Shown piece after piece: positions 1 to 64,000 of a stretch of 64,000 nucleotides of DNA. How positions within the stretch are numbered: position 1 is the first letter of the stretch; every line of letters begins with the position of its first letter. The stretch is taken from the NCBI GenBank assembly GCA_944387895.1, contig CALXGQ010000030.1, positions 1 to 64,000 on the forward strand. Reading direction: 5' to 3'. The notes under the pieces were generated by a model. The model did no database searches, was not told the origin of the DNA, and was given only the letters and a program-made list of their open reading frames with translations. The position numbers and the translations under genes are program-made. The stretch comes from an uncultured Clostridia bacterium. Its GTDB lineage: Bacteria > Bacillota > Clostridia > Oscillospirales > QAKW01.

Positions 1-28
1 TATTTTCGTTTGCACAAAGGAATGAAAT

Positions 29-72
29 AAAGCCGATAGATTCTAAAAAAATGAACCTATCGGCTTTAATAT
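29..72. terminator. Stem-loop, probable terminator
   Basis: An 11-bp perfect stem (AAAGCCGATAG / CTATCGGCTTT) encloses a 17-base loop. On the minus strand it is followed by a T-rich run (TTTATTTC), so it probably ends a transcript running leftwards out of the window. Confidence 0.5.
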
Positions 73-197
73 CCTTATAAGTCTATTTTTATAAGCTTTG
101 CTTACTTCCTCACGAAGGGTGTCCTTATGCGGGGGTTTTTATTCTCACCGGTTAACCTCTATCCAACTGCGCGACTATCGCGTGGTTTTTGTCATAC

Positions 198-246
198 AAA
201 AAAGAGAGCGGCCTCCACGCAACAGATAGGCTGCTCTCTTTTTTGC
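198..246. terminator. Bidirectional terminator after cotJC
   Basis: The stem AGAGAGC-GGCC / GGCT-GCTCTCT is flanked by A-runs and T-runs on both sides. It lies just beyond the cotJC stop codon on the minus strand and is the likely end of the cotJ transcript. Confidence 0.7.
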
Positions 247-305
247 GGCCGGCGCGCAGAGGCAGCTCTTTTTGGGAGCCTGCGGGAAGCGCGGCGGACG
301 TATAT

Positions 306-911
306 TTATTTTTTTCCGGCGTCGAAAGATGGATTGAAGCGATAGTAGTTGGCGCTGTCCAGATGCCTGCGCACATGGTTCAGCACTTCGCCGAAGCGCT
401 GGAAGTGGACGATTTCCCGTTCCCGGAGGAATTTGATGGGATCGCGCACGTCCGGGTCGCGGATCAGGCGCAGGAGGTTGTCGTAGGTCGTGCGGGCTTT
501 CTGTTCTGCTGCCATATCTTCAAAGAGATCGGTGATCGGATCCCCTTTCGACTGGAAGGCCAGCGCGGAAAAGGGCACGCCCCCGGCAGACTGCGGCCAG
601 ATGCCGCCGGTATGGTCCACATAGTAATCGGCAAAGCCCTGATTTTCCAGCTCCTCGGCCGAAAGCCCCTTCGTCAGCTGGAGTACGAGGGTGGAAACAA
701 TTTCCATGTGAGCAAGCTCCTCGGTGCCGATATCTGTTAGTGCGGCGGCGGCTTCGCTGAAGGGCATGGAATAGCGCTGAGAGAGGTAGCGCTGGGATGC
801 GCCGAGCTCGCCATCGGACCCTCCGAAGGTCGAAAGGATCAATTTGGCCATCCGCGCATCCGGGTTTTTGATGTTGACGGGGTATTGCAGCCGTTTCTGA
901 TAGCTCCACAT
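306..911 (-). CDS. cotJC: Spore coat protein CotJC (manganese catalase family)
   Basis: The 201-residue protein matches CotJC in length and sequence, beginning MWSYQKRLQYPVNIK and carrying the ferritin-like four-helix pattern of manganese catalases (metal-ligand glutamates near TEELAHMEIV and REREIVHFQRF). CotJC is an inner spore-coat component in Bacillus and Clostridia; residual catalase activity is plausible but not shown. It is the last gene of cotJA-cotJB-cotJC: cotJB ends two bases before its ATG and a GGAGGG ribosome site sits inside the end of cotJB. Expression is expected in the mother cell during sporulation, as in Bacillus subtilis, though I could not fix a sigma-E promoter. Confidence 0.93.
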   Translation of the reverse strand: MWSYQKRLQYPVNIKNPDARMAKLILSTFGGSDGELGASQRYLSQRYSMPFSEAAAALTDIGTEELAHMEIVSTLVLQLTKGLSAEELENQGFADYYVDHTGGIWPQSAGGVPFSALAFQSKGDPITDLFEDMAAEQKARTTYDNLLRLIRDPDVRDPIKFLREREIVHFQRFGEVLNHVRRHLDSANYYRFNPSFDAGKK

Positions 912-913
912 GA

Positions 914-1165
914 TTACATCCCTCCTTCCCAGGGAAACGGTTCGGCCGCCCAGGCCCAGGCGCCGCTGATGCCGCCGTCTTCGGGGCGGATCGGGCCGTA
1001 TTTCTGCTGGTAACGATCCACGGCCTGGTTATACAGCGCAATCTTTTTCCGGTAATAGTCCAGCGCCTCGCTGCTTTCGGGATGGGTGTCCAGAAAGAGC
1101 CGCGCTTCATCGGCGGCAAAGCCGTTGGTATAGACGGCGTCCATCATTTTTCTTTGTTCGTTCAT
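914..1165 (-). CDS. cotJB: Spore coat protein CotJB
   Basis: An 83-residue protein typical of CotJB, with the family motif DAVYTNGFAADEARLFLDTHP and the conserved tail GISGAWAWAAEPFPWEGGM. It is needed with CotJA and CotJC for coat assembly. Its ATG overlaps the cotJA stop by four bases (ATGA), which indicates translational coupling. No signal peptide or membrane segment is visible, as expected for a mother-cell coat protein. Confidence 0.9.
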   Translation of the reverse strand: MNEQRKMMDAVYTNGFAADEARLFLDTHPESSEALDYYRKKIALYNQAVDRYQQKYGPIRPEDGGISGAWAWAAEPFPWEGGM

Positions 1166-1395
1166 GGCCTGTTCCCTCCCTCGAAGGGCAGATCCAGCTG
1201 CCGGAAAATCGTGCCGCGGGGAAAGCCCTCTTCCGGCTCATAGAGCTCCTGCCATTGCTGAACCGGGACATAGCCCATAGCCAAAACCATGGCGCCGTTT
1301 TGCATGGCGCCGGTATGATGAACGGGTTTTTCCGGCAGATCCGATTGCATCCGCATCGGAGGCGCCAGCATATCCCGCAGATTAAAATCATCCAT
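1162..1395 (-). CDS. cotJA: Spore coat-associated protein CotJA
   Basis: A 77-residue protein with the CotJA signature (VLAMGYVPVQQWQELYEPEEGFPRGTIFRQLDLPF, written here in two overlapping parts as VLAMGYVPVQQW and GFPRGTIFRQLDLPF). CotJA is the first gene of the coat operon. The ATG at 1395 is preceded by a strong AAAGGAG site. It diverges from the gene at 1517 across a 121-bp intergenic region. Confidence 0.88.
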   Translation of the reverse strand: MDDFNLRDMLAPPMRMQSDLPEKPVHHTGAMQNGAMVLAMGYVPVQQWQELYEPEEGFPRGTIFRQLDLPFEGGNRP

Positions 1396-1457
1396 AGCGG
1401 TTTCTCCTTTCCTTTTATCATACGAAGCCGGCGGAAAAAAGGTGAAGAAAAATCTTG

Positions 1458-1486
1458 TTTACTTTCCTGCCGGGGTGTGGTACAAT
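1458..1486 (+). promoter_or_regulatory. Putative sigma-A promoter for 1517-2349
   Basis: TTTACT (1458-1463) and TACAAT (1481-1486) are separated by 17 bp. A GGAGG ribosome site follows 15 bp before the ATG at 1517. Confidence 0.55.
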
Positions 1487-1516
1487 ACTAAGGAAATAGA
1501 TTGGAGGTAAAGATAC

Positions 1517-1816
1517 ATGGCGGAAAAGAAAGAAAAACTGCCTTTTATGCTTTATAAAGGTTATCCTCTGGTGCGCTGCGGCAACAATATTTATTACGGC
1601 GACCCGAAGGACCCCTTTGTGATTTTCATCCAGATTCTGGAAACCGACGATTCCCATGACGCCTTGCCGACGAAGGTATCCGTGGAGCTGCTCTCGACGG
1701 ACGAGAAGGTTCCCATTTTTGAGCGTTCCCAGAAGCGCGGCGAGAAAACCAGCCTTTATGAGGCGCTGGACATCGGGCAAATCTGGCTGCAGCGCGCGCT
1801 GGCGAAGAAGGGGTAA
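1517..1816 (+). CDS. Conserved small protein of unknown function
   Basis: The 99-residue soluble protein contains MLYKGYPLVRCGNNIYYGD and a VIFIQI beta strand. I do not recognise a named domain. The ATG is supported by TTGGAGG upstream. It ends two bases before the ATG of the next gene, so the two are probably co-transcribed. The N-terminal half looks like an all-beta fold and the C-terminal half like a helix (YEALDIGQIWLQRALAKKG). Confidence 0.75.
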   Translation: MAEKKEKLPFMLYKGYPLVRCGNNIYYGDPKDPFVIFIQILETDDSHDALPTKVSVELLSTDEKVPIFERSQKRGEKTSLYEALDIGQIWLQRALAKKG

Positions 1817-1818
1817 CT

Positions 1819-2349
1819 ATGGCGACAATCATGAAAGGGATAGAGCTCCTGCGGCAGTACGATCTGCTCAAAATCGCGCTGATTTTGGGGAGCGTATGGC
1901 TTTTTCTGAATCTGACCTGCTGGATCCTGGGCGCGGCCGGGCTTTATGCAGCCGGGCGCCGCAAGGGGGAAACGCGGTTTTTCCCCGCCTTTATCCCCGG
2001 CGGGCAGATCTGGTATACGCTGCGTTTGGCCGGAGAAAACCGGCTGGCCGGCTGGGCGGAGATTTTTCTCTGGTGGTGCCCGACCTGTGCGGTTGCCGGC
2101 GTAACCGCCGCGGTTTGGGGCGCAGTGCGGTATCTGGACAACGGAAGCCTTCTGCTTTTGGGGCTGGCGGCGGTTCTTTTTGCCGCCGCGCTGATTCTTT
2201 ACGTTTTATGCCGGTATCTGGAATTGAAGGGGCTGCTGCGGCTGCTGCCCCGCTCCGCCTGGTGGATTTCGCTGGTGGGGACGATTTTGGGGATCCCGGT
2301 GCAAAGAGTGTTTTTATTTGCCGGGCGCGGCATCCTGGCGCAGGAATAA
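1819..2349 (+). CDS. Hypothetical four-helix membrane protein
   Basis: A 176-residue protein with about four hydrophobic segments (roughly residues 16-46, 80-102, 110-130 and 146-168) and a conserved-looking loop GGQIWYTLRLAGENRLAGWAE. That loop, with AGRRKGET before it, resembles the small DUF5684-like membrane proteins of Firmicutes, but I cannot assign a function. It follows the 99-residue gene with a 2-bp gap and ends at a 36-bp palindromic terminator shared with the convergent chromate transporter. Confidence 0.65.
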   Translation: MATIMKGIELLRQYDLLKIALILGSVWLFLNLTCWILGAAGLYAAGRRKGETRFFPAFIPGGQIWYTLRLAGENRLAGWAEIFLWWCPTCAVAGVTAAVWGAVRYLDNGSLLLLGLAAVLFAAALILYVLCRYLELKGLLRLLPRSAWWISLVGTILGIPVQRVFLFAGRGILAQE

Positions 2350-2374
2350 AATCCTTCCGGTTCCTCCGGAAGGA

Positions 2375-2410
2375 AAAGCGGCGCAGACCCGATCGGGTCT
2401 GCGCCGCTTT
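2375..2410. terminator. 36-bp perfect palindrome, bidirectional terminator
   Basis: The sequence is self-complementary over 18 bp per arm with no loop (centre between 2392 and 2393), with AAA and TTT at its ends. It sits between two convergent genes. Confidence 0.7.
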
Positions 2411-2418
2411 GTTGATGA

Positions 2419-2985
2419 TCAGTAAAGCAAAATCCCCAAAAAGGCCGAAAAAAGGATCATGAGGATCGGCGAGGGCGCCTTTTTTCGGAGCCGGACAGAG
2501 AGCAGATGAAGCGCCGCGAGCGCGCCCAGAATGAGAAGCCCCGCCCCGTCCGGGCGGAGAGCGTCGCCAACGGTACTGAAGGAAAAGAGGGTGGAAAGCC
2601 CGATGGTGACGGCGGTCGCCAGAATCAAGCCGACCACGCCCGGCCGGACGCCCTTGAGAAAAGCGGCGACGCCCTTATATTGCAGAAGGTTTGTGATCAG
2701 CCCGGCGATGATCAGGATGACGACAAAGGACGGCAGAACGACCCCGAAGGTCGCCGCCAGGCTGCCCCAAAAGCCGGCCTGGGACGCGCCGATGAAGGTG
2801 GCCATATTGACGGCGAGGGGGCCCGGCGTCGATTCGGCGACGGCGATAAAATTCAGCAGCTCCTCCTCTGCCATCCAGGCATGGGAAAGCACCGTTTCCC
2901 GGATGAGGGAGATCATGCCGTATCCGCCGCCGAAGGAAAAGGCGCCGATTTTCAGAAACGCGAAAAAAAGCTCCAGATAGATCAT
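2419..2985 (-). CDS. Chromate transporter family subunit, second half
   Basis: A 188-residue membrane protein of the CHR family with the family signature FLKIGAFSFGGGYGMISLI near the start and the TPGPLAVNMATFIG motif. Short CHR proteins work as pairs of half-length subunits; this one partners the gene at 2982-3569, which it overlaps by four bases (ATGA). Substrates of short CHR pairs in Firmicutes are often chromate or sulfate-like oxyanions, but the substrate here is unknown. The neighbouring LysR gene is the usual kind of regulator. Confidence 0.88.
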   Translation of the reverse strand: MIYLELFFAFLKIGAFSFGGGYGMISLIRETVLSHAWMAEEELLNFIAVAESTPGPLAVNMATFIGASQAGFWGSLAATFGVVLPSFVVILIIAGLITNLLQYKGVAAFLKGVRPGVVGLILATAVTIGLSTLFSFSTVGDALRPDGAGLLILGALAALHLLSVRLRKKAPSPILMILFSAFLGILLY

Positions 2986-3569
2986 GAGAAGTCACCGCCT
3001 TTTTTCCGGCGGGGAGCGCACCAGTAGACGGCAAGCCCCGCGCCGCCGCAGAGGAGAAGGCAGAGGGCGGAGGAAAAACCCCGGGCGAAAAGGGAACTAA
3101 GGAGCATGACCGCCGCAACAAGCAGGAGGACGACGGCGTTAAAAACGCTGCGTTCCAGCTGCCGGAGCAGCTTCAGATCGGCGGAGAAAATCAGATAGAC
3201 AACGCAGACCTGAATCCCCCGGAACCCGCGGCCGACAAAATCAAGGCTCAGAAAGGCGTCGTAAAAAAGGGAGATGAGAAAGATCACGGTAAAGGAGGGG
3301 ATCACCACGCCGAGGGTTGCAACGGCGGATCCGATCACCCCGCCGGTTTTATAGCCGATATAAGTGGCGCTGTTGATGGCGACCGGCCCCGGCGTCGATT
3401 CGGCGATGGCCACCATATCCAGAAACTCCTCTTTGCCGATCCATTTCTTTTTTTCGATCAGCTCGGTTTCCAGCAGCGCGATCATGGCATACCCGCCGCC
3501 GAAGGTAAAGGCCCCGATCTTCAGCATGGTTAAAAATAAGTTGAGATAGGATGCTTTCTTCTTTTTCAT
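2982..3569 (-). CDS. Chromate transporter family subunit, first half
   Basis: A 195-residue CHR-family membrane protein starting MKKKKASYLNLFLTMLK, with the paired motifs GAFTFGGGYAMIALLETELI and STPGPVAINSATYIG. I chose the ATG at 3569 because GGAGAGG lies 8-10 bases upstream; a longer frame upstream lacks a ribosome site. It is the first of two half-size subunits and diverges from the LysR gene across 155 bp. Confidence 0.88.
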   Translation of the reverse strand: MKKKKASYLNLFLTMLKIGAFTFGGGYAMIALLETELIEKKKWIGKEEFLDMVAIAESTPGPVAINSATYIGYKTGGVIGSAVATLGVVIPSFTVIFLISLFYDAFLSLDFVGRGFRGIQVCVVYLIFSADLKLLRQLERSVFNAVVLLLVAAVMLLSSLFARGFSSALCLLLCGGAGLAVYWCAPRRKKGGDFS

Positions 3570-3691
3570 GATTTGATTCCTCTCCGGCGCTCTCCCTGAT
3601 GCCGCTGCCCCGCGGCACGCCTGCCGCTCCTTCCAAAATGGATTATACGGCATGGATTTACATTTATCAATATCTATGTTATTATATAATC

Positions 3692-3709
3692 CATAAATAA
3701 ATATTTATG
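3692..3709. promoter_or_regulatory. Inverted repeat, candidate LysR operator
   Basis: CATAAAT-N4-ATTTATG is a perfect 7-bp inverted repeat just after a TATAAT hexamer (3685-3690) and just before the LysR ribosome site. It lies in the divergent chr/LysR intergenic region, where an autoregulatory LysR site is expected. Confidence 0.45.
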
Positions 3710-3724
3710 AAAGGAGCGCTTTTC

Positions 3725-4604
3725 ATGACGATACGACATTTTCAGATTTTCAAGGCGGTATGCGAGAGCGGGGGGGGTTACGGCCGCCGCCGCGCGGCTG
3801 AATATTACGCAGCCGACCGTCAGCATCGCCATCAGGGAGCTGGAGGCGTTTTATGATGCCCGGCTGTTTGATCGGATCAACAGAAAAATATATCTGACCG
3901 AAGCGGGGGAGATCCTGCGGCAATATGCCGAGAGCGTACTGGCGCAGTTTGAGGAGGCCGCCGCGACGCTGCGCAGCGGAACGGTTTTTTCAAAATGCCG
4001 CCTCGGCGTGAATCTCTCCTTCGCCGAAACCCATCTGCCGGCGCTGGCGGCGGCGATCCGGGCGCGGCTGCCGGAATGTGAATTGCAGATCGCCGTGCGC
4101 AACAATGAGCGGCTGGAGGAAATGCTGGCAGACAACAGCATCGACCTTGCGGTTCACGACGGCGCCGCCGCGCGGATCAGCAAATATATCCAGCCGCTTT
4201 TTACCGAGAAGATGGCGCTGCTGGTCGCGCCGTCTATTTATAATCGACCGACGATCCGCATGGCGGAGCTTGCGGAGCAGCCTTTGCTGCTGCGGGAAGC
4301 GGGGAGCGGCGTGCGCAGCTGCGTCGATCAGGTTTTCCTGAGCCGCGGCCTTGGCCAGAGGATCGCGGCGGAGAGCGCAAGCACCCTGAGTCTCCTGGCT
4401 CTTGCCGGGCAGGGCGCCGGGGTTATGTTCGCGCCCCTGACGCTTGCCCAAAAGGAGGCCCGGGAGCGGGGGCTGGTAGTGGTTGCGCTTGCGGACGCGG
4501 AAATGGCGCGCTGTTACCGGCTGGTTTATAACGGGCGCAAGCATCTCACCGGCGTGATGGAGGGGGTGCGGGATCAGATCCTGGAACTGCGGAGCAGGGG
4601 CTGA
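3725..4604 (+). pseudogene. LysR family regulator, frameshifted in a G8 tract
   Basis: The ATG at 3725 follows AAAGGAG and encodes a LysR helix-turn-helix start (MTIRHFQIFKAVCESGG). An 8-G run at 3770-3777 shifts the frame: with seven Gs the reading would continue as GVTAAAARLNITQPTVSIA and join an intact effector domain that ends at 4604. The joined product would be about 292 residues, normal for LysR. The extra G may be a real mutation, a phase-variable tract or a sequencing error. By position it would control the divergent chromate transporter genes. Confidence 0.85.
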
Positions 4605-4770
4605 GGTGCGCCTCTGCCGGTGAATGGTGATTTTGTCACAGACATTTCGGGCAGATTCCTGTAAAATCGGAGCAAGAGGCCGAAAAAAACATCCCGGCCG
4701 GGGGATTTAGGCCGGGAGGATCACATCGCAGGCGCTCCGGTTTATTTGCGCCGGGCGGAGAGGAGAAAAA

Positions 4771-5094
4771 ATGAGATTATTCGGGTTATTCAACGTCAAA
4801 GATATCAATGAGGGGATGCAGGAATACCGCGCCGCCGGCGGTGCGGTTCTGCTCGACGTCCGAACGCGGGAGGAATATGCCGCCGGACATATCGAAGGGA
4901 GCCGCTGCCTTCCTCTTCAGGAGATCGAAAAGGCGGAGGAGCTGGTTCGGGATAAGGGAACGCCTCTGTTCGTCCATTGCCAGAGCGGCGCCAGAAGCGC
5001 CCGGGCGGCGGAAATGCTGAAGCGGATGGGCTATACCGGGGTTCGCGATATCGGCGGAATTACAGGCTATAACGGAAAGGTGGTAACGGAATGA
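4771..5094 (+). CDS. Rhodanese-like sulfurtransferase
   Basis: A 107-residue single rhodanese domain with LLDVRTREEYAAGHIEGS and the active-site loop HCQSGARS (Cys70). Such proteins carry sulfane sulfur as a cysteine persulfide. It overlaps the next gene by four bases, and that enzyme has its own C-terminal rhodanese domain, so both likely act in thiol or sulfane-sulfur metabolism. A GGAGAGGAG site precedes the ATG. Confidence 0.88.
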   Translation: MRLFGLFNVKDINEGMQEYRAAGGAVLLDVRTREEYAAGHIEGSRCLPLQEIEKAEELVRDKGTPLFVHCQSGARSARAAEMLKRMGYTGVRDIGGITGYNGKVVTE

Positions 5095-6782
5095 AGGTTG
5101 TCATCATCGGCGGCGTTGCGGGCGGCGCCTCGGCGGCGGCCAGGATCCGCAGGCTGGATGAGCGGGCGGAGATCGTCGTTTTTGAAAAATCGGGATATGT
5201 TTCCTACGCCAACTGCGGGCTGCCGTATTATATCGGCGGAACCATTCAGGACAGCGCGGAGCTGACCCTGCAAACGCCGGAGAGCTTTTACGCCCGGTTC
5301 CGCGTGGATGTGCGGGTGCATCATGAAGTCTGCGGGATCAATACAACCCGCCGGAAGGTAACGGTGAAAAATCTCCAAACCGGCGCTGTTTTTGAAGAGG
5401 GCTACGATAAGCTTCTGATCGCCACCGGCGCCCGGCCGGCGGTTCCGCCCATCGGCGGGGAAAAGTCGGAGCAGGTCTTTACCCTCCGCACGGTGGAGGA
5501 TACTCTGAAAATCAAGGCTTATATTGACGCCCGCAAGCCCCGGACGGCGCTGATCGCCGGCGGCGGATTCATCGGCCTTGAGATGGCGGAGAATCTGCGC
5601 GGGCTCGGCATAGACGTGACGCTGGTGCAGGGCGACGATCAGCTGATGACGCCCTTCGACCGGGATATGGCGGCGTTTATCCATGGGGAGGTGAAGCGCG
5701 GCGGCGTTCGGCTTTACCTGAGCAGCATGGTGGATCAGCTTGAGGAGGAAGAAGAAAAGATCCGCGTAAGGCTGAAGGACGGCACAAACCTGGCTGCGGA
5801 ACTGGTGATTTTAGCGATCGGGGTCGTCCCCGATACCGCTCTTGCGGAAAAGGCCGGGCTGAAGCTTGGCGCCGGTGGGGGCATTGTGGTGAACCCGCGG
5901 ATGGAAACCTCCTGCCCTGACGTTTACGCAGTAGGCGACGCGGTGGAAACAACGCATTTCGTCACCGGCGGCAGGAGCCAGATCCCGCTGGCCGGGCCGG
6001 CCAATAAGCAGGGCCGGATCGCGGCGGATAACATCTGCGGCGGCGACAGCCGATACGGCGGCGGGCAGGCCAGCTCGGTGCTGAAGGTCTTTGATCTGAC
6101 CGCCGCCGTTACCGGGATCAACGAAAATGCCGCCCGGGCGGCGGGGATCGCCTATGATAAGGTGATCCTTTCTCCGCTGAGCCATGCGGGCTATTACCCG
6201 GGTGGAACAGTCATGACGATGAAGGTTCTTTTCGAGAAGGAAACCTACCGGCTTTTAGGCGCCCAGATCATCGGGCGCGATGGCGTGGATAAGCGGATCG
6301 ACGTTCTGGCGACGGCGCTCCGGGCGGGGCTCAAGGGCTATGAGCTGGCGGAGCTGGAGCTTGCCTATGCGCCGCCCTATTCCTCCGCCAAGGACCCGGT
6401 GAACATGGCGGGATATATGATCGGGAACCTGAAAGACGGCCTGGTTCGGCAGTGGTATTATGAGGACGCCGCCGCCCTCCCCCGGGACGGGAGCGCGATC
6501 CTGCTGGATACCCGGACCGCCGGGGAATATGCCCGGGGTCATATCGAGGGATTTCTCAATATCCCGGTGGACGCGCTGCGGGAGCGGCTGGGAGAGCTGG
6601 AGCGGGGGAAGCCGGTCTACGTGATCTGCCAGAGCGGGCTGCGGAGCTATATCGCCTGCCGGATCCTGGCGGAAAACGGGTTCGACGCCTATAATTTTGC
6701 GGGCGGATTCCGGTTCTACGACGTTGTTTTCGGCGAAAGCGCCCCGCAGGAAAAGGCCGCCCCTTGCGGGCTGGAGCCATAA
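5091..6782 (+). CDS. CoA-disulfide reductase with C-terminal rhodanese domain
   Basis: The 563-residue flavoprotein has an N-terminal FAD motif (VVIIGGVAGGASAA), the single redox cysteine of CoA-disulfide reductases in SYANCGLPYYIGG (Cys42), a second nucleotide motif (AGGGFIGLEMAENL, about 160-175) and the FAD-binding VYAVGDA. Residues from about 460 form a rhodanese domain with CQSGLRS (Cys513). This fusion is known from NAD(P)H-dependent persulfide or polysulfide reductases (Npsr/CoADR-RHD). It likely reduces CoA disulfide or CoA-persulfides in the cytosol. It forms an operon with the single-domain rhodanese. Confidence 0.88.
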   Translation: MKVVIIGGVAGGASAAARIRRLDERAEIVVFEKSGYVSYANCGLPYYIGGTIQDSAELTLQTPESFYARFRVDVRVHHEVCGINTTRRKVTVKNLQTGAVFEEGYDKLLIATGARPAVPPIGGEKSEQVFTLRTVEDTLKIKAYIDARKPRTALIAGGGFIGLEMAENLRGLGIDVTLVQGDDQLMTPFDRDMAAFIHGEVKRGGVRLYLSSMVDQLEEEEEKIRVRLKDGTNLAAELVILAIGVVPDTALAEKAGLKLGAGGGIVVNPRMETSCPDVYAVGDAVETTHFVTGGRSQIPLAGPANKQGRIAADNICGGDSRYGGGQASSVLKVFDLTAAVTGINENAARAAGIAYDKVILSPLSHAGYYPGGTVMTMKVLFEKETYRLLGAQIIGRDGVDKRIDVLATALRAGLKGYELAELELAYAPPYSSAKDPVNMAGYMIGNLKDGLVRQWYYEDAAALPRDGSAILLDTRTAGEYARGHIEGFLNIPVDALRERLGELERGKPVYVICQSGLRSYIACRILAENGFDAYNFAGGFRFYDVVFGESAPQEKAAPCGLEP

Positions 6783-6783
6783 G

Positions 6784-6819
6784 AAAACGGAAGCGGCAAG
6801 AAAGCTGCTTCCGTTTTTT
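6784..6819. terminator. Bidirectional terminator
   Basis: AAACGGAAGC / GCTTCCGTTT stem with a T6 run on the plus strand and A-run on the other side, between the reductase gene and the convergent Crp-type gene. Confidence 0.7.
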
Positions 6820-6822
6820 ATG

Positions 6823-7482
6823 CTATTTTTCCGCGCAGCTGCGCAGCCGCTCCGGGTCGGTGATCTCGATGGTGCCGCGGGCGAGCCGCACCATCCCCTC
6901 CTGCGCAAAATATTTCAGCATCCGCGTCACAACCTCCCGGGGACTTCCCAGGTGGTTGCCGATGTTCTCGTGGGTGATCCGCAGCGTACTGGAGCCCTCG
7001 ATCCCCGCTTCGTTGAGCAGAAACTCCGCCAGCCGGGTATCAAAGCTTTTCCAAAGGATCTGATCCATCAGCCACATCACGTCGGAAAACCGGCTCCCCA
7101 TCACCTCGTTGGTGAAGTTCGCAAGAGGGGCGGATTCGTTCATCACGCTTTTGTAGATCTCGGCGGGGATGAGGAGCGCCCGGGTGTCTTTTTCCGCGGC
7201 GATGGCGATATCAAACTGGATGCTGTTCATCATGCAGGAGGCGGAAAAAAGGCAGATATCCCGCTCAAAAAGGCGGTAAAGAGTGATTTCCTTTCCGCTT
7301 TCCGAGAGAATGAAGGCGCGGAGCTGGCCGGAGAGAACCAGGATCAGACCGGCGCAGCCGCCGGCTCCGGTGTGCAGAAGCGTGCCTTTATGAAAAACGC
7401 GTTCCGATGCGGAGCTGCGCAGCGCTCTCTGCTGGGCGGCGCTGAGCCGGTTCCAGACCGGCAGGTATTCCAGATAATTCAT
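6823..7482 (-). CDS. Crp/Fnr family transcriptional regulator
   Basis: A 219-residue protein with an N-terminal cyclic-nucleotide-type beta barrel (about 15-125, including LILVLSGQLRAFILSESGKEI) and a C-terminal winged helix (about 150-215, ITHENIGNHLGSPREVVTRMLKY broken here as ITHENIGNHLGSPREVV and TRMLKY). I see no Fnr-type four-cysteine cluster at the N terminus. The ATG at 7482 fits AGGAGG at 9 bp; a GTG three codons earlier is too close to it. It is convergent with the rhodanese/reductase operon and may regulate it. Confidence 0.85.
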   Translation of the reverse strand: MNYLEYLPVWNRLSAAQQRALRSSASERVFHKGTLLHTGAGGCAGLILVLSGQLRAFILSESGKEITLYRLFERDICLFSASCMMNSIQFDIAIAAEKDTRALLIPAEIYKSVMNESAPLANFTNEVMGSRFSDVMWLMDQILWKSFDTRLAEFLLNEAGIEGSSTLRITHENIGNHLGSPREVVTRMLKYFAQEGMVRLARGTIEITDPERLRSCAEK

Positions 7483-7515
7483 GGCGCGCACCCTCCTTTA
7501 TTGATGTTGAAATTC

Positions 7516-7544
7516 AGTATAGCATAAATAAAGGCGGATGTCAA
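7516..7544 (-). promoter_or_regulatory. Sigma-A promoter of the Crp-type gene
   Basis: On the minus strand TTGACA (7539-7544) and TATACT (7516-7521) are spaced by 17 bp. Confidence 0.7.
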
Positions 7545-7570
7545 AAGGGGATGCGAAAGGAATCTGCAGA

Positions 7571-7606
7571 AAAAGGGATGAAAGGCTTTGGCCTTTCATC
7601 CCTTTT
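7571..7606 (-). terminator. Terminator after the tandem lipoprotein genes
   Basis: AAAAGGGATGAAAGGC / GCCTTTCATCCCTTTT is a 16-bp perfect stem with a 4-base loop, followed by T-rich sequence on the minus strand. Confidence 0.8.
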
Positions 7607-7609
7607 GGG

Positions 7610-8770
7610 TCAGATCATATATTTGCAGATCACCGGGTAGTGGTCGGAAGCGTAGCCGCCGTCGATGGGGGTGTTGTGAATAATGTAGTCCACCGCCGTG
7701 GCTTTGTCCTCCTGATGGAAAAGATAATCGATGATATGAGAGCTGTTGTTGGCGGTATCGAGCACCCGGGGATATCCGGAGGGAACGGTTGTCGCCGTCA
7801 TGTCGGTGGTGGGGTCGTCTACCAGAATCCGGGCTTCGTCCAGCGTCTGGCTGAAGGTGTTGTGCCCCTCGCTCCCCACCGTCATATTGCAATCCCCCCC
7901 GACAAAGCACGGATACTGGCTGTTCTTTCGGATTTCGGCATTGATCAGGGTGTAGCTGCCGTTGTGGCAGGTGGTGGTGCCGTCCAGATGGATGTTATAA
8001 TAGACAAAGACTTCCCCGGTCGCCTTATGCTTGAACCGCGCCCAGGTGCAGATCCGGATATAGTCCCCGTCCCAGCCCTTGCTTTCGACCTCGGGCGTTT
8101 CCGAAAGCCAGAAGAAATCCTCTTCCTGCAGCTCCAGCGTGGCGGTGTTGTAGAGAATGGCCAGCCCTTCCACCTGACCGGAATCGCGGTAATGCATCAG
8201 CAGCTGGTAGCCGGGATTGTCCTTGGGCAGCCATTCTTCCCAATCCGGCACCATTTCAGCCAGGCCGACTACGTCCGGCTGATAGGTATCGATGATGGTT
8301 TTGACCCGCGGCCGGCGCTCGGCGCGGGTATGGCCGTTTGTATCGTCGCCGTTGCGAATGTTGAAGGCCATCAGCGTCAGATTGGATTCCTTCAGGACGG
8401 GTTCATTCTCTGAGCCCGTATCGTCGGAGGGGGGTGAACCGCTGTTTCCGGAAGAATCGCCGGAGGAACCATCGGAGGAGCCGCCGGAAGAATCTCCGGA
8501 GGAATCATCGGAAGAGCTGCCGGAGGAGCCGTCGGAAGAACCGTCGGAAGAACCGTCGGAAGAACCGCCGGAGGAATTGCCGGAAGAATCGCTGCCCCCG
8601 GTGGTTCCGGGATCCACAACGGTGGGCTGGTCGCCTGGCTCGGTTTGATTGGAATCCTGGGTGTTTTCAACGGCAGTATCCAGAGCGGCGGATTCCTCCG
8701 GGCTCTTTTGCGCACAGCCGGAGAGGAGGAGCGCGAAAATACAGGTGAAGGCAATCAGAGCTTTTTTCAT
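7610..8770 (-). CDS. Lipoprotein of the endonuclease/exonuclease/phosphatase fold (copy 2)
   Basis: The 386-residue protein has a lipoprotein signal peptide (MKKALIAFTCIFALLLSGC, lipidated Cys19), then a linker of about 80 residues made of Ser, Asp and Gly repeats, then an EEP domain from about residue 128. Expected catalytic signatures are visible: FNIR, AEM, YNIHLD, GGDCNM (usually GDFN), IDYLF and SDHYPV. It probably acts outside the membrane on nucleic acids, phosphoesters or lipids; the substrate is unknown. It lies 62 bp downstream of a paralog on the same strand and shares the SPEESAALDTAVE stretch after the lipobox. Confidence 0.82.
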   Translation of the reverse strand: MKKALIAFTCIFALLLSGCAQKSPEESAALDTAVENTQDSNQTEPGDQPTVVDPGTTGGSDSSGNSSGGSSDGSSDGSSDGSSGSSSDDSSGDSSGGSSDGSSGDSSGNSGSPPSDDTGSENEPVLKESNLTLMAFNIRNGDDTNGHTRAERRPRVKTIIDTYQPDVVGLAEMVPDWEEWLPKDNPGYQLLMHYRDSGQVEGLAILYNTATLELQEEDFFWLSETPEVESKGWDGDYIRICTWARFKHKATGEVFVYYNIHLDGTTTCHNGSYTLINAEIRKNSQYPCFVGGDCNMTVGSEGHNTFSQTLDEARILVDDPTTDMTATTVPSGYPRVLDTANNSSHIIDYLFHQEDKATAVDYIIHNTPIDGGYASDHYPVICKYMI

Positions 8771-8832
8771 GGGAAATAAATCCTTTCAAATTCGTATGAA
8801 AGCTGCTTGGAAAAGAGCTTCGCCCGCGCGCC

Positions 8833-10005
8833 TCAGATTTGATAGGTGGCGATAACGGCGTAGTGATCCGAGGCAAAATACCCGTCAATCATGGTAGTGT
8901 CTACGATATAGTCCACAGCCGCGGCCTTGCTTTCCTGATGGAAAAGATAATCGAAATGATAGAGTCCCGGCCCTGTTTGCCCCGGATTGGGATAGCCGGC
9001 GGGGGTGGTGGTGGCGTTGGAATCGGTGGTGGGATTGCTCAGGGTGGTGCGCGCTTCTTCAAAATAGCCCATGTAGGAGGCCATGCCGGCGTCGCCGGGC
9101 CCGCGGTTGAAATCCCCGACCAGGAACTGCACGTCGGAATCGTAGCGCTGCAGCAGCCGCTTTTCGATTACATTATAGGCGTTCTGGGCAAAGAGATCGG
9201 TTCCTTCACCATGGTAACACATGGCCAGGATTGTTTTCCCCGTCGCCTTATGGGTCAGCCGCGCCCAGGTGCAGATCCGGGGGAGGGAGGCGTCCCAGCT
9301 CTTGCTTTCGGTATCCGGCGTTTCCGAGAGCCAGAAAGAACCTTCCTCAATCAGCGTAAAAAGATCTTTTTTATAAAGAATGGCCAGCCCTTCCGGGTTG
9401 CTGGTGGAGCGGTAGTGGACCAGGATTTCATACTGGCTGCCAAGCTGGGTTTCAAGCTGGGTTTTCCACGTAGGCACCACCTCCTGCATCCCAACGATGT
9501 CCGGATCGTACATTTCTACGATCTGCTTTACCCGGGGCGCACGCTCCACGATGCTGTGGCCGTTCGGATCGTCGGTATAGCGGATATTGAAGGACATCAT
9601 GGTGAAATTGGCGGTTTTGGCTTCTTCCCCATCCGCGTCGGTGCCGTTTCCGGTATCTGGCTGGTCGCCGTCTGTGGAGGAACCGTCGTTGCCGCCGGAG
9701 CTGTTGCCGGAGCTGCCGTCACCGTCGTTTCCACCGGAGCTGTCGGAGCCGCTGTCGTTTCCGGAAGAGGGCTGATCGGAATCATTGCCGCCCGTCTGCC
9801 CGTCCGACGAAGGACGATCCGGCTGATCCACGATCTGCGGTTTGTCGGTTTCCGTTTCCGTTTCCCCGCTTCCGCTGCCTTCCACCGCGGTATCGAGCGC
9901 GGCGCTTTCCTCCGGCGCTTTTTCCGCGCATCCGCAGACGCCGACAAGGGGAACCAGAACGATCATGCAAAGCAGTAACATTCTTCTGAAAAATAATTTG
10001 TTCAT
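8833..10005 (-). CDS. Lipoprotein of the endonuclease/exonuclease/phosphatase fold (copy 1)
   Basis: The 390-residue paralog of the downstream gene has a lipoprotein signal (lipobox VGVCGC, about Cys26), the stretch APEESAALDTAVE, a Ser/Gly/Asp/Asn-rich linker and an EEP domain from about residue 132. Motifs are SFNIRY, MQEV, VGDFNR, FDYLFH and SDHYAV. The NTHLD-type strand is altered to MCYHGEG, so catalysis may differ from copy 2. It has a promoter at 10227-10255 and a leader of about 215 bases. The pair looks like a tandem duplication with the linkers diverging faster than the domains. Confidence 0.82.
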   Translation of the reverse strand: MNKLFFRRMLLLCMIVLVPLVGVCGCAEKAPEESAALDTAVEGSGSGETETETDKPQIVDQPDRPSSDGQTGGNDSDQPSSGNDSGSDSSGGNDGDGSSGNSSGGNDGSSTDGDQPDTGNGTDADGEEAKTANFTMMSFNIRYTDDPNGHSIVERAPRVKQIVEMYDPDIVGMQEVVPTWKTQLETQLGSQYEILVHYRSTSNPEGLAILYKKDLFTLIEEGSFWLSETPDTESKSWDASLPRICTWARLTHKATGKTILAMCYHGEGTDLFAQNAYNVIEKRLLQRYDSDVQFLVGDFNRGPGDAGMASYMGYFEEARTTLSNPTTDSNATTTPAGYPNPGQTGPGLYHFDYLFHQESKAAAVDYIVDTTMIDGYFASDHYAVIATYQI

Positions 10006-10226
10006 TGCGGTATCTCCTTAAAAATAGTGATGAACAGACGTCGTTTCAAAAGAAAACGGCGCTTGCTTTTAAGAGAAAAGAAAGAGTGCGCGTATGCCGG
10101 GCAGCTCCTGAACGGGCTGCGCCACGGCTTTTTTCATGGCATTGGATCCGGTGGCGCCGTTATCCTGCGGCGATTTTCGCAAGGCGCTGCACACTTACTC
10201 ATCTTACCATCATCATGCACAATTTT
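10006..10226 (-). promoter_or_regulatory. Long structured 5' leader of the lipoprotein operon
   Basis: About 215 bases lie between the predicted transcription start and the ATG at 10005. A hairpin with GCGCCAC / GTGGCGC arms lies near 10128-10160 on the minus strand. I do not recognise any known riboswitch class. A GGAGA ribosome site precedes the start. Confidence 0.35.
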
Positions 10227-10255
10227 ATTTTACAAAAAACAAAACAATTTGTAAA
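10227..10255 (-). promoter_or_regulatory. Sigma-A promoter of the lipoprotein operon
   Basis: TTTACA (10250-10255) and TAAAAT (10227-10232) on the minus strand, spacer 17 bp. Confidence 0.6.
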
Positions 10256-10297
10256 GGGAAGAATGTGATTAAATAGAAGAAAAATGTGATATTTTCA

Positions 10298-10326
10298 TTG
10301 CTCTTTTATCAAAAGCCCGTTATAAT
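10298..10326 (+). promoter_or_regulatory. Putative promoter of the AraC-type gene
   Basis: TTGCTC (10298-10303), 17 bp, then TATAAT (10321-10326). The ribosome site AAAGGGGGGAG begins about 10 bases later, so the leader would be very short. Confidence 0.6.
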
Positions 10327-10350
10327 GGAAAAAGAAAGGGGGGAGCCGCG

Positions 10351-11178
10351 GTGAAAAAGAAGCCTTCGATATCCGATGGGATTATGTTGGGCGCCTGCTT
10401 TTGCCCGGATGTACGGCTGTTCTTTTTTATCCGGGAGCGGTGGATCAAGCCGGGCGACGGCGTTTGGGGCGAAAACGGGACCCGACCCAGGCACCTTCTG
10501 TTTTTCATCCAGAACGGATATGGGAGCGTCCGAACCCATGCCGGGCAGTTTGATTTGAAGGCCGGGGATATCATCTGCCTCTTTCCCCAGAAGCAGCTTT
10601 ACTGGCGGGCAGACGAAAAAGAGCCGTGGAATTATCTCACCCTGGAGCTGATCGGGAACGACGTGGAAAAAACGCTGGCCGATCTGGGATTTACGCGGGA
10701 AAACCCGGTTCTGACGCCTGCAAATCCGGAAAAGTGCGTATCCACCATAGAGGAATACAGCGCATGGCTTTATGCGGAGCGGAAGAATCCCCTGATGCTG
10801 CAATCGATCCTCTTTCGGATCCTCGCCTATATGGAGGATCTGCACAGGCTGAAAGAGCATGTGTGGGCGGTTGATCTGGTGCAGGCATATATCCGCCTGC
10901 ATTATGATCAGCCCATCACGGTGGCGGGGCTGGCGGAGATGTGCGCTCTTTCCCGCAGCTATTTATCCCGGCTTTTTCGCCAAAAGACCGGCCGGACGAT
11001 TCAGGAGGAACTGATATCCTGCCGGATCCATGCGGCGAAGAGGTTGCTGCTGGAGAGCGATTACGAGCTGGAAAAGATCGCGCTGCTGGCGGGCTTCCGC
11101 ACGGTTTCCGCCTTTTATAAATCCTTTCGCAAGAACGTCGGATGCTCCCCTTATCAATACCGCAGCAGCAGAAGATAG
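10351..11178 (+). CDS. AraC family transcriptional regulator
   Basis: The 275-residue protein has an N-terminal cupin-like sensing half (about 30-125, with HAGQFDLKAGDIICLFPQ) and a C-terminal AraC double helix-turn-helix (about 178-272, with ITVAGLAEMCALSRSYLSRLF and IALLAGFRTVSAFYKSFRK, ending GCSPYQYR). It uses a GTG start with a good ribosome site. It is divergent from the lipoprotein operon and could control it. The effector is unknown; such cupin-AraC regulators often sense sugars. Confidence 0.87.
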   Translation: MKKKPSISDGIMLGACFCPDVRLFFFIRERWIKPGDGVWGENGTRPRHLLFFIQNGYGSVRTHAGQFDLKAGDIICLFPQKQLYWRADEKEPWNYLTLELIGNDVEKTLADLGFTRENPVLTPANPEKCVSTIEEYSAWLYAERKNPLMLQSILFRILAYMEDLHRLKEHVWAVDLVQAYIRLHYDQPITVAGLAEMCALSRSYLSRLFRQKTGRTIQEELISCRIHAAKRLLLESDYELEKIALLAGFRTVSAFYKSFRKNVGCSPYQYRSSRR

Positions 11179-11195
11179 CGGGGGTGGAAAAAAGA

Positions 11196-11230
11196 AAAAA
11201 GCAGCCGCATCAAAAACGGCTGCTTTTATT
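11196..11230. terminator. Bidirectional terminator
   Basis: AAAAGCAGCCG / CGGCTGCTTTT stem with a 9-base loop, between the convergent AraC-type gene and secG. Confidence 0.75.
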
Positions 11231-11249
11231 TTTATATGCTGGTTTGGAA

Positions 11250-11489
11250 TCAAACGGCAATGATGTTCATGGCAAGAACGCAAAAAACGATTAAAACCGA
11301 AAGAACAATGGTGATCTTGGAGAGCACGGCGTCCCGGTTGCGTTTTTTGTTCTTATTAAAATAGCTGTCTGCATCGCTGCCTCCGGCAAAGGCGCCCAGC
11401 CCCTGGGACTTCCCCTGCTGGATGGACACACAAAGGATGATGGAGATTGCCAGAACCAGAATTGCGGATCCGAAAATATAGGTTGCCAT
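11250..11489 (-). CDS. secG: Preprotein translocase subunit SecG
   Basis: A 79-residue protein with two membrane segments (about 4-22 and 56-77) around the SecG loop VSIQQGKSQGLGAFAGGSD. SecG is the accessory gamma subunit of the SecYEG channel, and secA is also encoded in this window. I prefer the ATG at 11489 (GAAAGG 11 bp upstream) to the GTG at 11498, which is too close to that site. Confidence 0.88.
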   Translation of the reverse strand: MATYIFGSAILVLAISIILCVSIQQGKSQGLGAFAGGSDADSYFNKNKKRNRDAVLSKITIVLSVLIVFCVLAMNIIAV

Positions 11490-11545
11490 CAGATTCACGA
11501 CCTTTCTATTGAAAAATTTAAGATACAGAAAATCAAGTGATATTT

Positions 11546-11574
11546 ATTGTAACATACTCAAAATAAAAAAGCAA
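11546..11574 (-). promoter_or_regulatory. Sigma-A promoter of secG
   Basis: TTGCTT (11569-11574), 17 bp, TACAAT (11546-11551) on the minus strand. Confidence 0.6.
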
Positions 11575-11780
11575 GAGTTTTTTCAGAAAGCAAAAATAAA
11601 GCAAAGGTAAACCGGCCGGGGAGGTTATCAACAGGCAAAAAGGCAGAAAAAACAGGAAAATTGTCGGAGAAGAGCGGGGTTTTGCACAGTTTGAACAGAG
11701 TTTTCAACAGGTTTTATGTAAACAAGACCCGCCGGATGTGGAAAAAAATGGCAGAGCGCAGCGGTGGATGCGGGGAAAAA

Positions 11781-12578
11781 TCAGAGGATTTTTCCCTTGC
11801 GGAGCAGGCACCAGAGGAGATACCAGACCGCCAGAAGGCCGATGCCGCCGAAGATGAGGATCCGCACCGCCAGAATCGGGAGCGCGGGGATGGAGCCCAC
11901 GCCGATGAGGATCAGGCTGAAGGCGGAAGGGGCGATCAGGCATACCGCCCCGGCGGGGGCGGAGCACCTGCGGTTCAGAAGCAGGGCAAAAAGCGTTCCG
12001 GCCGCCATGATCCCGGCGCAGATCAGCGCCAGAGCCCAGTTCGGCAGATAACCGAATTCGGCGGTGTTCAGGATGAAGGTGGAGGGAGAAAGGCAGCGCT
12101 CATAATAGTAATAAAGGCAGAGGATGTTGAGGGTGATCAGTCCGGCGGCCGGGGCGGCGGCCGGGCCGGCTTTGTAGTACCCGACATAGCCGGCAAAGTA
12201 ACCCACCGCGGCGTAAAGAACCAGCTCGGTGGCCAGCCGGAAAAATTGCAGGCCGTTGGCAAAGAGGGTCAGCCAGGGAAAGAGGAAGGCGGCCGGAAAG
12301 AGCGCCAGCAGGCAAAGAACAAAAGAGAGGGAGAAAAGCCGGTTCCCCTTTTTACGGCCGTTTTTCAGCCAGAGGAACAGAAGCAGGCCAAAGGCCGCGG
12401 CGGATATCCCGAAAAGAACCGGCAGCAGCCACGGCAGCATTTGACGGAAAATATAGTCGTAGCGGTACCGGGCGAAGCGTTCGGCCCAGAGCAGCCCGGC
12501 CAGCGCCAGCAGCATGAAAAAGAGCAGACTGATTCTGCCGTTGATGATATCCTGATATTTGAAGTCTTTTTTCGCCAT
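11781..12578 (-). CDS. Hypothetical polytopic membrane protein
   Basis: A 265-residue protein with about eight hydrophobic segments and no motif I recognise. Notable stretches are AVGYFAGYVGYYKAG in the middle and a basic C terminus (RKGKIL). It follows rsmE by 21 bp on the same strand and is probably the last gene of the hemW-prmA-rsmE operon. The ATG at 12578 is preceded by AGGAGG. Confidence 0.7.
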   Translation of the reverse strand: MAKKDFKYQDIINGRISLLFFMLLALAGLLWAERFARYRYDYIFRQMLPWLLPVLFGISAAAFGLLLFLWLKNGRKKGNRLFSLSFVLCLLALFPAAFLFPWLTLFANGLQFFRLATELVLYAAVGYFAGYVGYYKAGPAAAPAAGLITLNILCLYYYYERCLSPSTFILNTAEFGYLPNWALALICAGIMAAGTLFALLLNRRCSAPAGAVCLIAPSAFSLILIGVGSIPALPILAVRILIFGGIGLLAVWYLLWCLLRKGKIL

Positions 12579-12599
12579 AACGGGATTCCTCCTGATTTT

Positions 12600-13292
12600 T
12601 TACAGATTGCCGGATCGGTCTAACAGAATGGGGAGCAGAAAAGCGGCTGCGTCCTCGGTGCGCAGGATGCGCCTGCCCAGCGAGCAGCAGGTCAGGGCGT
12701 CCGCCTCCTCCGGGGCAAGGCCGCCCTCCGGCCCGATCAGAAACGCGATGGAGCCGGTTCCCGGCAGCTCCGGCAGGGGTGCGTCGGCATTTTCATAGCA
12801 GAGGAAGCGGCAGTCCGCCTGCTTCATTTCCTCCACCGCCTCGGGAAAGGAGAGCACCGGCCCGATCTCCGGCAGGATGCTTCGCCCGCTTTGGGTGGCG
12901 GCGGAAGCAACGATCTTCTCCCAGCGCCGGCGCTTGTTTTCATTGGGCGGCGCGCCGATCGTGCGGGCGCTGACGACCGGAACAAACCGGGTCACGCCCA
13001 GCGGCGTGCAGCGGTGCAGCACCGTTTCCATTTTATCGCCCTTGGGCAGGCACTGGTAAAGGGTAATGGATAGCCTGCTCTCGCCCTCCGCAGGCCTGCG
13101 CTCCAGAACGGTAAACTGAGCGGCGTCCCGGGAACAGGCGGTCATGCGGGCAAGATAGTCCATCCCTTTCCCGTCGCTGAAAAGGGCGGTATCGCCCACC
13201 GCCATCCGGCGCGCGCGGGTAAGGTGCCGGTAGGTTTCCCCCTCAACGGCAAAGGTTTCCCCCGGGATCTGGGGCAAAAAGAAATGTTCCAT
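12600..13292 (-). CDS. rsmE: 16S rRNA (uracil-1498-N3)-methyltransferase RsmE
   Basis: The 230-residue protein has the N-terminal PUA-like part (VEGETYRHLTRARRMAVGD) and the C-terminal SPOUT knot with the SAM-binding loop FLIGPEGGLAPEEAD. It methylates U1498 in the 30S decoding region. The ATG at 13292 lies one base after the prmA stop codon, with AAAGGA inside the prmA end as ribosome site. The usual RILRTEDAA motif near the C terminus is present. Confidence 0.92.
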   Translation of the reverse strand: MEHFFLPQIPGETFAVEGETYRHLTRARRMAVGDTALFSDGKGMDYLARMTACSRDAAQFTVLERRPAEGESRLSITLYQCLPKGDKMETVLHRCTPLGVTRFVPVVSARTIGAPPNENKRRRWEKIVASAATQSGRSILPEIGPVLSFPEAVEEMKQADCRFLCYENADAPLPELPGTGSIAFLIGPEGGLAPEEADALTCCSLGRRILRTEDAAAFLLPILLDRSGNL

Positions 13293-13293
13293 G

Positions 13294-14235
13294 TTATCCT
13301 TTCGCGGTGATGGCAATCCAGCCGCGCTCCTCTTCCAAATGGAGGATTTTCAGCCCCGCCGCGGTGATGGCGTCGGCCAGCTCCTCTTTTCGTTCGTTGA
13401 TGATGCCGGAGGCGATAAAAAGACCGCCGGGCAACAGAACCTGATGCAGATCCCGAAGCAATTGCAGAATGACGTCTGCAACGATATTGGCGACCACAAG
13501 GGGATACCGCCCCTCTACCACGCTCAGCAGATCTCCGGCGGCATAGGCGGCCCGATCCTCCACGCCGTTGAGGGCGGCGTTGCGCCGCGCCACCTCCACC
13601 GCCAGCTGGTCGATATCGCAGCCAAAGGCCTTTTCCGCTCCCAGCAGGAGGCCGGCAATGGAGAGGATCCCGCTGCCGCAGCCTACGTCCAGAATGGATT
13701 TTCCCGCCGGTTCCGCCTGGATTAGAGCCTTCAGGCAAAGGCGGGTGGTTTCATGGGCGCCGGTTCCGAACGCCATGCCCGGATCCATCTTCAGCACCGT
13801 TTCACCCGCCCGGGGCAGATAGCGCTCCCAGACCGGCACCACCGTCAGGTTCTCCACATGAATGGGCTTATAATACTGCATCCAGCCGCTCTGCCAGTTT
13901 TCTTCCGGCAGATCCGAAACCGTGATCTCCAGCGTGCCGTAAAGGGCGGCCTCCGGGCTTTGCCGCAGCGCCTCGATCCGGCGTTCGATGTCCTGAAAGA
14001 GCGCCGCTCCCTGGGGATTATCGGCGGCGTAAACCTTGATCAGGGTGCGGCCGCTTTGACGCGCCATCAGCCCTTCGTCCACATAATCCCAATGGGGGGT
14101 AACGGTATCCAGAAATTCCTGAAAATCACGGGGATCGATCACCTCAAATCCGCCGGCGCCCGCCGCGATCAACAGGTTGCTGACCGCTTCCTGCCCGGTG
14201 GAAAGGGTTTCGATCGTCATCTGTTTGTAGTTCAT
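13294..14235 (-). CDS. prmA: Ribosomal protein L11 methyltransferase PrmA
   Basis: A 313-residue class I SAM methyltransferase with motif I LDVGCGSGILSIAG (about 178-191), preceded by MDPGMAFGTGAHETTRLCL, and the catalytic-region VANIVADVI. It trimethylates ribosomal protein L11. The prmA-rsmE pair is common in Firmicutes. Its ATG immediately follows the hemW stop, using AAGGAG in the hemW 3' end. Confidence 0.94.
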   Translation of the reverse strand: MNYKQMTIETLSTGQEAVSNLLIAAGAGGFEVIDPRDFQEFLDTVTPHWDYVDEGLMARQSGRTLIKVYAADNPQGAALFQDIERRIEALRQSPEAALYGTLEITVSDLPEENWQSGWMQYYKPIHVENLTVVPVWERYLPRAGETVLKMDPGMAFGTGAHETTRLCLKALIQAEPAGKSILDVGCGSGILSIAGLLLGAEKAFGCDIDQLAVEVARRNAALNGVEDRAAYAAGDLLSVVEGRYPLVVANIVADVILQLLRDLHQVLLPGGLFIASGIINERKEELADAITAAGLKILHLEEERGWIAITAKG

Positions 14236-15309
14236 TTAATACTCCTTGGATAATATATCTGAAATAATACTGTTTGTCAAATAAAATCCCCGTTCGTTGA
14301 GGATCAGGCGATCCTTTTGGATGAAAGCGAAATCCCGGTAGCGCTCCGGCTGAAACTGCGCCGGCAGGAGCCTGAGGGGGACGCCTTCGGCGGTGCGGAG
14401 CCCCAGCATGATGGCCTCTTCCCGGGCCTCGGCGGCGCCGATCGGCTGAGGGTTGCAAAGGGGCCAGGGGTGGCGGATAAATTCCTCCCGGTCGTCCGGA
14501 AAGGCGTAGCGGACGCTCCGCAGAAAAGAGTGGGCGGCCGAGCCGAGGCCGATATAATCGGTTCTGCGCCAGTAGGCCAGATTATGGCGGGATTCAAAGC
14601 CCGGCAGGGCAAAATTGGAGATTTCATAGTGGGTCATGCCCTTTTCGGCGGCGCGGCGGCAGAGGAGCAGCCAGAGCTGCTCTTCCTGCTCCTCCTCCAT
14701 GGGAAGCGCGGTCGCGGCCAGGGGGGTGCCCGGCTCCAGCTGAAGGGAGTAGGCGGAAAGGTGGGTGATGGGATAGGCCAAAAGACGATCCAGCGTATCG
14801 GCGAAGGAGGCGGCGGTCTGCCCCGGCAGGCCAAACATGACGTCGGCGCTCACGTTGGTGAACCCGGAGCGGAAAATCAGCTCCAGCGCCGCCAGTGCGC
14901 TGGCGGCGTCATGGGGGCGCCGGAGGCTCCGCAGCTCTTCCTCCTGAAGGGACTGCACGCCGAGGGAAAGGCGGTTGACGCCCGCCTCCCGCAGGGCGGC
15001 AAGCAGAGCGGGGGTGGTGCTTTCGGGGTTGAGCTCCACCGTGCATTCCGGCCGGCGGTCGAAGGAGAAGGCGCGGCGCGCCTGCTCTAAAACCCGGCTC
15101 AGACGTTCTGTGCCGAGGAGGGCAGGGGTGCCGCCGCCGCAATAGAGGGTAGAAAGAGGGCGGGTTTCCCGGCTCCCGGCGGCGCGGATGGAGGCGCAGA
15201 GCGCTTCTGTATAGCGTTCCTTTTCCGCGCAGGAGCCGGGCGCGGAATAAAAGGCGCAGTAGGCGCATTTTTGCTTGCAGAAGGGAATGTGCAGATAAAG
15301 CGAGAGCAT
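14236..15309 (-). CDS. hemW: Radical SAM heme chaperone HemW
   Basis: A 357-residue radical SAM protein. Its N terminus LYLHIPFCKQKCAYCAFYS gives the CxxxCxxC cluster motif, with GGGTPALL and TVELNPEST following. It lacks the extra residues of true coproporphyrinogen dehydrogenase HemN, so a heme-chaperone role is likelier. The ATG at 15309 overlaps the lepA stop (TGATG), the usual lepA-hemW arrangement in Firmicutes. An in-frame extension of 45 codons upstream lies inside lepA and lacks family similarity, so I rejected it. Confidence 0.9.
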   Translation of the reverse strand: MLSLYLHIPFCKQKCAYCAFYSAPGSCAEKERYTEALCASIRAAGSRETRPLSTLYCGGGTPALLGTERLSRVLEQARRAFSFDRRPECTVELNPESTTPALLAALREAGVNRLSLGVQSLQEEELRSLRRPHDAASALAALELIFRSGFTNVSADVMFGLPGQTAASFADTLDRLLAYPITHLSAYSLQLEPGTPLAATALPMEEEQEEQLWLLLCRRAAEKGMTHYEISNFALPGFESRHNLAYWRRTDYIGLGSAAHSFLRSVRYAFPDDREEFIRHPWPLCNPQPIGAAEAREEAIMLGLRTAEGVPLRLLPAQFQPERYRDFAFIQKDRLILNERGFYLTNSIISDILSKEY

Positions 15310-17111
15310 CAGGAATCCAGCTTGAGGACCGCCATAAAGGCCTCCTGGGGCACCTCCACGCTGCCCAGCTGACGCATCCGTTTTTTTCCTTCTTTCTGCT
15401 TTTCCAGCAGTTTTTTCTTTCGGGTGATATCGCCGCCGTAGCATTTGGCCAGAACATCCTTGCGGAGCGCTTTGACGGTTTCCCGGGCGATGATCTTCCC
15501 GCCGATACAGGCCTGGATCGGCACTTCAAAAAGCTGGCGGGGAATATGCTCTTTCAGCTTTTCCGCCATCCGGCGCGCTCGGGGATAGGCTTTTTCCGCG
15601 TGGACGATAAAGGAAAGGGCGTCGACGATCTCGCCGTTGAGCATGATATCCAGCTTGACCAGCCGGGATTCCCGGTAGTCCGCCAGCTCATAGTCCAAAG
15701 AGGCGTAGCCGCGGGTGCGGGATTTCAGGGTATCGAAAAAGTCATAGATGATTTCGCCGAGGGGCAGCTCGTAATGGATGTTGACGCGGTCGCTGTCGAT
15801 GTAGCTCATATCCTTGTAGATCCCCCGGCGGTCCTGGCAGAGATCCATGATGTTGCCGACAAATTCCTTGGGAGAAATGATATCGGCTTTGACATAAGGC
15901 TCCTCTGTTGCGGCGATCACGCCGGGATCGGGATAGTTGGTGGGGTTATCGATCTGCAAAACCGTGCCGTCGGTTTTGGTAACGCGATAGCTGACCGAGG
16001 GGGCGGTGGTGATGATATCGATGAAAAACTCCCGCTCGATCCGCTCCTGGATCACCTCCATATGCAGCAGACCCAGGAATCCGCACCGGAACCCAAATCC
16101 CAGGGCAACGGAGGTTTCCGGCTCAAAGAGGAAGGAGGCGTCGTTGAGCTTGAGCTTGGCAAGGGCTTCCCGGAGGTCGTCGTAGCGGGCGCCGTCGGCA
16201 GGATAGATGCCGGAAAAAACCATGGGCGTGCAGGGCTTATAGCCCGGCAGCGGCTTCTGGCAGGGGCGGGCGCAGAGGGTAACGGTATCGCCTACCCGGG
16301 TATCCTCCACGTTTTTGATGGAGGCGGTAAGATAGCCGACCTGCCCGGCCTTCAGGATCCCGGACGGCTCAAAGCCCAGCGGGCGCAGAAAGCCGCATTC
16401 CACAACGTCAAATTCCGCTCCGGTCGCCATCATGCGGATGCGGTCGCCGGTCCGCAGGGTTCCTTCTTTCATGCGGATATAAACGATAACGCCTTTATAG
16501 CTGTCGTAATAACTGTCGAAAATCAGGGCGGAGAGCGGCGCTTCCGGATCTCCGCCGGGGGCGGGGATCTGGTGGACGACCGCTTCCAGAACCGCCTGCA
16601 TATTGACGTTGTTTTTGGCGGAAACCCGCGGCGCGTCCAGCGCCGGGATCCCGATCACGTCCTCGATCTCGCGGGCGACCCGCTCCGGATCGGCGGCGGG
16701 GAGATCGATTTTATTGATCACCGGGATCAGCTCCAGATCGTTGTCCAGCGCAATATATGTATTGGCCAGCGTCTGCGCTTCGATCCCCTGGGATGCGTCC
16801 ACAACCAGCACCGCGCCCTCGCAGGCGGCCAGCGCCCGGGATACTTCATAATTGAAGTCCACGTGCCCCGGCGTATCGATCAGATTGATTTCATAGTCCT
16901 CCCCGTTCTGGGCGTGATAGTCCAGCCGGACCGCCCGGGCCTTGATGGTAATGCCCCGTTCGCGTTCCAGATCCATATTGTCTAAAAGCTGATCCTCCAT
17001 CTCCCGCTTGTCCACGGTATGGCAAAGCTCCAGCAGCCGGTCGGCAATAGTGGACTTGCCGTGGTCGATATGGGCGATGATGGAAAAATTCCGTATGTTT
17101 TTCTGATTCAC
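15309..17111 (-). CDS. lepA: Elongation factor 4 (LepA)
   Basis: A full-length 600-residue translational GTPase. G1 [10 protein letters not shown]2 region [13 protein letters not shown]3 DTPGHVDF and G4 NKIDLP are present, followed by domains II and III and the LepA-specific C-terminal domain ([20 protein letters not shown], tail [20 protein letters not shown] given in part). LepA acts on ribosomes during initiation/elongation and 30S assembly. It is followed by hemW with overlap. Confidence 0.96.
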
Positions 17112-17129
17112 TTAGATGTTCCTTTTGTT

Positions 17130-17261
17130 TTAAAATGAAATGAAAGGCCGGTAGCCGGCGTCGCCTAAAACGGCATGGGTGCCGGCCGCGGCCGTCTGAA
17201 CGCCCCAGAGCACAATAAGGACGAACAGGATCAGTAAAAGGGCAATCAATAGTTTTCTCAT
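17130..17261 (-). CDS. Putative 43-residue membrane or secreted peptide
   Basis: The frame starts MRKLLIALLLILFVLIVLWG, a single strong hydrophobic helix with a basic N terminus, then a short tail ending YRPFISF. It sits 18 bp before lepA and 29 bp after the phosphodiesterase gene on the same strand. No clear ribosome site precedes the ATG, so its reality is uncertain. Its size and charge pattern fit a small membrane protein. Confidence 0.4.
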   Translation of the reverse strand: MRKLLIALLLILFVLIVLWGVQTAAAGTHAVLGDAGYRPFISF

Positions 17262-17290
17262 GAGGATAGCTTGCCCGAAAAAAACAGATT

Positions 17291-18031
17291 TTATCCGCGC
17301 AGCGCCTGCACCATTTCCAGCGGAAGATCGGTGATGATGCCGGTTGCGCCCTTTTCCGCCAGCCGCAGCGCCGCCTGGGTATCGTTGACCGTCCAGATAT
17401 TGCAGTCCATGCCCCGGGCGCAGCATTTGCGCAGATCATCATACTGCTCTGCGGCGTTGACGCTGGGATGCAGGGCAAAGCAGCCCAGCTTTTCGGCGTG
17501 GGCGCCGGCGTTGAAGATGGGGCTGCCGTGGAGCAGGGCTGTTTTGGCCGCGGGCTCCAGCTCCTTCAGCTTCACCAGAATATATTCATCGAAGGAGGAA
17601 AAGAAAATGCGGCTTTCCAGCCCGTACTGGGCGATCAGCTTCAAAGCGGCCTCTTCGATATAACCGTATTCCCGGTCGGGCTGGCCTTTGATCTCAATAT
17701 TCAGCAGGCAGTCGTTGCTCTGCATCCAGGCGAAAAGCTCTTCCAGCCGCGGGACATAGGCGGAATTGATGAACTGATCCCCAAAAAGATCGGGGCAGTG
17801 CACCGGCAGGCAGGAAAGCTCCTTCCAGGTGTGGGTGGAGATGGAAAAGTCGATTCCGCCGCAGCGCTTGAGGTTGCTGTCGTGGGAAATGACAATTTCT
17901 CCGTCGGCGGTCGTTCGGATATCGATTTCAAGGCCGTCGGCGCCCTCCTCGATGGCAAGGCGCAGAGAGGGCATCGTGTTTTCAGGGCGGCGGGTGCGGC
18001 TGCCGCGGTGGCCGTAGATTTTAGGCGTCAT
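17291..18031 (-). CDS. Glycerophosphodiester phosphodiesterase (GlpQ/UgpQ family)
   Basis: The 246-residue protein has the GDPD signature at the N terminus (YGHRGSRTRRPENTMPSL), the metal ligands in EGADGLEIDIRTTADGEIVISHD, and the late WTVNDTQAAL motif. It hydrolyses glycerophosphodiesters to glycerol-3-phosphate and an alcohol. No signal peptide is present, so it is cytosolic (UgpQ-like). The ATG at 18031 is 9 bp from GAGGAGG; an ATG two codons upstream is too close. It overlaps the preceding membrane-protein gene by 11 bp. Confidence 0.9.
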   Translation of the reverse strand: MTPKIYGHRGSRTRRPENTMPSLRLAIEEGADGLEIDIRTTADGEIVISHDSNLKRCGGIDFSISTHTWKELSCLPVHCPDLFGDQFINSAYVPRLEELFAWMQSNDCLLNIEIKGQPDREYGYIEEAALKLIAQYGLESRIFFSSFDEYILVKLKELEPAAKTALLHGSPIFNAGAHAEKLGCFALHPSVNAAEQYDDLRKCCARGMDCNIWTVNDTQAALRLAEKGATGIITDLPLEMVQALRG

Positions 18032-18845
18032 GGTCATCAACCTCCTCGATTTCTGAAATGTATTCATTGAGCGTGGCCGGATCCGGCGCATGGCCGCCGG
18101 CAGGCACGGGTTCCCGGCTTTGGGGCAGCAGCAAAAGCGTGACGGCTGCCAGAAGGATATAAAGAAACAGCTGAACGGAAAGAAGAATGGATGTGATTTC
18201 AAATCCACCGGAGGGCAGCGCCGCAAGGCCGAAAAGAACGGTCAGGCAGGCCACGGCGGTCAGCCTTTTTTTGGAACAGTCCGCCTCGGCGCGGGTTTTC
18301 ATGAGCATCAGCGTAAAGAAGGCGGCGGCGCAGAGCGCCAGAAGATCCAGCGTATATTCGCTGACTTGAAGATATTTATAGGTTTTCCAGAAATAGGAGA
18401 GCACCAATCCGCATAAATGAGCGACCGGCAGCAAAACCACCGGCCCGGCGGTTTCTTTGCGAATCAGCAGCGCCCAGCCGATCGCGCCGCAAAGACAGAG
18501 AATCCCCACAACGGTGTTGCCGATCTGATCCCTGTTGAGCAGGCGCAGCACGCCGTCTGCGGCGGAAACGACGGCAATGAGCAAAAAGAGGATCCGGGCG
18601 GGCAGATACCGGCCGAAAACAGCTGAAAAGGAGCATTGTTCCTTTTTTTGCAGAAGGCCGCAGATCAGGCAGAAGGCAGTCCCTGCCGCCAGCAGGCCGA
18701 TCAGAACCCCGCTTAAAATATCGGAAAGCGCGCCTTCCAGATAATAGCCGTCCCGGTCGATGGTCAGGCGGTACTGAACGATCCGCAGAATCCCGGCAGC
18801 AAGACCGGCGGTTCCGGCGGCGAGTAAGCCGTGTTGTGATTTCAT
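18021..18845 (-). CDS. Hypothetical polytopic membrane protein
   Basis: A 274-residue protein with about eight hydrophobic segments spread through the protein, ending in an acidic tail (SEIEEVDDHDA). I recognise no family. The ATG at 18845 has GGAAGGAG 9 bp upstream. It is first in a likely operon with the phosphodiesterase gene. A role cannot be inferred from context. Confidence 0.7.
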   Translation of the reverse strand: MKSQHGLLAAGTAGLAAGILRIVQYRLTIDRDGYYLEGALSDILSGVLIGLLAAGTAFCLICGLLQKKEQCSFSAVFGRYLPARILFLLIAVVSAADGVLRLLNRDQIGNTVVGILCLCGAIGWALLIRKETAGPVVLLPVAHLCGLVLSYFWKTYKYLQVSEYTLDLLALCAAAFFTLMLMKTRAEADCSKKRLTAVACLTVLFGLAALPSGGFEITSILLSVQLFLYILLAAVTLLLLPQSREPVPAGGHAPDPATLNEYISEIEEVDDHDA

Positions 18846-18884
18846 GGGAAGAAACTCCTTCCTTAAAAGGTTTCTACAATACAA

Positions 18885-18997
18885 TTATATCTTAAAAACA
18901 GAAAAAGTAAATAGCTTTTTGCCGCGGCGCCCGGCCGGAAAAGCGGGCGGGCGCCCGGGGGTTCCGATCGCGGGAAACCCGGCCCGGAGCCGGGCGG
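18885..18997 (-). terminator. GC-rich stem-loops after secA
   Basis: Directly after the secA stop, nested inverted repeats occur (for example CCCGGCTCC / GGGCCGGG), followed by CCGGCCGGGC elements. A T-rich stretch appears only near 18905, so this is a probable but untypical terminator. Confidence 0.45.
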
Positions 18998-21817
18998 TCA
19001 GCTATTGTGTCTGGCGGGATCGCCGCAGCATTTTTTATATTTTTTTCCGCTCCCGCAGGGGCAGGGATCGTTTGGCCCCACCTTTTTTCCAACCTTTTCA
19101 GGGGCTTTCTTGGGGGTGGTGCCGTCGGTTCCCCGGCTGGTTCCCGTTTCCTTGGCGACCGCCTCCCGCTTGACCTCTTCCTCCTTGCGCAGCCGCAGGG
19201 AAAGAATGCCCCGAACGGTGTTTTCCTTGATGGTTTCCACCATGGCGTCGAAGATGTCGTAGCTTTGGAATTTAAATTCCACCACGGGGTTGCGCTGGCC
19301 GTAGGCCTCCAGACTGATACCCTGGCGCAGATCGTCCATATTGTCGATATGCTCCATCCAGTTGCGGTCCACGCTGCGCAGCATCACCACCCGCTCGGCT
19401 TCCCGCATGACCTTTTCCCCCAGCTCCTGTTCCTTGGCGGCGTAGGCGGCGTGCGCCTTTTCTTTCAGCTGCGCCGCCACGTCGGCGGGATCCAGGTGCA
19501 TCAGCTCCTCCTGGCTGAATTGCAGATCCTCCGGCGTGATGATCATGCCGTCCAGCTCCTGATGGAGCGCTTCAAAGTTCCAGAGGGTGGTGTCCTCGCC
19601 GCTCAGATTGCGCCGGACTTCGTTGTCGATATAATCGTCCAGCATCTTGCCGACGGTTTCCTCTAAGTCGGTGTTGTCGAGAACCTTGCGGCGCTGCTCA
19701 TAGATCAGCTCGCGCTGCTTGTTCATCACGTCGTCGTATTCCAGAACGTGCTTTCTGCGGGCGAAGTTGGCGCCCTCTACCCGTTCCTGGCTTTTTTCGA
19801 TCACGCCGGTCAGCATACGCGCCTCGATGGGCATATCCTCCGGCAGCTTGAGGGTGTTCATCACGGCGTTGACCCGTTCGCCGCCGAAAAGACGCATCAG
19901 ATCGTCTTCAAGGGAGAGATAGAACCGGGTGGAGCCGGGATCGCCCTGCCGGGCGGCGCGTCCCCGGAGCTGATTATCGATCCGGCGGCTTTCATGACGC
20001 TCGGTGCCCAGGATGAAAAGCCCGCCGGCGGCGCGCACCCGCTCGGCTTCCTCGCGGATGGCGTCCTTATGCTGGGCAAGGGTTTCCTGATAAAGCGCCC
20101 GGGCGGCGAGAACCGTTTCATCCTCCGTGTCGGCATAGCCGGTGGCTTCGTTGATGACCGGTTCCTCATAGCCCTTTTTACGCAGGGTCTCCCGGGCTAA
20201 AAATTCCGCGTTTCCGCCCAGCATGATATCGGTGCCGCGTCCGGCCATATTGGTCGCGATGGTCACCGCGCCGTATTTTCCCGCCTGCGCGATGATGGCG
20301 GCTTCTTTTTCATGGTGCTTGGCGTTCAGAACATGATGGGGAATGCCTTTTTTGCGCAGCAGCGCGGAAAGGAGTTCGCTCTTTTCGATGGAGATGGTAC
20401 CCACCAGCACCGGCTGACCCTTTTCATGGCATTCCTCGATCTGCTGGATCACATTGAGAAATTTCCCCTTTTCGTTTTTGAAAACGACGTCCGGATAATC
20501 CTTGCGGATATTGGGGCGGTTGGTCGGGATCTCAACGACGTCCAGGCCGTAGATGGCGCGGAATTCGTCCTCCTCGGTCAGGGCGGTACCGGTCATACCG
20601 GAAAGCTTTTTATAAAGCCGGAAATAGTTTTGCAGGGTGATGGAGGCCAGGGTCTTGCTTTCCTTTTCAACGGTGACGTTTTCCTTGGCTTCGATGGCCT
20701 GATGCAGGCCCTGATTATAGCGCCGGCCATACATGATGCGGCCGGTAAATTCATCAACGATCAGCACCTGACCGTCTTTGACCACATAGTCGATATCCCG
20801 GTGCATGACGCCTCTGGCCCGCATGGCCTGGTTGATATGATGGCTGATCTCCATATTGGCGGGGTCGGCCAGATTTTCCAGATGAAAGAACTGCTCCGCC
20901 TTGGCGATCCCCCGGGCGGTCAGGGAAACGCTTTTGTTTTTTTCTTCGATGAGATAATCGGCGTCCTTGAGCTGGGCGTGCTGCTCCGGGGTGAGGTAAT
21001 GCCCCATCAGAGCCTCCTGATAGTCCATTTTGGCATAGGCATCGTAATCGGCCTTGTCGTCGGTCCGCACCACCTTGAAGGGGGTGAGGGATTTGACAAA
21101 GCTATCCGCCATTTTATACATCTCAGTAGATTTTGCGCCCTGCCCGCTGATGATCAGCGGCGTGCGCGCCTCGTCGATCAGGATGGAGTCCACCTCGTCC
21201 ACGATGGCGAAGGCGTGGCCGCGCTGGGTCAGGTTTTCCTTATAAAGCGCCATATTGTCCCGCAGATAATCAAAGCCGAACTCGTTATTGGTGCCGTAGG
21301 TGATATCGGCGGCATAAGCGGCCTTCTTTTCCTCCGGCTTCATGCCGCTGATGACCAGCCCCACCGTCAGCCCCAGATAACGGTAGGCCTTGCCCATCCA
21401 CTCGCTGTCGCGCTGGGCCAGATAGTCGTTGACGGTGACGATATGGACGCCGGCGCCGGTCAGGGCGTTGAGATAGGCCGGGAGGGTGGCGACCAGCGTT
21501 TTTCCTTCCCCGGTCTTCATCTCGGCGATCCGCCCCTGATGGAGCACGATGCCGCCCATGATCTGCACCGGATAGTGCCGCATCCCCAATACCCGCCATG
21601 CCGCTTCCCGCATGACGGCAAAGGCGTCGGGCAGAATATCGTCGGGCGTTTCGCCGCCGGCCAGACGTTCCTTTAAAAGAGCGGTCTGCTTTTTCAGCTC
21701 CTTTTCCGGCATATCGGCATAGGTCTTTTCCAGCGCCAGAACCTGATCCGCAATGGGGCGGATCCGCTTCAGCTCGCGGTCGGAATGGGACCCGAATATT
21801 TTATCGATCAAACTCAT
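18998..21817 (-). CDS. secA: Preprotein translocase ATPase SecA
   Basis: A full-length 939-residue SecA with DEAD motor motifs (Walker [38 protein letters not shown] in two parts), the helicase IRA region [11 protein letters not shown], the scaffold and wing domains, and a C-terminal zinc motif [14 protein letters not shown] for SecB or ribosome contact. It drives post-translational export through SecYEG. It is alone in its transcript, divergent from pgk. Confidence 0.97.
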
Positions 21818-21858
21818 TTTTTCAGCTCTCCTTCGATCAAATTGGTTCTTAAAGTGAT

Positions 21859-21887
21859 ATTATAACATAATTTTTACAATATTTCCA
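21859..21887 (-). promoter_or_regulatory. Putative sigma-A promoter of secA
   Basis: TGGAAA (21882-21887), 17 bp, TATAAT (21859-21864) on the minus strand. The intergenic region also holds the pgk promoter on the other strand. Confidence 0.5.
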
Positions 21888-21931
21888 CTATAAAACAAGG
21901 AAAATTCGGTGGTTTTCCAAAAATAAAATGA

Positions 21932-21960
21932 TTGCAAAAAGTACAAAATAATGTTATCAT
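21932..21960 (+). promoter_or_regulatory. Sigma-A promoter of pgk-tpiA-gpmI
   Basis: TTGCAA (21932-21937), 17 bp, TATCAT (21955-21960). Confidence 0.6.
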
Positions 21961-22001
21961 AATATTTGGTAAAAATGAAAAACAAAGGAGTTTTAAAGGA
22001 T

Positions 22002-23210
22002 ATGGCTTACAACAAGAAGACCGTAGACGATATCAACGTCAAAGGAAAAAAGGTCCTGGTGCGCTGCGACTTTAATGTTCCCCTGAAGAACGGCGTCATC
22101 ACCGATGAAAATCGGATCAACGCCGCGCTGCCCACCATCAAGAAGCTGATTGCAGACGGCGGGCGGGTGATTCTCTGCTCCCATCTGGGTAAGCCCAAAG
22201 GAGAGCCCAAGCCGGAGCTGAGCCTTGCGCCGGTGGCAGACTCCCTTTCCGAAAAGCTGGGCAAGAAGGTGGTTTTTGCCGCGGACGATAACGTAGTCGG
22301 CGAGAATGCCAAAGCGGCGGTTGCCGCCATGCAGGACGGGGATGTGGTTCTGCTTCAGAACACCCGTTACCGTGCGGAAGAAACCAAGAACGGCGAAGCC
22401 TTCAGCAAGGAGCTGGGATCGCTGGCGGATATCTTCGTCAACGACGCGTTCGGCACGGCGCACCGCGCCCACTGCTCAACGGTCGGCGTGGTTTCCTATG
22501 TGGAGGAAGCGGTTGCCGGCTATCTGATCGGGAAGGAGCTGCAGTATCTGGGCAATGCCGTAGATGCGCCGGAGCGTCCCTTTGTGACCATTCTGGGCGG
22601 CGCCAAGGTCGCCGATAAGCTGACGGTGATCGAAAACCTGCTGAAGAAGGCCGATACGCTGATCATCGGCGGCGGCATGGCCTATACGTTCCTGGCCGCC
22701 AAGGGCTATACCACCGGCACTTCTCTGCTGGACGAAACGAAGATCGATTATTGCCGGGATATGATGAAGCAGGCCGAGGAAAAGGGCGTGAAGCTGCTGC
22801 TGCCGGTCGACTGCACCATCGCCGGGAGCTTCCCCGATCCCATCGACGGCCCGATCGAGGTATCCGTGGTGGATGCGGACAAGATTCCTGCCGATATGAT
22901 GAGCCTGGATATTGGACCCAAAACCGCCGCGCTTTTTGCCGAAACGGTCAAAACTGCCAAAACGGTCGTCTGGAACGGGCCGATGGGGGTATTTGAGAAC
23001 CCCGTTCTGGCCAAGGGCACCCTGGCGGTCGCCAAGGCCATGGCGGAAACCGACGCGGTAACGGTGATCGGCGGCGGCGATAGTGCCGCTGCGGTCAACA
23101 ATCTGGGTTTTGGCGACAAGATGACCCATATTTCTACCGGTGGCGGCGCCTCTCTGGAGTTCCTGGAGGGGAAAGAGCTGCCCGGAATTGCCGCGCTGAA
23201 CGATAAATAA
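22002..23210 (+). CDS. pgk: Phosphoglycerate kinase
   Basis: A 402-residue enzyme with the N-terminal signature [16 protein letters not shown] and the substrate site ([16 protein letters not shown]), ending in the nucleotide loop [10 protein letters not shown] and [13 protein letters not shown]. It makes ATP from 1,3-bisphosphoglycerate in glycolysis. I chose the ATG at 22002, which begins [11 protein letters not shown]; a TTG 12 codons upstream reaches the promoter region. It is followed by tpiA and gpmI in pathway order. Confidence 0.96.
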
Positions 23211-23285
23211 GCAATCAGAAGAACGGAACGGAATCCGGATTCCGTTCCGCTCTTTACATATTCAGACAGAAGGAGAAAAAGTACC

Positions 23286-24038
23286 ATGAGAAAATATGTC
23301 ATAGCCGGAAACTGGAAGATGAACAACACCCCCGCGCAGGCCGCCGCTCTGATCGAAGAGATGAAGCCGCTGGTGGCGGACGCAAAATGTGAGGTAGTGC
23401 TCTGCGTGCCTTATGTGGACATTGCCGCAGCCGTGGAGGCGGCGCGCGGCTCCAATATCAAGATCGGGGCCGAGAACGTGCATTTCAAGGCCTCCGGCGC
23501 CTATACCGGCGAGGTATCGGCGGAGATGTTGACCGCCTGCGGTGTGGAATATGTGGTCATCGGCCATAGCGAGCGCCGGCAGTATTTCGGCGAAACCGAC
23601 CAGACGGTCAATCTGCGCACGCTGGCCGCGCTGAACGCCGGGCTGAAGCCGATCGTCTGCGTGGGCGAAACGCTGGAGCAGAGAGAGCTGGGCTATACCG
23701 AAACGCTGCTGAAATATCAGACCAAGATGGCGCTGACCAACGTGACGGCCGAGCAGCTGAAGAATGTGATCATCGCCTATGAGCCGGTATGGGCCATCGG
23801 AACCGGCGTTACCGCGACGGATGAGCAGGCCGATGAAGGAAACGGCTATGTCCGGGCTGCGGTTGCCGAAATGTTTGGCGCCGCGGCGGCCGAAGAGATC
23901 ACCATTCAGTACGGCGGATCCATGAACGCCAAGAATGCGGAAGGCCTGCTGGCAAAGCCCAATGTGGACGGCGGCCTGATCGGCGGCGCCTCCCTGAAGG
24001 CGCAGGATTTTTCCGTTGTTGTGCACGGGGTGAAATAA
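23286..24038 (+). CDS. tpiA: Triosephosphate isomerase
   Basis: A 250-residue TIM barrel with AGNWKMNNT, catalytic His in [13 protein letters not shown], catalytic Glu in [11 protein letters not shown] and the phosphate-binding [11 protein letters not shown]. It interconverts dihydroxyacetone phosphate and glyceraldehyde-3-phosphate. AGGAGAAAAAG precedes the ATG. It lies 75 bp after pgk; an imperfect stem (GGAACGGAATCC / GGATTCCGTTCC) at 23224-23249 fills part of the gap and may be an mRNA processing or attenuation point. Confidence 0.96.
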
Positions 24039-24040
24039 CG

Positions 24041-25579
24041 ATGAGTAAAAAGCCTCTGGTTCTTTGTATTTTAGATGGATTCGGCAATAATCCCTCCCAG
24101 GAGGGCAATGCCATTTATGCCGCCAGAACGCCGCAGATCGACGCTCTGAAGGAAAGCTGCCCCGTCACCGAAATCGGCGCTTCCGGCATGGACGTGGGCC
24201 TGCCCGACGGGCAGATGGGCAACAGCGAGGTCGGCCATACCAATATCGGCGCCGGCCGGGTCGTATATCAGGAGCTCACCCGCATCACCAAGAGCACCAT
24301 CGACGGCGATTTCTTTGAAAACGAAGCGCTGATGGGCGCCATGAACAACGCCAAAAAGGGCGGCGCCCTGCATCTGATGGGGCTGATGTCGGACGGCGGC
24401 GTCCATTCCCACAACAGCCACCTCTGGGCGCTGCTGGAGATGGCAAAGCGGAACGGCCTGGAAAAGGTCTATGTCCATTGTTTTCTGGACGGCCGGGACG
24501 TTCCCCCCGCCAGCGGAGCCGATTATGTGGCCGAGTGCGCCGCAAAGTGCCGGGAGATCGGCGTGGGTCGGATCGCCACCGTGATGGGGCGCTATTACGC
24601 CATGGATCGGGATAACCGCTGGGATCGGGTGGAAAAGGCTTATGCGGCGCTCTGCTATGGGGAAGGGGTTTTGAATCCTGATCCCGTTGCCGCCATCCGC
24701 GCTTCTTACGAAACGATCGACGAGGAAGGAAAGCATCTGACCGACGAGTTTGTGCTTCCCACCGTTTGCGTGGAAAACGCGGGGATCAAGGCAAACGACA
24801 GCGTTGTGTTTTTCAATTTCCGCCCCGACCGTGCCCGGGAAATCACCCGCACGCTGGTGGATCCCGCTTTTAACGGCTTTACCCGCCGGAACGGATTTTT
24901 CCCGCTTTTCTACGTCTGCATGACCCAGTATGACGCCGCCATGCCCAATGTCCATGTGGCCTTCAAGCCCCAGTCGCTGGAGAATACCCTCGGCGCCTAT
25001 TTGTCGGCGGCCGGGAAAACCCAGCTGCGGATCGCCGAAACGGAAAAGTATGCCCACGTTACCTTCTTTTTCAACGGCGGCGTGGAAACCGTCTATCAGG
25101 GCGAGGATCGGGAGCTGATCGCCTCTCCCAAGGTGGCGACTTATGATTTGCAGCCGGAAATGAGCGCGCCCGAGGTCTGCGATAAGGTCGTGGCGCATAT
25201 TGAGAGCGGCAAATACGACGTGGTGATCCTGAATTTTGCCAACTGCGATATGGTGGGGCATACCGGCGTATTTGAAGCTGCCGTCAAGGCGGTTGAAACG
25301 GTGGATACCTGCGTGGGGCGGGTGGCCGCCGCTGTGAAGAAGATGGACGGCGCGATGTTTTTGACCGCCGACCATGGAAACGCCGATAAGATGGTGGATA
25401 CCGACGGATCGCCCTTTACGGCGCATACCACCAATCCGGTGCCCTTCCTTGTGTATCATTATCCCTGCAAGCTGCGCAGCGGCGGCCGCCTCTGCGATAT
25501 CGCGCCCACCATGCTGGAATGGCTGGGTCTGCCGATCCCTGCGGAGATGACCGGGAAATCCCTTTTTGAAAAAGAATAA
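24041..25579 (+). CDS. gpmI: 2,3-bisphosphoglycerate-independent phosphoglycerate mutase
   Basis: A 512-residue alkaline-phosphatase-superfamily enzyme with LCILDGFG at the N terminus, the phosphoserine site in [18 protein letters not shown], and C-terminal metal ligands ([22 protein letters not shown]). It needs manganese and converts 3- to 2-phosphoglycerate. It starts two bases after the tpiA stop. Manganese dependence makes this form typical of spore formers. Confidence 0.96.
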
Positions 25580-25581
25580 AG

Positions 25582-25614
25582 AAAAAATCCCGCTGCCCGG
25601 CAGCGGGATTTTTT
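25582..25614. terminator. Terminator of the glycolytic operon
   Basis: AAAAAATCCCGCTGCC / GGCAGCGGGATTTTTT forms an almost loopless stem with A and T runs, 2 bp after the gpmI stop. Confidence 0.85.
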
Positions 25615-25624
25615 GGGGGCAAAA

Positions 25625-25665
25625 GGCGCCGGCCGGGAAGAATCTTCCCGGCCGGCGCCCTTTCT
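25625..25665. terminator. GC-rich palindrome, htpG terminator
   Basis: GGCGCCGGCCGGGAAG / CTTCCCGGCCGGCGCC is a 16-bp perfect stem with a short AAT centre. It lies just past the htpG stop on the minus strand, where CTTTTG follows. Confidence 0.65.
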
Positions 25666-25672
25666 GCGGCGA

Positions 25673-27529
25673 TCAGCTCTTCTGCTCGTCCAGAAGCTTC
25701 CAGACGGCGTTGGCATAAGCCACCGGATCTTCGATCGGCAGGCCTTCGATCAGCAGCGCCTGATTGAAAAGGATTTCGGCCAGCAGCCGGAGCTGCTCCT
25801 CGTCCGCCGCTTCCAGCCTGGGGAAAAGCGGGTGCCCGGTATTGATTTCCAGCACCTTTTCCGCTTTGGCTTTTTGGGCGTCCGGCCCGGCGGAGAGCAC
25901 CTTTTCCATTTCGATGGAGATGGCGCCCCGGGTGGAAAGGCAGGCCGGATGGCTGACCAGCCGGGTGGAGGCCTTCACGTCCGCCACCCGATCGCCCAGC
26001 GCCTCCTTGATCTTTTTCATCAGATCGGCGTATTCCTCCGAAGGAGCCTCCGCTTCAAAGCCGAGATCCGAATCGGTGATGTTCTTAAATTCCTTCTCGC
26101 CGTAGCTTTGCAGCATTTTAACGGCAAATTCGTCCACGTCCTCCGTAAAGAACAGCAGCTCGTAGCCTTTGGCCAAAACCCCTTCGGCGGCGGGCATGGA
26201 GCGGATCTTTGCCATGGATTCGCCGGTGCCGTAGTAGATGTATTTCTGATCCTCCGGCATACGATCCAGATATTCTTTCAGGGTGGTGTAGGCGTCGTCC
26301 TTGGAGGAGTGGAAGAGGATCAGATCCTGCAGGGTTTCCCGGTTCATGCCCCAGTCGCTGTATAGCCCGTATTTCAGGGTGCGGCCGAAGGCGTCGAAAA
26401 ATTTTCCGTAGGTTTCCCAATCCTTTTCACAAAGGCTCAGCAGCTCTTTTTTGATGGTTTTGGTCAGGTTCTGGGAAATGGCCTTGAGCTGATGATCCTG
26501 CTGGAGAAGCTCCCGGGAAATATTCAGGGAGAGATCGGCGGAATCCACCAGCCCCTGCACGAACCCGAAGTAATCCGGCAGCAGATCGGCGCATTTTTCC
26601 ATGATCATCACGCCGTTGGAATAAAGCGCCAGCCCTTTTTTGAAATCCTTGGTGTAGAAATCATAGGGGACGGCGCCCGGAATATACATCAGCGCCGTAT
26701 AGGTCAGGCTGCCTTCCACGTTGGTATGGATGGTTTTGACCGGATCGTCGTAGCCATAGCGCTGCGCGTGGTAGAAGGCTTTGTAGTCTTCCTCGCTCAG
26801 CTCTTTTTTGGATTTCTTCCAGAGGGGCACCCGGCTGTTGAGGACCTCTTTTTCCGTATACTGCTCGTAGTCCTCGCTGTCCTCCTTCTTCCGGGATTTG
26901 GTCATCTCCATCGTGATGGGATATTTGATGAAATCGGAATATTTTTTCACCAGGTCGGAAATGCGGTACTGATCCAGAAATTCATCATAGTTTTCCGTTT
27001 CGGTGTTTTCCTTGATGTGCAGAAGTATTTCGGTGCCGGGCTCCTCTTTTTCCGTCTGGGTGATCGTATACCCGTCGCTCCCCTTGGAGTTCCAGCGCCA
27101 GGCCGCCTCTTCCCCTTCCTTCCGGGAAACCACCGTCACCTCATCCGCCACCATGAAGGCGGAATAAAAGCCGACGCCGAACTGGCCGATGATGTCTACG
27201 CCCTCTTTCTCCTCCACGTCGTTTTTGAATTGAAAGGATCCGCTCTCGGCTATGGTGCCGAGATTCTTTTCCAGCTCCTCTTTGTTCATGCCGACGCCGC
27301 GGTCGGCGATGGTCAGGGTCCGCTGCTCCCGGTTCGGAGTCAGCCGGATTTCGTAGCGCTCCCGATCCGGTACGCTGCCGCTGCAAAGGGCGTTATAGCA
27401 GCTTTTGTCTGATGCGTCGGACGCATTGGAAATCAGCTCCCGCAGGAAAATCTCCTTTTGTGTATAAATGGAATGGATCATCAGATCCAAAAGCCGCTTG
27501 GATTCTGCCTTGAACTGCTTTTTTGCCAT
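25673..27529 (-). CDS. htpG: Chaperone protein HtpG (Hsp90)
   Basis: A 618-residue Hsp90 with GHKL ATPase motifs in the N domain ([40 protein letters not shown]), then middle and dimerization domains. It lacks the C-terminal MEEVD of eukaryotes, as expected. The ATG at 27529 ([14 protein letters not shown]) is preceded by AAGGAATCG-type sequence; a longer frame would start inside the CIRCE operator. It is transcribed alone from a promoter at 27586-27614. Confidence 0.95.
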
Positions 27530-27555
27530 TTTTCGATTCCTTCTTTTTAGAGAAA

Positions 27556-27582
27556 TTAGCACTCTTAACACCGGAGTGCTAA
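27556..27582. promoter_or_regulatory. CIRCE operator (HrcA site)
   Basis: TTAGCACTC-N9-GAGTGCTAA is an exact match to the HrcA operator consensus. It sits just downstream of the htpG promoter -10 box, covering the transcription start, so HrcA should repress htpG directly. Confidence 0.95.
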
Positions 27583-27585
27583 TTC

Positions 27586-27614
27586 AGTTTAACGCGGATT
27601 TGGCATTTTGTCAA
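27586..27614 (-). promoter_or_regulatory. Sigma-A promoter of htpG
   Basis: TTGACA (27609-27614), 17 bp, TAAACT (27586-27591) on the minus strand. Confidence 0.75.
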
Positions 27615-27666
27615 GAGCAAAGTTATGAAAAAAGAATGAACAATAGGCGGTTTGCGCTGCGGGAAA

Positions 27667-27697
27667 AGAAAAAAGACCGCCGCCGGCGGTCTTTTTG
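27667..27697. terminator. Terminator after prfB
   Basis: AAAAGACCGCC / GGCGGTCTTTTT stem with a 3-base loop, just past the prfB stop. Confidence 0.75.
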
Positions 27698-27703
27698 CGG
27701 GGA

Positions 27704-28810
27704 TCAGGCCTTATGGGAGAGGTGGATCAGGTAGGCGTTGATAAAGCCGTCGAGATCTCCGTCCATAACGGCGTTGATGTTGCCCATTTCAAAATTGGTG
27801 CGGTGATCCTTGACCATGGTATAGGGCATAAACACATAGGAGCGGATCTGGCTGCCCCAGCCGTTGCTCATCTGGTCGCCCTTGATGTCCTCGATTTTTT
27901 CCAGATTTTCCCGTTCCTTGATTTCGATCAGCTTGGATTTCAGCATTTTCATGCACATATCCCGGTTCTGGAACTGGCTGCGCTCGTTCTGGCAGGAAAC
28001 CACGATCCCGGTCGGGAGGTGGATCAGCCGCACGGCGGAAGAGGTTTTATTGACCTTCTGCCCGCCGGCGCCGCTGGAACGGAAAACCTCCATCTTGATG
28101 TCTTCGGGGCGGATTTCCACCTCCACGCTGTCGTCGATCTCAGGCATGACCTCCACGGAAGCAAAGGACGTCTGCCGCCGCCCGGAGGCGTCGAAAGGGG
28201 AAACGCGCACCAGCCGGTGAACGCCCATTTCACTTTTGAGATACCCGTAGGCATACTGGCCTTCGATCAGGATCGAAGCGCTTTTGATCCCGGCTTCGTC
28301 CCCGTCGAGATAATCCAGAACGGTCACTTTATAGTCGTGGCGCTGGGCGAAGCGCAGATACATCCGGTAAAGCATCTCCACCCAGTCCTGCGCCTCGGTT
28401 CCGCCGGCGCCGGCGTGAAAGGTCAGGATGGCGTTGTTCTGATCGTATTCGCCGCTGAGAAGGGTCTGGAGATTGGCCGCCTCCAGCCTTTTTTCATAGG
28501 CGTCAAACTCGCTGACGACCTCCGCCTCCATCTCGTCCGGATCCATTTCCGCCATTTCCAGCAGGGCGCCCAGATCTTCATGGGCGGCGGCCAGCTTTTC
28601 AAAGTTTTCCACAGTTCGCTTGTTGTTCTTGATGATCTGCAGAACCTTTTGGGAATTGGCAATATCGTCCCAGAACCCGGGCGCGGCGGTCTGGGCTTCG
28701 TCCTCTTCGATTTTGCCCCGCAGCTCGGAGATTTTCAGCGCCCGCTCCAGCGTGTCCAGATCCTTGCGGAACTCGTTCAGCTTCTGCTTGTATTCTTCTA
28801 TAATGATCAT
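27704..28810 (-). CDS. prfB: Peptide chain release factor 2
   Basis: A 368-residue class I release factor with the RF2-specific tripeptide SPF (RLVRVSPFDASGRR) and the catalytic GGQ (RSSGAGGQKVNKT). It releases chains at UGA and UAA. The N terminus (MIIIEEYKQKLNEFRKDLDTL) runs on without an internal UGA, so the programmed +1 frameshift found in most bacterial prfB genes is absent. The ATG at 28810 has AGGA 6 bp upstream. It lies downstream of an ABC transporter gene. Confidence 0.94.
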   Translation of the reverse strand: MIIIEEYKQKLNEFRKDLDTLERALKISELRGKIEEDEAQTAAPGFWDDIANSQKVLQIIKNNKRTVENFEKLAAAHEDLGALLEMAEMDPDEMEAEVVSEFDAYEKRLEAANLQTLLSGEYDQNNAILTFHAGAGGTEAQDWVEMLYRMYLRFAQRHDYKVTVLDYLDGDEAGIKSASILIEGQYAYGYLKSEMGVHRLVRVSPFDASGRRQTSFASVEVMPEIDDSVEVEIRPEDIKMEVFRSSGAGGQKVNKTSSAVRLIHLPTGIVVSCQNERSQFQNRDMCMKMLKSKLIEIKERENLEKIEDIKGDQMSNGWGSQIRSYVFMPYTMVKDHRTNFEMGNINAVMDGDLDGFINAYLIHLSHKA

Positions 28811-28882
28811 GCTGCTTCCTCACTCTTCTTTACTGTCATGTAATCTTAACATATTTTTTCCGGAAATGCAAGCCGGGGGGCG

Positions 28883-30616
28883 CTATTCCTTTTTGCCGAA
28901 CTGCATTTGATAAAGCGCGGCATAGATCCCGCCTTTTTGCAGGAGCTGGTCATGGGTACCCTCCTCGGCGATCCCGCTTTCGGTGAGAACGAGGATCCGG
29001 CCGGCGTTGCGGATGGAGGAAAGGCGGTGGGCGATCACGAAGGTGGTGCGGTTCTCCGCCAGCTTTTCAAGGCTTTCCTGCACAACGCGTTCGCTTTCGT
29101 TATCCAGCGCGGAGGTGGCTTCGTCGAAGATCAGGATCGGGGGATCCTTCAGAAAAACCCGGGCGATGGAGAGCCGCTGCTTCTGCCCGCCGGAGAGCTT
29201 GACGCCCCGCTGCCCGATATCCGTTTCATAGCCCTGGGGCAGGGCTTCGATGAAGGAATGGGCGTTGGCTTTCTTTGCGGCCTGGATGATTTCTTCGTCG
29301 GTGGCGTCCGGACGGCCGTAGCGGATATTTTCCATCACCGTTCCGGCGAAAAGATAAACGTCCTGCTGAACGATGCCGATCTGATCCCGGAGCCCCTTCA
29401 GGGTGTAGCTGCGGATATCCTGGCCGTCGATGAGGATCTGGCCGCCGGTGATTTCGTAGAAGCGTGGGATGAGGCTGCAAAGGGTGCTTTTGCCTGCGCC
29501 GGATTCTCCCACCAGCGCCACATATTCCCCGGCGCGTACCTCCAGATTCACATGGGAGAGCACTATTTTTTCATGGTCGGGATAATGAAAGGAAACCTCC
29601 CGGAAGGAAACGTCGCCCCGGAACCGCGGGGGTTCGGCCGCGTCGGGCAGATCCCGGATCTCCACCGGAACGTCCATCATTTCCCGGAACCGCGCGAAGG
29701 CGGAAGCGCCGTTTTGGAACTGCTCGGTGAAGTTGATCAGCTTGCGCACCGGATCGGTAAAATTGCTGATATAAAGCTGAAAGGTGATCAGATCGGTGGC
29801 GGTCAGCTGATTTTGGGAGATCAGAATCGCCCCGGCGACCAAAACGGCTACGGTGATGAAGGTGGTGAAGGCGCCCAGCCCGGAATGGAAAACGCCCATG
29901 CAACGGTATGCGTAGCGTTTGGCGTCCAGCAGCCGGTCGTTGGAGCGGCGGAATTTTTCATGCTCCAGACGTTCGTTGGCAAAGGATTTGACTACCCGGA
30001 TCCCGGAGAGGTTATCCTCCATGCCGGCGTTGAATTCCCCCATCCGGACGCGATTCTGCCGGAACGCGGCGCGCATTTTGACGTTGCAGCGCCCGGCATA
30101 AAGGATCATTAGTGGAAGGATCAGCAGCGCCACCAGCGCCAGCTTCCAGCTCACGACCGCCATAATGGCCAGCGATCCGATCAGCTTGATGATGGAAATA
30201 AAGAGATCCTCCGGCCCGTGATGCGCCAGCTCGGCGATGTCGAAAAGATCGTTTCCGATGCGGCTCATCAGCTGGCCGACCTTCTGATTATCATAAAAGC
30301 TGAAGGAAAGGCGCTGATAATGCTGAAAAAGCTCTTCCCGCATGGAATATTCCATCCGCGCGCCCATAACATGACCATAGTATGCGGTAAAATAATTGCA
30401 ATATGCCTCCAGCGCGATCAGGGCAAGCATCCCCGCCGCCGTCAGCAGAATCAGGCGCAGCGCCTCATCGCCCGGCCGGAGAACGAAATCACCGGTGATC
30501 TTGCGGACCATCAGCGGAATGATCAGGGTGGTGGCGGCGCTGAGGACCGCAAAAAACATATCGGCCCAAAACAGCTTGCGATGGGGCTTATAATAAGGTA
30601 AAAATTGTTTAATCAC
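28883..30616 (-). CDS. ABC exporter, fused permease-ATPase
   Basis: A 577-residue half-transporter with six membrane helices (about 15-310) and an ATPase domain (Walker A GESGAGKST, Q-loop GIVQQDVYLF, signature LSGGQKQRLSIAR, Walker B ILIFDEATSALD, H-loop VIAHRLSS). All catalytic residues are intact, so it likely works as a homodimer. The GTG start overlaps the stop of the YgjP-type gene by 8 bp. The substrate is unknown; the family includes MsbA-like lipid and drug exporters. Confidence 0.9.
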   Translation of the reverse strand: MIKQFLPYYKPHRKLFWADMFFAVLSAATTLIIPLMVRKITGDFVLRPGDEALRLILLTAAGMLALIALEAYCNYFTAYYGHVMGARMEYSMREELFQHYQRLSFSFYDNQKVGQLMSRIGNDLFDIAELAHHGPEDLFISIIKLIGSLAIMAVVSWKLALVALLILPLMILYAGRCNVKMRAAFRQNRVRMGEFNAGMEDNLSGIRVVKSFANERLEHEKFRRSNDRLLDAKRYAYRCMGVFHSGLGAFTTFITVAVLVAGAILISQNQLTATDLITFQLYISNFTDPVRKLINFTEQFQNGASAFARFREMMDVPVEIRDLPDAAEPPRFRGDVSFREVSFHYPDHEKIVLSHVNLEVRAGEYVALVGESGAGKSTLCSLIPRFYEITGGQILIDGQDIRSYTLKGLRDQIGIVQQDVYLFAGTVMENIRYGRPDATDEEIIQAAKKANAHSFIEALPQGYETDIGQRGVKLSGGQKQRLSIARVFLKDPPILIFDEATSALDNESERVVQESLEKLAENRTTFVIAHRLSSIRNAGRILVLTESGIAEEGTHDQLLQKGGIYAALYQMQFGKKE

Positions 30617-31109
30617 AGTTCTTCAGCTCCTTGATCCGGGTCTTATAATCCGGGAGAATCTTGCCGATTTCATGGTAAAAGGCCGGGCTATGGTTATGGT
30701 GGAGGATATGCGCCAGCTCATGCACTACAACGTAATCGATCGCCCGGGGCGTTTTCTCCATCAGAAAAAGAGAGAAGCACAGGCCGTTGCTGCTGCTGCA
30801 GCTGCCGTAGCGGGTGCGGGCGGAGGTGATTTTGATCGAACGGGGGGTCACCCCCATCAGAGGCGCGTAATAAGCGACCCGCTCCGGGATATGGCGCCTG
30901 GCGGCGGCTCTGAGCGCCTCCAGCTCTTCCGGCGCGTAGGTTTTGGGCGGGCGGTAATTTGCCAGCTGCCGGTCGATCCAGCGCTGATGGGCGTGGATAA
31001 ACTGCCGGATGACGGCGTCGGGACAATGCAGCGGCGCCCGCACCTCCGGCTCACCCTGCCGGTTGATGAGCAGAGCCAGGGTTTTTCGGTTGGTTTTGAT
31101 GATCTTCAT
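30609..31109 (-). CDS. YgjP-type zinc metallopeptidase (SprT-like, DUF45)
   Basis: A 166-residue protein with the zincin motif VVVHELAHILHHNHSPAFY and the upstream family motif TRYGSCSS. DUF45 proteins are predicted metal-dependent hydrolases; the substrate is unknown. I chose the ATG at 31109 (MKIIKTNRKTLALLI); it has no strong ribosome site, while the longer frame runs into the tRNA. It overlaps the ABC exporter start by 8 bp. Confidence 0.85.
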   Translation of the reverse strand: MKIIKTNRKTLALLINRQGEPEVRAPLHCPDAVIRQFIHAHQRWIDRQLANYRPPKTYAPEELEALRAAARRHIPERVAYYAPLMGVTPRSIKITSARTRYGSCSSSNGLCFSLFLMEKTPRAIDYVVVHELAHILHHNHSPAFYHEIGKILPDYKTRIKELKNCD

Positions 31110-31174
31110 AAAAGGTATTTTACCATGAGGCCGGAAAGAAGGCAAGCGAATGCCGCCATCTTTTGGAAGGTCAT

Positions 31175-31228
31175 AACAAAAACACCATTGGTTCCCGGCC
31201 CTGAAGGCGCCGATCACAATGGTGTTTT
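31175..31228 (-). terminator. Terminator after tRNA-Val
   Basis: AACACCATTG (31181-31190) pairs with CAATGGTGTT (31217-31226) and is followed on the minus strand by TTTTTG. The loop is long (26 bases). It ends the tRNA transcript, so the downstream peptidase gene may have its own start or depend on readthrough. Confidence 0.55.
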
Positions 31229-31232
31229 CATA

Positions 31233-31309
31233 TGGTGGAGACAACTGGAATTGAACCAGTGACCCCTTGCATGTCAAGCAAGTACTCTAACCAGCTGAGC
31301 TATGCCTCC
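31233..31309 (-). tRNA. tRNA-Val (GAC anticodon)
   Basis: On the minus strand a 77-base cloverleaf is complete. The acceptor GGAGGCA pairs with TGTCTCC; the D arm is GCTC-AGCTGGTTA-GAGT; the anticodon stem CTTGC/GCAAG holds loop TTGACAT with anticodon GAC; the T arm is CTGGTTCAATTCCAG. The discriminator A and the CCA end are encoded. Confidence 0.95.
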
Positions 31310-31473
31310 GCGTCCTGTTCATTTTACTATAAGAGGGTTGAAATGTCAAGCCCTCAGATAAAAAAACATTCCGCTTTTGCTAAAAGGGGCGCGGCTCCTT
31401 GATCTTTGCCGTTTTAAGGCGCAAAAGGCCGCCGGCTTTCCCCAAAGGCGCAAAAGGGGCGCGGCAGGGAAGG
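31310..31473. repeat. Short direct repeats in a non-coding patch
   Basis: AAAAGGGGCGCGGC occurs at 31382-31395 and 31452-31465, and AAGGCGCAAAAGG at 31416-31428 and 31445-31457. No gene is visible. The words resemble the degenerate repeat unit near 42972-43155. Confidence 0.5.
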
Positions 31474-32073
31474 TCAGAGGTAAATACGGTCGTATTCCTC
31501 TTTCAGCCGCGCTTCCTCCTCGGCGTCCGGCGGGGAGTAGGGCAGGCCGAAATAATCCAGGATCCCCTGGGCGATGGCCGAGCCGATCGCGTAGACGTTA
31601 TGGACGATAAAATCCGCGTTCACGGGGTTGTTGTGGCACCCCACTTCCACGATCACGGCGGGCATTTTGGTGCGGCGCAGCTCATAGAAGCCCAGGCCGC
31701 CGTAAACGCTGCTTCCCTCCTCCACGCCCCGATCCTCGGTGGGCGTGACCTGGGAGAGGCGGTTGTAGATATCCTCTGCCAGCCGCTGGCCGTTCCCGCC
31801 GGGACGGTAGTAAAAGACCCGGGCGCCCTGTACGCCGCTATCACAGTTGACCGAGCGGATCGCAACGTAAATATCGGTATTTTGGGCGTTGGCGTCCGCT
31901 ACCACCGAGGTTAGGTCGTAGTCGGGGTTGTTGCGGGCGGTGGTAAGACCGTTCCGGGCCAGCTCCAGCTCCACAACGTCGGCGATCAGATTCATCCGTT
32001 CCTCTTCGGTGCCGTAGGTTCCGTAGCCCCGGTTGAAATGCCGCGGCGATGGGGAGAGATAAACTTCCGGCAT
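31474..32073 (-). CDS. Amidase_3-like protein with a lost zinc histidine
   Basis: The 199-residue protein aligns by eye with clostridial N-acetylmuramoyl-L-alanine amidases: LSPSPRHFN...GYGTYGTEEERMNLIADVVE at the start and MPAVIVEVGCHNN near the end. The motif normally read as AIHSNA is AIRSVN here, putting Arg73 where a zinc-binding His is expected. It may therefore be a catalytically inactive peptidoglycan-binding protein. No signal peptide is present. AGGAGG precedes the ATG at 32073. Confidence 0.75.
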   Translation of the reverse strand: MPEVYLSPSPRHFNRGYGTYGTEEERMNLIADVVELELARNGLTTARNNPDYDLTSVVADANAQNTDIYVAIRSVNCDSGVQGARVFYYRPGGNGQRLAEDIYNRLSQVTPTEDRGVEEGSSVYGGLGFYELRRTKMPAVIVEVGCHNNPVNADFIVHNVYAIGSAIAQGILDYFGLPYSPPDAEEEARLKEEYDRIYL

Positions 32074-32158
32074 GAACCATACCTCCTTTACCGGTTTGCT
32101 TTATTTTATGCAGAAAAGCAGCGGCGGTTCCCGCCGGCAGTCAAAGGGGCAAAGGGGC

Positions 32159-32187
32159 TTGAAAATAGAAGAAGGATATGATAGAAT
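32159..32187 (+). promoter_or_regulatory. Sigma-A promoter of the MATE gene
   Basis: TTGAAA (32159-32164), 17 bp, TAGAAT (32182-32187). Confidence 0.65.
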
Positions 32188-32218
32188 ACTGATGCTTTGC
32201 AGATAGGAGGGATTCGCC

Positions 32219-33598
32219 GTGGTGAGCAGAATAAACGGGGATCATGGGATCTACCGGCGGCTGTTTGGACTGATGGTGCCCATCATGATCCAAAACGGGA
32301 TCACCAATTTTGTGAATATGCTGGATAACATCATGATCGGCCGGGTCGGTACGGTTCAGATGACCGGCGTAGCGGTGACCAATCAGCTGTTTTTTGTATT
32401 CAATCTTTGCGTGTTCGGCGCGGTTTCCGGCGCCGGGATCTTTACCGCGCAGTTTTACGGGCGGGGCGATCACCGCGGCGTGCGGCATACCTTTCGCTTC
32501 AAGGTGCTGTTCTGCTCCCTGCTGACGCTGGGCTGCATCGCGCTTTTCCGGATCGGCGGCAGAGAGCTGATCGGCCTTTATATGCAGGGCGAGGGCGGCG
32601 CGGCGGCCGCGGCTTCGCTGGAGCATGGATGGCATTATATGCAGATCATGCTGATCGGCCTGCTTCCCTATACGCTGGTGCAATGCTATTCCAGCACCCT
32701 TCGGGAAATGGGGAACCCCGTTGTTCCCATGCTGGCGGGGGTCGCCGCGGTCGGGGTGAACTTATGCCTGAACTGGCTGCTTATTTTCGGCGTCTGGATC
32801 TTTCCGGAGCTGGGGGTGGCCGGCGCGGCGATTGCTACGGTGGTTTCCCGTTTTACGGAGCTGGGCGTGGTGATGATCTATACCCATTGTAATGCCGGAA
32901 AATTCCCCTTTATCGTGGGGGCTTACCGCAGCCTGCGGGTGCCCGGCAAGCTGGTTGGCCAGCTGGTTATCAAGGGGCTGCCGCTGATGCTCAACGAAAC
33001 CCTCTGGGCGGCGGGCGTAGCGGCGGTGAATCAATCCTATTCGATGCGCGGCCTGAACGCGGTGGGCGCGATCAATATTTCCCAGACCTTCTGGAACGTC
33101 TTTTCCATCGCTTATATGGCGGTGGGCGCGGCGATCGGCATCATTCTCGGCCAGATGCTGGGCGCCAATCAGCTCCGGGAGGCCAGAGAGTCCGCCCGGA
33201 AGATGATCGCGGTTTCCGGGCTGATCAGCATTGCGGTGGGCGCGGTCTATGCCGGTGTGGCGGAGTTTATCCCGATGGCCTACAACACCGAGCCGGAGAT
33301 CCGCCGTCTGGCGACCCGGATGATGCAGATCGCCGCTGTCGCCATGCCTTTTGAAGCGCTGACCCACGCGTCGTATTTCACCATGCGCTCCGGGGGCAGG
33401 ATGCTGATCACCATGATTTTCGACTGTGGCTTTATGTGGGGCCTGAACGTCCCCGTTGCTTTTCTGCTCAGCCGGTTTACCGGTCTTTCCGTTTTATGGA
33501 TCTATGGGGCGGTGCAGGCCATCGCCGTGGTAAAATCCCTGCTTGGCATAATCCTGGTCGAACGGGGCGGCTGGGTGAAAAATATCGTCCAGCAATGA
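32219..33598 (+). CDS. MATE family efflux transporter
   Basis: A 459-residue protein with twelve predicted membrane helices and MATE features, including LMVPIMIQNGITNFVNMLDNIMIG at the start (given in part) and VAVTNQLFFVFNLCVFG. MATE proteins use sodium or proton gradients to export cationic drugs or metabolites. The GTG at 32219 (or the adjacent GTG at 32222) follows AGGAGGG. It is a single-gene transcript. Confidence 0.9.
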   Translation: MVSRINGDHGIYRRLFGLMVPIMIQNGITNFVNMLDNIMIGRVGTVQMTGVAVTNQLFFVFNLCVFGAVSGAGIFTAQFYGRGDHRGVRHTFRFKVLFCSLLTLGCIALFRIGGRELIGLYMQGEGGAAAAASLEHGWHYMQIMLIGLLPYTLVQCYSSTLREMGNPVVPMLAGVAAVGVNLCLNWLLIFGVWIFPELGVAGAAIATVVSRFTELGVVMIYTHCNAGKFPFIVGAYRSLRVPGKLVGQLVIKGLPLMLNETLWAAGVAAVNQSYSMRGLNAVGAINISQTFWNVFSIAYMAVGAAIGIILGQMLGANQLREARESARKMIAVSGLISIAVGAVYAGVAEFIPMAYNTEPEIRRLATRMMQIAAVAMPFEALTHASYFTMRSGGRMLITMIFDCGFMWGLNVPVAFLLSRFTGLSVLWIYGAVQAIAVVKSLLGIILVERGGWVKNIVQQ

Positions 33599-33640
33599 GC
33601 GGGATTTTTGGAAAGAAACGCTCCCTTTAAAGAAAAAAAG

Positions 33641-33671
33641 AGCGCCTGCCGGGCTTTGCCCGGCAGGCGCT
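33641..33671 (-). terminator. Terminator after desulfoferrodoxin
   Basis: AGCGCCTGCCGGGC / GCCCGGCAGGCGCT, a 14-bp perfect stem with a 3-base loop. A T-run follows on the minus strand (A-run at 33632-33639 on plus). Confidence 0.8.
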
Positions 33672-33675
33672 GCGG

Positions 33676-34056
33676 TTATGAAAGCTCTGTTTTCCAAAGG
33701 CCGTGGAGGTTGCAGTAGGCGTAAACGGCAATCGGCCGGTCCTCTCCGATGCAGAAGGTGGCTTCGGGGGGCTCGCCGGGCTTGAGCGCCCTGCGGGCGC
33801 CGCCGTTTTCGGTTTCCAGATAGATCCATTGGATGGCGTGCTCCTCGGTCATGGGATGGGGCACTTCGCCAACGGCAACGTGAACGGCGCCGTCCCGGAG
33901 GGTGACGACGGGAAGATGCTTTTCTCCGGCGGCTTCCGCCGTATTGGGCATCAGCGCTTCCATCTTCTGGCCGCAGCACATCATCGGCACGCCTGCATTG
34001 TGGATCAGGCCGATCAGATTGCCGCAATGGCGGCAAATATAAAATTTTTCTTTCAT
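33676..34056 (-). CDS. Desulfoferrodoxin (superoxide reductase)
   Basis: A 126-residue two-centre protein. Centre I (FeCys4) uses Cys8, Cys11, Cys27 and Cys28 (CRHC...MCC). Centre II uses His47, His67, His73, Cys115 and His118 (KHLP, PHPMTEEH, YCNLHGLW) as in class I desulfoferrodoxins. It reduces superoxide to peroxide in the cytosol of anaerobes. It has a strong AAGGAGG site and lies directly after a truncated rubredoxin-like reading frame, rubredoxin being its usual electron donor. Confidence 0.93.
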   Translation of the reverse strand: MKEKFYICRHCGNLIGLIHNAGVPMMCCGQKMEALMPNTAEAAGEKHLPVVTLRDGAVHVAVGEVPHPMTEEHAIQWIYLETENGGARRALKPGEPPEATFCIGEDRPIAVYAYCNLHGLWKTELS

Positions 34057-34070
34057 GGTCTTTATCCTCC

Positions 34071-34184
34071 TTAATTATTCTCTTTTCGCTTTTTGAAATA
34101 AGTCTGGGAATGCTTGCAGTACGGGCATCTGAAATCCCCGGGCAGCTTCCCTTTTGGGTTTGCGGAGCCAACCGCATATGGAAT
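34071..34184 (-). pseudogene. Rubredoxin-like remnant (C-terminal half)
   Basis: The frame reads IPYAVGSANPKGKLPGDF then RCPYCKHSQTYFKKRKENN and stop. This matches the second half of rubredoxin (LPxDWxCPxCxxxxxxF), but the first CxxCG half is missing and no standard start codon exists in frame; a TAA lies 12 codons upstream. GGAGGCGATAAAA occurs twice just upstream (near 34203-34236), which could mark a deletion. It abuts the desulfoferrodoxin gene with 14 bp between. An unusual ATT or ATA start cannot be excluded. Confidence 0.5.
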
Positions 34185-34262
34185 AGAGATATCCCCTTCT
34201 TTTATCGCCTCCTTATCGTTATTTTATCGCCTCCGTTTGTTTTTTTCTGTGATCTGATCACA

Positions 34263-34658
34263 TTAGTGGCGGCATCCGCCGTTTGCGCAGCCGTGGTCGC
34301 CGCAAGTATTCCCGGCGCCGTGGTCATGGTGGCTGCACCGGACGTTGGGATCAAAATCCAGCCTGCCCGCAAGAAAAGCGTTTACAGCCTCGTCGGCATT
34401 CCCCGATACGCCGCCGTACAGCTGGATCCCGGCGGCCTGAAGCGCCGTCTGCGCCCCGCCGCCGATTCCGCCGCAGATCAGAACGTCGGCCTTCAGCGTG
34501 GAAAGCAGGCCGGCAAGGGCGCCGTGACCCTGCCCGTTTGCGCTGATGATCCTGGCTTCAACGATTTTCCCCTCCTCTGCGTCGTAGACCTTAAACTGCT
34601 CGGTATGGCCGAAGTGTTGAAAAACCTCTTCCTTTTCATAAGCTACTGCAATTCTCAT
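34263..34658 (-). CDS. NifX/NifB-like dinitrogenase cofactor domain protein
   Basis: A 131-residue protein of the dinitrogenase iron-molybdenum cofactor family (MRIAVAYEKEEVFQHFGHTEQFKVY, ADVLICGGIGGGAQTALQAAGI given in part). The C-terminal 24 residues are rich in His and Cys (CSHHDHGAGNTCGDHGC) and probably bind metal. Outside nitrogen fixers these proteins are thought to handle metal or Fe-S clusters. It overlaps the DUF134 regulator stop by four bases. Confidence 0.87.
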   Translation of the reverse strand: MRIAVAYEKEEVFQHFGHTEQFKVYDAEEGKIVEARIISANGQGHGALAGLLSTLKADVLICGGIGGGAQTALQAAGIQLYGGVSGNADEAVNAFLAGRLDFDPNVRCSHHDHGAGNTCGDHGCANGGCRH

Positions 34659-35020
34659 GGTGTTCTCTCCTTTATGTAATTCTGCGAAAAGCTTTTTTGC
34701 GGACAGCCGCTTTTATAGCAAAAGCCCTCTCCGTTGCAAAGGCGGATTTCCCCGCCCTCGATCTTCAGCGGCCGCCCCTCCACCAGCGCTTCGGCGATGG
34801 TCTTTCTGGCCGTTTCGTAGATCTTCTGCGTGGTCGTCCGGGCAACGCCCATTTGCGCCGCCGCTTCCTCCTGGGATAAGCCTTCCTTATCGATCAGGCG
34901 GATGGCTTCAAATCCATCGATCGCCAGAATGACCGGCTCCCGCCCTTCCTTGCCCAAAGGGCAAAATTCCAGCGTATCGGGAAAGCTGCATACCCTGCGG
35001 CATTTCGTCGGTCGCGCCAT
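34655..35020 (-). CDS. DUF134 (UPF0251) family DNA-binding protein
   Basis: A 121-residue protein starting MARPTKCRRVCSFPDTLEF, with a sigma-like helix-turn-helix (GLSQEEAAAQMGVARTTTQKIYETARK) and a Cys-containing tail (CNGEGFCYKSGCPQK). DUF134 genes are typically next to NifX-like genes. Several cysteines suggest metal or redox sensing. It heads the operon with the NifX-like and desulfoferrodoxin genes and probably represses it through the inverted repeat at 35021-35045. Confidence 0.85.
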   Translation of the reverse strand: MARPTKCRRVCSFPDTLEFCPLGKEGREPVILAIDGFEAIRLIDKEGLSQEEAAAQMGVARTTTQKIYETARKTIAEALVEGRPLKIEGGEIRLCNGEGFCYKSGCPQKSFSQNYIKERTP

Positions 35021-35045
35021 GTTATCACCTCATGGAAATGATAAC
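35021..35045. promoter_or_regulatory. Candidate operator of the DUF134 operon
   Basis: GTTATCA-N11-TGATAAC is a perfect 7-bp inverted repeat. One arm overlaps the -10 box (35038-35043) and the other lies at the ribosome site/start codon. Confidence 0.6.
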
Positions 35046-35066
35046 ACAGTTTTCGGCATATGTCAA
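35038..35066 (-). promoter_or_regulatory. Sigma-A promoter of the DUF134-NifX-desulfoferrodoxin operon
   Basis: TTGACA (35061-35066), 17 bp, TATCAT (35038-35043) on the minus strand. The 5' UTR would be only about 10-15 bases. Confidence 0.7.
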
Positions 35067-35099
35067 TAACCGGCGGAGTTTTTTTCGCAGGCAATAAAA

Positions 35100-35127
35100 A
35101 ACGGCGCAGTCCTCATGGACTGCGCCG
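35100..35127 (-). terminator. Terminator after ilvE
   Basis: CGGCGCAGTCC / GGACTGCGCCG with a 4-base loop, followed on the minus strand by a T6 run. Confidence 0.75.
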
Positions 35128-35184
35128 GGTTGTCTTTTATTGTTCTATGATGCGGCGGGGAGGTATTGTATGGCGGGCAGTTGC

Positions 35185-36264
35185 TCAGCCGTTGCAGACG
35201 ACCACGCTCCAGCCCCGGGGATCCTCCAGCCTGCCCCATTGGATACCGGTAAGCTGGTCGTAGAGCTTTTGGGTGAGCGGGCCGATCTTGTTGCCGGAGA
35301 TGGTATATTCTTTGCCCTGATAGAAGAGGTGGCCGATGGGGGAGACCACGGCGGCGGTTCCGGTGCCCCAGGCCTCCTCCAGCGCGCCGCTTTCGACCGC
35401 GTCAAACAGTTCCGTTACGGAGATGAGCCGTTCCTCCACCTCGTAGCCCCAGTCCCGCAGCAGCTCCACGCAGGATTTGCGGGTGATGCCGGGCAGAACG
35501 GAGCCGGTCAGGGCGGGGGTGACGATCTTGCCGTTGATTTTGAACATGACGTTCATGGCGCCGACTTCCTCGATATATTTGCGTTCAACGCCGTCCAGCC
35601 AGAGAACCTGGGTATAGCCTCTGCGCTCGGCCCGTTCGCCGGCGCGGAGAGAAGCAGCATAGTTGCCGCCGCACTTGGCATATCCGGTTCCGCCGCGGAC
35701 AGCGCGAACGTCCTCCGATTCGATGGCGATTTTAACCGGATTCAGCCCTTCGGCGTAATAGGCGCCGACCGGGGAGCAGATCACGGCAAAGACCGCGTTG
35801 TGCACGGCGTGGACGCCCAGATGGGGGTCGTTGCCGAAGAGGAAGGGACGGATGTAAAGGGAGGTACCCTCGGAATGGGGAATCCAGTCTTTTTCCAGCT
35901 CCACAAGGGTTTTCAGAATATCCATGCAGCCCTCCTCGTCCAGCTCCGGCAGGCAGAGCCGTTCGGCGCTGTTGTTGAGCCGGCGGATGTTTTCCATGGG
36001 GCGGAAGAGCCGGATGGTACCGTCGGCCGCCCGGTAGGCCTTCATCCCCTCAAAGACCTCGGCGCCATAGTGCAGCACCGTGGAGGCGGGGTGGATGGGC
36101 AGCGGGCCAAAGGGCAGGATGCGGGCGTTGTGCCAGCCCTTTTCCGCCTGATAGTCCATCAGGAACATATGATCGGTAAAAATACTGCCGAAGCCCAGCT
36201 TGGATTCATCGGCGGGGCGCTCTTTGGGATGAGCGGTTTTGGTGATGGTGATGTCGTATTTCAT
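35185..36264 (-). CDS. ilvE: Branched-chain amino acid aminotransferase
   Basis: A 359-residue class IV aminotransferase. The PLP lysine region GTGYAKCGGNYAASL, YGAEVFEGMKAYR, and the loop AWGTGTAAVVSPIG are present. It interconverts Leu, Ile or Val with their keto acids. I chose the ATG at 36264 (MKYDITITKTAHPKE) because AGGAG lies 9 bp upstream and the longer frame runs through the T-box leader. Expression is predicted to depend on uncharged tRNA through that leader. Confidence 0.94.
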   Translation of the reverse strand: MKYDITITKTAHPKERPADESKLGFGSIFTDHMFLMDYQAEKGWHNARILPFGPLPIHPASTVLHYGAEVFEGMKAYRAADGTIRLFRPMENIRRLNNSAERLCLPELDEEGCMDILKTLVELEKDWIPHSEGTSLYIRPFLFGNDPHLGVHAVHNAVFAVICSPVGAYYAEGLNPVKIAIESEDVRAVRGGTGYAKCGGNYAASLRAGERAERRGYTQVLWLDGVERKYIEEVGAMNVMFKINGKIVTPALTGSVLPGITRKSCVELLRDWGYEVEERLISVTELFDAVESGALEEAWGTGTAAVVSPIGHLFYQGKEYTISGNKIGPLTQKLYDQLTGIQWGRLEDPRGWSVVVCNG

Positions 36265-36345
36265 GTTTTTTCTCCTATCATGATATTTTTTGATAATGAA
36301 CGATCGATTGCGCCGCCGGTTTTTTGGCTTTTGGGGCGAAAAAAT

Positions 36346-36625
36346 GAAAAAAACCCGTCTCAAAAATCTTGAGACGAGTCTGGAAAACCAATACCCGCGG
36401 TACCACTCAACTTGCAGCTCCCAGAGAATGGAGCGCCGCTCAGGCTCTATCAAGCCGTATGCTTTCACGCAGCAGTCACGGAAGACGCCTACTTGCGGCA
36501 GCTTTCGGGCCTTCAGCTCGGAAGGGATGGGAGATCCGGATCGCTCTGCCGGGCTCGCACCGCCCCCGGCTCTCTGGGAAAGCCAATACCGATTCCGTCT
36601 TCGTCGTTGCTTTTCATCATATTAT
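36346..36625 (-). promoter_or_regulatory. T-box leader of ilvE
   Basis: On the minus strand the leader has the Stem I distal motif (AGAGAGCCGG...GGTGCGAG, near 36550-36574), the T-box proper GAGTGGTACCGCGGG (36394-36408) and a terminator stem CGTCTCAA / TTGAGACG with T7 (36346-36378). A candidate specifier AUC (Ile) lies at 36526-36528 next to a CGGAA/TTCCG basal pairing; a second AUC at 36533-36535 makes the assignment tentative. Confidence 0.88.
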
Positions 36626-36633
36626 TTTGCCTT

Positions 36634-36662
36634 ATTTTAGCACCGCTTTTTTTGTTTGTCAA
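36634..36662 (-). promoter_or_regulatory. Sigma-A promoter of the ilvE T-box leader
   Basis: TTGACA (36657-36662), 17 bp, TAAAAT (36634-36639) on the minus strand. Confidence 0.8.
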
Positions 36663-36717
36663 TAGAAAATTTGAAAAAACGGCGGAAACGCCGGGGTTTT
36701 GCCCCGGCGGCACGCCC

Positions 36718-36746
36718 TTGACAGAACAGGGCGAAGCTGGTATAAT
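36718..36746 (+). promoter_or_regulatory. Consensus sigma-A promoter of the GtrA-like gene
   Basis: TTGACA (36718-36723), 17 bp, TATAAT (36741-36746), a full consensus match. Confidence 0.85.
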
Positions 36747-36808
36747 TGGCATCAAAAGTTTTGGATGACGCGGGATGTCGCGGCGCTTTCGGAAACGGAA
36801 GGAGAAAC

Positions 36809-37258
36809 ATGAAAAAAAAGATATGGACCGATAAAACCCGAGAGATCGTCACCTACCTGTTTTGGGGCGGGCTGACAACGGTGGTGAGCTGGGGGAGCTA
36901 CTGGTGCTTTTCCTCCGCGATCGGACTGCTGATTCCGGAGAATGTCTACTGGACGGTTACGCTGGCCAATATCCTTTCCTGGCTCTGCGCCATGGCCTTT
37001 GCCTTTGTGATGAATAAACGCTTTGTTTTTTGCAGCAGGAGCTGGGCGGCAAAGGTCGTGCTGCCGGAGCTGGCAAAATTTACCGCTGCGCGGCTGGCCA
37101 CCGGGCTGCTGGAGATCGCGGCGGTCCCGATCCTGGTCCGGTTCGGTCTGGATCAGACGCTTTTCGGCGTAGAGGGGATGGCCGCCAAGATTTTAGTCAG
37201 CGTCATCGTCGTTGCGCTCAACTATGTTTTCAGCAAGCTCTTTATCTTTAAAGGATAG
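36809..37258 (+). CDS. GtrA family membrane protein
   Basis: A 149-residue protein with four membrane helices, and GtrA landmarks LFWGGLTTVVSWGSYW and FAFVMNKRFVF near the middle, ending ALNYVFSKLFIFKG. GtrA proteins help move undecaprenyl-linked sugars across the membrane. No glycosyltransferase gene is adjacent. The ATG at 36809 has AAGGAG at 5-10 bp; an upstream ATG at 36746 lies inside the promoter. Confidence 0.85.
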   Translation: MKKKIWTDKTREIVTYLFWGGLTTVVSWGSYWCFSSAIGLLIPENVYWTVTLANILSWLCAMAFAFVMNKRFVFCSRSWAAKVVLPELAKFTAARLATGLLEIAAVPILVRFGLDQTLFGVEGMAAKILVSVIVVALNYVFSKLFIFKG

Positions 37259-37277
37259 GGAATCTTGCGCCGCGGTA

Positions 37278-37306
37278 TTGACAAAGGCGCTCTGCCATGA
37301 TAGAAT
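37278..37306 (+). promoter_or_regulatory. Sigma-A promoter of the CorC leader
   Basis: TTGACA (37278-37283), 17 bp, TAGAAT (37301-37306). The leader runs about 170 bases to the transporter start. Confidence 0.75.
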
Positions 37307-37343
37307 ATGAATAATTACGATACGGAGGAATCAACGCACATAC

Positions 37344-37412
37344 ATGGATAGCGACAGTAGCGACGATTACGATAACTGTTACTTGCGAAATGATAAGCAT
37401 ATCTGTGGCTGA
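37344..37412 (+). CDS. Candidate 22-residue leader peptide of the CorC gene
   Basis: An ATG-initiated 22-codon frame begins MDSDSSDDYDN, with six aspartates among the first 11-17 residues, and ends in KHICG and TGA. Codons for KHICG coincide with the 5' arm of the terminator at 37395-37451. A GGAGG lies 15 bases upstream, which is longer than usual spacing and weakens the call. Position and acidic composition suggest a translation-sensing attenuator for the downstream ion transporter. Confidence 0.45.
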   Translation: MDSDSSDDYDNCYLRNDKHICG

Positions 37413-37451
37413 TCGGCAGATCGGGCACAGATATGCTTTTGTGTTTTTTTC
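37395..37451 (+). terminator. Attenuator-type terminator upstream of the CorC gene
   Basis: AAGCATATCTGTG (37395-37407) pairs perfectly with CACAGATATGCTT (37426-37438), followed by TTGTGTTTTTTT. It lies between the promoter and the start of the transporter gene, so it must be read through for expression. Confidence 0.85.
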
Positions 37452-37483
37452 CGAATCGAAAAAATGAAGGAGTTGTAACGACG

Positions 37484-38791
37484 ATGGATCCTAATACAAG
37501 CGGCGATCCGTTCCCTTTGGTGCTTTATATCATAGCCATGCTGTTCTGCCTGATCGGATCGGCCTATTTTTCCGCGACGGAAACCGCTTTTTCCTGCCTG
37601 AGCAAAACGCGGCTTCGGGCGATGGCGGAGAAGGGAAATAAAAGAGCCGAAAAGACGCTTGCCCTCTCCGAGCGGAACGATAAGCTGCTCTCCACGATTC
37701 TGATCGGCAATAACGTCGTCAATATCGCCCTTTCTTCGCTGGGCACGGTGCTGTTCCTGCATTATTCTCCCAAAAACGGCGCGACCATCTCAACGGTGAT
37801 CGTAACGGTCGTCGTTTTGATTTTCGGGGAGATCACGCCGAAGAGCGTCGCCAAGGATATGCCGGAGAAGATCGCGATGTTTTCTACGCCGCTGATCCAG
37901 CTGATTATCTGGATTTTAACGCCGCTGACGCTGTTCTTTTCCGGCTGGAAGAAGCTGCTCTCCAAGATGTTCAGGAAAGAGGTCGAGGAAGAGGCGAAAA
38001 TGTCGCAGGAGGAGCTGCTGATGCTGGTGGAAGAGGTTCAGCAGGAGGGCAGCATCGATCAGGAGGAAGGGGATCTTCTGAAGAATGCGATCGAATTTAC
38101 CGAGCGCCGGGCGGAAGATATCCTGACGCACCGCACCGATTTGGAAGCGGTGGATATCGAAACGGAAAAGGATGAGATTTCCAGAATCTTTTATGAAACG
38201 CAGTTTTCCCGGCTGCTGGTTTATGAAGATAATATCGATAATATCATCGGCGTGATCCACCAGAAGGATTTTTATAATGAAAAGGGCATCACCCCCAAAA
38301 GCATGCGGGAGATCATGAGCCCGCCGCTCTTTATTCAGCGCGGGGAAAAGATCAACGACCTTCTGCGCCTTCTGCAAAAGAATAAATCCCATATCGCCGT
38401 GGTGCTGGATGAATATGGCGGCACCTATGGGATCGTGACCATGGAGGACATTCTGGAAGAGCTGGTCGGCGATATCTGGGACGAGCACGACGAGGTGGTC
38501 GAGGAATTCAAGCAGCAGAGCGAGAACACCTGGCTGGTGGACTGCGCGGTGAATATCGACGACTTCTGCGAGTTTTTTGATCTGGAGCTGGAAACGGAAG
38601 CGGAAAGCGTATCGCTGGGCGGCTGGGTCATGGAGCGGCTGGGCAAGGTCCCGGAGGAAGGGGATCATTTTGCCTATGAAACGCTGGACATAACGGTAAC
38701 GGCGGTCGATTTTCACCGGGTGGAATTTGTCCGGGTCGAAAAAATCCGCCTGCCGGAGGAAGAAGAAAAGGAAGCGGAAAAAATGGCATAA
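37484..38791 (+). CDS. CNNM/CorC (hemolysin C) family ion transporter
   Basis: A 435-residue protein with an N-terminal DUF21 membrane domain (about 10-180, with SAYFSATETAFSCLSKTRLR), two CBS domains (about 200-320, with MVEE-type VLDEYGGTYGIVTMEDILEELVGDI given in part) and a C-terminal CorC_HlyC domain (about 345-425). Members export magnesium or exchange it for sodium. The ATG at 37484 has AAGGAG 11 bp upstream. It follows an attenuator and ends at a strong terminator. Confidence 0.9.
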   Translation: MDPNTSGDPFPLVLYIIAMLFCLIGSAYFSATETAFSCLSKTRLRAMAEKGNKRAEKTLALSERNDKLLSTILIGNNVVNIALSSLGTVLFLHYSPKNGATISTVIVTVVVLIFGEITPKSVAKDMPEKIAMFSTPLIQLIIWILTPLTLFFSGWKKLLSKMFRKEVEEEAKMSQEELLMLVEEVQQEGSIDQEEGDLLKNAIEFTERRAEDILTHRTDLEAVDIETEKDEISRIFYETQFSRLLVYEDNIDNIIGVIHQKDFYNEKGITPKSMREIMSPPLFIQRGEKINDLLRLLQKNKSHIAVVLDEYGGTYGIVTMEDILEELVGDIWDEHDEVVEEFKQQSENTWLVDCAVNIDDFCEFFDLELETEAESVSLGGWVMERLGKVPEEGDHFAYETLDITVTAVDFHRVEFVRVEKIRLPEEEEKEAEKMA

Positions 38792-38823
38792 GCTCTGCCC
38801 GGGCAGAGCCGCAAAAGCAAAAG

Positions 38824-38860
38824 AGAACCCACCGCCGGAAGGCGGTGGGTTCCCTTTTTT
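38824..38860. terminator. Terminator of the CorC gene
   Basis: GAACCCACCGCC / GGCGGTGGGTTC with a 4-base loop and T6 on the plus strand. Confidence 0.85.
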
Positions 38861-38883
38861 GATGAAAGGGGGAGATTTTTCGA

Positions 38884-40641
38884 TTATTCAAACTGGGCGT
38901 TGTAGAGCTCCCGGTAGAAGCCGCCGGCGGATAAGAGCTGGTCGTGGGTTCCGCGCTGGACGATCTCGCCCTCCCGGACGACCAGAATCAGATCGGCGTC
39001 CCGGATGGTGGAAAGCCGGTGGGCCACAACAAAGCAGGTCTTTCCGCGCATGAGCTTCAGCATGGCCTTCTGCACCAGCTTTTCGGTGCGGGTATCCACG
39101 TTGGAGGTGGCTTCGTCCAGAATCAGCATGGAGCAGTCCATCAGCATCGCCCGGGCGATGGTGAGCAGCTGCTTTTGCCCTTTGGAGATGTTGGAGGCGT
39201 CGTCGGTGAGGATGGTGTCGTAGCCGTCGGGGAGGGAGGTGATAAAGGTGTGGATCCCCGCGGCCTGCGCAGCGGCGATCACCTCCTCCCGCGTGGCCTC
39301 GGGCCGGCCGTAGGCAATGTTGTCGTAGATGCTGCCGTAGAAAAGCCAGGTGTCCTGCAGCACCATGGAATAGGCCAGCCGCAGGCTGCCCCGGGTGATC
39401 CCATGGATGTCTTTTCCGTCCAGCGTGATGCAGCCCTTTTCAATTTCGTAAAACCGCATCAGCAGATTGATCAGCGTGCTCTTTCCCGCGCCGGTCGGGC
39501 CGACGATCGCCACCGTCTTGCCCGGTTCCGCAAGGAGCGAAAAATCATGGAGCACGGTCTTTTGCGGCAGATATCCGAAATCCACGTGTTTCAGGCATAC
39601 CTGCCCAGTAACGGCGCCCGTCGGCCGGGCCTCGGGCGGGTCCGCCGGTTCCGGCGCCTCGTCCATCAGCCCGAAGATCCGTTCCGCGGCGGCCAGAGCC
39701 GATTGCAGCTCGCTGAAGATATTGGCGACCTCGTGAATGGGGCCGGTGAACTTCCGGCTGTAAAGCACAAAGCTGCTGATGTTTCCGATGGAGATGGCGG
39801 CGCCTCCGCTGCTGATGTAAAGAACGGCGCCGAATACCGAGATCAGCGTCAGGGAGAGGTTGTTGATGACGTTCATGGACGGCCCCATGACGCTGCCCAT
39901 ATATTCCGCGTCGTAGTAGGCGTCGACGACGGTTTTGTCCTCCTCATCGAAGGACTGAAGGACGTTTTGCTCCTGATTATAGGATTTCAGGGTCTTCTGC
40001 CCGGAAATTTTCTCTTCCACAAAATCGTTCAGCTCTCCCAGCTTTCTGCTGCGCCTGCGGAAAAGCGGACGGGTGCGGCGGGAGATATAGCGGGTGATCA
40101 GGATGGTAAGGGGAAGGGTGAATACGAAGATCAGCATCATCTGCAAATTGATGCGGATCATCATATAGAGGGAACCGGCAACCGTGATAAAGGCGGAGCA
40201 GATGGTAACCACGTCTGAGGCCAGGGTTTCGCTGATGTTGTCGGCGTCGTAGGAGATGCGGCTGAGGATATCGCCCGGAGCGTGGCTGTCGTAGAACCCC
40301 ACCGGGAGCTCGGTCAGCCGGTTGAAGAGATCCTGCCGCAGCCGGAAGGTGGCGCTGCGAGCGATATGGATCATCAGGATCTGCAGGAGATACGACATAA
40401 CGGCGGAAACGATATAAAAGACCGCCATCAGCCCGGCATAGTAAAAGACCGAGGGGAAATCCACCTTTCCGGCGCCACCGGCGGCGGCGTCGATCGCCCG
40501 GCCGGAAAGCTCCGGGCCCAGCAGGGCGAGGAGGTTGGAGCCGATGGTCAGAAAGACAGCCAGCAGCAACAGCCATTTTGTTTGCAGCAGATAGCCGCAA
40601 AGCCGGAGGATGACGTTTTTTCTTTTTTTATTCTTGCTCAT
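38884..40641 (-). CDS. ABC exporter subunit (catalytic site intact)
   Basis: A 585-residue permease-ATPase with six membrane helices and Walker A GPTGAGKST, signature ISKGQKQLLTIARA (in place of LSGGQ), Walker B MLILDEATSNVD and H-loop VVAHRLST. It pairs with the gene at 40638-42350, overlapping by four bases. Together they form a heterodimeric drug or peptide exporter of the BmrCD/TM287-288 kind under a MarR regulator. Confidence 0.9.
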   Translation of the reverse strand: MSKNKKRKNVILRLCGYLLQTKWLLLLAVFLTIGSNLLALLGPELSGRAIDAAAGGAGKVDFPSVFYYAGLMAVFYIVSAVMSYLLQILMIHIARSATFRLRQDLFNRLTELPVGFYDSHAPGDILSRISYDADNISETLASDVVTICSAFITVAGSLYMMIRINLQMMLIFVFTLPLTILITRYISRRTRPLFRRRSRKLGELNDFVEEKISGQKTLKSYNQEQNVLQSFDEEDKTVVDAYYDAEYMGSVMGPSMNVINNLSLTLISVFGAVLYISSGGAAISIGNISSFVLYSRKFTGPIHEVANIFSELQSALAAAERIFGLMDEAPEPADPPEARPTGAVTGQVCLKHVDFGYLPQKTVLHDFSLLAEPGKTVAIVGPTGAGKSTLINLLMRFYEIEKGCITLDGKDIHGITRGSLRLAYSMVLQDTWLFYGSIYDNIAYGRPEATREEVIAAAQAAGIHTFITSLPDGYDTILTDDASNISKGQKQLLTIARAMLMDCSMLILDEATSNVDTRTEKLVQKAMLKLMRGKTCFVVAHRLSTIRDADLILVVREGEIVQRGTHDQLLSAGGFYRELYNAQFE

Positions 40642-42350
40642 ACCGTCACCTTCTCTCCGGTCTGGAGCGTATAAAGCTCCCGATAAAGGGGGCAGTCCGC
40701 CAGCAGCTCTTCATGGGTGCCAAGACCCATGGCTTTCCCGTCCTCCAGCACCAGGATCCGGTCGCAGTGGCGAACGGAGCTGATGCGCTGGGCGATGATG
40801 ATGGAGGTGGTGCCGGCATACTGCGCCCGGATGGTTTTCCGCAGGGCGGCGTCGGTTTTGAAATCCAGGGCGCTGGAGGAATCGTCCAGAATCAGAAATT
40901 CCGGATTCCCGGCCAGAGCGCGGGCGATCAGCAGCCGCTGCTTCTGCCCGCCGGATAAATTGGAAGCCTTGGGCTCCACCGGGGCGGAAAGGCCGCCCTT
41001 TTCGGCGGTAAAGGCCGCCGCCTGGGCGTCCGATAAAGCCTGAAGCAGCTGCTTCTCCGAGAGGGGGCGCCCGATGCGGATGTTTTCACCGATGGTATCG
41101 CGAAAGAGGGAATCGTTTTGAAAGACGACGCCGAAAACGCTGCGGATCTCGGTAAGGGTCATGCTGCGCAGATCCCGGCCCTTCAGGAGGATCCGGCCGG
41201 CGTCGGGATCGTAGAACCGCATCAGCAGAAAGGCCAGCGTGCTTTTCCCGGCTCCGGTGGGGCCGAGGATCCCCAGGCTTTCGCCCTTTTTCAGGGTAAA
41301 GGAGATATGGGAAAGATTATCCTGTTTTTTATGATAGGAAAAGCAGACGTCCTCAAAGCGGAGCGCCGCGTCGGAGGGCTCTTCGGCAGAGGGCAGCGCC
41401 TTTAATTCTTCCGGCAGATCCAGCACCTCCTGAATGCGGTGTGCCGAGGCCAGTGCGCGGGAATAGAGCTTGATCACCCGGGTCATGGTCATCATGGCGT
41501 TGAGAATGATGGTGAAATAGGAGAGAAAGGCGGTGATGGTGCCCACGCCGGTTTTGCCGGCGTCGACCCGGTAGGCGCCCGCCACCACCACCAGAACAAA
41601 GCCCAGATTCAAAATCAGATTCATCAGCGGTGAATTCAACGCCATGGTGCGGTTCGCCTGATTTTCCGCTTTATAAACGCTGCGGTTGATGGCGCGGAAC
41701 CGTTTCTTTTCATCCTCGGTTTTGGAGAGCGCCTTGATGACCCGCACGCCGCTGATATTTTCCCGCACCGCGCGGACCATCGCGTCGTTGCGTTCCTGCA
41801 ATACCGCAAAAAGGGGAACGCTGTGTTTGGAAATAAAATAGACGATGACCCCCAGCAGCGGGAGCATGGCCAGAAGAATGGCGGCCAGAACCGGATCCAG
41901 CGTCCAGGTCATCAGGATGCCGCCGATGATCAGAATGGGAGCGCGGATCCCGATCCGCTGCATCATGCCGATCATTCTGTGCAGATTATAGGTATCGGTC
42001 GTCATTCTGGAGATGAGCGAGGGGATGGTGCAGTAGTCCACCTGCCGGTTGGAGAGCGCAAAAATCTTTTCAAAGAGGTCGTGGCGGACATGAAACACCG
42101 CCTCGCGGGAAACCGCCGCCGCCGACCGGTTGGCCACAACATTGCAGATCCAGGCCACCGCGGTGCTGGCCAGCATCAGAACGCCCCACCACAGTACCGG
42201 CCCCATTTTGCCTAGGGGAATCACATGGTCGATGATATAGCTGAGCACATACGGCAGAATCAGCTCGGCCAGCGATCCGATCATTTTGACGGTCATGCCC
42301 AGCGTCATCTGCCTGAGATGCGGCTTGATATAGTGCAGGATCAGCAGCAT
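40638..42350 (-). CDS. ABC exporter subunit (degenerate catalytic site)
   Basis: A 570-residue permease-ATPase with Walker A GPTGAGKST, signature LSGGQKQRLLIARA and Walker B FLILDDSSSALD, where Asp replaces the catalytic Glu; the H-loop reads IIAQRISS, with Gln for His. Such a degenerate site is typical of one partner in heterodimeric exporters. It overlaps the MarR gene end by 10 bp and the partner subunit by 4 bp. Confidence 0.9.
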   Translation of the reverse strand: MLLILHYIKPHLRQMTLGMTVKMIGSLAELILPYVLSYIIDHVIPLGKMGPVLWWGVLMLASTAVAWICNVVANRSAAAVSREAVFHVRHDLFEKIFALSNRQVDYCTIPSLISRMTTDTYNLHRMIGMMQRIGIRAPILIIGGILMTWTLDPVLAAILLAMLPLLGVIVYFISKHSVPLFAVLQERNDAMVRAVRENISGVRVIKALSKTEDEKKRFRAINRSVYKAENQANRTMALNSPLMNLILNLGFVLVVVAGAYRVDAGKTGVGTITAFLSYFTIILNAMMTMTRVIKLYSRALASAHRIQEVLDLPEELKALPSAEEPSDAALRFEDVCFSYHKKQDNLSHISFTLKKGESLGILGPTGAGKSTLAFLLMRFYDPDAGRILLKGRDLRSMTLTEIRSVFGVVFQNDSLFRDTIGENIRIGRPLSEKQLLQALSDAQAAAFTAEKGGLSAPVEPKASNLSGGQKQRLLIARALAGNPEFLILDDSSSALDFKTDAALRKTIRAQYAGTTSIIIAQRISSVRHCDRILVLEDGKAMGLGTHEELLADCPLYRELYTLQTGEKVTV

Positions 42351-42796
42351 GAGGATTCCTCCACTTCCCGGAACATATTTCTGCGGGACTCCGTGGCGCG
42401 GTCAAAAAGCTTTTCCAGCGTCCCCTCGAATTGCTCCCGCTCTTTCGGCGTCAGCGCTGAAAGGAGCCAGGTATAATACCGATTGCTCCATTCCAGATCC
42501 CGCGCCTTGGCCGCGTCGGCCTTCGGCGTGGAATTGATCAGCTTCTCCCGCCGGTCGTTGGGATTGACGGTGCGGGTCAGATACCCTTCCGCCTCCAGCT
42601 TCTTGACCAGCCGGGTCATCTGGGATTTGTCTACCCCCAGCCGATCCGCCAAAAGCTGCTGCGAGAGCTGCTGGTTGAAGGAGATAACGCGCAGCGCATG
42701 GGCTTCCTGCGCCGTCAGACCGCCGGTCATGTGCAGATTGTAATACCGCTCCGCTGATTTGGTGATCCGAACAAAATACTTTCTGTAGTTATTCAA
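42341..42796 (-). CDS. MarR family transcriptional regulator
   Basis: A 151-residue winged-helix protein with LTAQEAHALRVISFNQQLSQQ, the recognition helix LADRLGVDKSQMTRLVKKLEAEGYL and wing RTVNPNDRREKLI. I place the start at a TTG at 42796 (reading NNYRKYFVRITKSAE), which has AGAGG 9 bp upstream; no suitable ATG exists until residue 24. It heads the operon with the heterodimeric ABC exporter and probably autorepresses through 42820-42843. Confidence 0.85.
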   Translation of the reverse strand: MNNYRKYFVRITKSAERYYNLHMTGGLTAQEAHALRVISFNQQLSQQLLADRLGVDKSQMTRLVKKLEAEGYLTRTVNPNDRREKLINSTPKADAAKARDLEWSNRYYTWLLSALTPKEREQFEGTLEKLFDRATESRRNMFREVEESSCC

Positions 42797-42819
42797 TAGA
42801 AATCGCCTCTTTGTAAAAC

Positions 42820-42843
42820 ATTTAGTTGTATTGTCAACTAAAT
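42820..42843. promoter_or_regulatory. Candidate MarR operator
   Basis: ATTTAGTTG-N6-CAACTAAAT is a perfect 9-bp inverted repeat just downstream of, and touching, the -10 box of the MarR operon promoter. This is a typical position for a repressor. Confidence 0.75.
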
Positions 42844-42870
42844 GATACAACAGAATAGTTGCAATGTCAA
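42842..42870 (-). promoter_or_regulatory. Sigma-A promoter of the MarR-ABC operon
   Basis: TTGACA (42865-42870), 17 bp, TATCAT (42842-42847) on the minus strand. Confidence 0.75.
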
Positions 42871-42915
42871 CGGTTCGGCACAAAAATAATGGGACGATTC
42901 GTTCGGGGAGAAGGG

Positions 42916-42943
42916 ATGGGCTGGCCTGCGCAGGCCAGCCCAT
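42916..42943. repeat. 28-bp perfect palindrome
   Basis: The 14-base arms ATGGGCTGGCCTGC and GCAGGCCAGCCCAT meet with no loop. There is no flanking T-run, so it is not a standard terminator. Its role is unknown. Confidence 0.7.
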
Positions 42944-42971
42944 TGTGGGAGCGGCGTAAGATCAAGAGAGG

Positions 42972-43155
42972 TACGCAAGACCGAAGGGGCGTAAACCCGG
43001 CGGCGCAGGAGCGGAGGGGCGGTGAAAGTCCGGGGGCGGCGAAAAGCGGAAAGAGCGGTGCAAGACCAAAGGGGCTTAAACTCAGCAGCGCAAGACCAGA
43101 GCACACACGATCAAAAGGGTGTAAACCCGGCGGCGCAAGACCAGAGGGGCGGCAA
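42972..43155. repeat. Degenerate tandem repeat patch (about five units)
   Basis: Copies of a unit of about 33 bp, close to GCGCAAGACCAAAGGGGCGT then AAACCCGGCG, start near 42975, 43003, 43057, 43087 and 43132. Copies differ by substitutions and one insertion (about 13 bp in copy four). It is not a CRISPR array: spacing is irregular and there are no unique spacers. I see no credible gene in the 446 bases between 42797 and 43243. Confidence 0.65.
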
Positions 43156-43188
43156 AAAAGGAGCCCGGTGCGATACCGGGCTCCTTTT
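43154..43188. terminator. Bidirectional terminator
   Basis: GGAGCCCGGT / ACCGGGCTCC with a 5-base loop, A6 on one side and T4 on the other. It lies past the 43244-43972 gene on the minus strand. Confidence 0.75.
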
Positions 43189-43243
43189 GAGGAAAACGGA
43201 TATAAACGGAATGCCGAAGAGGGGTAGGCTCTCAGGCGGGTTT

Positions 43244-43972
43244 TCAGGTTTTTCTTGCGGATACGCGCCAATCGGCGCCCAGCGTAAGGGTAAGCTTGGT
43301 TTGATACCAATCCTCCAAAACGGTTTTCAGCGTTTCATCGGACTGCGCCAGAATGGTTTCCGGTTGGCCGTAGACCAGCAGAAGCTGGCCGAAATCCGCG
43401 CTGCTAATCCCCCGTTCTTCCAGGGCGGCCTGCTGTTCGGTGGTAAAGCAGGCCATCAGAAGCTCTTCCTCGCTCTGCTCGATAAACTGCCGGTACATCC
43501 CGATGGTCCATTGGGAGAGATCCCGATCGGTCAGCTCCGGATATGTAGAAGCAAGCAGATCCCGGGTGCTCTGATCCAGCAGCCAGTTGGCGGAGAGCTG
43601 TTCATACTGCCAGTAGGGCAGGTTTTCCATATCCGAATCGTCGTAGCCGTGGGCAAGGAGGTTTTCGTAGTATTCCTCCCGGTTGCCGTATTCCTTCAGC
43701 GGCGTTTCATTGAGCACCTTATCGGTATTCAGATTGGGGGTGGAAATACCCAGAGAAGAGGGCAGCAATACGCTTTGAACCACCGCGCCGGCTTCACCGG
43801 TGCGCTCATAGTTCAGAAGAGCCGATTTGACTTCCTCGCGGGTATAGCCCAGATCGGTTTCCGCCGCTTTTTCCAGAGCGGTATTGTCTTTGGTGATGGC
43901 GGGAACAAAGCCCACAACGGTAAGACATAAAAGCAGGCAGCAGGCCAGAACAATTTTCGTCAGCTTAGACAT
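43244..43972 (-). CDS. Exported protein of unknown function
   Basis: A 242-residue protein with an N-terminal signal or anchor (MSKLTKIVLACCLLLCLTVVGFV) and an acidic, mostly helical remainder. I recognise no domain. Stretches such as GYDDSDMENLPYWQYEQL and YPELTDRDLSQW are distinctive. The ATG at 43972 has AAGGAGGAG upstream. It is a single-gene unit located next to the S24 repressor. Confidence 0.75.
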   Translation of the reverse strand: MSKLTKIVLACCLLLCLTVVGFVPAITKDNTALEKAAETDLGYTREEVKSALLNYERTGEAGAVVQSVLLPSSLGISTPNLNTDKVLNETPLKEYGNREEYYENLLAHGYDDSDMENLPYWQYEQLSANWLLDQSTRDLLASTYPELTDRDLSQWTIGMYRQFIEQSEEELLMACFTTEQQAALEERGISSADFGQLLLVYGQPETILAQSDETLKTVLEDWYQTKLTLTLGADWRVSARKT

Positions 43973-44172
43973 TTTCGACTCCTCCTTCCTACTTTAAGGG
44001 TAGCACAGCCGGAAAGAAAAGTCCAATTACAAATTCCTACAATTTGGCTACAGTTTTGTTACTTTCCCTCCAATGGTGACAAAGCTGTAACAAACCGGGG
44101 CGGGGTGCGGCCCGGAGCGGGAAAAAATGGTAACAAACTGTAACCGCCGCTCTTTAAAGAATAGGGAGGGGG

Positions 44173-44826
44173 TTATCGGATCAGGCTCTGGCAGGCCACG
44201 GCCTTTCCCAGAATCCGCGCCTGCTCCAGCTCTGCGCCGGAATAGACCAGCGGCGCGTAGCGGGGGTTTTCGGCGGCAAGGATCAGCCGGCTTTTTTCGG
44301 GATCATAATAGACCCGCTTCAGCGTGGCGGTGTCGTCGATGATCACGGCGGCGATCTCTCCGTTGCGCACCATCTCCTGGCGCCGGATGAAAACAATGTC
44401 CCCGTCCCGGATATGGGCGCCGATCATACTGTCGCCCTTGGCGCGCAGGCAGAAATCCGCCCGGATCCCGTCGCTCAGCTCCACGTAATTCTCATGCTCC
44501 TCCTGAGCAAAAATCGGCTCCCCGCAGGCGATATCCCCCAGCAGCGGGATCCGCCGCCCCGCCGGCCGCGCCGGCGCTTCCGCCCCGCCTCCGGTGGCCG
44601 CAAGCCATTCGTTCTTATTCCTATAAGGGGATTTTCCCAGCAGATAATCGGCATCCGCGCCGAAAAAATCCGCCAGCGCCGCCACCGTTTCAAGCCCCGG
44701 CTCCCGCTCTCCCCGTTCATACATATTGACGCTGCTTTTTGAAATTCCGATTTTATCCGCCAGCGTCTGCTGCGAAAGACCGTATTCCCTGCGCAGCAGC
44801 CGCAAACGTCCGGCAAATGGGTTCAT
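44173..44826 (-). CDS. XRE-family repressor with S24 self-cleavage domain
   Basis: A 217-residue LexA/cI-like protein. The N-terminal helix-turn-helix (about 7-62) reads YGLSQQTLADKIGISKSSVNM. The S24 domain has a cleavage dipeptide Cys101-Gly102 (GDIACGEP), catalytic Ser133 (KGDSM) and Lys170 (TATLKRV). RecA-stimulated autocleavage is the known fate of such repressors after DNA damage. It diverges from a Spo0A-like gene; both promoters contain GAGCAC-N3-TTGTGT. No phage genes are nearby, so it appears to be a chromosomal regulator. Confidence 0.9.
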   Translation of the reverse strand: MNPFAGRLRLLRREYGLSQQTLADKIGISKSSVNMYERGEREPGLETVAALADFFGADADYLLGKSPYRNKNEWLAATGGGAEAPARPAGRRIPLLGDIACGEPIFAQEEHENYVELSDGIRADFCLRAKGDSMIGAHIRDGDIVFIRRQEMVRNGEIAAVIIDDTATLKRVYYDPEKSRLILAAENPRYAPLVYSGAELEQARILGKAVACQSLIR

Positions 44827-44845
44827 ATGATCACTCCTTTTCTAC

Positions 44846-44874
44846 ATTTTACACAAAATGTGCTCATTTGTCAA
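44846..44874 (-). promoter_or_regulatory. Promoter of the S24 repressor gene, with internal operator
   Basis: TTGACA (44869-44874), 17 bp, TAAAAT (44846-44851) on the minus strand. The spacer contains GAGCAC-ATT-TTGTGT (plus-strand positions 44851-44865). Confidence 0.75.
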
Positions 44875-44892
44875 GGAATTTTAAAAAATATC

Positions 44893-44921
44893 TTGACAAG
44901 AGAGCACTAATTGTGTATAAT
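44893..44921 (+). promoter_or_regulatory. Upstream promoter toward the Spo0A-like gene, with internal operator
   Basis: TTGACA (44893-44898), 17 bp, TATAAT (44916-44921), a full consensus promoter. The spacer contains GAGCAC-TAA-TTGTGT (44902-44916), matching the site in the divergent promoter. Confidence 0.75.
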
Positions 44922-44981
44922 TGGCAAAAATGATAGAGGAGTCGTGCGCACGGACTGCGTTTCGATAGAGGGTGAAATCAT

Positions 44982-45021
44982 CCCGCCGAAGTCCCGTTTC
45001 CTTCTCCGGCGGTGGGTTTTT
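44982..45021 (+). terminator. Possible attenuator in the Spo0A-like leader
   Basis: CCCGCCG (44982-44988) can pair with CGGCGG-TGGG (45007-45016) with one bulge, followed by TTTTT. It lies between the upstream promoter and the gene. Confidence 0.4.
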
Positions 45022-45079
45022 CGCGCGATATGGCAGAAACGATGAAAAAAAACAAAATTTTTTTGCAGGAAAGACAGTA

Positions 45080-45113
45080 TTCGACAGCCTTTTAACAAAA
45101 AAATTGCTATCAT
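45080..45113 (+). promoter_or_regulatory. 0A box and possible second promoter of the Spo0A-like gene
   Basis: TTCGACA (45080-45086) is the complement of TGTCGAA, the Spo0A recognition box. A TATCAT -10-like hexamer follows at 45108-45113, with no good -35, as in Spo0A-activated promoters. Autoregulation, or control by the main Spo0A, is implied. Confidence 0.5.
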
Positions 45114-45194
45114 TTGGATGAAAGGGGCGAAAGAAGAAGGCCCCGGAGCGCCGGAATATCCAGGCCGGCGTGCAATGAGGAGGAATTTTTGAAG

Positions 45195-45971
45195 ATGAGA
45201 GAAACAAACGAGAAAATGACCATGGTGATGTTGCAGACGGACGAAGAGGCGGCGCGCTGTAACCGCGAGCATTTTTCCGCGCTGGGGATGGAGATTCTGG
45301 GCGTATGCAGCAGCGGAACCGACGCGGTGCGGGTGATCACGGAGCTGCAGCCGGACGTGATATGGATGGACAGTTTTTTACCGGGGCGCAGCAGCTATGA
45401 TATCATTGAAGCGCTGAACGCCGTAGGGTATCGGAAGAATACGGCGATCGCGGTGGTTTCGCAGGTGCCCAACGACCGGCTGGCGCAGCAGGTGATGGAG
45501 GCCGGGTGCGACCTCTTTATTCTGCCGCCGCTGGATTATCAGTTTATCCGCGACCGGTTCATCGCGGTGCTGGATAAGAAAAAAGCCGGCTCCGCCCCTG
45601 CGGACGACGGTCGTTTTGAGCTGGAGCGGTATGTGGCGGAGCTGATGCACGAGGTGGGCGTTCCGGCGCATATCCGGGGCTATGATTATATTCGGGATTC
45701 CATCCTGCTTTCTCTGGGCAACCGGAATATGCTCAAAGCCATTACCAAAGAGCTTTATCCAACGGTCGCAAAAAATAACAATACCACGGCCTCGCGGGTA
45801 GAGCGAGCCATTCGCCATGCCATAGAGGTCGCTTGGGGTCGTGGTGACATCGATACCCTCAACGCCATTTTCGGATTTACCGTCAAAAGCTCCAAAGGCA
45901 AGCCGACGAACGGCGAGTTTATCTCGATGCTGACCGAGCGGATCCGGCTGGACCGCAAGCTGGCCGGATAA
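45195..45971 (+). CDS. Spo0A-like sporulation regulator with degenerate receiver
   Basis: A 258-residue protein. The C-terminal DNA-binding domain (about 150-258) is near-identical to Spo0A, including MHEVGVPAHIRGYDYIRDSI, NTTASRVERAIRHAIEVAW and KPTNGEF. The N-terminal receiver keeps the phospho-Asp position (Asp59 in VIWMDSFLP), but the acidic pair is reduced to Thr15-Asp16 and the invariant Lys is Pro111 (FILPPLD). Phosphorylation control may be lost or changed. I use the ATG at 45195; a TTG two codons earlier is also possible. It stands alone, not beside spoIVB as usual for spo0A. Confidence 0.88.
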   Translation: MRETNEKMTMVMLQTDEEAARCNREHFSALGMEILGVCSSGTDAVRVITELQPDVIWMDSFLPGRSSYDIIEALNAVGYRKNTAIAVVSQVPNDRLAQQVMEAGCDLFILPPLDYQFIRDRFIAVLDKKKAGSAPADDGRFELERYVAELMHEVGVPAHIRGYDYIRDSILLSLGNRNMLKAITKELYPTVAKNNNTTASRVERAIRHAIEVAWGRGDIDTLNAIFGFTVKSSKGKPTNGEFISMLTERIRLDRKLAG

Positions 45972-46084
45972 GGCGGCGGCTGCAGTTCCAGGCGGCGGGA
46001 AGGGGAGCGCCGGTTCCTTTGCAGAGCAATAAGGAGCGTCCCAAACCGCCTGAAGGCGCTTTTCATCGCGCAGAATAAACGGCA

Positions 46085-46124
46085 GAGCGCCGAAAGCCAG
46101 CGGCTTTCGGCGCTCTTTTCTTTT
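46085..46124. terminator. Bidirectional terminator
   Basis: GAGCGCCGAAAGCC / GGCTTTCGGCGCTC with a 3-base loop and T-rich flank, between the Spo0A-like gene and the convergent ABC gene. Confidence 0.8.
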
Positions 46125-46134
46125 TTATCGGGGA

Positions 46135-47922
46135 TCAGACGTTGGCTGTTTCCTCCGCCTGCGCGGTATAAAGCTGATAATAAAGGCCTTTTTTGGTCAG
46201 CAGCTCTTCATGGGTGCCCTGCTCCTGGATCCCCTTATTGGCGATATAGAGGATCTGGTCGCAGTTGGCGATGGTGGAGAGCCGGTGGGCGATGATAAAG
46301 GAGGTGCGTCCCTTCAGCAGGTTGGCGATCCCCTCCTGCACCAGCTTTTCCGTTTCGGTATCGATGGAAGAGGTGGCCTCATCCAGAATCAGGATCCGGG
46401 GATTGGCAAGAATGGTGCGGGCAAAGCAGATCAGCTGACGCTGTCCGCTGGAGAGGGTGGAGCCTTTTTCGTTTACCTCGGTATCGTAGCCATTTTCGGT
46501 ATTCATAATAAAGTCGTGGGCGCAGACCGTTTTGGCGGCGGTGATGATCTCTTCATCGGTGGCGTCCAGCTTGCCGTAGCGGATGTTGTCCCGGATGGTT
46601 CCGGTGAAGATAAAGCTGTCTTGCAGCATGATGCCCAGCTGGCTCCTCAGGGAGTGGAGGGTGACATGGCGGATGTCGTGGCCGTCCAGCAGGATCCTGC
46701 CGCCCTGCAGGTCATAGAACCGGCAAAGAATGTTGACGATGGTGCTTTTTCCCGCCCCCGTCGGCCCGACCAGAGCGATGCTCTGCCCCGGCTCTACGTG
46801 CAGGTTCAGGTTTTCCAGAATGTTGATGCCTTCTTCATAGGCAAAGGTGACGTTTTCATAGTCGACGCGGCCGGTGATCGGCGGCAGATCCTTTGCGTCC
46901 GGCTCGTCCTTGATATCCACCTTTTCGTCCAGCGTATCGAAGATGCGTTCCAGATAGGAGCCGGTATTGATCAGGCTGTTATAGATGTTTGCCATGGACT
47001 GGATGGGCCCCCAGAACCGGTTTGCATAGGAGGCCATGGCGATGATGACACCGGTTTCATACTGCTCCTGGGTGAAGAAGAGCACCGCCATCAGGTAGAG
47101 AAAGCAGACGACGAACCGCATGATATTTTCGATCAGCACCGGCATCAGCAGATTGATGGAAACCGCTTTCATATGCGCCTTATTGAGCTTCTGGATCAGC
47201 GTTTGATAGATGCCCTGATTGATTTTTTCCCGGTTGAAGGCCTGGGTGATCTGCATTCCGTTGATGGATTCGCTGACATAGGCGGTGGCGTTGGAATTTT
47301 TGGCGCTCCAGTTGGTCCAGGCCCGGCGCTGCCGGCTTTTGATCAGAACCAGATATAAAAGAACCAGCGGCAGGCCTGCCATCACGCAGAGGGTCAGCTT
47401 GGGGCTGAGCATCAGCATGAAGATCAGGATGAAAATGATGGAAAGCGCCTGTACCACGGTATTGACCAGACCGTTGGAAAGGAAATCGGCCACGTTGTTG
47501 ACATAGTTGACCACCCGGATCAGGATCTTGCCCCGGGGGCGGCTGTCGAAATAATTAAAGGAGAGCTTCTGGATGTGGCCAAAGACGTCCACGCGGATCT
47601 CATGGATGATGCGGTGGCCGGCCTTGGAGGTCATGATGGTCTGGAAGAAGGTGCAAAACTCCGCCAGACAGGAGGTGATAAAATAGAGCACGGCGATCAT
47701 GACAACCGCCCGGACGTTTTGATTGGGGATCAGGTCGTCGATGATGATCTGGGTATAGGTGGGGCCGAGGAGGCCGAAAATGGTGGCCAGGATGCTGAAG
47801 ATCAGCGCGCCGATCAGCGCCTTGATGTTATGGAGGATATAGGGCTTGCAGCGCATCAGGTTTTTGATATTGAAGGGGGTTTCCAGCGTTTCGTCCACCC
47901 CGTAGGTATTGCGTTTAGCCAT
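46135..47922 (-). CDS. ABC exporter subunit (catalytic site intact)
   Basis: A 595-residue permease-ATPase starting MAKRNTYGVDETLETPFNIK. It has six membrane helices, Walker A GPTGAGKST, signature STLSSGQRQLICFART (LSSGQ variant), Walker B ILILDEATSSID and H-loop IIAHRLST. The ATG at 47922 overlaps the end of the partner gene by 8 bp. It forms a heterodimeric exporter with 47915-49717. Confidence 0.9.
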   Translation of the reverse strand: MAKRNTYGVDETLETPFNIKNLMRCKPYILHNIKALIGALIFSILATIFGLLGPTYTQIIIDDLIPNQNVRAVVMIAVLYFITSCLAEFCTFFQTIMTSKAGHRIIHEIRVDVFGHIQKLSFNYFDSRPRGKILIRVVNYVNNVADFLSNGLVNTVVQALSIIFILIFMLMLSPKLTLCVMAGLPLVLLYLVLIKSRQRRAWTNWSAKNSNATAYVSESINGMQITQAFNREKINQGIYQTLIQKLNKAHMKAVSINLLMPVLIENIMRFVVCFLYLMAVLFFTQEQYETGVIIAMASYANRFWGPIQSMANIYNSLINTGSYLERIFDTLDEKVDIKDEPDAKDLPPITGRVDYENVTFAYEEGINILENLNLHVEPGQSIALVGPTGAGKSTIVNILCRFYDLQGGRILLDGHDIRHVTLHSLRSQLGIMLQDSFIFTGTIRDNIRYGKLDATDEEIITAAKTVCAHDFIMNTENGYDTEVNEKGSTLSSGQRQLICFARTILANPRILILDEATSSIDTETEKLVQEGIANLLKGRTSFIIAHRLSTIANCDQILYIANKGIQEQGTHEELLTKKGLYYQLYTAQAEETANV

Positions 47923-49717
47923 GGAGCTCCACCTCCTCGTTCTGATGGGCGATGCGGTAGATTTCCGCATAGTAGCCGTTCAGCGCCAGCAGCTCCTCAT
48001 GTTTGCCGCGTTCGGTGATTCTTCCGTTTTGCAGGATGATGATTTCATCGGCGTCCTGAACCGAGGAAATCCGCTGGGCGACGATGACCTTGATTTTATT
48101 GGTGATTTTTCGCAGCTCCTGCAATATGGAAACCTCGGTTTCCATATCCACGGCGGAAGTGGTGTCGTCGAGAATGATCAGGGAGGAATCCTTGGCAACC
48201 GCCCGGGCCAGCGCGATCCGCTGGCGCTGGCCGCCGGAAAGGCCGATGCCCCGCTCGCCGATGATGGTGTCGTAGCCGTCGGAGAGCTTTTCGATAAAGT
48301 CCGCCGCCTGGGCGGTCTCCGCCATCTGGCGCACCATCTCCTCCGACATATCCGGATTGGAATAGGCGATGTTGCTGTCGATGGTATCGGAAAAGAGGAA
48401 AACGTCCTGGGTGGCTATGGCGATTTCCCTGCGCAGCTTTTGCAGGTCGATGCGCCGGGCGTTGACCCCGTTGATGTAGATGGCGCCCTCCGTTGGATCA
48501 TAGAGCCGGATCAGCAGCGAGATCAGAATGGTCTTTCCGGCGCCGGTCGGCCCCATGATGGCCAGCGTCTGGCCGGTGCTGATCTTCAGGTTGATGTGAT
48601 CCAGGATCCGGCACCCGTCCAGCTCCAGAGAAACGTCGCGAAATTCGATGGTTTTGATCCGGCCGTGCTTGCTCTGCAGCTCGCTGGCGTTCCCCACGTC
48701 CGGCTCCGTGGTGTAAAGCCCGTAGATCTTATTGGCGGAAACAAGAACCTGCTGCGTCACGCTAATCAGCGTGGTAATGGAGCGCACAGGCTCCTGCAAG
48801 TTGAAAACGAAGGTGTTGAAAATGGTCAGCATACCGACCGTCATCTCCCCCCGGATGACGTAGATCGCGGCTACGCACAGCCCGAAGATGGACATCAGCC
48901 GGGCGGTCAGATGCAGCGGGGTGGAAAAATACAGGCGTTTTTTGGCGTTGTCGATGGCGATATCCTGATATTCCGTGCTCAGCTTGTTCAGCCGCTGGTT
49001 TTCGTAATCCTCCCGGGCAAAGGCCTTTACCACCCGGTACGCGCCCAGATTTTCATTCACATAGACGTTCATTTCGCTGAATTTATCACGCAGCCGCTTA
49101 TGGAGCAGCCGGGTATAGCGAAAAATCACGAAGCTTAGCACCGCAAAAACCGGCAGAAAGGCCGTGAGCATCAGCGTGAGGGTCGTGTTGTAATAGAAAA
49201 GCATATAAAGGGTAAAGATAAAAAGAGAAATATTTTTGACCCAGTCGTAGGCGTAGGAGCAGATCATGGATTCGATCAGGCTGATGTCGGAGGTCATGTT
49301 TGCGATCAGCTCGCCGCTGGGCATATGGGCGTAGAAATCCGCGCTCAGGGTCTGCAGCTTTTCATAGAGCGCCATACGAATGCGGCCGCTGGTCTGAAAA
49401 GCGATGCGATGCAGGAGAATATGAACAAGATAGCGTAAACCGGTGGAAAAAAGCGAGATGGCAACAACGCCCAGCACATACCGGATCAGCATCTCCGCCT
49501 TATCCATTCCAACCTGGATGCCAAGCACCCGCTCGATCCAGGTAATGGAGGTTTCCCCTTCCAGAACGTGGTCTACCAGATTACCGATCAGGATCGTCGG
49601 CAGCAGGACGATCAGGCCGATCAGGGCGACCATCAGGAGGAGGAAAAAGAAGAGGAATTTCTTTCCGTGCATATTTGAGAAGATGAAACGAATCGATTTC
49701 ATAAGTTCAAAAAGCAT
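47915..49717 (-). CDS. ABC exporter subunit (degenerate catalytic site)
   Basis: A 600-residue permease-ATPase with Walker A GPTGAGKTI, signature LSGGQRQRIALARA and Walker B LIILDDTTSAVD, where Asp replaces the catalytic Glu; H-loop VVAQRISS has Gln. It is the degenerate partner of a heterodimer. Start choice is unclear: the best-spaced ATG after GGAGG (49725) opens an 8-codon frame whose TGA overlaps the ATG at 49702, while the in-frame ATG at 49717 is 14 bp from GGAGG. Confidence 0.87.
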   Translation of the reverse strand: MLFELMKSIRFIFSNMHGKKFLFFFLLLMVALIGLIVLLPTILIGNLVDHVLEGETSITWIERVLGIQVGMDKAEMLIRYVLGVVAISLFSTGLRYLVHILLHRIAFQTSGRIRMALYEKLQTLSADFYAHMPSGELIANMTSDISLIESMICSYAYDWVKNISLFIFTLYMLFYYNTTLTLMLTAFLPVFAVLSFVIFRYTRLLHKRLRDKFSEMNVYVNENLGAYRVVKAFAREDYENQRLNKLSTEYQDIAIDNAKKRLYFSTPLHLTARLMSIFGLCVAAIYVIRGEMTVGMLTIFNTFVFNLQEPVRSITTLISVTQQVLVSANKIYGLYTTEPDVGNASELQSKHGRIKTIEFRDVSLELDGCRILDHINLKISTGQTLAIMGPTGAGKTILISLLIRLYDPTEGAIYINGVNARRIDLQKLRREIAIATQDVFLFSDTIDSNIAYSNPDMSEEMVRQMAETAQAADFIEKLSDGYDTIIGERGIGLSGGQRQRIALARAVAKDSSLIILDDTTSAVDMETEVSILQELRKITNKIKVIVAQRISSVQDADEIIILQNGRITERGKHEELLALNGYYAEIYRIAHQNEEVELHG

Positions 49718-50021
49718 GGGCGCATGGCGTTCCTCCTGCGGAAGAACGCGGCTCGTTCCCGGCCGAAAAAGCGCCCGCAAAAGCGCGGCCGGGAAAACCC
49801 CTTTTCCGGAAGCGGAGCGTGCTCCGCTTCTTGCTATCTCACATCGGCTTCTCCCCCCTGCATGCCTTTTCACCGCCTATTATATAAGAAAAAATGTATT
49901 TTTCAACCCTTTTTCGGAAATTGATGAAAATAAATATTTCTTCCATCAATTCCGTGTGAAAAGCTTTACTTTTTGTAAATTCTGTTATATAATGAGATGA
50001 AAAAACAAAAGGAGATCGCAT
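49718..50021. other. Intergenic stretch between the ABC operon and the kinase gene
   Basis: About 300 bases with no gene. It holds the ABC ribosome site (GGAGG near 49731-49735), an imperfect inverted repeat around 49797-49835 (GGAAGCGGAGCG / CGCTTC-type arms) and the kinase promoter at 49965-49993. No clear promoter for the ABC operon was found. Confidence 0.5.
49965..49993 (+). promoter_or_regulatory. Promoter of the kinase-galE pair
   Basis: TTTACT (49965-49970), 17 bp, TATAAT (49988-49993). Confidence 0.7.
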
Positions 50022-51077
50022 ATGCTATCAGCGAAAGAATATTTTTCAGAGCTTTATCGCGAGATGCCGAAGCCGATCCTGGTATATGACGCAGAGGGGC
50101 AGCTGTTATTCAGCACTTCTTCTGTCGGCGCGCTGCTGGCGCGGGTCGGGCAGGAATCGGAGTCGGCTTTGCTGACATATGCGGTGCGGCAGGAGGCGCA
50201 GCGCTGTATCGGCGAGCAGCGCGCCGCCGCGGTGCCGGTGGAGGCGGGGGAGGAGCAGCTTCTGCTTTTTATGACGCCCGTTTCATACGAAGGCCGGCCG
50301 TATCTGATCCTGGAGCCGCAGCTTCCGGCGCGGGATCCTGAAAGAGCGGCGGAGCTGCGGATTCTGCGCAATGCGCGGGGCAAGCTTTCGGGGCACCTCA
50401 ACGCCATTTACGGCGTGGCGCAGAAGCTGGGTCTGGATTCCCCCGAGGGAAAAATCCTGAGCAGCGAAACCCGCCGGATCCTCCGCATGGTCAACCACCT
50501 TTACCAGCTGCTTGACCGGGAGGGGACGACGGAATACCGGACCAAGGTGGACGTCGGCCGGTTTGTTTCCTCCTTTCTTCGGAACCTTTCCGATATTCAT
50601 CCGGGGCTTGCGGTGATAACGGCGCCTTTTGAGCAGGATCTGACGGCGGAAATGATGCCGGAGGATATGGAGCTGATTCTGGGCACGCTGATCAGCAATG
50701 CCTTCCGGTTCGGGGGGAAAACGGTGTGGGTGCGCACCTATCGATCCGGGGATCGGATCTATATTACCGTCTGCGACGACGGACCCGGCGTCGCGGCGCC
50801 GGACAGACTTTTTGAATGGGGCTACCGCACAGCGGACGCCAGAGGCGTAAAAGGGCTGGGCTTCGGCCTGGCCATGGCGCGGGAGCTGGCGAACCGGCAG
50901 GGCGCCGCGCTGCTTTATGAGCGGGAGGAGGGGCAGACCCTGTTTCATATCGTTCTGAAGGCGGCGGAGCTTCTGCCGGGCATGAAGCTGGCCGACTGGC
51001 AGCCGGAATCGCTGGAAAACAGCCTTTCTCAGATGCGAATCGAAATGAGTGATTATATAAAGGAGATGGAAGAATGA
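50022..51077 (+). CDS. Soluble orphan sensor histidine kinase
   Basis: A 351-residue protein without membrane segments. Residues 1-100 look like a PAS-type sensor ([19 protein letters not shown]). A dimerization region follows, with a candidate phospho-acceptor in [15 protein letters not shown], and a HATPase domain (about 205-320) with N box [10 protein letters not shown]1 DDGPG and G2 GLGFGLAMA. No response regulator is adjacent. It overlaps galE by four bases. Orphan soluble kinases in Clostridia can act on Spo0A, but this is only inference here. Confidence 0.8.
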
Positions 51078-52087
51078 AGGTATTGGTAACGGGCGGAGCC
51101 GGCTATATCGGCACCCATACGGTGGTAGAGCTGCTGAACGCCGGGCATGAGGTTGTGGTTTTTGATAATTTCTACAACAGCAAGCCCAAGGCGCTGGAGC
51201 GGGTACGCCAGATCACGGGGAAGGATTTCAAATTCTACGAAGCGGATATGCTGGATCGGGCGGCGATGGATAAACTGTTCGCCGCTGAGAAAATCGACGC
51301 GGTCATCCATTTTGCCGGGCTGAAAGCGGTGGGCGAGAGCTGCCAGAAGCCCTGGGAATACTACAACAACAATATCGTCGGCACCCTGAACATTCTGGCG
51401 GCCATGAAGAAAAACGGCGTAAAGCGGTTTGTCTTTTCGTCCTCCGCAACGGTGTATGGAGATAGTAAGGTTGTCCCGGTAAAGGAAGATTTTCCCACCA
51501 GCGCGACCAATCCATACGGGCAGACCAAGCTGATGCAGGAGGTCATGCTGACCGATATCGCCAAGGCCGATCCGGAGATGACGGTTACGTTGCTGCGGTA
51601 TTTCAACCCGGTGGGCGCCCATGAGAGCGGCCTGATCGGGGAGGATCCCCAGGGCATTCCCAATAACCTGACGCCCTATATCTCTCAGGTGGCGATCGGC
51701 AAGCGCCCCTGCCTTTCCGTTTTCGGCGGGGACTACAATACCCACGACGGAACCGGCGTTCGGGACTATATCCACGTGGTGGATCTGGCCAAGGGTCATA
51801 TCAAGGCTCTGGAGGGTCAGCAGGGAAAAACCGGCGTATACATTTATAATCTGGGCACCGGCGAGGGCTACAGCGTTTTGGATGTTGTTCACGCCTTTGA
51901 GAAGGCCAGCGGCGTGAAGATCCCCTATAAAATTGTGGATCGCCGGCCGGGGGACGTGGAAACCCTTTATGCCGATACCGAAAAGGCCAGAAAAGAGATT
52001 GGCTTTGTTGCGGAAAAGAATCTCGACGATATGTGCCGCGATCTTTGGAACTGGCAGAAAAACAATCCGGACGGATTCGGCGCATAA
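51074..52087 (+). CDS. galE: UDP-glucose 4-epimerase
   Basis: A 337-residue short-chain dehydrogenase/reductase with the NAD motif [10 protein letters not shown], the catalytic Ser in FSSSATVYG and YxxxK as NPYGQTK, followed by [12 protein letters not shown]. It interconverts UDP-glucose and UDP-galactose for Leloir catabolism and surface polysaccharides. Its ATG overlaps the kinase stop (ATGA), an unusual pairing. Confidence 0.95.
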
Positions 52088-52142
52088 CGCCGCCCGATCT
52101 GCCCGCAGGGATGGGGATCCCTCCGGGCGACGGCTGAAAATA

Positions 52143-52176
52143 GAAAGCCCTGCGGCTTTGGCCGCAGGGTCTTTTC
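52143..52176. terminator. Terminator between galE and the amidase gene
   Basis: AGCCCTGCGGC / GCCGCAGGGTCT with a 4-base loop and TTTT on the plus strand. A second stem with GCCCG / CGGGC ends lies at 52101-52128. Confidence 0.7.
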
Positions 52177-52741
52177 ATGCAAGGTCGAAGTAGCGCAGCA
52201 TCCCGTTGTAGATCCCCCGGGCAAAACCGTCGGGATCCTGGCTCATTTTGCGGGCGTCTTCGGCGTTGGTGATAAAACCGAGCTCCACCAGAACCGCCGG
52301 CATGGCGGTGCGGCGCAGAACATAGAGGGAGGGATTGGTTTTGACCCCCAGATCCTTCATGTCCATTTCCGTAACGATCCCGCTTTGAATGGCCTCCGCC
52401 AGATCGTGGGCCTGGCCGGAAGCGCTGTAGGTATAAACCTCGGTGCCGTTGACCTCCGGATTGGTGGAGGCGTTGGCGTGGATGCTGATAAAATAATCGG
52501 CGGGCCATTCGTTGGCAATGCGTACCCGCTCCCGCAGGCTGGAGGCGTTGGAGGTGCCTAAAACCTCCGTCGGCGTATTGCGGGTCAGCCGGACTTCAAA
52601 ATTGCCGTTGGCCCGCAGCAGCTCCGCCAGCTTCTGCGCCACCTCGTAATTGATGTCCTGCTCCCGCAGGCCGTTTCCCTCCGCGCCGGCATTGACGCCC
52701 TGGGGATTATGCCCTGCGTCGATCACAACTTTGATAGCCAT
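52175..52741 (-). CDS. N-acetylmuramoyl-L-alanine amidase (Amidase_3, CwlD-like)
   Basis: A 188-residue protein with all zinc-site motifs intact: VVIDAGHNP (His), EGNGLREQDIN (Glu), YFISIHANAS (His) and the late catalytic MPAVLVELGFITN (Glu). It cleaves the lactyl-Ala bond in peptidoglycan. There is no signal peptide, unlike most exported CwlD. The ATG at 52741 is 12 bp after AAGGAG; an earlier ATG at 52765 would itself overlap that site. Confidence 0.88.
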   Translation of the reverse strand: MAIKVVIDAGHNPQGVNAGAEGNGLREQDINYEVAQKLAELLRANGNFEVRLTRNTPTEVLGTSNASSLRERVRIANEWPADYFISIHANASTNPEVNGTEVYTYSASGQAHDLAEAIQSGIVTEMDMKDLGVKTNPSLYVLRRTAMPAVLVELGFITNAEDARKMSQDPDGFARGIYNGMLRYFDLA

Positions 52742-52923
52742 GTCTTGATAACAACTCCTTTCCATATAATTTATGGGAGAACGCTCCGAATGATACGAAA
52801 AGGTTGGCGGGATGCGAGAAGAATAAGGGGAAAACGTGATATTTATGTAAAATTTACAATTTGTTCAACACCTGTAATTATTTAAAGTGTATTATAAATT
52901 TGAAATTTTTAACAGGTACAGGG

Positions 52924-53766
52924 GTGAAGGATTTGTTTGGTTACGTTGTGGCCAATATGGAAAAACTGAATGAATCGCAGAAGGGCATTTACCGCGGTTA
53001 TTACTGCGGTCTTTGCCGGAGCCTGAAGAAGCAGTTCGGCAACTTCGGGCGCCTGACGCTGAACTATGATATGACCTTTATGATTTTGCTTCTGGCGGAT
53101 CTTTTAGATCCGGAAACGAAGGAGCATACCGGCCGGTGCGCCGTGCATCCCGGGAAGGAGCGGGTGATGCTGGAAAACGAGCTGATCGACTACGGCGCCG
53201 CCATGAACATCCTGCTTGCTTATTATAATTTGATGGACGACTGGAAGGATGAGGGCAAAAAATCAGCCCGCACGGCCGCAAAGCATCTCGCCCGGTTCAT
53301 GCCCGGCATCGAGGAAAAATATCCGCGTCAGGCCCGGGCCGTGCGAGAAGGGATGGCGGAGCTGGACGCGGAAGAGAGCAGAAGTCCGCGGGATCTGGAT
53401 ACGGCCGCCAATATTTTCGGGCGGCTTTTAGGGCAGCTATTCGTCTATCGGAAGGATTTCTGGGCCGAGGACTGCCGCGCCTTCGGCGAGGGACTGGGGC
53501 GTTTTGTCTATTGGATGGACGCCTATGAGGATCTGCCGAAGGATATGAAAAAAAACCGGTATAATCCGCTGGCGCTGATTTACGGTCAGCCGGATTATGA
53601 AGACCGGGTGGCGGAAATGCTGAAGGATACGCTTGGCGAATGCGCGCTGATTTTAGAGCGGCTGCCGCTGGTCGAGCATCTGGAGATTTTGAGGAACGTG
53701 CTGTATTCCGGCGTATGGAGCCGGTATAATCAACTGAAAAAAGCGGGAAAAGGAGAAAGGAAATGA
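52924..53766 (+). CDS. DUF5685 family protein
   Basis: A 280-residue soluble helical protein with [35 protein letters not shown] (key residues Cys-Gly-Leu-Cys in [11 protein letters not shown]), as in the DUF5685 family of Clostridia. Function is unknown. I place the start at the GTG at 52924; a TTG three codons later is possible. It overlaps the following DnaJ-like gene by four bases, so the two are translationally coupled. Confidence 0.78.
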
Positions 53767-54347
53767 GCCGTGATCCATATAGCGTGCTGGGGGTATCCCC
53801 CGACGCTACGGACGATGAAATCAAAAAAGCATATCGTAAACTGGCCAAGCAATATCATCCCGATATCCATCCGGATCGGGAGTTTGCCGAAAAAAAGATG
53901 GCGGAGATCAACGCCGCCTACGACGCGATCCTGAATCAGCGCCAGGGCAAGACGATGGGCGGTTTTGGCAGCGCCGGCGGCTATACGCAGGATCCCGGGC
54001 AGGGCTCCACGCCGGAGATGACGGCAGTACGCCATTATCTGCATTACCGCCGCTATCGGGAGGCCTTCAATGTTCTCAACCGGATCGAAAAGAGGGACGC
54101 GGAATGGTATTTTCTTTCGGCCTACGCCCATGCCGGCGTCGGAAATCGCACCCAGGCTCTGGAATTTGCACGCAAAGCGGTGCAGATGGAACCGGGAAAT
54201 CCGGAATATCAGGCCTTTTTGGAGCAGCTTCAAAGATCGGGGATGGCCTACGAAACCTACGGCCGCGGGTTTGATATGCCCCAGAGCGGCGTCAGCCCGA
54301 TTTGTATGGGGCTGTGCCTGGCCAAGCTGTGCTGCCCCTACTGCTGA
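53763..54347 (+). CDS. J-domain protein (DnaJ-like)
   Basis: A 194-residue protein with an N-terminal J domain (about 4-65, HPD motif in [10 protein letters not shown]), a Gly-rich linker (about 72-88), a TPR-like helical part ([32 protein letters not shown]) and a Cys-rich tail ([14 protein letters not shown]). J domains stimulate Hsp70 (DnaK). The domain order differs from DnaJ proper: it is a specialised co-chaperone. It overlaps the DUF5685 gene and precedes a zinc-ribbon membrane protein gene. Confidence 0.88.
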
Positions 54348-54382
54348 GGCAATAAGGATTTGAGGAAAGGTTATGGATATCA

Positions 54383-54778
54383 ATGAAATTTCGTAATCGG
54401 ATGGCCCGCTTCATGGCCGGGCGCTACGGCGTGGATCAGCTGAACCGCGCTCTTTTTTGGATCTATCTGGCCTGCGTGATTCTGGCCTTGTTTTTTTGGC
54501 CGTTTAATATTGTCGCGCTGGCGCTGGTGGTCTGGCTTTTTTTCCGGATGCTTTCCAAAAACATCTATAAAAGACAGGCGGAAAACCAGAAATACCTGCG
54601 CCTGACCGGCAAAATTACCGGCTGGTTCCGGCTGCGGAAAAAGATGTTTTCCGAGCGCAAAACCCATCGGTACCGGAAATGCCCCCATTGCCGGGCGGTT
54701 GTGCGCCTGCCCTACCGAAAGGGCCGCCATACGGTTTGCTGCCCGAAATGTCGGCAGGATTTCAACGTCAGGATCTGA
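54383..54778 (+). CDS. Membrane protein with C-terminal zinc ribbon
   Basis: A 131-residue protein with two adjacent hydrophobic helices (about 24-60) and a C-terminal zinc ribbon CPHC...CCPKC (KCPHCRAVVRLPYRKGRH then CCPKCRQDF). The start at 54383 overlaps a 7-codon frame that begins at 54373, closer to the GGAAAGG site, so coupling is possible. Function unknown; context with DnaJ-like and DUF5685 genes suggests a shared process. Confidence 0.78.
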   Translation: MKFRNRMARFMAGRYGVDQLNRALFWIYLACVILALFFWPFNIVALALVVWLFFRMLSKNIYKRQAENQKYLRLTGKITGWFRLRKKMFSERKTHRYRKCPHCRAVVRLPYRKGRHTVCCPKCRQDFNVRI

Positions 54779-54793
54779 GGATATGTTTTTTCA

Positions 54794-54834
54794 GAAAGCC
54801 GCCTTTGCGCTGATGCGCAAAAGCGGCTTTTCAA
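54794..54834. terminator. Terminator of the DUF5685-DnaJ-zinc ribbon operon
   Basis: AAAGCCGCCTTTGCGC / TGCGCAAAAGCGGCTTT, a long stem with a short loop and flanking T-rich sequence. Confidence 0.7.
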
Positions 54835-54867
54835 ATCTGGACAAAGCAGAAAAAAGCAAAAGAGGTC

Positions 54868-54896
54868 TTGCAAAACCGCCGGCAGGGCGGTATAAT
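54868..54896 (+). promoter_or_regulatory. Sigma-A promoter of the thi operon
   Basis: TTGCAA (54868-54873), 17 bp, TATAAT (54891-54896). Confidence 0.75.
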
Positions 54897-54912
54897 AGAA
54901 AAAAATAAAAAA

Positions 54913-54996
54913 ACGGGGAGCTTGTGGGACAGGCTGAGAGGAAGGTACGACCTTCGACCCATGAACCTGATTTGGATAATGCCAACGTAGGGATTT
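54913..54996 (+). promoter_or_regulatory. TPP riboswitch (THI element)
   Basis: The conserved core is clear: ACGGGGAGC, GCTGAGAGG, the ACCC of CGACCCATG, GAACCTGAT, then GGATAATGCCA and CGTAGGGA. It binds thiamine pyrophosphate and should switch off the downstream thi genes. Confidence 0.95.
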
Positions 54997-54998
54997 CT

Positions 54999-55054
54999 GG
55001 AAAACAGAATGGATAGAGCGGGAAGCGGTCCGTCGGGGCGGTTTTCCGTTTTTT
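54999..55054 (+). terminator. Riboswitch expression-platform terminator
   Basis: GGAAAAC (54999-55005) pairs with GTTTTCC (55041-55047), followed by GTTTTTT. TPP binding would favour it. Confidence 0.7.
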
Positions 55055-55071
55055 GCGTTATGGAGGAAATG

Positions 55072-55266
55072 ATGGTACGAATCAACGGAGAATGGCAGGA
55101 TCTTGCCGGAAAAAGTCTGGCGGCCTTTTTGGCGGAGAGCGCCTATGATCTCGGGCGCATCGCCGTGGAGCGCAACGGCGAGATCATTCCGAAATCCCGG
55201 TATGCCGAAACGGTGCTGGAAGAGGGCGACGCGGTGGAGATCGTCGGATTTGTGGGAGGCGGTTGA
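55072..55266 (+). CDS. thiS: Sulfur carrier protein ThiS
   Basis: A 64-residue ubiquitin-fold protein (MVRINGEWQDLAGKSL) ending in the required diglycine (VGFVGGG). ThiF adenylates its C terminus, which then carries sulfide to ThiG. The ATG at 55072 has GGAGG 5 bp upstream; the adjacent ATG at 55069 is too close. It is the first gene after the TPP riboswitch. Confidence 0.92.
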   Translation: MVRINGEWQDLAGKSLAAFLAESAYDLGRIAVERNGEIIPKSRYAETVLEEGDAVEIVGFVGGG

Positions 55267-55267
55267 G

Positions 55268-55900
55268 ATGATTCCAACGAAGGAGGAGCTGCAAAAGGCG
55301 CTGGAGCAGCGCTACGGAGCGGCGTTGTATCGCCGGATCGCGGAAGCCGCCGTCGCGGTATGCGGGCTGGGCGGGCTGGGCTCTCATATTGCGATGGCTC
55401 TGGCCCGGGCGGGCGTGGGGCGCCTGATCCTGGTGGACTACGACCGGGTGGAGGCGGGCAATCTGCATCGCCAGCTTTATACAGCGGAGCAGGTGGGGTG
55501 GCTGAAAACCGAGGCGCTGGCCGAGGTGCTGAAGGCGGCGGCGCCGTATTTGGCGATAGAAAAGCACGCCCTTCGGCTGACAGCGCAGAATCTGGAACCC
55601 CTTTCCGGAGCCGGGATCATCTGCGAGGCTTTCGACTGCCCGGAAGCCAAGGCGATGCTAGTGAATCAGGTGGCGGAGCGCTGGCCGGAAAAGTACCTGA
55701 TTTCCGGCAGCGGCATGGCGGGGCTCGGCTCCGCCAACAGCATCCGCACCCGCCGGATCACGCCGCGGTTTTATCTCTGCGGCGACGGCGTCAGCGAAGG
55801 GGGCTCCGGAATGGGGCTGGTATCCAGCCGGGTGATGCTCTGCGCCGCCCATCAGGCTCACGCGGCGCTGCGGATCCTGGCTGGAGAATTTGACGTATAG
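55268..55900 (+). CDS. thiF: ThiS adenylyltransferase ThiF
   Basis: A 210-residue E1-like enzyme with the nucleotide loop [26 protein letters not shown] (Arg and Asn-Leu of the adenylation site) and a Cys in [11 protein letters not shown]. It is shorter than E. coli ThiF and lacks the two CxxC zinc pairs, matching the clostridial anaerobic form. It starts one base after the thiS stop. Confidence 0.9.
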
Positions 55901-55913
55901 GGAGGAATATACC

Positions 55914-56684
55914 ATGAAAAAAGATCCATTGATCATCGGCGGGCACGTTTTTGAATCCCGCTTCATTCTGGGCTCCGGGAAATATTCGCTGGGGCTGATC
56001 AAAGCGGCGGTGCGGGACGCGGGCGCCGAAATCATCACGCTGGCTTTGCGCCGCGCCAATACGAAGGAGCAGGAAAACATTCTGGATTTCATTCCGGAGG
56101 GGGTGACGCTGCTGCCCAATACCTCCGGCGCCCGCAATGCCGAGGAAGCGGTTCGGATCGCGCGGCTGGCGCGGGAGCTGGGGTGCGGAAATTTTGTCAA
56201 GATCGAGATCATGCGGGATTCCAAATACCTGTTCCCGGACAACGAGGAAACGGTTCGGGCGACCGCCCGGCTGGCGGAGGATGGATTTGTGGTGCTGCCG
56301 TATATGTATCCCGATTTGAATACGGCGCGGGATCTGGTGTCTGCCGGAGCCGCCGCCGTCATGCCGCTGGCGTCGCCCATCGGATCCAATAAAGGGCTGG
56401 CGACCAGGGATTTTATTCAGATCCTGATCGATGAAATCGAGCTTCCGGTCATTGTGGACGCCGGGATCGGGCGCCCTTCCCAGGCCTGCGAAGCGATGGA
56501 GATGGGCGCGGCGGCGATCATGGCCAATACGGCGCTGGCCACCGCCGGAGATCTGCCGCTGATGGCCGCCGCCTTCCGGCAGGCGATCGAGGCGGGGCGC
56601 AAGGCGTATCTTTCCGGGCTGGGGCGGGTGTTGAGCCGGGGCGCTTCCGCCTCCGATCCCCTCACCGGATTTCTGCGGGATTGA
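55914..56684 (+). CDS. thiG: Thiazole synthase ThiG
   Basis: A 256-residue TIM-barrel enzyme with [20 protein letters not shown], the Schiff-base Lys in [10 protein letters not shown] and [18 protein letters not shown]. It makes the thiazole phosphate from DXP, dehydroglycine and ThiS thiocarboxylate. The ATG at 55914 has AGGAGG 6-9 bp upstream. Confidence 0.95.
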
Positions 56685-56693
56685 GGCACGGTC

Positions 56694-57944
56694 ATGGAGA
56701 ATTTGTATTTTGTTGATTCACCGCGGCTCTCTGCAGCGGCGCTGGAAAAAAAGCACCGGCTGGAAACCGATCCTTCCAGCCGGAAAGATCCCATGGAGTA
56801 TCTGCCGGGGATGGAGCAGATCCGCTCAGATATCAGCGCAAAGGTTCTGGAGCAGATGGAGCGCTATGATTATAACGCCTATACCGCCGCCGACGTAACC
56901 GCCGCGCTGGAGCGGGAGGTATGCACCGTCGAAGACTTCAAGGCGCTGCTTTCTCCGGCGGCAGAGCCGTTTTTAGAGCAGATGGCGGAGCGCGCCCGGC
57001 GTGAAACGGCCCGGCATTTTGGGAATAACGTCTATCTGTTCACCCCTCTTTATATAGCAAATTACTGTGAAAACTACTGCGTTTACTGCGGGTTCAACTG
57101 CTATAACGATATCCGCCGCAGAAAGCTGACATCGGAGCAGATCGAGGCGGAAATGAAGGTGATCGCCGAAAGCGGGATGGAAGAGATTCTGATCCTCACC
57201 GGCGAGAGCCGCAGCAGGAGCAGCGTGGAATATATCGGCGAGGCCTGCCGGCTGGCGCGCCGGTATTTCCGGCTGATCGGGCTGGAGATTTACCCGGTCA
57301 ATACCGATGAATATCGCTATCTTCATCGCTGCGGCGCCGATTACGTCACGGTTTTTCAGGAAACCTACGATATCGAACGGTATGAAAAGCTGCATCTTTC
57401 CGGGCATAAGCGGGTCTGGCCGTATCGTTTCGACGCCCAGGAGCGCGCGCTGCTGGGCGGGATGCGGGGCGTTGCCTTTTCGGCGCTGCTGGGTCTTTCG
57501 GATTTCCGGCGGGACGCGCTGGCCAGCGGGCTGCACGCCTATTATCTGCAGCGTAAATATCCCCGGGCGGAGATCTCCCTTTCCTGCCCGCGGCTGCGGC
57601 CGATCCTGCATAACGATCGGATCAATCCGCAGGACGTGCATGAAAAGCAGCTCTGCCAGATCCTCTGCGCCGACCGGATCTTTCTGCCCTACGCCGGGAT
57701 TACTGTTTCTTCCCGGGAAAGCGCGTCCTTTCGCAACGGCATCGTAAAAATCGCCGCCACCAAGATCTCGGCCGGCGTTTCCACCGGGATCGGGGATCAC
57801 GAAAGCAAGTATACCGGCCGGAAAGCCGGTTCCGCCGGCGACGAACAGTTCGAGATCGACGACGCCCGCAGCCTGGAGCGGGTGTATCAGGACATGACCG
57901 GCGCCGGCCTTCAGCCGGTGCTCAACGACTATCTTTATGTTTGA
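56694..57944 (+). CDS. thiH: 2-iminoacetate synthase ThiH
   Basis: A 416-residue radical SAM enzyme with the cluster motif CENYCVYCGF and the ThiH tail (HESKYTGRKAGSAGDEQFEI, in part). It cleaves tyrosine to dehydroglycine under anaerobic conditions, replacing the ThiO glycine oxidase of aerobes. It follows thiG by 9 bp and overlaps tenI by 8 bp. Confidence 0.94.
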   Translation: MENLYFVDSPRLSAAALEKKHRLETDPSSRKDPMEYLPGMEQIRSDISAKVLEQMERYDYNAYTAADVTAALEREVCTVEDFKALLSPAAEPFLEQMAERARRETARHFGNNVYLFTPLYIANYCENYCVYCGFNCYNDIRRRKLTSEQIEAEMKVIAESGMEEILILTGESRSRSSVEYIGEACRLARRYFRLIGLEIYPVNTDEYRYLHRCGADYVTVFQETYDIERYEKLHLSGHKRVWPYRFDAQERALLGGMRGVAFSALLGLSDFRRDALASGLHAYYLQRKYPRAEISLSCPRLRPILHNDRINPQDVHEKQLCQILCADRIFLPYAGITVSSRESASFRNGIVKIAATKISAGVSTGIGDHESKYTGRKAGSAGDEQFEIDDARSLERVYQDMTGAGLQPVLNDYLYV

Positions 57945-58551
57945 TATTCTATGCGTAACAAACCGGCGGCTTTGTCGGGAAGATTTTTTTGTACGGATGA
58001 AAAAAATAGCCGCCGCCCATCCCAAAGCCGTTCTGCTGCGGGAGAAGGATCTTTCGGAGGCGGCCTATACGGAGCTGGCGCGGGAGGTTCTGGCGATCTG
58101 CGCCGGGGAGGGCGTGCCCTGCATTCTCCATTCTTTCACCCGGGCGGCGGCCGCGCTGGGGGCGCCGGCCGTCCATCTGCCGCTTCCGTTGCTGCGGCAG
58201 CTGGCGCCGGAGGAGAAAAAGGCGTTCTCCGTGATCGGGGCTTCCTGCCATACGGACGCCGAGGTGCGGGAGGCCTGCGCGGCGGGATGCGGCTATATCA
58301 TAGCCGGACATATTTTTGAAACAGACTGTAAAAAAGGGCTGCCCGGCAGAGGGGTGGATTTTTTCAGGCAGGCGGCGGCCTGCGCGACGGTTCCGGTCTA
58401 TGCCATCGGCGGGATCCGGCCGGAAAACGTCCGGGCGCTGCGTCATGCCGGGGGAGCGGGGGTCTGCCTGATGCGCGCGGCGATGGAATGCGCGGATCCG
58501 GCCTCCTGCTTTGCGGCGCTGAAGGAGGCGTATGATCGTGAACTGGAATAA
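57937..58551 (+). CDS. tenI: Thiazole tautomerase TenI-like protein
   Basis: A 204-residue ThiE-fold protein. It has GHIFETDCKKGLPGRGVDFF and AIGGIRPENV, matching TenI, including the His of GHIFETD used in tautomerization. The ThiE motif VNDDA is replaced by LHSFT, so it is unlikely to be a phosphate synthase. It aromatizes the ThiG product. It overlaps thiH by 8 bp and thiE by 20 bp. Confidence 0.85.
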   Translation: MFDILCVTNRRLCREDFFVRMKKIAAAHPKAVLLREKDLSEAAYTELAREVLAICAGEGVPCILHSFTRAAAALGAPAVHLPLPLLRQLAPEEKKAFSVIGASCHTDAEVREACAAGCGYIIAGHIFETDCKKGLPGRGVDFFRQAAACATVPVYAIGGIRPENVRALRHAGGAGVCLMRAAMECADPASCFAALKEAYDRELE

Positions 58552-59209
58552 GGAAAGGCTGCTTCTTTACGGGGTGACAGACAGAAAAGGGGCGGGAAGC
58601 GGTTCCTTTTACGAGCAGATCGAGGCGGCGCTGCGCGGCGGCGCAACGATGATCCAGCTGCGGGAAAAAGGAATGGCGCAGCCGGAACTGATCGAAACGG
58701 CGCGCCGCGTCAAGGCGCTTTGCCGCCGCTGGGAGGTGCCGCTGATCGTCAACGACGATGCGGAAGCGGCGCTGGCCGCCGGGGCAGACGGCGTTCATGT
58801 GGGGGCGGAGGACGCTCCGGTCGCAGCGCTGCGGCAGCGCTGCGGCGCCGGCTTTATCATCGGCGCGACGGCGAAAACAGTAGAGCAGGCCAGAGCGGCG
58901 GAGGCGGCGGGCGCGGATTATCTGGGCGTCGGCGCGGTTTTCCCTTCCCCCACCAAAAAAGGGGCGATTCGGATCACCGTAGAGCAGCTGAAGGAGATCT
59001 GCGGATCGGTGACGATTCCCGTCGTGGCCATCGGCGGGATCAGTCTGGAAAACGTCGCTTTGCTCCGGGGCAGCGGCGTCGCCGGAATTGCCGTTGTTTC
59101 CGCCCTCTTCGGCGCGGCGGATATCGGCGCGGCGGCTGCGGCGTTGAAAAAAGAAGCCCTCCGGATCACCGGATCCGGGGCGCAAGCCCGAAAGGAGGAA
59201 AAGGAATGA
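58532..59209 (+). CDS. thiE: Thiamine-phosphate synthase ThiE
   Basis: A 225-residue TIM-barrel enzyme with the ThiE signature motifs [37 protein letters not shown] and FPSPTKKG. It joins HMP-pyrophosphate and the thiazole phosphate. A GGAGG-type site lies in the tenI end. It overlaps tenI by 20 bp and thiD by four bases. Confidence 0.94.
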
Positions 59210-60003
59210 AAACAGTCCTGACGATAGCCGGGAGCGATTCCGGCGGCGGCGCGGGGATCCAGGCTGACTTAAAGACCATGACCCTCAACGGGGTATTTGC
59301 CGCCTCGGCCATCACGGCGCTCACCGCCCAGAATACCCTGGGCGTCGCGGCCGTGATGGAGGTTGATCCGGATTTTCTGGCGCAGCAGATCAATGCGGTA
59401 TTTGAGGATCTGCGCCCCGATGCGGTCAAGATCGGCATGGTTTCCTCCGCCCCTTTGATCGAGGTCATTGCCGGGCGGCTCCGGCACTACGGCGCCGAAA
59501 AAATCGTGGTCGATCCGGTGATGGTAGCCACCAGCGGCGCCCGGCTGATCGATAGCGGCGCCGTCGGCGCTTTGAAGGAGGCGCTGCTCCCGATGGCGGC
59601 GGTGGTGACGCCGAATATCCCCGAGGCGGAGATTCTCTCCGGCATGGAGATCCGCGGGGAGGAGGCGATGATGCAGGCGGCGGAAAGGATCGGCCGGCAG
59701 TACCGCTGCGCGGTGCTCTGCAAGGGCGGCCACAGCGTCAGCGACGCCAACGACGTTTTGTATGCGGAGGGCGCGTTTTACTGGTACCGCGGCAGGCGGA
59801 TCGATAATCCCAATACCCACGGTACCGGCTGCACTCTCTCCAGCGCGATCGCCGCGCATCTGGCGAAGGGCTATCCGCTGGCTGCGGCCGTGGAACGGGC
59901 GAAGGATTATGTTTCCGGGGCGCTGGGTGCGATGCTGGATCTGGGCCGCGGCCGCGGCCCCATGAACCATGCTTTTGATGTGAAGAGCCGGTTTTTGGAT
60001 TGA
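59206..60003 (+). CDS. thiD: Hydroxymethylpyrimidine (phosphate) kinase ThiD
   Basis: A 265-residue ribokinase-fold enzyme with [19 protein letters not shown] at the start, [12 protein letters not shown] and the catalytic region [14 protein letters not shown]. It phosphorylates HMP twice. The ATG at 59206 has AAAGGAGG upstream and overlaps the thiE stop. An in-frame region upstream lies inside thiE and is not part of the protein. Confidence 0.95.
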
Positions 60004-60021
60004 ACGGAGAAAGGAAGAATC

Positions 60022-61335
60022 ATGAGAAACTATCAAACACAAATGGAGGCGGCCAAAAAGGGGATCATTACCCCGGAGATGGAGCTGGTAGCCCAAAAGG
60101 AACGGCGCAGCCCGGAGGAGCTGCGGGCGGGCGTGGCCTGCGGAAGGGTGGCGATCCCCTGCAATATCCGTCATACGGCGCTATCGGCAGAGGGCGTCGG
60201 GGAAGGGCTGCGCACCAAGATCAACGTCAATCTGGGCGTTTCCGGCGATTGCAGGAACTATGAGCGGGAGATGGAAAAGGTGGAGCTGGCGCTGCGGCTG
60301 GGCGCCGAGGCCATAATGGATCTCAGCAACGTCGGAAAGACCAACGCCTTTCGGCGCGCATTGATCGACCGGTCGCCCGCCATGATCGGAACCGTGCCGA
60401 TGTATGACGCGATCGGATATCTGGAAAAGGATTTGATGGAGATCACCGCCGCCGATTTTCTGCGGGTGATCCGCGCCCATGCGGAGGAAGGGGTCGACTT
60501 CATGACCATTCATGCGGGAATCAACCGCAGAGCGGTGGAGGCCTTTATGCGGGATAAAAGAAAGATGAACATCGTTTCCCGGGGCGGATCGCTGCTCTTT
60601 GCCTGGATGATGACGACGGGGCAGGAAAATCCCTTTTATGAGCACTATGATGAAGTTCTGGAGATCCTGCGGGAATACGACGTAACCATCAGCCTGGGCG
60701 ATGCCCTGCGCCCCGGGTGCATCGATGACAGTACCGACGCGGGGCAGATCGCGGAGCTGATCGAACTGGGCGCGCTGACGGAGCGCGCCTGGGCGAAGGA
60801 CGTTCAGGTGATGGTGGAGGGACCCGGCCATATGGCGATGAACGAGATCGAGGCCAATATGAAATTGCAAAAGCGGCTCTGCCACCACGCGCCGTTTTAT
60901 GTATTGGGGCCGCTGGTAACGGATATCGCACCGGGCTACGATCATATCACCGCGGCCATCGGCGGAGCGATCGCAGCGGCCAGCGGCGCGGATTTTCTCT
61001 GCTATGTCACGCCGGCGGAGCATCTGCGGCTGCCGGATCTCGGCGACGTAAAGGAGGGAATCATCGCCAGCCGCATCGCGGCGCACGCGGCGGATATCGC
61101 CAAAGGGGTGCCCCATGCCCGGGAACAGGACGACGCGATGGCGCAGGCGCGCCACCGGGTGGACTGGGAAGAGATGTTTCGCCTTGCGCTGGACGGGGAA
61201 AAGGCCCGGGCTTATTTTGAGAGCACGCCGCCGGCCGACCGGCATACCTGCTCCATGTGCGGAAAGATGTGTGCCGTGCGGACGACCAATATGATTTTGG
61301 AAGGAAAAACGGTGGAGTTTTGCACCGAAAAATAA
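60022..61335 (+). CDS. thiC: Phosphomethylpyrimidine synthase ThiC
   Basis: A 437-residue radical SAM enzyme with MKTP-independent clostridial N terminus, the catalytic core ([32 protein letters not shown] in part) and the C-terminal cluster motif CSMCGKMC. It converts aminoimidazole ribotide to HMP-phosphate. It ends the thi operon, so the whole pathway sits behind one TPP riboswitch. Confidence 0.95.
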
Positions 61336-61340
61336 AAAAA

Positions 61341-61399
61341 CCGGCAAAGCGTTTGCCGGCGGGGAACGAAAAAAGCGGCAGGCAAAGCCTGCCGCTTTT
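61341..61399. terminator. Two stem-loops after thiC
   Basis: CCGGCAAA / TTTGCCGG at 61341-61359, then AAAAGCGGCAGGC / GCCTGCCGCTTTT at 61371-61398. The second has A and T flanks and probably serves both thiC and the convergent serS. Confidence 0.75.
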
Positions 61400-61433
61400 C
61401 GTTGTGTTACAGCCTCTCACGTTTGTGCGGGGG

Positions 61434-62729
61434 TTATTTTTCGGTGAGGACTTCCGTCCCGCCCATGTAGGGGCGCAGGGCTTCGGGGATCCGAACGCTG
61501 TATTTCTCCCCGTCGAAGGACAAATTATTCTCCAAAAAGGCGATCAGCATCCGGGGCGGCGCAACAACGGTATTGTTGAGGGTGTGCGCCAGATATTTTT
61601 TTCCGTCCTCGCCCTTGACGCGAATCCCCAGGCGCCGGGCTTGAGCGTCGCCCAGATTGGAGCAGGAGCATACCTCGAAGTATTTCTTCTGCTTGGGCGA
61701 CCAGGCTTCAACGTCGTAGGATTTCACCTTCAGATCCGCCAGATCGCCGGTGCAGCATTCCAGAGTGCGGACCGGGATATCCAGAGAGCGGAAGAGCTCC
61801 ACCGAATAGCGCCACATCTTATGGAACCAGTCCATGCTTTCCTCCGGCTTGCAGATCACGATCATTTCCTGCTTTTCAAACTGATGGATGCGGTAAATGC
61901 CCCGCTCCTCGATCCCGTGGGCGCCCTTTTCCTTGCGGAAGCAGGGCGAATAGCTGGTCAGAGTGAGGGGCAGGCTGCTTTCGGGGGTGATGGTATCGAT
62001 AAACTTGCCGATCATGGAATGCTCGCTGGTTCCGATCAGATAGAGATCCTCCCCCTCGATCTTATACATCATGGCGTCCATTTCCTCAAAGCTCATAACG
62101 CCGGTCACAACATTGCTGCGGATCATGAAGGGAGGAATGCAGTAGGTAAAGCCCTTTTGGATCATAAAGTCCCGGGCGTAGGCGAGAACGGCGCTGTGCA
62201 GCCGGGCGATATCGCCCATCAGATAATAAAACCCTTCGCCCGCCACCCGTCCGGCGGCCTCTTTATCGATGCCGTTGAATTTGGCCATGATATCGGTGTG
62301 GTAGGGGATTTCAAAGCCGGGGTCGGTCTGCGCGCCGAACTGCTCCACCTCCACGTTCTCCTCATCGTTTCTGCCAACAGGAACGGAGGGATCCACCATA
62401 TTGGGGATTTTCATCAGCACTTCGGTCAGCCTGGCCTGAAGGGTGCTTTCCTTTTGCTGCAAAGCGGCCAGCTCGTCGGCCTGGGCGCTGACCTGCGCCT
62501 TGACGGCCTCCGCCTCTTCCCGCTGCCCCTTTGCCATCAGGCCGCCGATCTGCTTGCTCAGGCGGTTGCGGTTGGCGCGCAGCTCGTCGCCGCGCTTGCT
62601 GGCGGCCAGCTTTTCCTCATAGAGCGCGATCGCTTCGTCCACAAGCGGCAGCCTTGCCTCTTTGAACTTTTTGCGCAGGTTTTCCTTAACAGCTTCCGGG
62701 TTTTCTTTGATAAATTTGATGTCCAGCAT
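61434..62729 (-). CDS. serS: Seryl-tRNA synthetase
   Basis: A 431-residue class II synthetase with an N-terminal coiled coil (about 30-100), motif 2 SPCFRKEKGAHGIEERGIYRIHQF (in part) and motif 3 in the C terminus (VAPPRMLIAFLENN). It charges tRNA-Ser. The ATG at 62729 has AAAGGA 8 bp upstream. There is no T-box; the leader is short. Confidence 0.96.
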   Translation of the reverse strand: MLDIKFIKENPEAVKENLRKKFKEARLPLVDEAIALYEEKLAASKRGDELRANRNRLSKQIGGLMAKGQREEAEAVKAQVSAQADELAALQQKESTLQARLTEVLMKIPNMVDPSVPVGRNDEENVEVEQFGAQTDPGFEIPYHTDIMAKFNGIDKEAAGRVAGEGFYYLMGDIARLHSAVLAYARDFMIQKGFTYCIPPFMIRSNVVTGVMSFEEMDAMMYKIEGEDLYLIGTSEHSMIGKFIDTITPESSLPLTLTSYSPCFRKEKGAHGIEERGIYRIHQFEKQEMIVICKPEESMDWFHKMWRYSVELFRSLDIPVRTLECCTGDLADLKVKSYDVEAWSPKQKKYFEVCSCSNLGDAQARRLGIRVKGEDGKKYLAHTLNNTVVAPPRMLIAFLENNLSFDGEKYSVRIPEALRPYMGGTEVLTEK

Positions 62730-62768
62730 GGGAATGATCCTTTTCTTTATTCATAGAATAGTATTTTT

Positions 62769-62796
62769 ATTTTAGCACATTTTAAGGTTTTTTCAA
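62769..62796 (-). promoter_or_regulatory. Putative promoter of serS
   Basis: TTGAAA (62791-62796), 16 bp, TAAAAT (62769-62774) on the minus strand. Confidence 0.5.
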
Positions 62797-63830
62797 GTTT
62801 TTTTGCGTTTTTTCAGAGAAGAATAGGGAACAACCGCGTCAAAAACCGGCAGCATTCCCTTTTTTTCAGGGTTCTGGGGCACCAGCTGGTAAATATCGTG
62901 GCCGGGATAGTGGTTTCCCTCCACCAGAACGGGGCCGCCGGGGGTGATCGCCAGATCCCAGCCCACCAGACGCACCGTGGGGATCTTAACCGCCGCCCGG
63001 AAGGCCAGCGCCCGGCACTCCGGCCAGAAAGGCAGGGGATAGCCATCGAATAAAAGGCCGGTGTCGGGATGGTTTGCAAAGGTGTTTCCGGCTTTGTTGA
63101 CCGCCACGCCCTTCAGCTTTCCGGTCTCCGGATCCACCGGAATGACCATGCCGCCGCTGTTGAAGTTGTCCACAACGGCGCCGCCGCTGCCCAGCCGCAT
63201 GGCGGAATAAAGCAGATGCGGCGCGCCGGCGTCGTCGGTCATGGTGACCATCCGGACGGTATTGATCGCGCCGGAATAAAGGGCGCTGACCTCCCGGTGC
63301 TGCTCCAGCACCTCCTCCACCAGCGTCTGGCCGGCGGCTTTCAGCGTATCATAAAGCGCCCGGGCGCCGCCGGGGAAGGCGGTATCCAGCTTCTCCACGC
63401 CCTTTCCGCAAAGCCCCGCCTCCGGCTTGACGATGATCTTTTCCCGCCGGGCGATGAAGGCGGCAAAGGCGTCGGCGTCGGCATGGTTCAGATCCAGAAA
63501 CTCCCGCCCGCATTCCTCTTTGAAAAGGGCAAGAAATTCCGGCTTGTTGTTGAAATAATGAAAATCCTCCCGCCGGTTGAGCGCGGAAACATACCGGGTG
63601 TTTTTTCCTCTGGTCAAAATCTCCTTGCGCTGGGCGGCCGTCATGTCATACATCCCGAAAATGGTATAGTCGATATATCCGGCTTCATAGCGCAGGCTGC
63701 AAACCAGCATATCCGCCAGGATCCAAGCTTTGCTTTTTCCGGTGATTTGATGCACCTGCTCCAGCCGCGCCCGCAGACCGCTCAGATCGATTCCGGCCGC
63801 CCGCTTAATCAGGTAGCTCACTTTACTCAT
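62793..63830 (-). CDS. ATP-grasp enzyme of the sugar-transfer-associated family
   Basis: A 345-residue protein with an N-terminal helical part and an ATP-grasp domain (about 130-330, including EKIIVKPEAGLCGKGVEKLD and WDLAITPGGPVLVEGNHYPG). This family is found in clusters for surface or spore polysaccharide modification and joins an acid to an amine or hydroxyl. It overlaps the upstream partial gene by 4 bp (ATGA). No other cell-envelope genes are in view. Confidence 0.8.
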   Translation of the reverse strand: MSKVSYLIKRAAGIDLSGLRARLEQVHQITGKSKAWILADMLVCSLRYEAGYIDYTIFGMYDMTAAQRKEILTRGKNTRYVSALNRREDFHYFNNKPEFLALFKEECGREFLDLNHADADAFAAFIARREKIIVKPEAGLCGKGVEKLDTAFPGGARALYDTLKAAGQTLVEEVLEQHREVSALYSGAINTVRMVTMTDDAGAPHLLYSAMRLGSGGAVVDNFNSGGMVIPVDPETGKLKGVAVNKAGNTFANHPDTGLLFDGYPLPFWPECRALAFRAAVKIPTVRLVGWDLAITPGGPVLVEGNHYPGHDIYQLVPQNPEKKGMLPVFDAVVPYSSLKKRKKT

Positions 63831-64000
63831 AACGACATCCTCTTTCTCAGCTCCGCCAGCGCAAAGGAAACGCCCAGGGTCTTGTCCTGCTGCCGCACCC
63901 GGTAAAGCTGGCTGGCGGTATTTTGTTCGATCGTTTTATCGCCGATGGACAGCACCGCCGCCCAAAGGGCGTGGGGCGATTCCACCGGCTGCAGGTAGGC
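63827..64000 (-). CDS. C-terminal end of an unidentified protein (partial)
   Basis: The last 57 residues of a gene that enters from the right edge read AYLQPVESPHALWAAVLS, then IGDKTIEQNTASQLYRVRQ and a basic end (ELRKRMSL). I do not recognise it. Its stop overlaps the ATP-grasp start, so they form an operon. Confidence 0.7.
   Translation of the reverse strand, partial: AYLQPVESPHALWAAVLSIGDKTIEQNTASQLYRVRQQDKTLGVSFALAELRKRMSL

Follow-up and report, generated by a model that had tools for sequence, protein, structure and literature searches.

We analysed a 64-kb stretch of DNA (henceforth referred to as the window) from the genome of an uncultured gut bacterium of the Clostridia. A spo0A-like gene with an ATG start occupies positions 45195..45971 of the forward strand and encodes a protein of 258 amino acids, in which a degenerate receiver domain (residues 8-127, 45216..45575, +; supported by alignments, the AF2 fold and pairwise dN/dS) is followed at the C-terminus by a Spo0A_C DNA-binding domain (residues 142-256, 45618..45962, +; supported by profile match, alignment to Bacillus subtilis Spo0A and low dN). 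An earlier, sequence-only reading had called the product a Spo0A-like regulator, and the open reading frame, its coordinates and its identity as Spo0A were all confirmed by translation, Pfam and TIGR02875, the full-length Spo0A equivalog model, against which the product scores 225.6 bits (curated cut-off 200). The Spo0A_C match reaches 138 bits, and alignment to 1lq1 shows the conserved recognition stretch to be present. The DNA-binding half had been described as nearly identical to that of canonical Spo0A; this holds for the stretch TTASRVERAIRHAIEVAW, which is identical in B. subtilis, but not for the half as a whole, where identity to the B. subtilis protein is 52-56%. The receiver scores 35.6 bits against the Pfam Response_reg model (cut-off 30.2), compared to 94-113 bits for four further receivers encoded in this genome. 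Downstream, a strong bidirectional terminator-like hairpin (46084-46116) separates spo0A from a convergent ABC transporter gene. On the far side of the divergent repressor gene described below, 43244-43972 (-) encodes a 242-amino-acid protein with no Pfam or NCBIfam match, which also lies near spo0A in one congener (58%).

Receiver pocket and fold

Asp59 (45369-45371, +), the phospho-acceptor position equivalent to B. subtilis D56, is retained, and Pro111 (45525-45527, +) stands where the catalytic Lys (B. subtilis K108) is expected; translation and alignment bear out the sequence-only reading on both residues. That reading had also reported the loss of one acidic metal ligand, at Thr15. Thr15 is indeed present, but deep alignments place Gln14-Thr15 at the positions of the acidic pair D10-D11, so that both acids are lost, and Asp16 at the position of Asn12, a register that agrees with the modelled beta1 at residues 9-13 (AF2). 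A small alignment can shift this register by one (Thr15 = D10, Asp16 = D11); either way, the Lys is missing together with one acid or both. A Ser occupies the conserved Thr/Ser position (by comparison to B. subtilis Spo0A). By the canonical description of a receiver, therefore, the acceptor Asp is in place and the acidic pair and the invariant Lys after beta5 are not. Since position 108 is Lys in 81 of 82 Spo0As sampled elsewhere in the class (42 families), the loss of the Lys is more than chance.

The AF2 model of the receiver has an intact (beta-alpha)5 fold (pLDDT mostly 92-98) with Asp59 at the end of beta3, and in Foldseek searches one half of the protein matches DNA-binding domains of Spo0A and the other matches ordinary receivers, the solved receivers aligning at a target TM of about 0.9. 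Within the genus, pairwise dN/dS (omega) of the receiver is 0.07-0.21 where computable, a rough estimate as synonymous sites are near saturation, and the SFLPGRS and PLDY motifs are invariant across the six members. Mean pairwise dN is 0.21 for the receiver versus 0.057 for the DNA-binding domain, a difference of about fourfold. Because the receiver is predicted to be folded and appears to be under purifying selection, it is, as far as model and substitution rates tell, repurposed rather than dead.

Spo0A pockets across the family and order

The family is represented by genomes assembled from metagenomes of uncultured bacteria, and we know of no cultured member. We defined the core pocket as at least one acid plus the Asp and the Lys. 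None of the family's 11 main Spo0As has it, and a canonical receiver was found in none of the family Spo0As examined. The 11 proteins form one clade (100) on the Spo0A tree, and the erosion of the pocket is therefore old and inherited. Position 59 is Asp in 10 of them and Glu in the remaining one, which belongs to the genus of the window (Asp59 in 5/6 members, Glu in the sixth). Members of this genus keep Asp16 and carry Q-[TSA] at the acidic pair and P, M or A at the Lys position; the corresponding residues are QP and I in a second genus of the family and T-[EN] and R in a third. The sequence-only reading had named, as evidence that would count against it, a sole genomic copy combined with orthologs that restore the Lys and the acidic pair. 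The copy is indeed sole in this genome (see below), but alignment of the receivers shows that no family ortholog regains the full set.

In the order as a whole, 39 of 81 main copies keep the core pocket, compared to 78 of 82 in the rest of the class, sampled as 42 families (Fisher p = 4e-12, for sequences that are not independent of one another). The fewest changes that account for the pockets on the Spo0A tree are 13 at the Asp (5 if Glu is counted as acidic), 7 at the Lys and 7 at D10, and at 10-20% divergence of the DNA-binding domain the receiver has diverged by 0.60 within the order versus 0.33 outside it. In two families (f4 and f9) Asn replaces the Asp in all sampled copies. One f9 genome (G019; a single contig of 3.0 Mb, 100% complete) has a sole Spo0A, whose pocket contains Asn and Met, and nonetheless encodes SpoIVA, SpoIVB, SpoIIGA and SpoIIE. 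From these alignments, the Spo0A pocket has eroded repeatedly across the order and is almost invariant outside it. Main Spo0As with Asn, Ser or Gly in place of the phospho-acceptor Asp were seen in f4 (L056, L057, L060, L062), f9 (L003, L009, L016), f3 (L006, L007, L014) and f15 (L024, L025), and SpoIVA and SpoIVB were found for most of the genomes of these four families that carry an Asp-less Spo0A.

Promoters, gene complement and kinases

Divergent from spo0A lies a gene (44173..44826, -) that, by profile matches and conserved motifs, encodes an XRE helix-turn-helix plus S24 peptidase repressor, a LexA/UmuD-type autoprotease. The protein resembles the LexA/HdiR/UmuD S24 autoprotease repressors in domain content, in its Cys-Gly cleavage motif and in its Ser and Lys motifs. 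It differs from LexA in scoring 90 bits against the LexA equivalog TIGR00498, below the cut-off of 111 (the S24 peptidase domain passes its own), and in being the divergent neighbour of spo0A, an arrangement present in 6/6 genus genomes with the Cys-Gly site and the GDSM and LKR motifs conserved. Two sigma-A promoters diverge between the genes: a distal promoter directed toward spo0A (44893..44921, +; TTGACA-17-TATAAT, 12/12 consensus positions), found in all six genus genomes, and a promoter directed toward the repressor gene (44846..44874, -; TTGACA-17-TAAAAT), identified by sequence match. The spacers of both carry GAGCAC-N4-TGTG, of which the window contains two exact sites compared to 0.07 expected, and pattern matching gave one operator-like dyad in each: GAGCACTAATTGTG in the distal spo0A promoter (44902..44915, +) and GAGCACATTTTGTG in the repressor's own (44852..44865, -). 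CAC-N5-GTG-type dyads occur in this intergenic region in all six genus genomes, with variable placement relative to the distal promoter. From the position of the dyads, we infer that the repressor binds them. We rejected the possibility that the sequence separating spo0A from its distal promoter forms a structured RNA (fold z-score 0.36), and Rfam matches upstream of spo0A fall below threshold and stem from a 37-nt inverted repeat formed by the divergent promoters.

Closer to spo0A lies a second promoter (45080..45113, +), a predicted autoactivation site with a 0A box at -35. It reads TTCGACA-(21)-TATCAT, where TTCGACA is the reverse complement of the 0A box TGTCGAA and the hexamers stand 22 bp apart. 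A spacer of 22 bp is unusual, but it is also found in the spoIIG promoter of B. subtilis, where a 0A box likewise covers the -35 region. This arrangement has a single match in the window (0.00 expected from shuffles); in the genus it is exact upstream of spo0A in 5/6 genomes and has CCGACA in the sixth. A site of the same type is predicted by sequence match upstream of spoIIGA in the window's own genome (TTTGAC-22-TATACT), and TTYGAC-22-TATACT precedes spoIIGA in all five genus genomes in which that gene was found (this genome and four congeners). Among 25 spoIIGA upstream regions of the order, spacing 22 occurs in eight, compared to two matches over the remaining spacings between 18 and 27. 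Since the spoIIG-type arrangement is absent from the scanned regions of all 81 spo0A genes of other orders, autoactivation through such a promoter appears to be concentrated in the family. In the third genus (L037 and L038), two TTCGAC boxes 10 bp apart form a tandem 0A-box arrangement upstream of spo0A (TTCGACAACATTCGAC and TTCGACCAAATTCGAC).

The complete genome (1.69 Mb in 32 contigs, 100% complete) contains a single Spo0A_C match. This disposes, for this genome, of the proposal in the sequence-only reading that the protein is a paralog competing with phosphorylated Spo0A; its alternative, that this is the only Spo0A of the lineage, is correct for the genome. The five congeners searched hold, in addition, extra divergent copies that are missing here. 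These additional Spo0A-like genes number from one to five per congener (L045, L046, L047, L049, L051-L055), and their receivers are degenerate where readable. SpoIIAA, SpoIIE, SpoIIGA, SpoIVA and SpoIVB are all encoded in the genome. With one Spo0A and these core sporulation genes, the organism is, by gene content, a genotypic spore-former, and loss of sporulation was rejected as the main reading. The absence of spoIVB beside spo0A, which had been observed before, was borne out: the genome's spoIVB lies on another contig (C19:33870-34472). The two genes are likewise on separate contigs in the family genomes that we looked at, and across the order they are not always neighbours. A spoIVB neighbour is the usual context of spo0A rather than a requirement.

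Each of the seven HisKA kinases found in the genome adjoins a response regulator, and all seven of these regulators keep the full acid-acid-Asp-Thr/Ser-Lys set. Pocket loss is thus, on alignment, specific to Spo0A among the response regulators examined, and a general decay of two-component signalling was rejected. A histidine kinase open reading frame beside an intact response regulator (L382:2289-2855, G000:C6) ends inside HisKA (189 amino acids, no ATPase part) and could be a truncated gene, a frameshift or an assembly error.

The window also carries, 4 kb from spo0A, the one orphan histidine-kinase-like gene that was found (50022..51077, +), whose product is a putative pseudokinase on the basis of profile, fold and ortholog alignment. 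This product combines PAS-like, DHp and ATPase regions (HATPase_c 52 bits), its fold matches histidine kinases, and the N, G1 and G2 boxes for ATP binding are present and largely kept across orthologs. The phospho-acceptor His of the H-box, however, is replaced in all five orthologs (by Gly, Ser, Asp, Ala and Gly). The gene lies near spo0A in four genus genomes, is on a separate contig in another and was not found in one that is incomplete; outside the genus, only generic kinases matched it. Among the individually identified kinases of the genome, which account for eight of the 17 HATPase_c matches, no His-bearing HisKA kinase is an orphan; an orphan kinase of another class may be encoded among the other nine. 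The parallel degeneration of the orphan kinase's His and the Spo0A pocket is suggestive, the pairing of the two proteins being drawn from their position. In its PAS-DHp-ATPase layout and lack of a response regulator of its own, the protein resembles the orphan sporulation kinases of Clostridia as portrayed in passages of a review (PMC11210211); it differs from the kinases portrayed there in having lost the His.

Probable Spo0A activity without the phosphate switch

We consider it probable, at roughly 60%, that this is the sole and functional Spo0A of a genotypic spore-former in which the Asp-phosphate switch is no longer used and activity is governed by how abundant the protein is and by its autoactivation. 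As the DNA-reading half is kept and the residues of the phosphate switch are lost, spore formation is probably triggered in another way, for example by the amount of Spo0A made. The phosphorylation independence proposed in the sequence-only reading is well supported, if indirectly, by the pocket loss throughout the clade, the seven intact regulators and the loss of the phospho-accepting His from the only orphan kinase found. In the most economical version, the amount of Spo0A would replace its phosphorylation as the control variable, and the receiver would mediate dimerisation, either constitutively or under the control of a partner, or would bind a partner. Inactivation of the repressor would release the distal promoter, gated by this LexA-like protein, to supply Spo0A; the protein, once made, would switch on both spoIIG and its own proximal 0A-box promoter in a positive loop. 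In what is the most speculative step, the orphan pseudokinase could act as an ATP-dependent partner of the receiver that transfers no phosphate. In B. subtilis, the sad67 allele is constitutively active and turns on early sporulation genes without the phosphorelay, and efficient sporulation with this allele needs further signals (PMC4689505). A wider proposal, which we regard as doubtful, is that sporulation has repeatedly become independent of phosphorylation within an order of gut Clostridia, and that the genus has replaced phosphorylation control with a LexA-like gate and 0A-box autoactivation, a former sporulation kinase being kept as a partner that binds ATP and the pseudo-receiver but transfers no phosphate.

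The conservation of Asp59 in 10 of the 11 main family copies suggests that this residue still matters, and one genus of the family carries Arg rather than Lys at the Lys position. Residual phosphorylation therefore stays the main rival, in which Asp59 would still be phosphorylated, weakly or slowly, in an altered pocket (e.g. with Asp16 as metal ligand), giving a phospho-switch with changed kinetics. The Glu in the only genus member without Asp59, the Ser at the Thr position and the Asp16 kept in the genus are in keeping with it; the loss of the Lys and, in deep alignments, of both acids, the lack of a His-bearing orphan HisKA kinase among the identified kinases, and the exchange of Asp for Asn in other families of the order that retain sporulation genes speak against it, and we consider it unlikely. 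That the receiver is instead decaying as sporulation initiation is lost, leaving Spo0A as a relic, would suit its fourfold faster change and the small genome but sits poorly with the low omega, the intact predicted fold, the conserved 0A-box promoters and the core sporulation genes of complete relatives, which make it quite improbable. We hold just as little by the notion that Spo0A in the genus has been redirected toward control outside sporulation: the spoIVB neighbourhood is lost throughout the family and a LexA-like gene is the divergent neighbour in the genus, but the 22-bp-spaced 0A-type promoter is kept at spoIIGA and the set of sporulation genes is retained. That the protein is a paralog acting without phosphate in competition with a canonical Spo0A is scarcely credible, as the divergent extra copies of other genus members are set against the single match in this complete genome and the want of a canonical receiver in every family Spo0A examined.

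The protein shares with the Spo0A of Bacillus and Clostridium (TIGR02875) its domain order, its family score, the stretch TTASRVERAIRHAIEVAW and the 22-bp 0A-box promoter at spoIIG. It departs from them in the lost acidic pair and Lys, in a spo0A located away from spoIVB and in the gene's own spoIIG-type 0A promoter with a divergent LexA-like repressor. Aspartate-less receivers such as RitR, ChxR and FrzS likewise have a receiver fold without the canonical phosphorylation pocket; they usually lose the Asp and mostly keep the acidic triad-1 and the Lys-Pro motif (PMC4395418). The window's Spo0A shows the reverse, with Asp59 kept and the acids and Lys lost, and so falls outside that class; the Asp is replaced in the sampled f4 and f9 members of the order.

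To our knowledge, endospore formation is described as always being entered through phosphorylation of Spo0A, and no report of a sole Spo0A without phosphorylation chemistry was found in the literature searched. A study of Spo0 pathway evolution (PMC6136694) and the review of clostridial orphan kinases (PMC11210211) treat Spo0A as phosphorylated in the passages searched, which do not describe pocket loss. Metagenomic work also relies on the presence of spo0A to identify spore-formers (PMC11536998). A sole Spo0A that would lack phosphorylation chemistry, in a genome with core sporulation genes, would mean that initiation can be rewired with the output regulon unchanged, and the repeated, graded losses within one order (intact, Glu, Asn and Lys-less pockets) may offer a natural series for the escape of a response regulator from its kinase.
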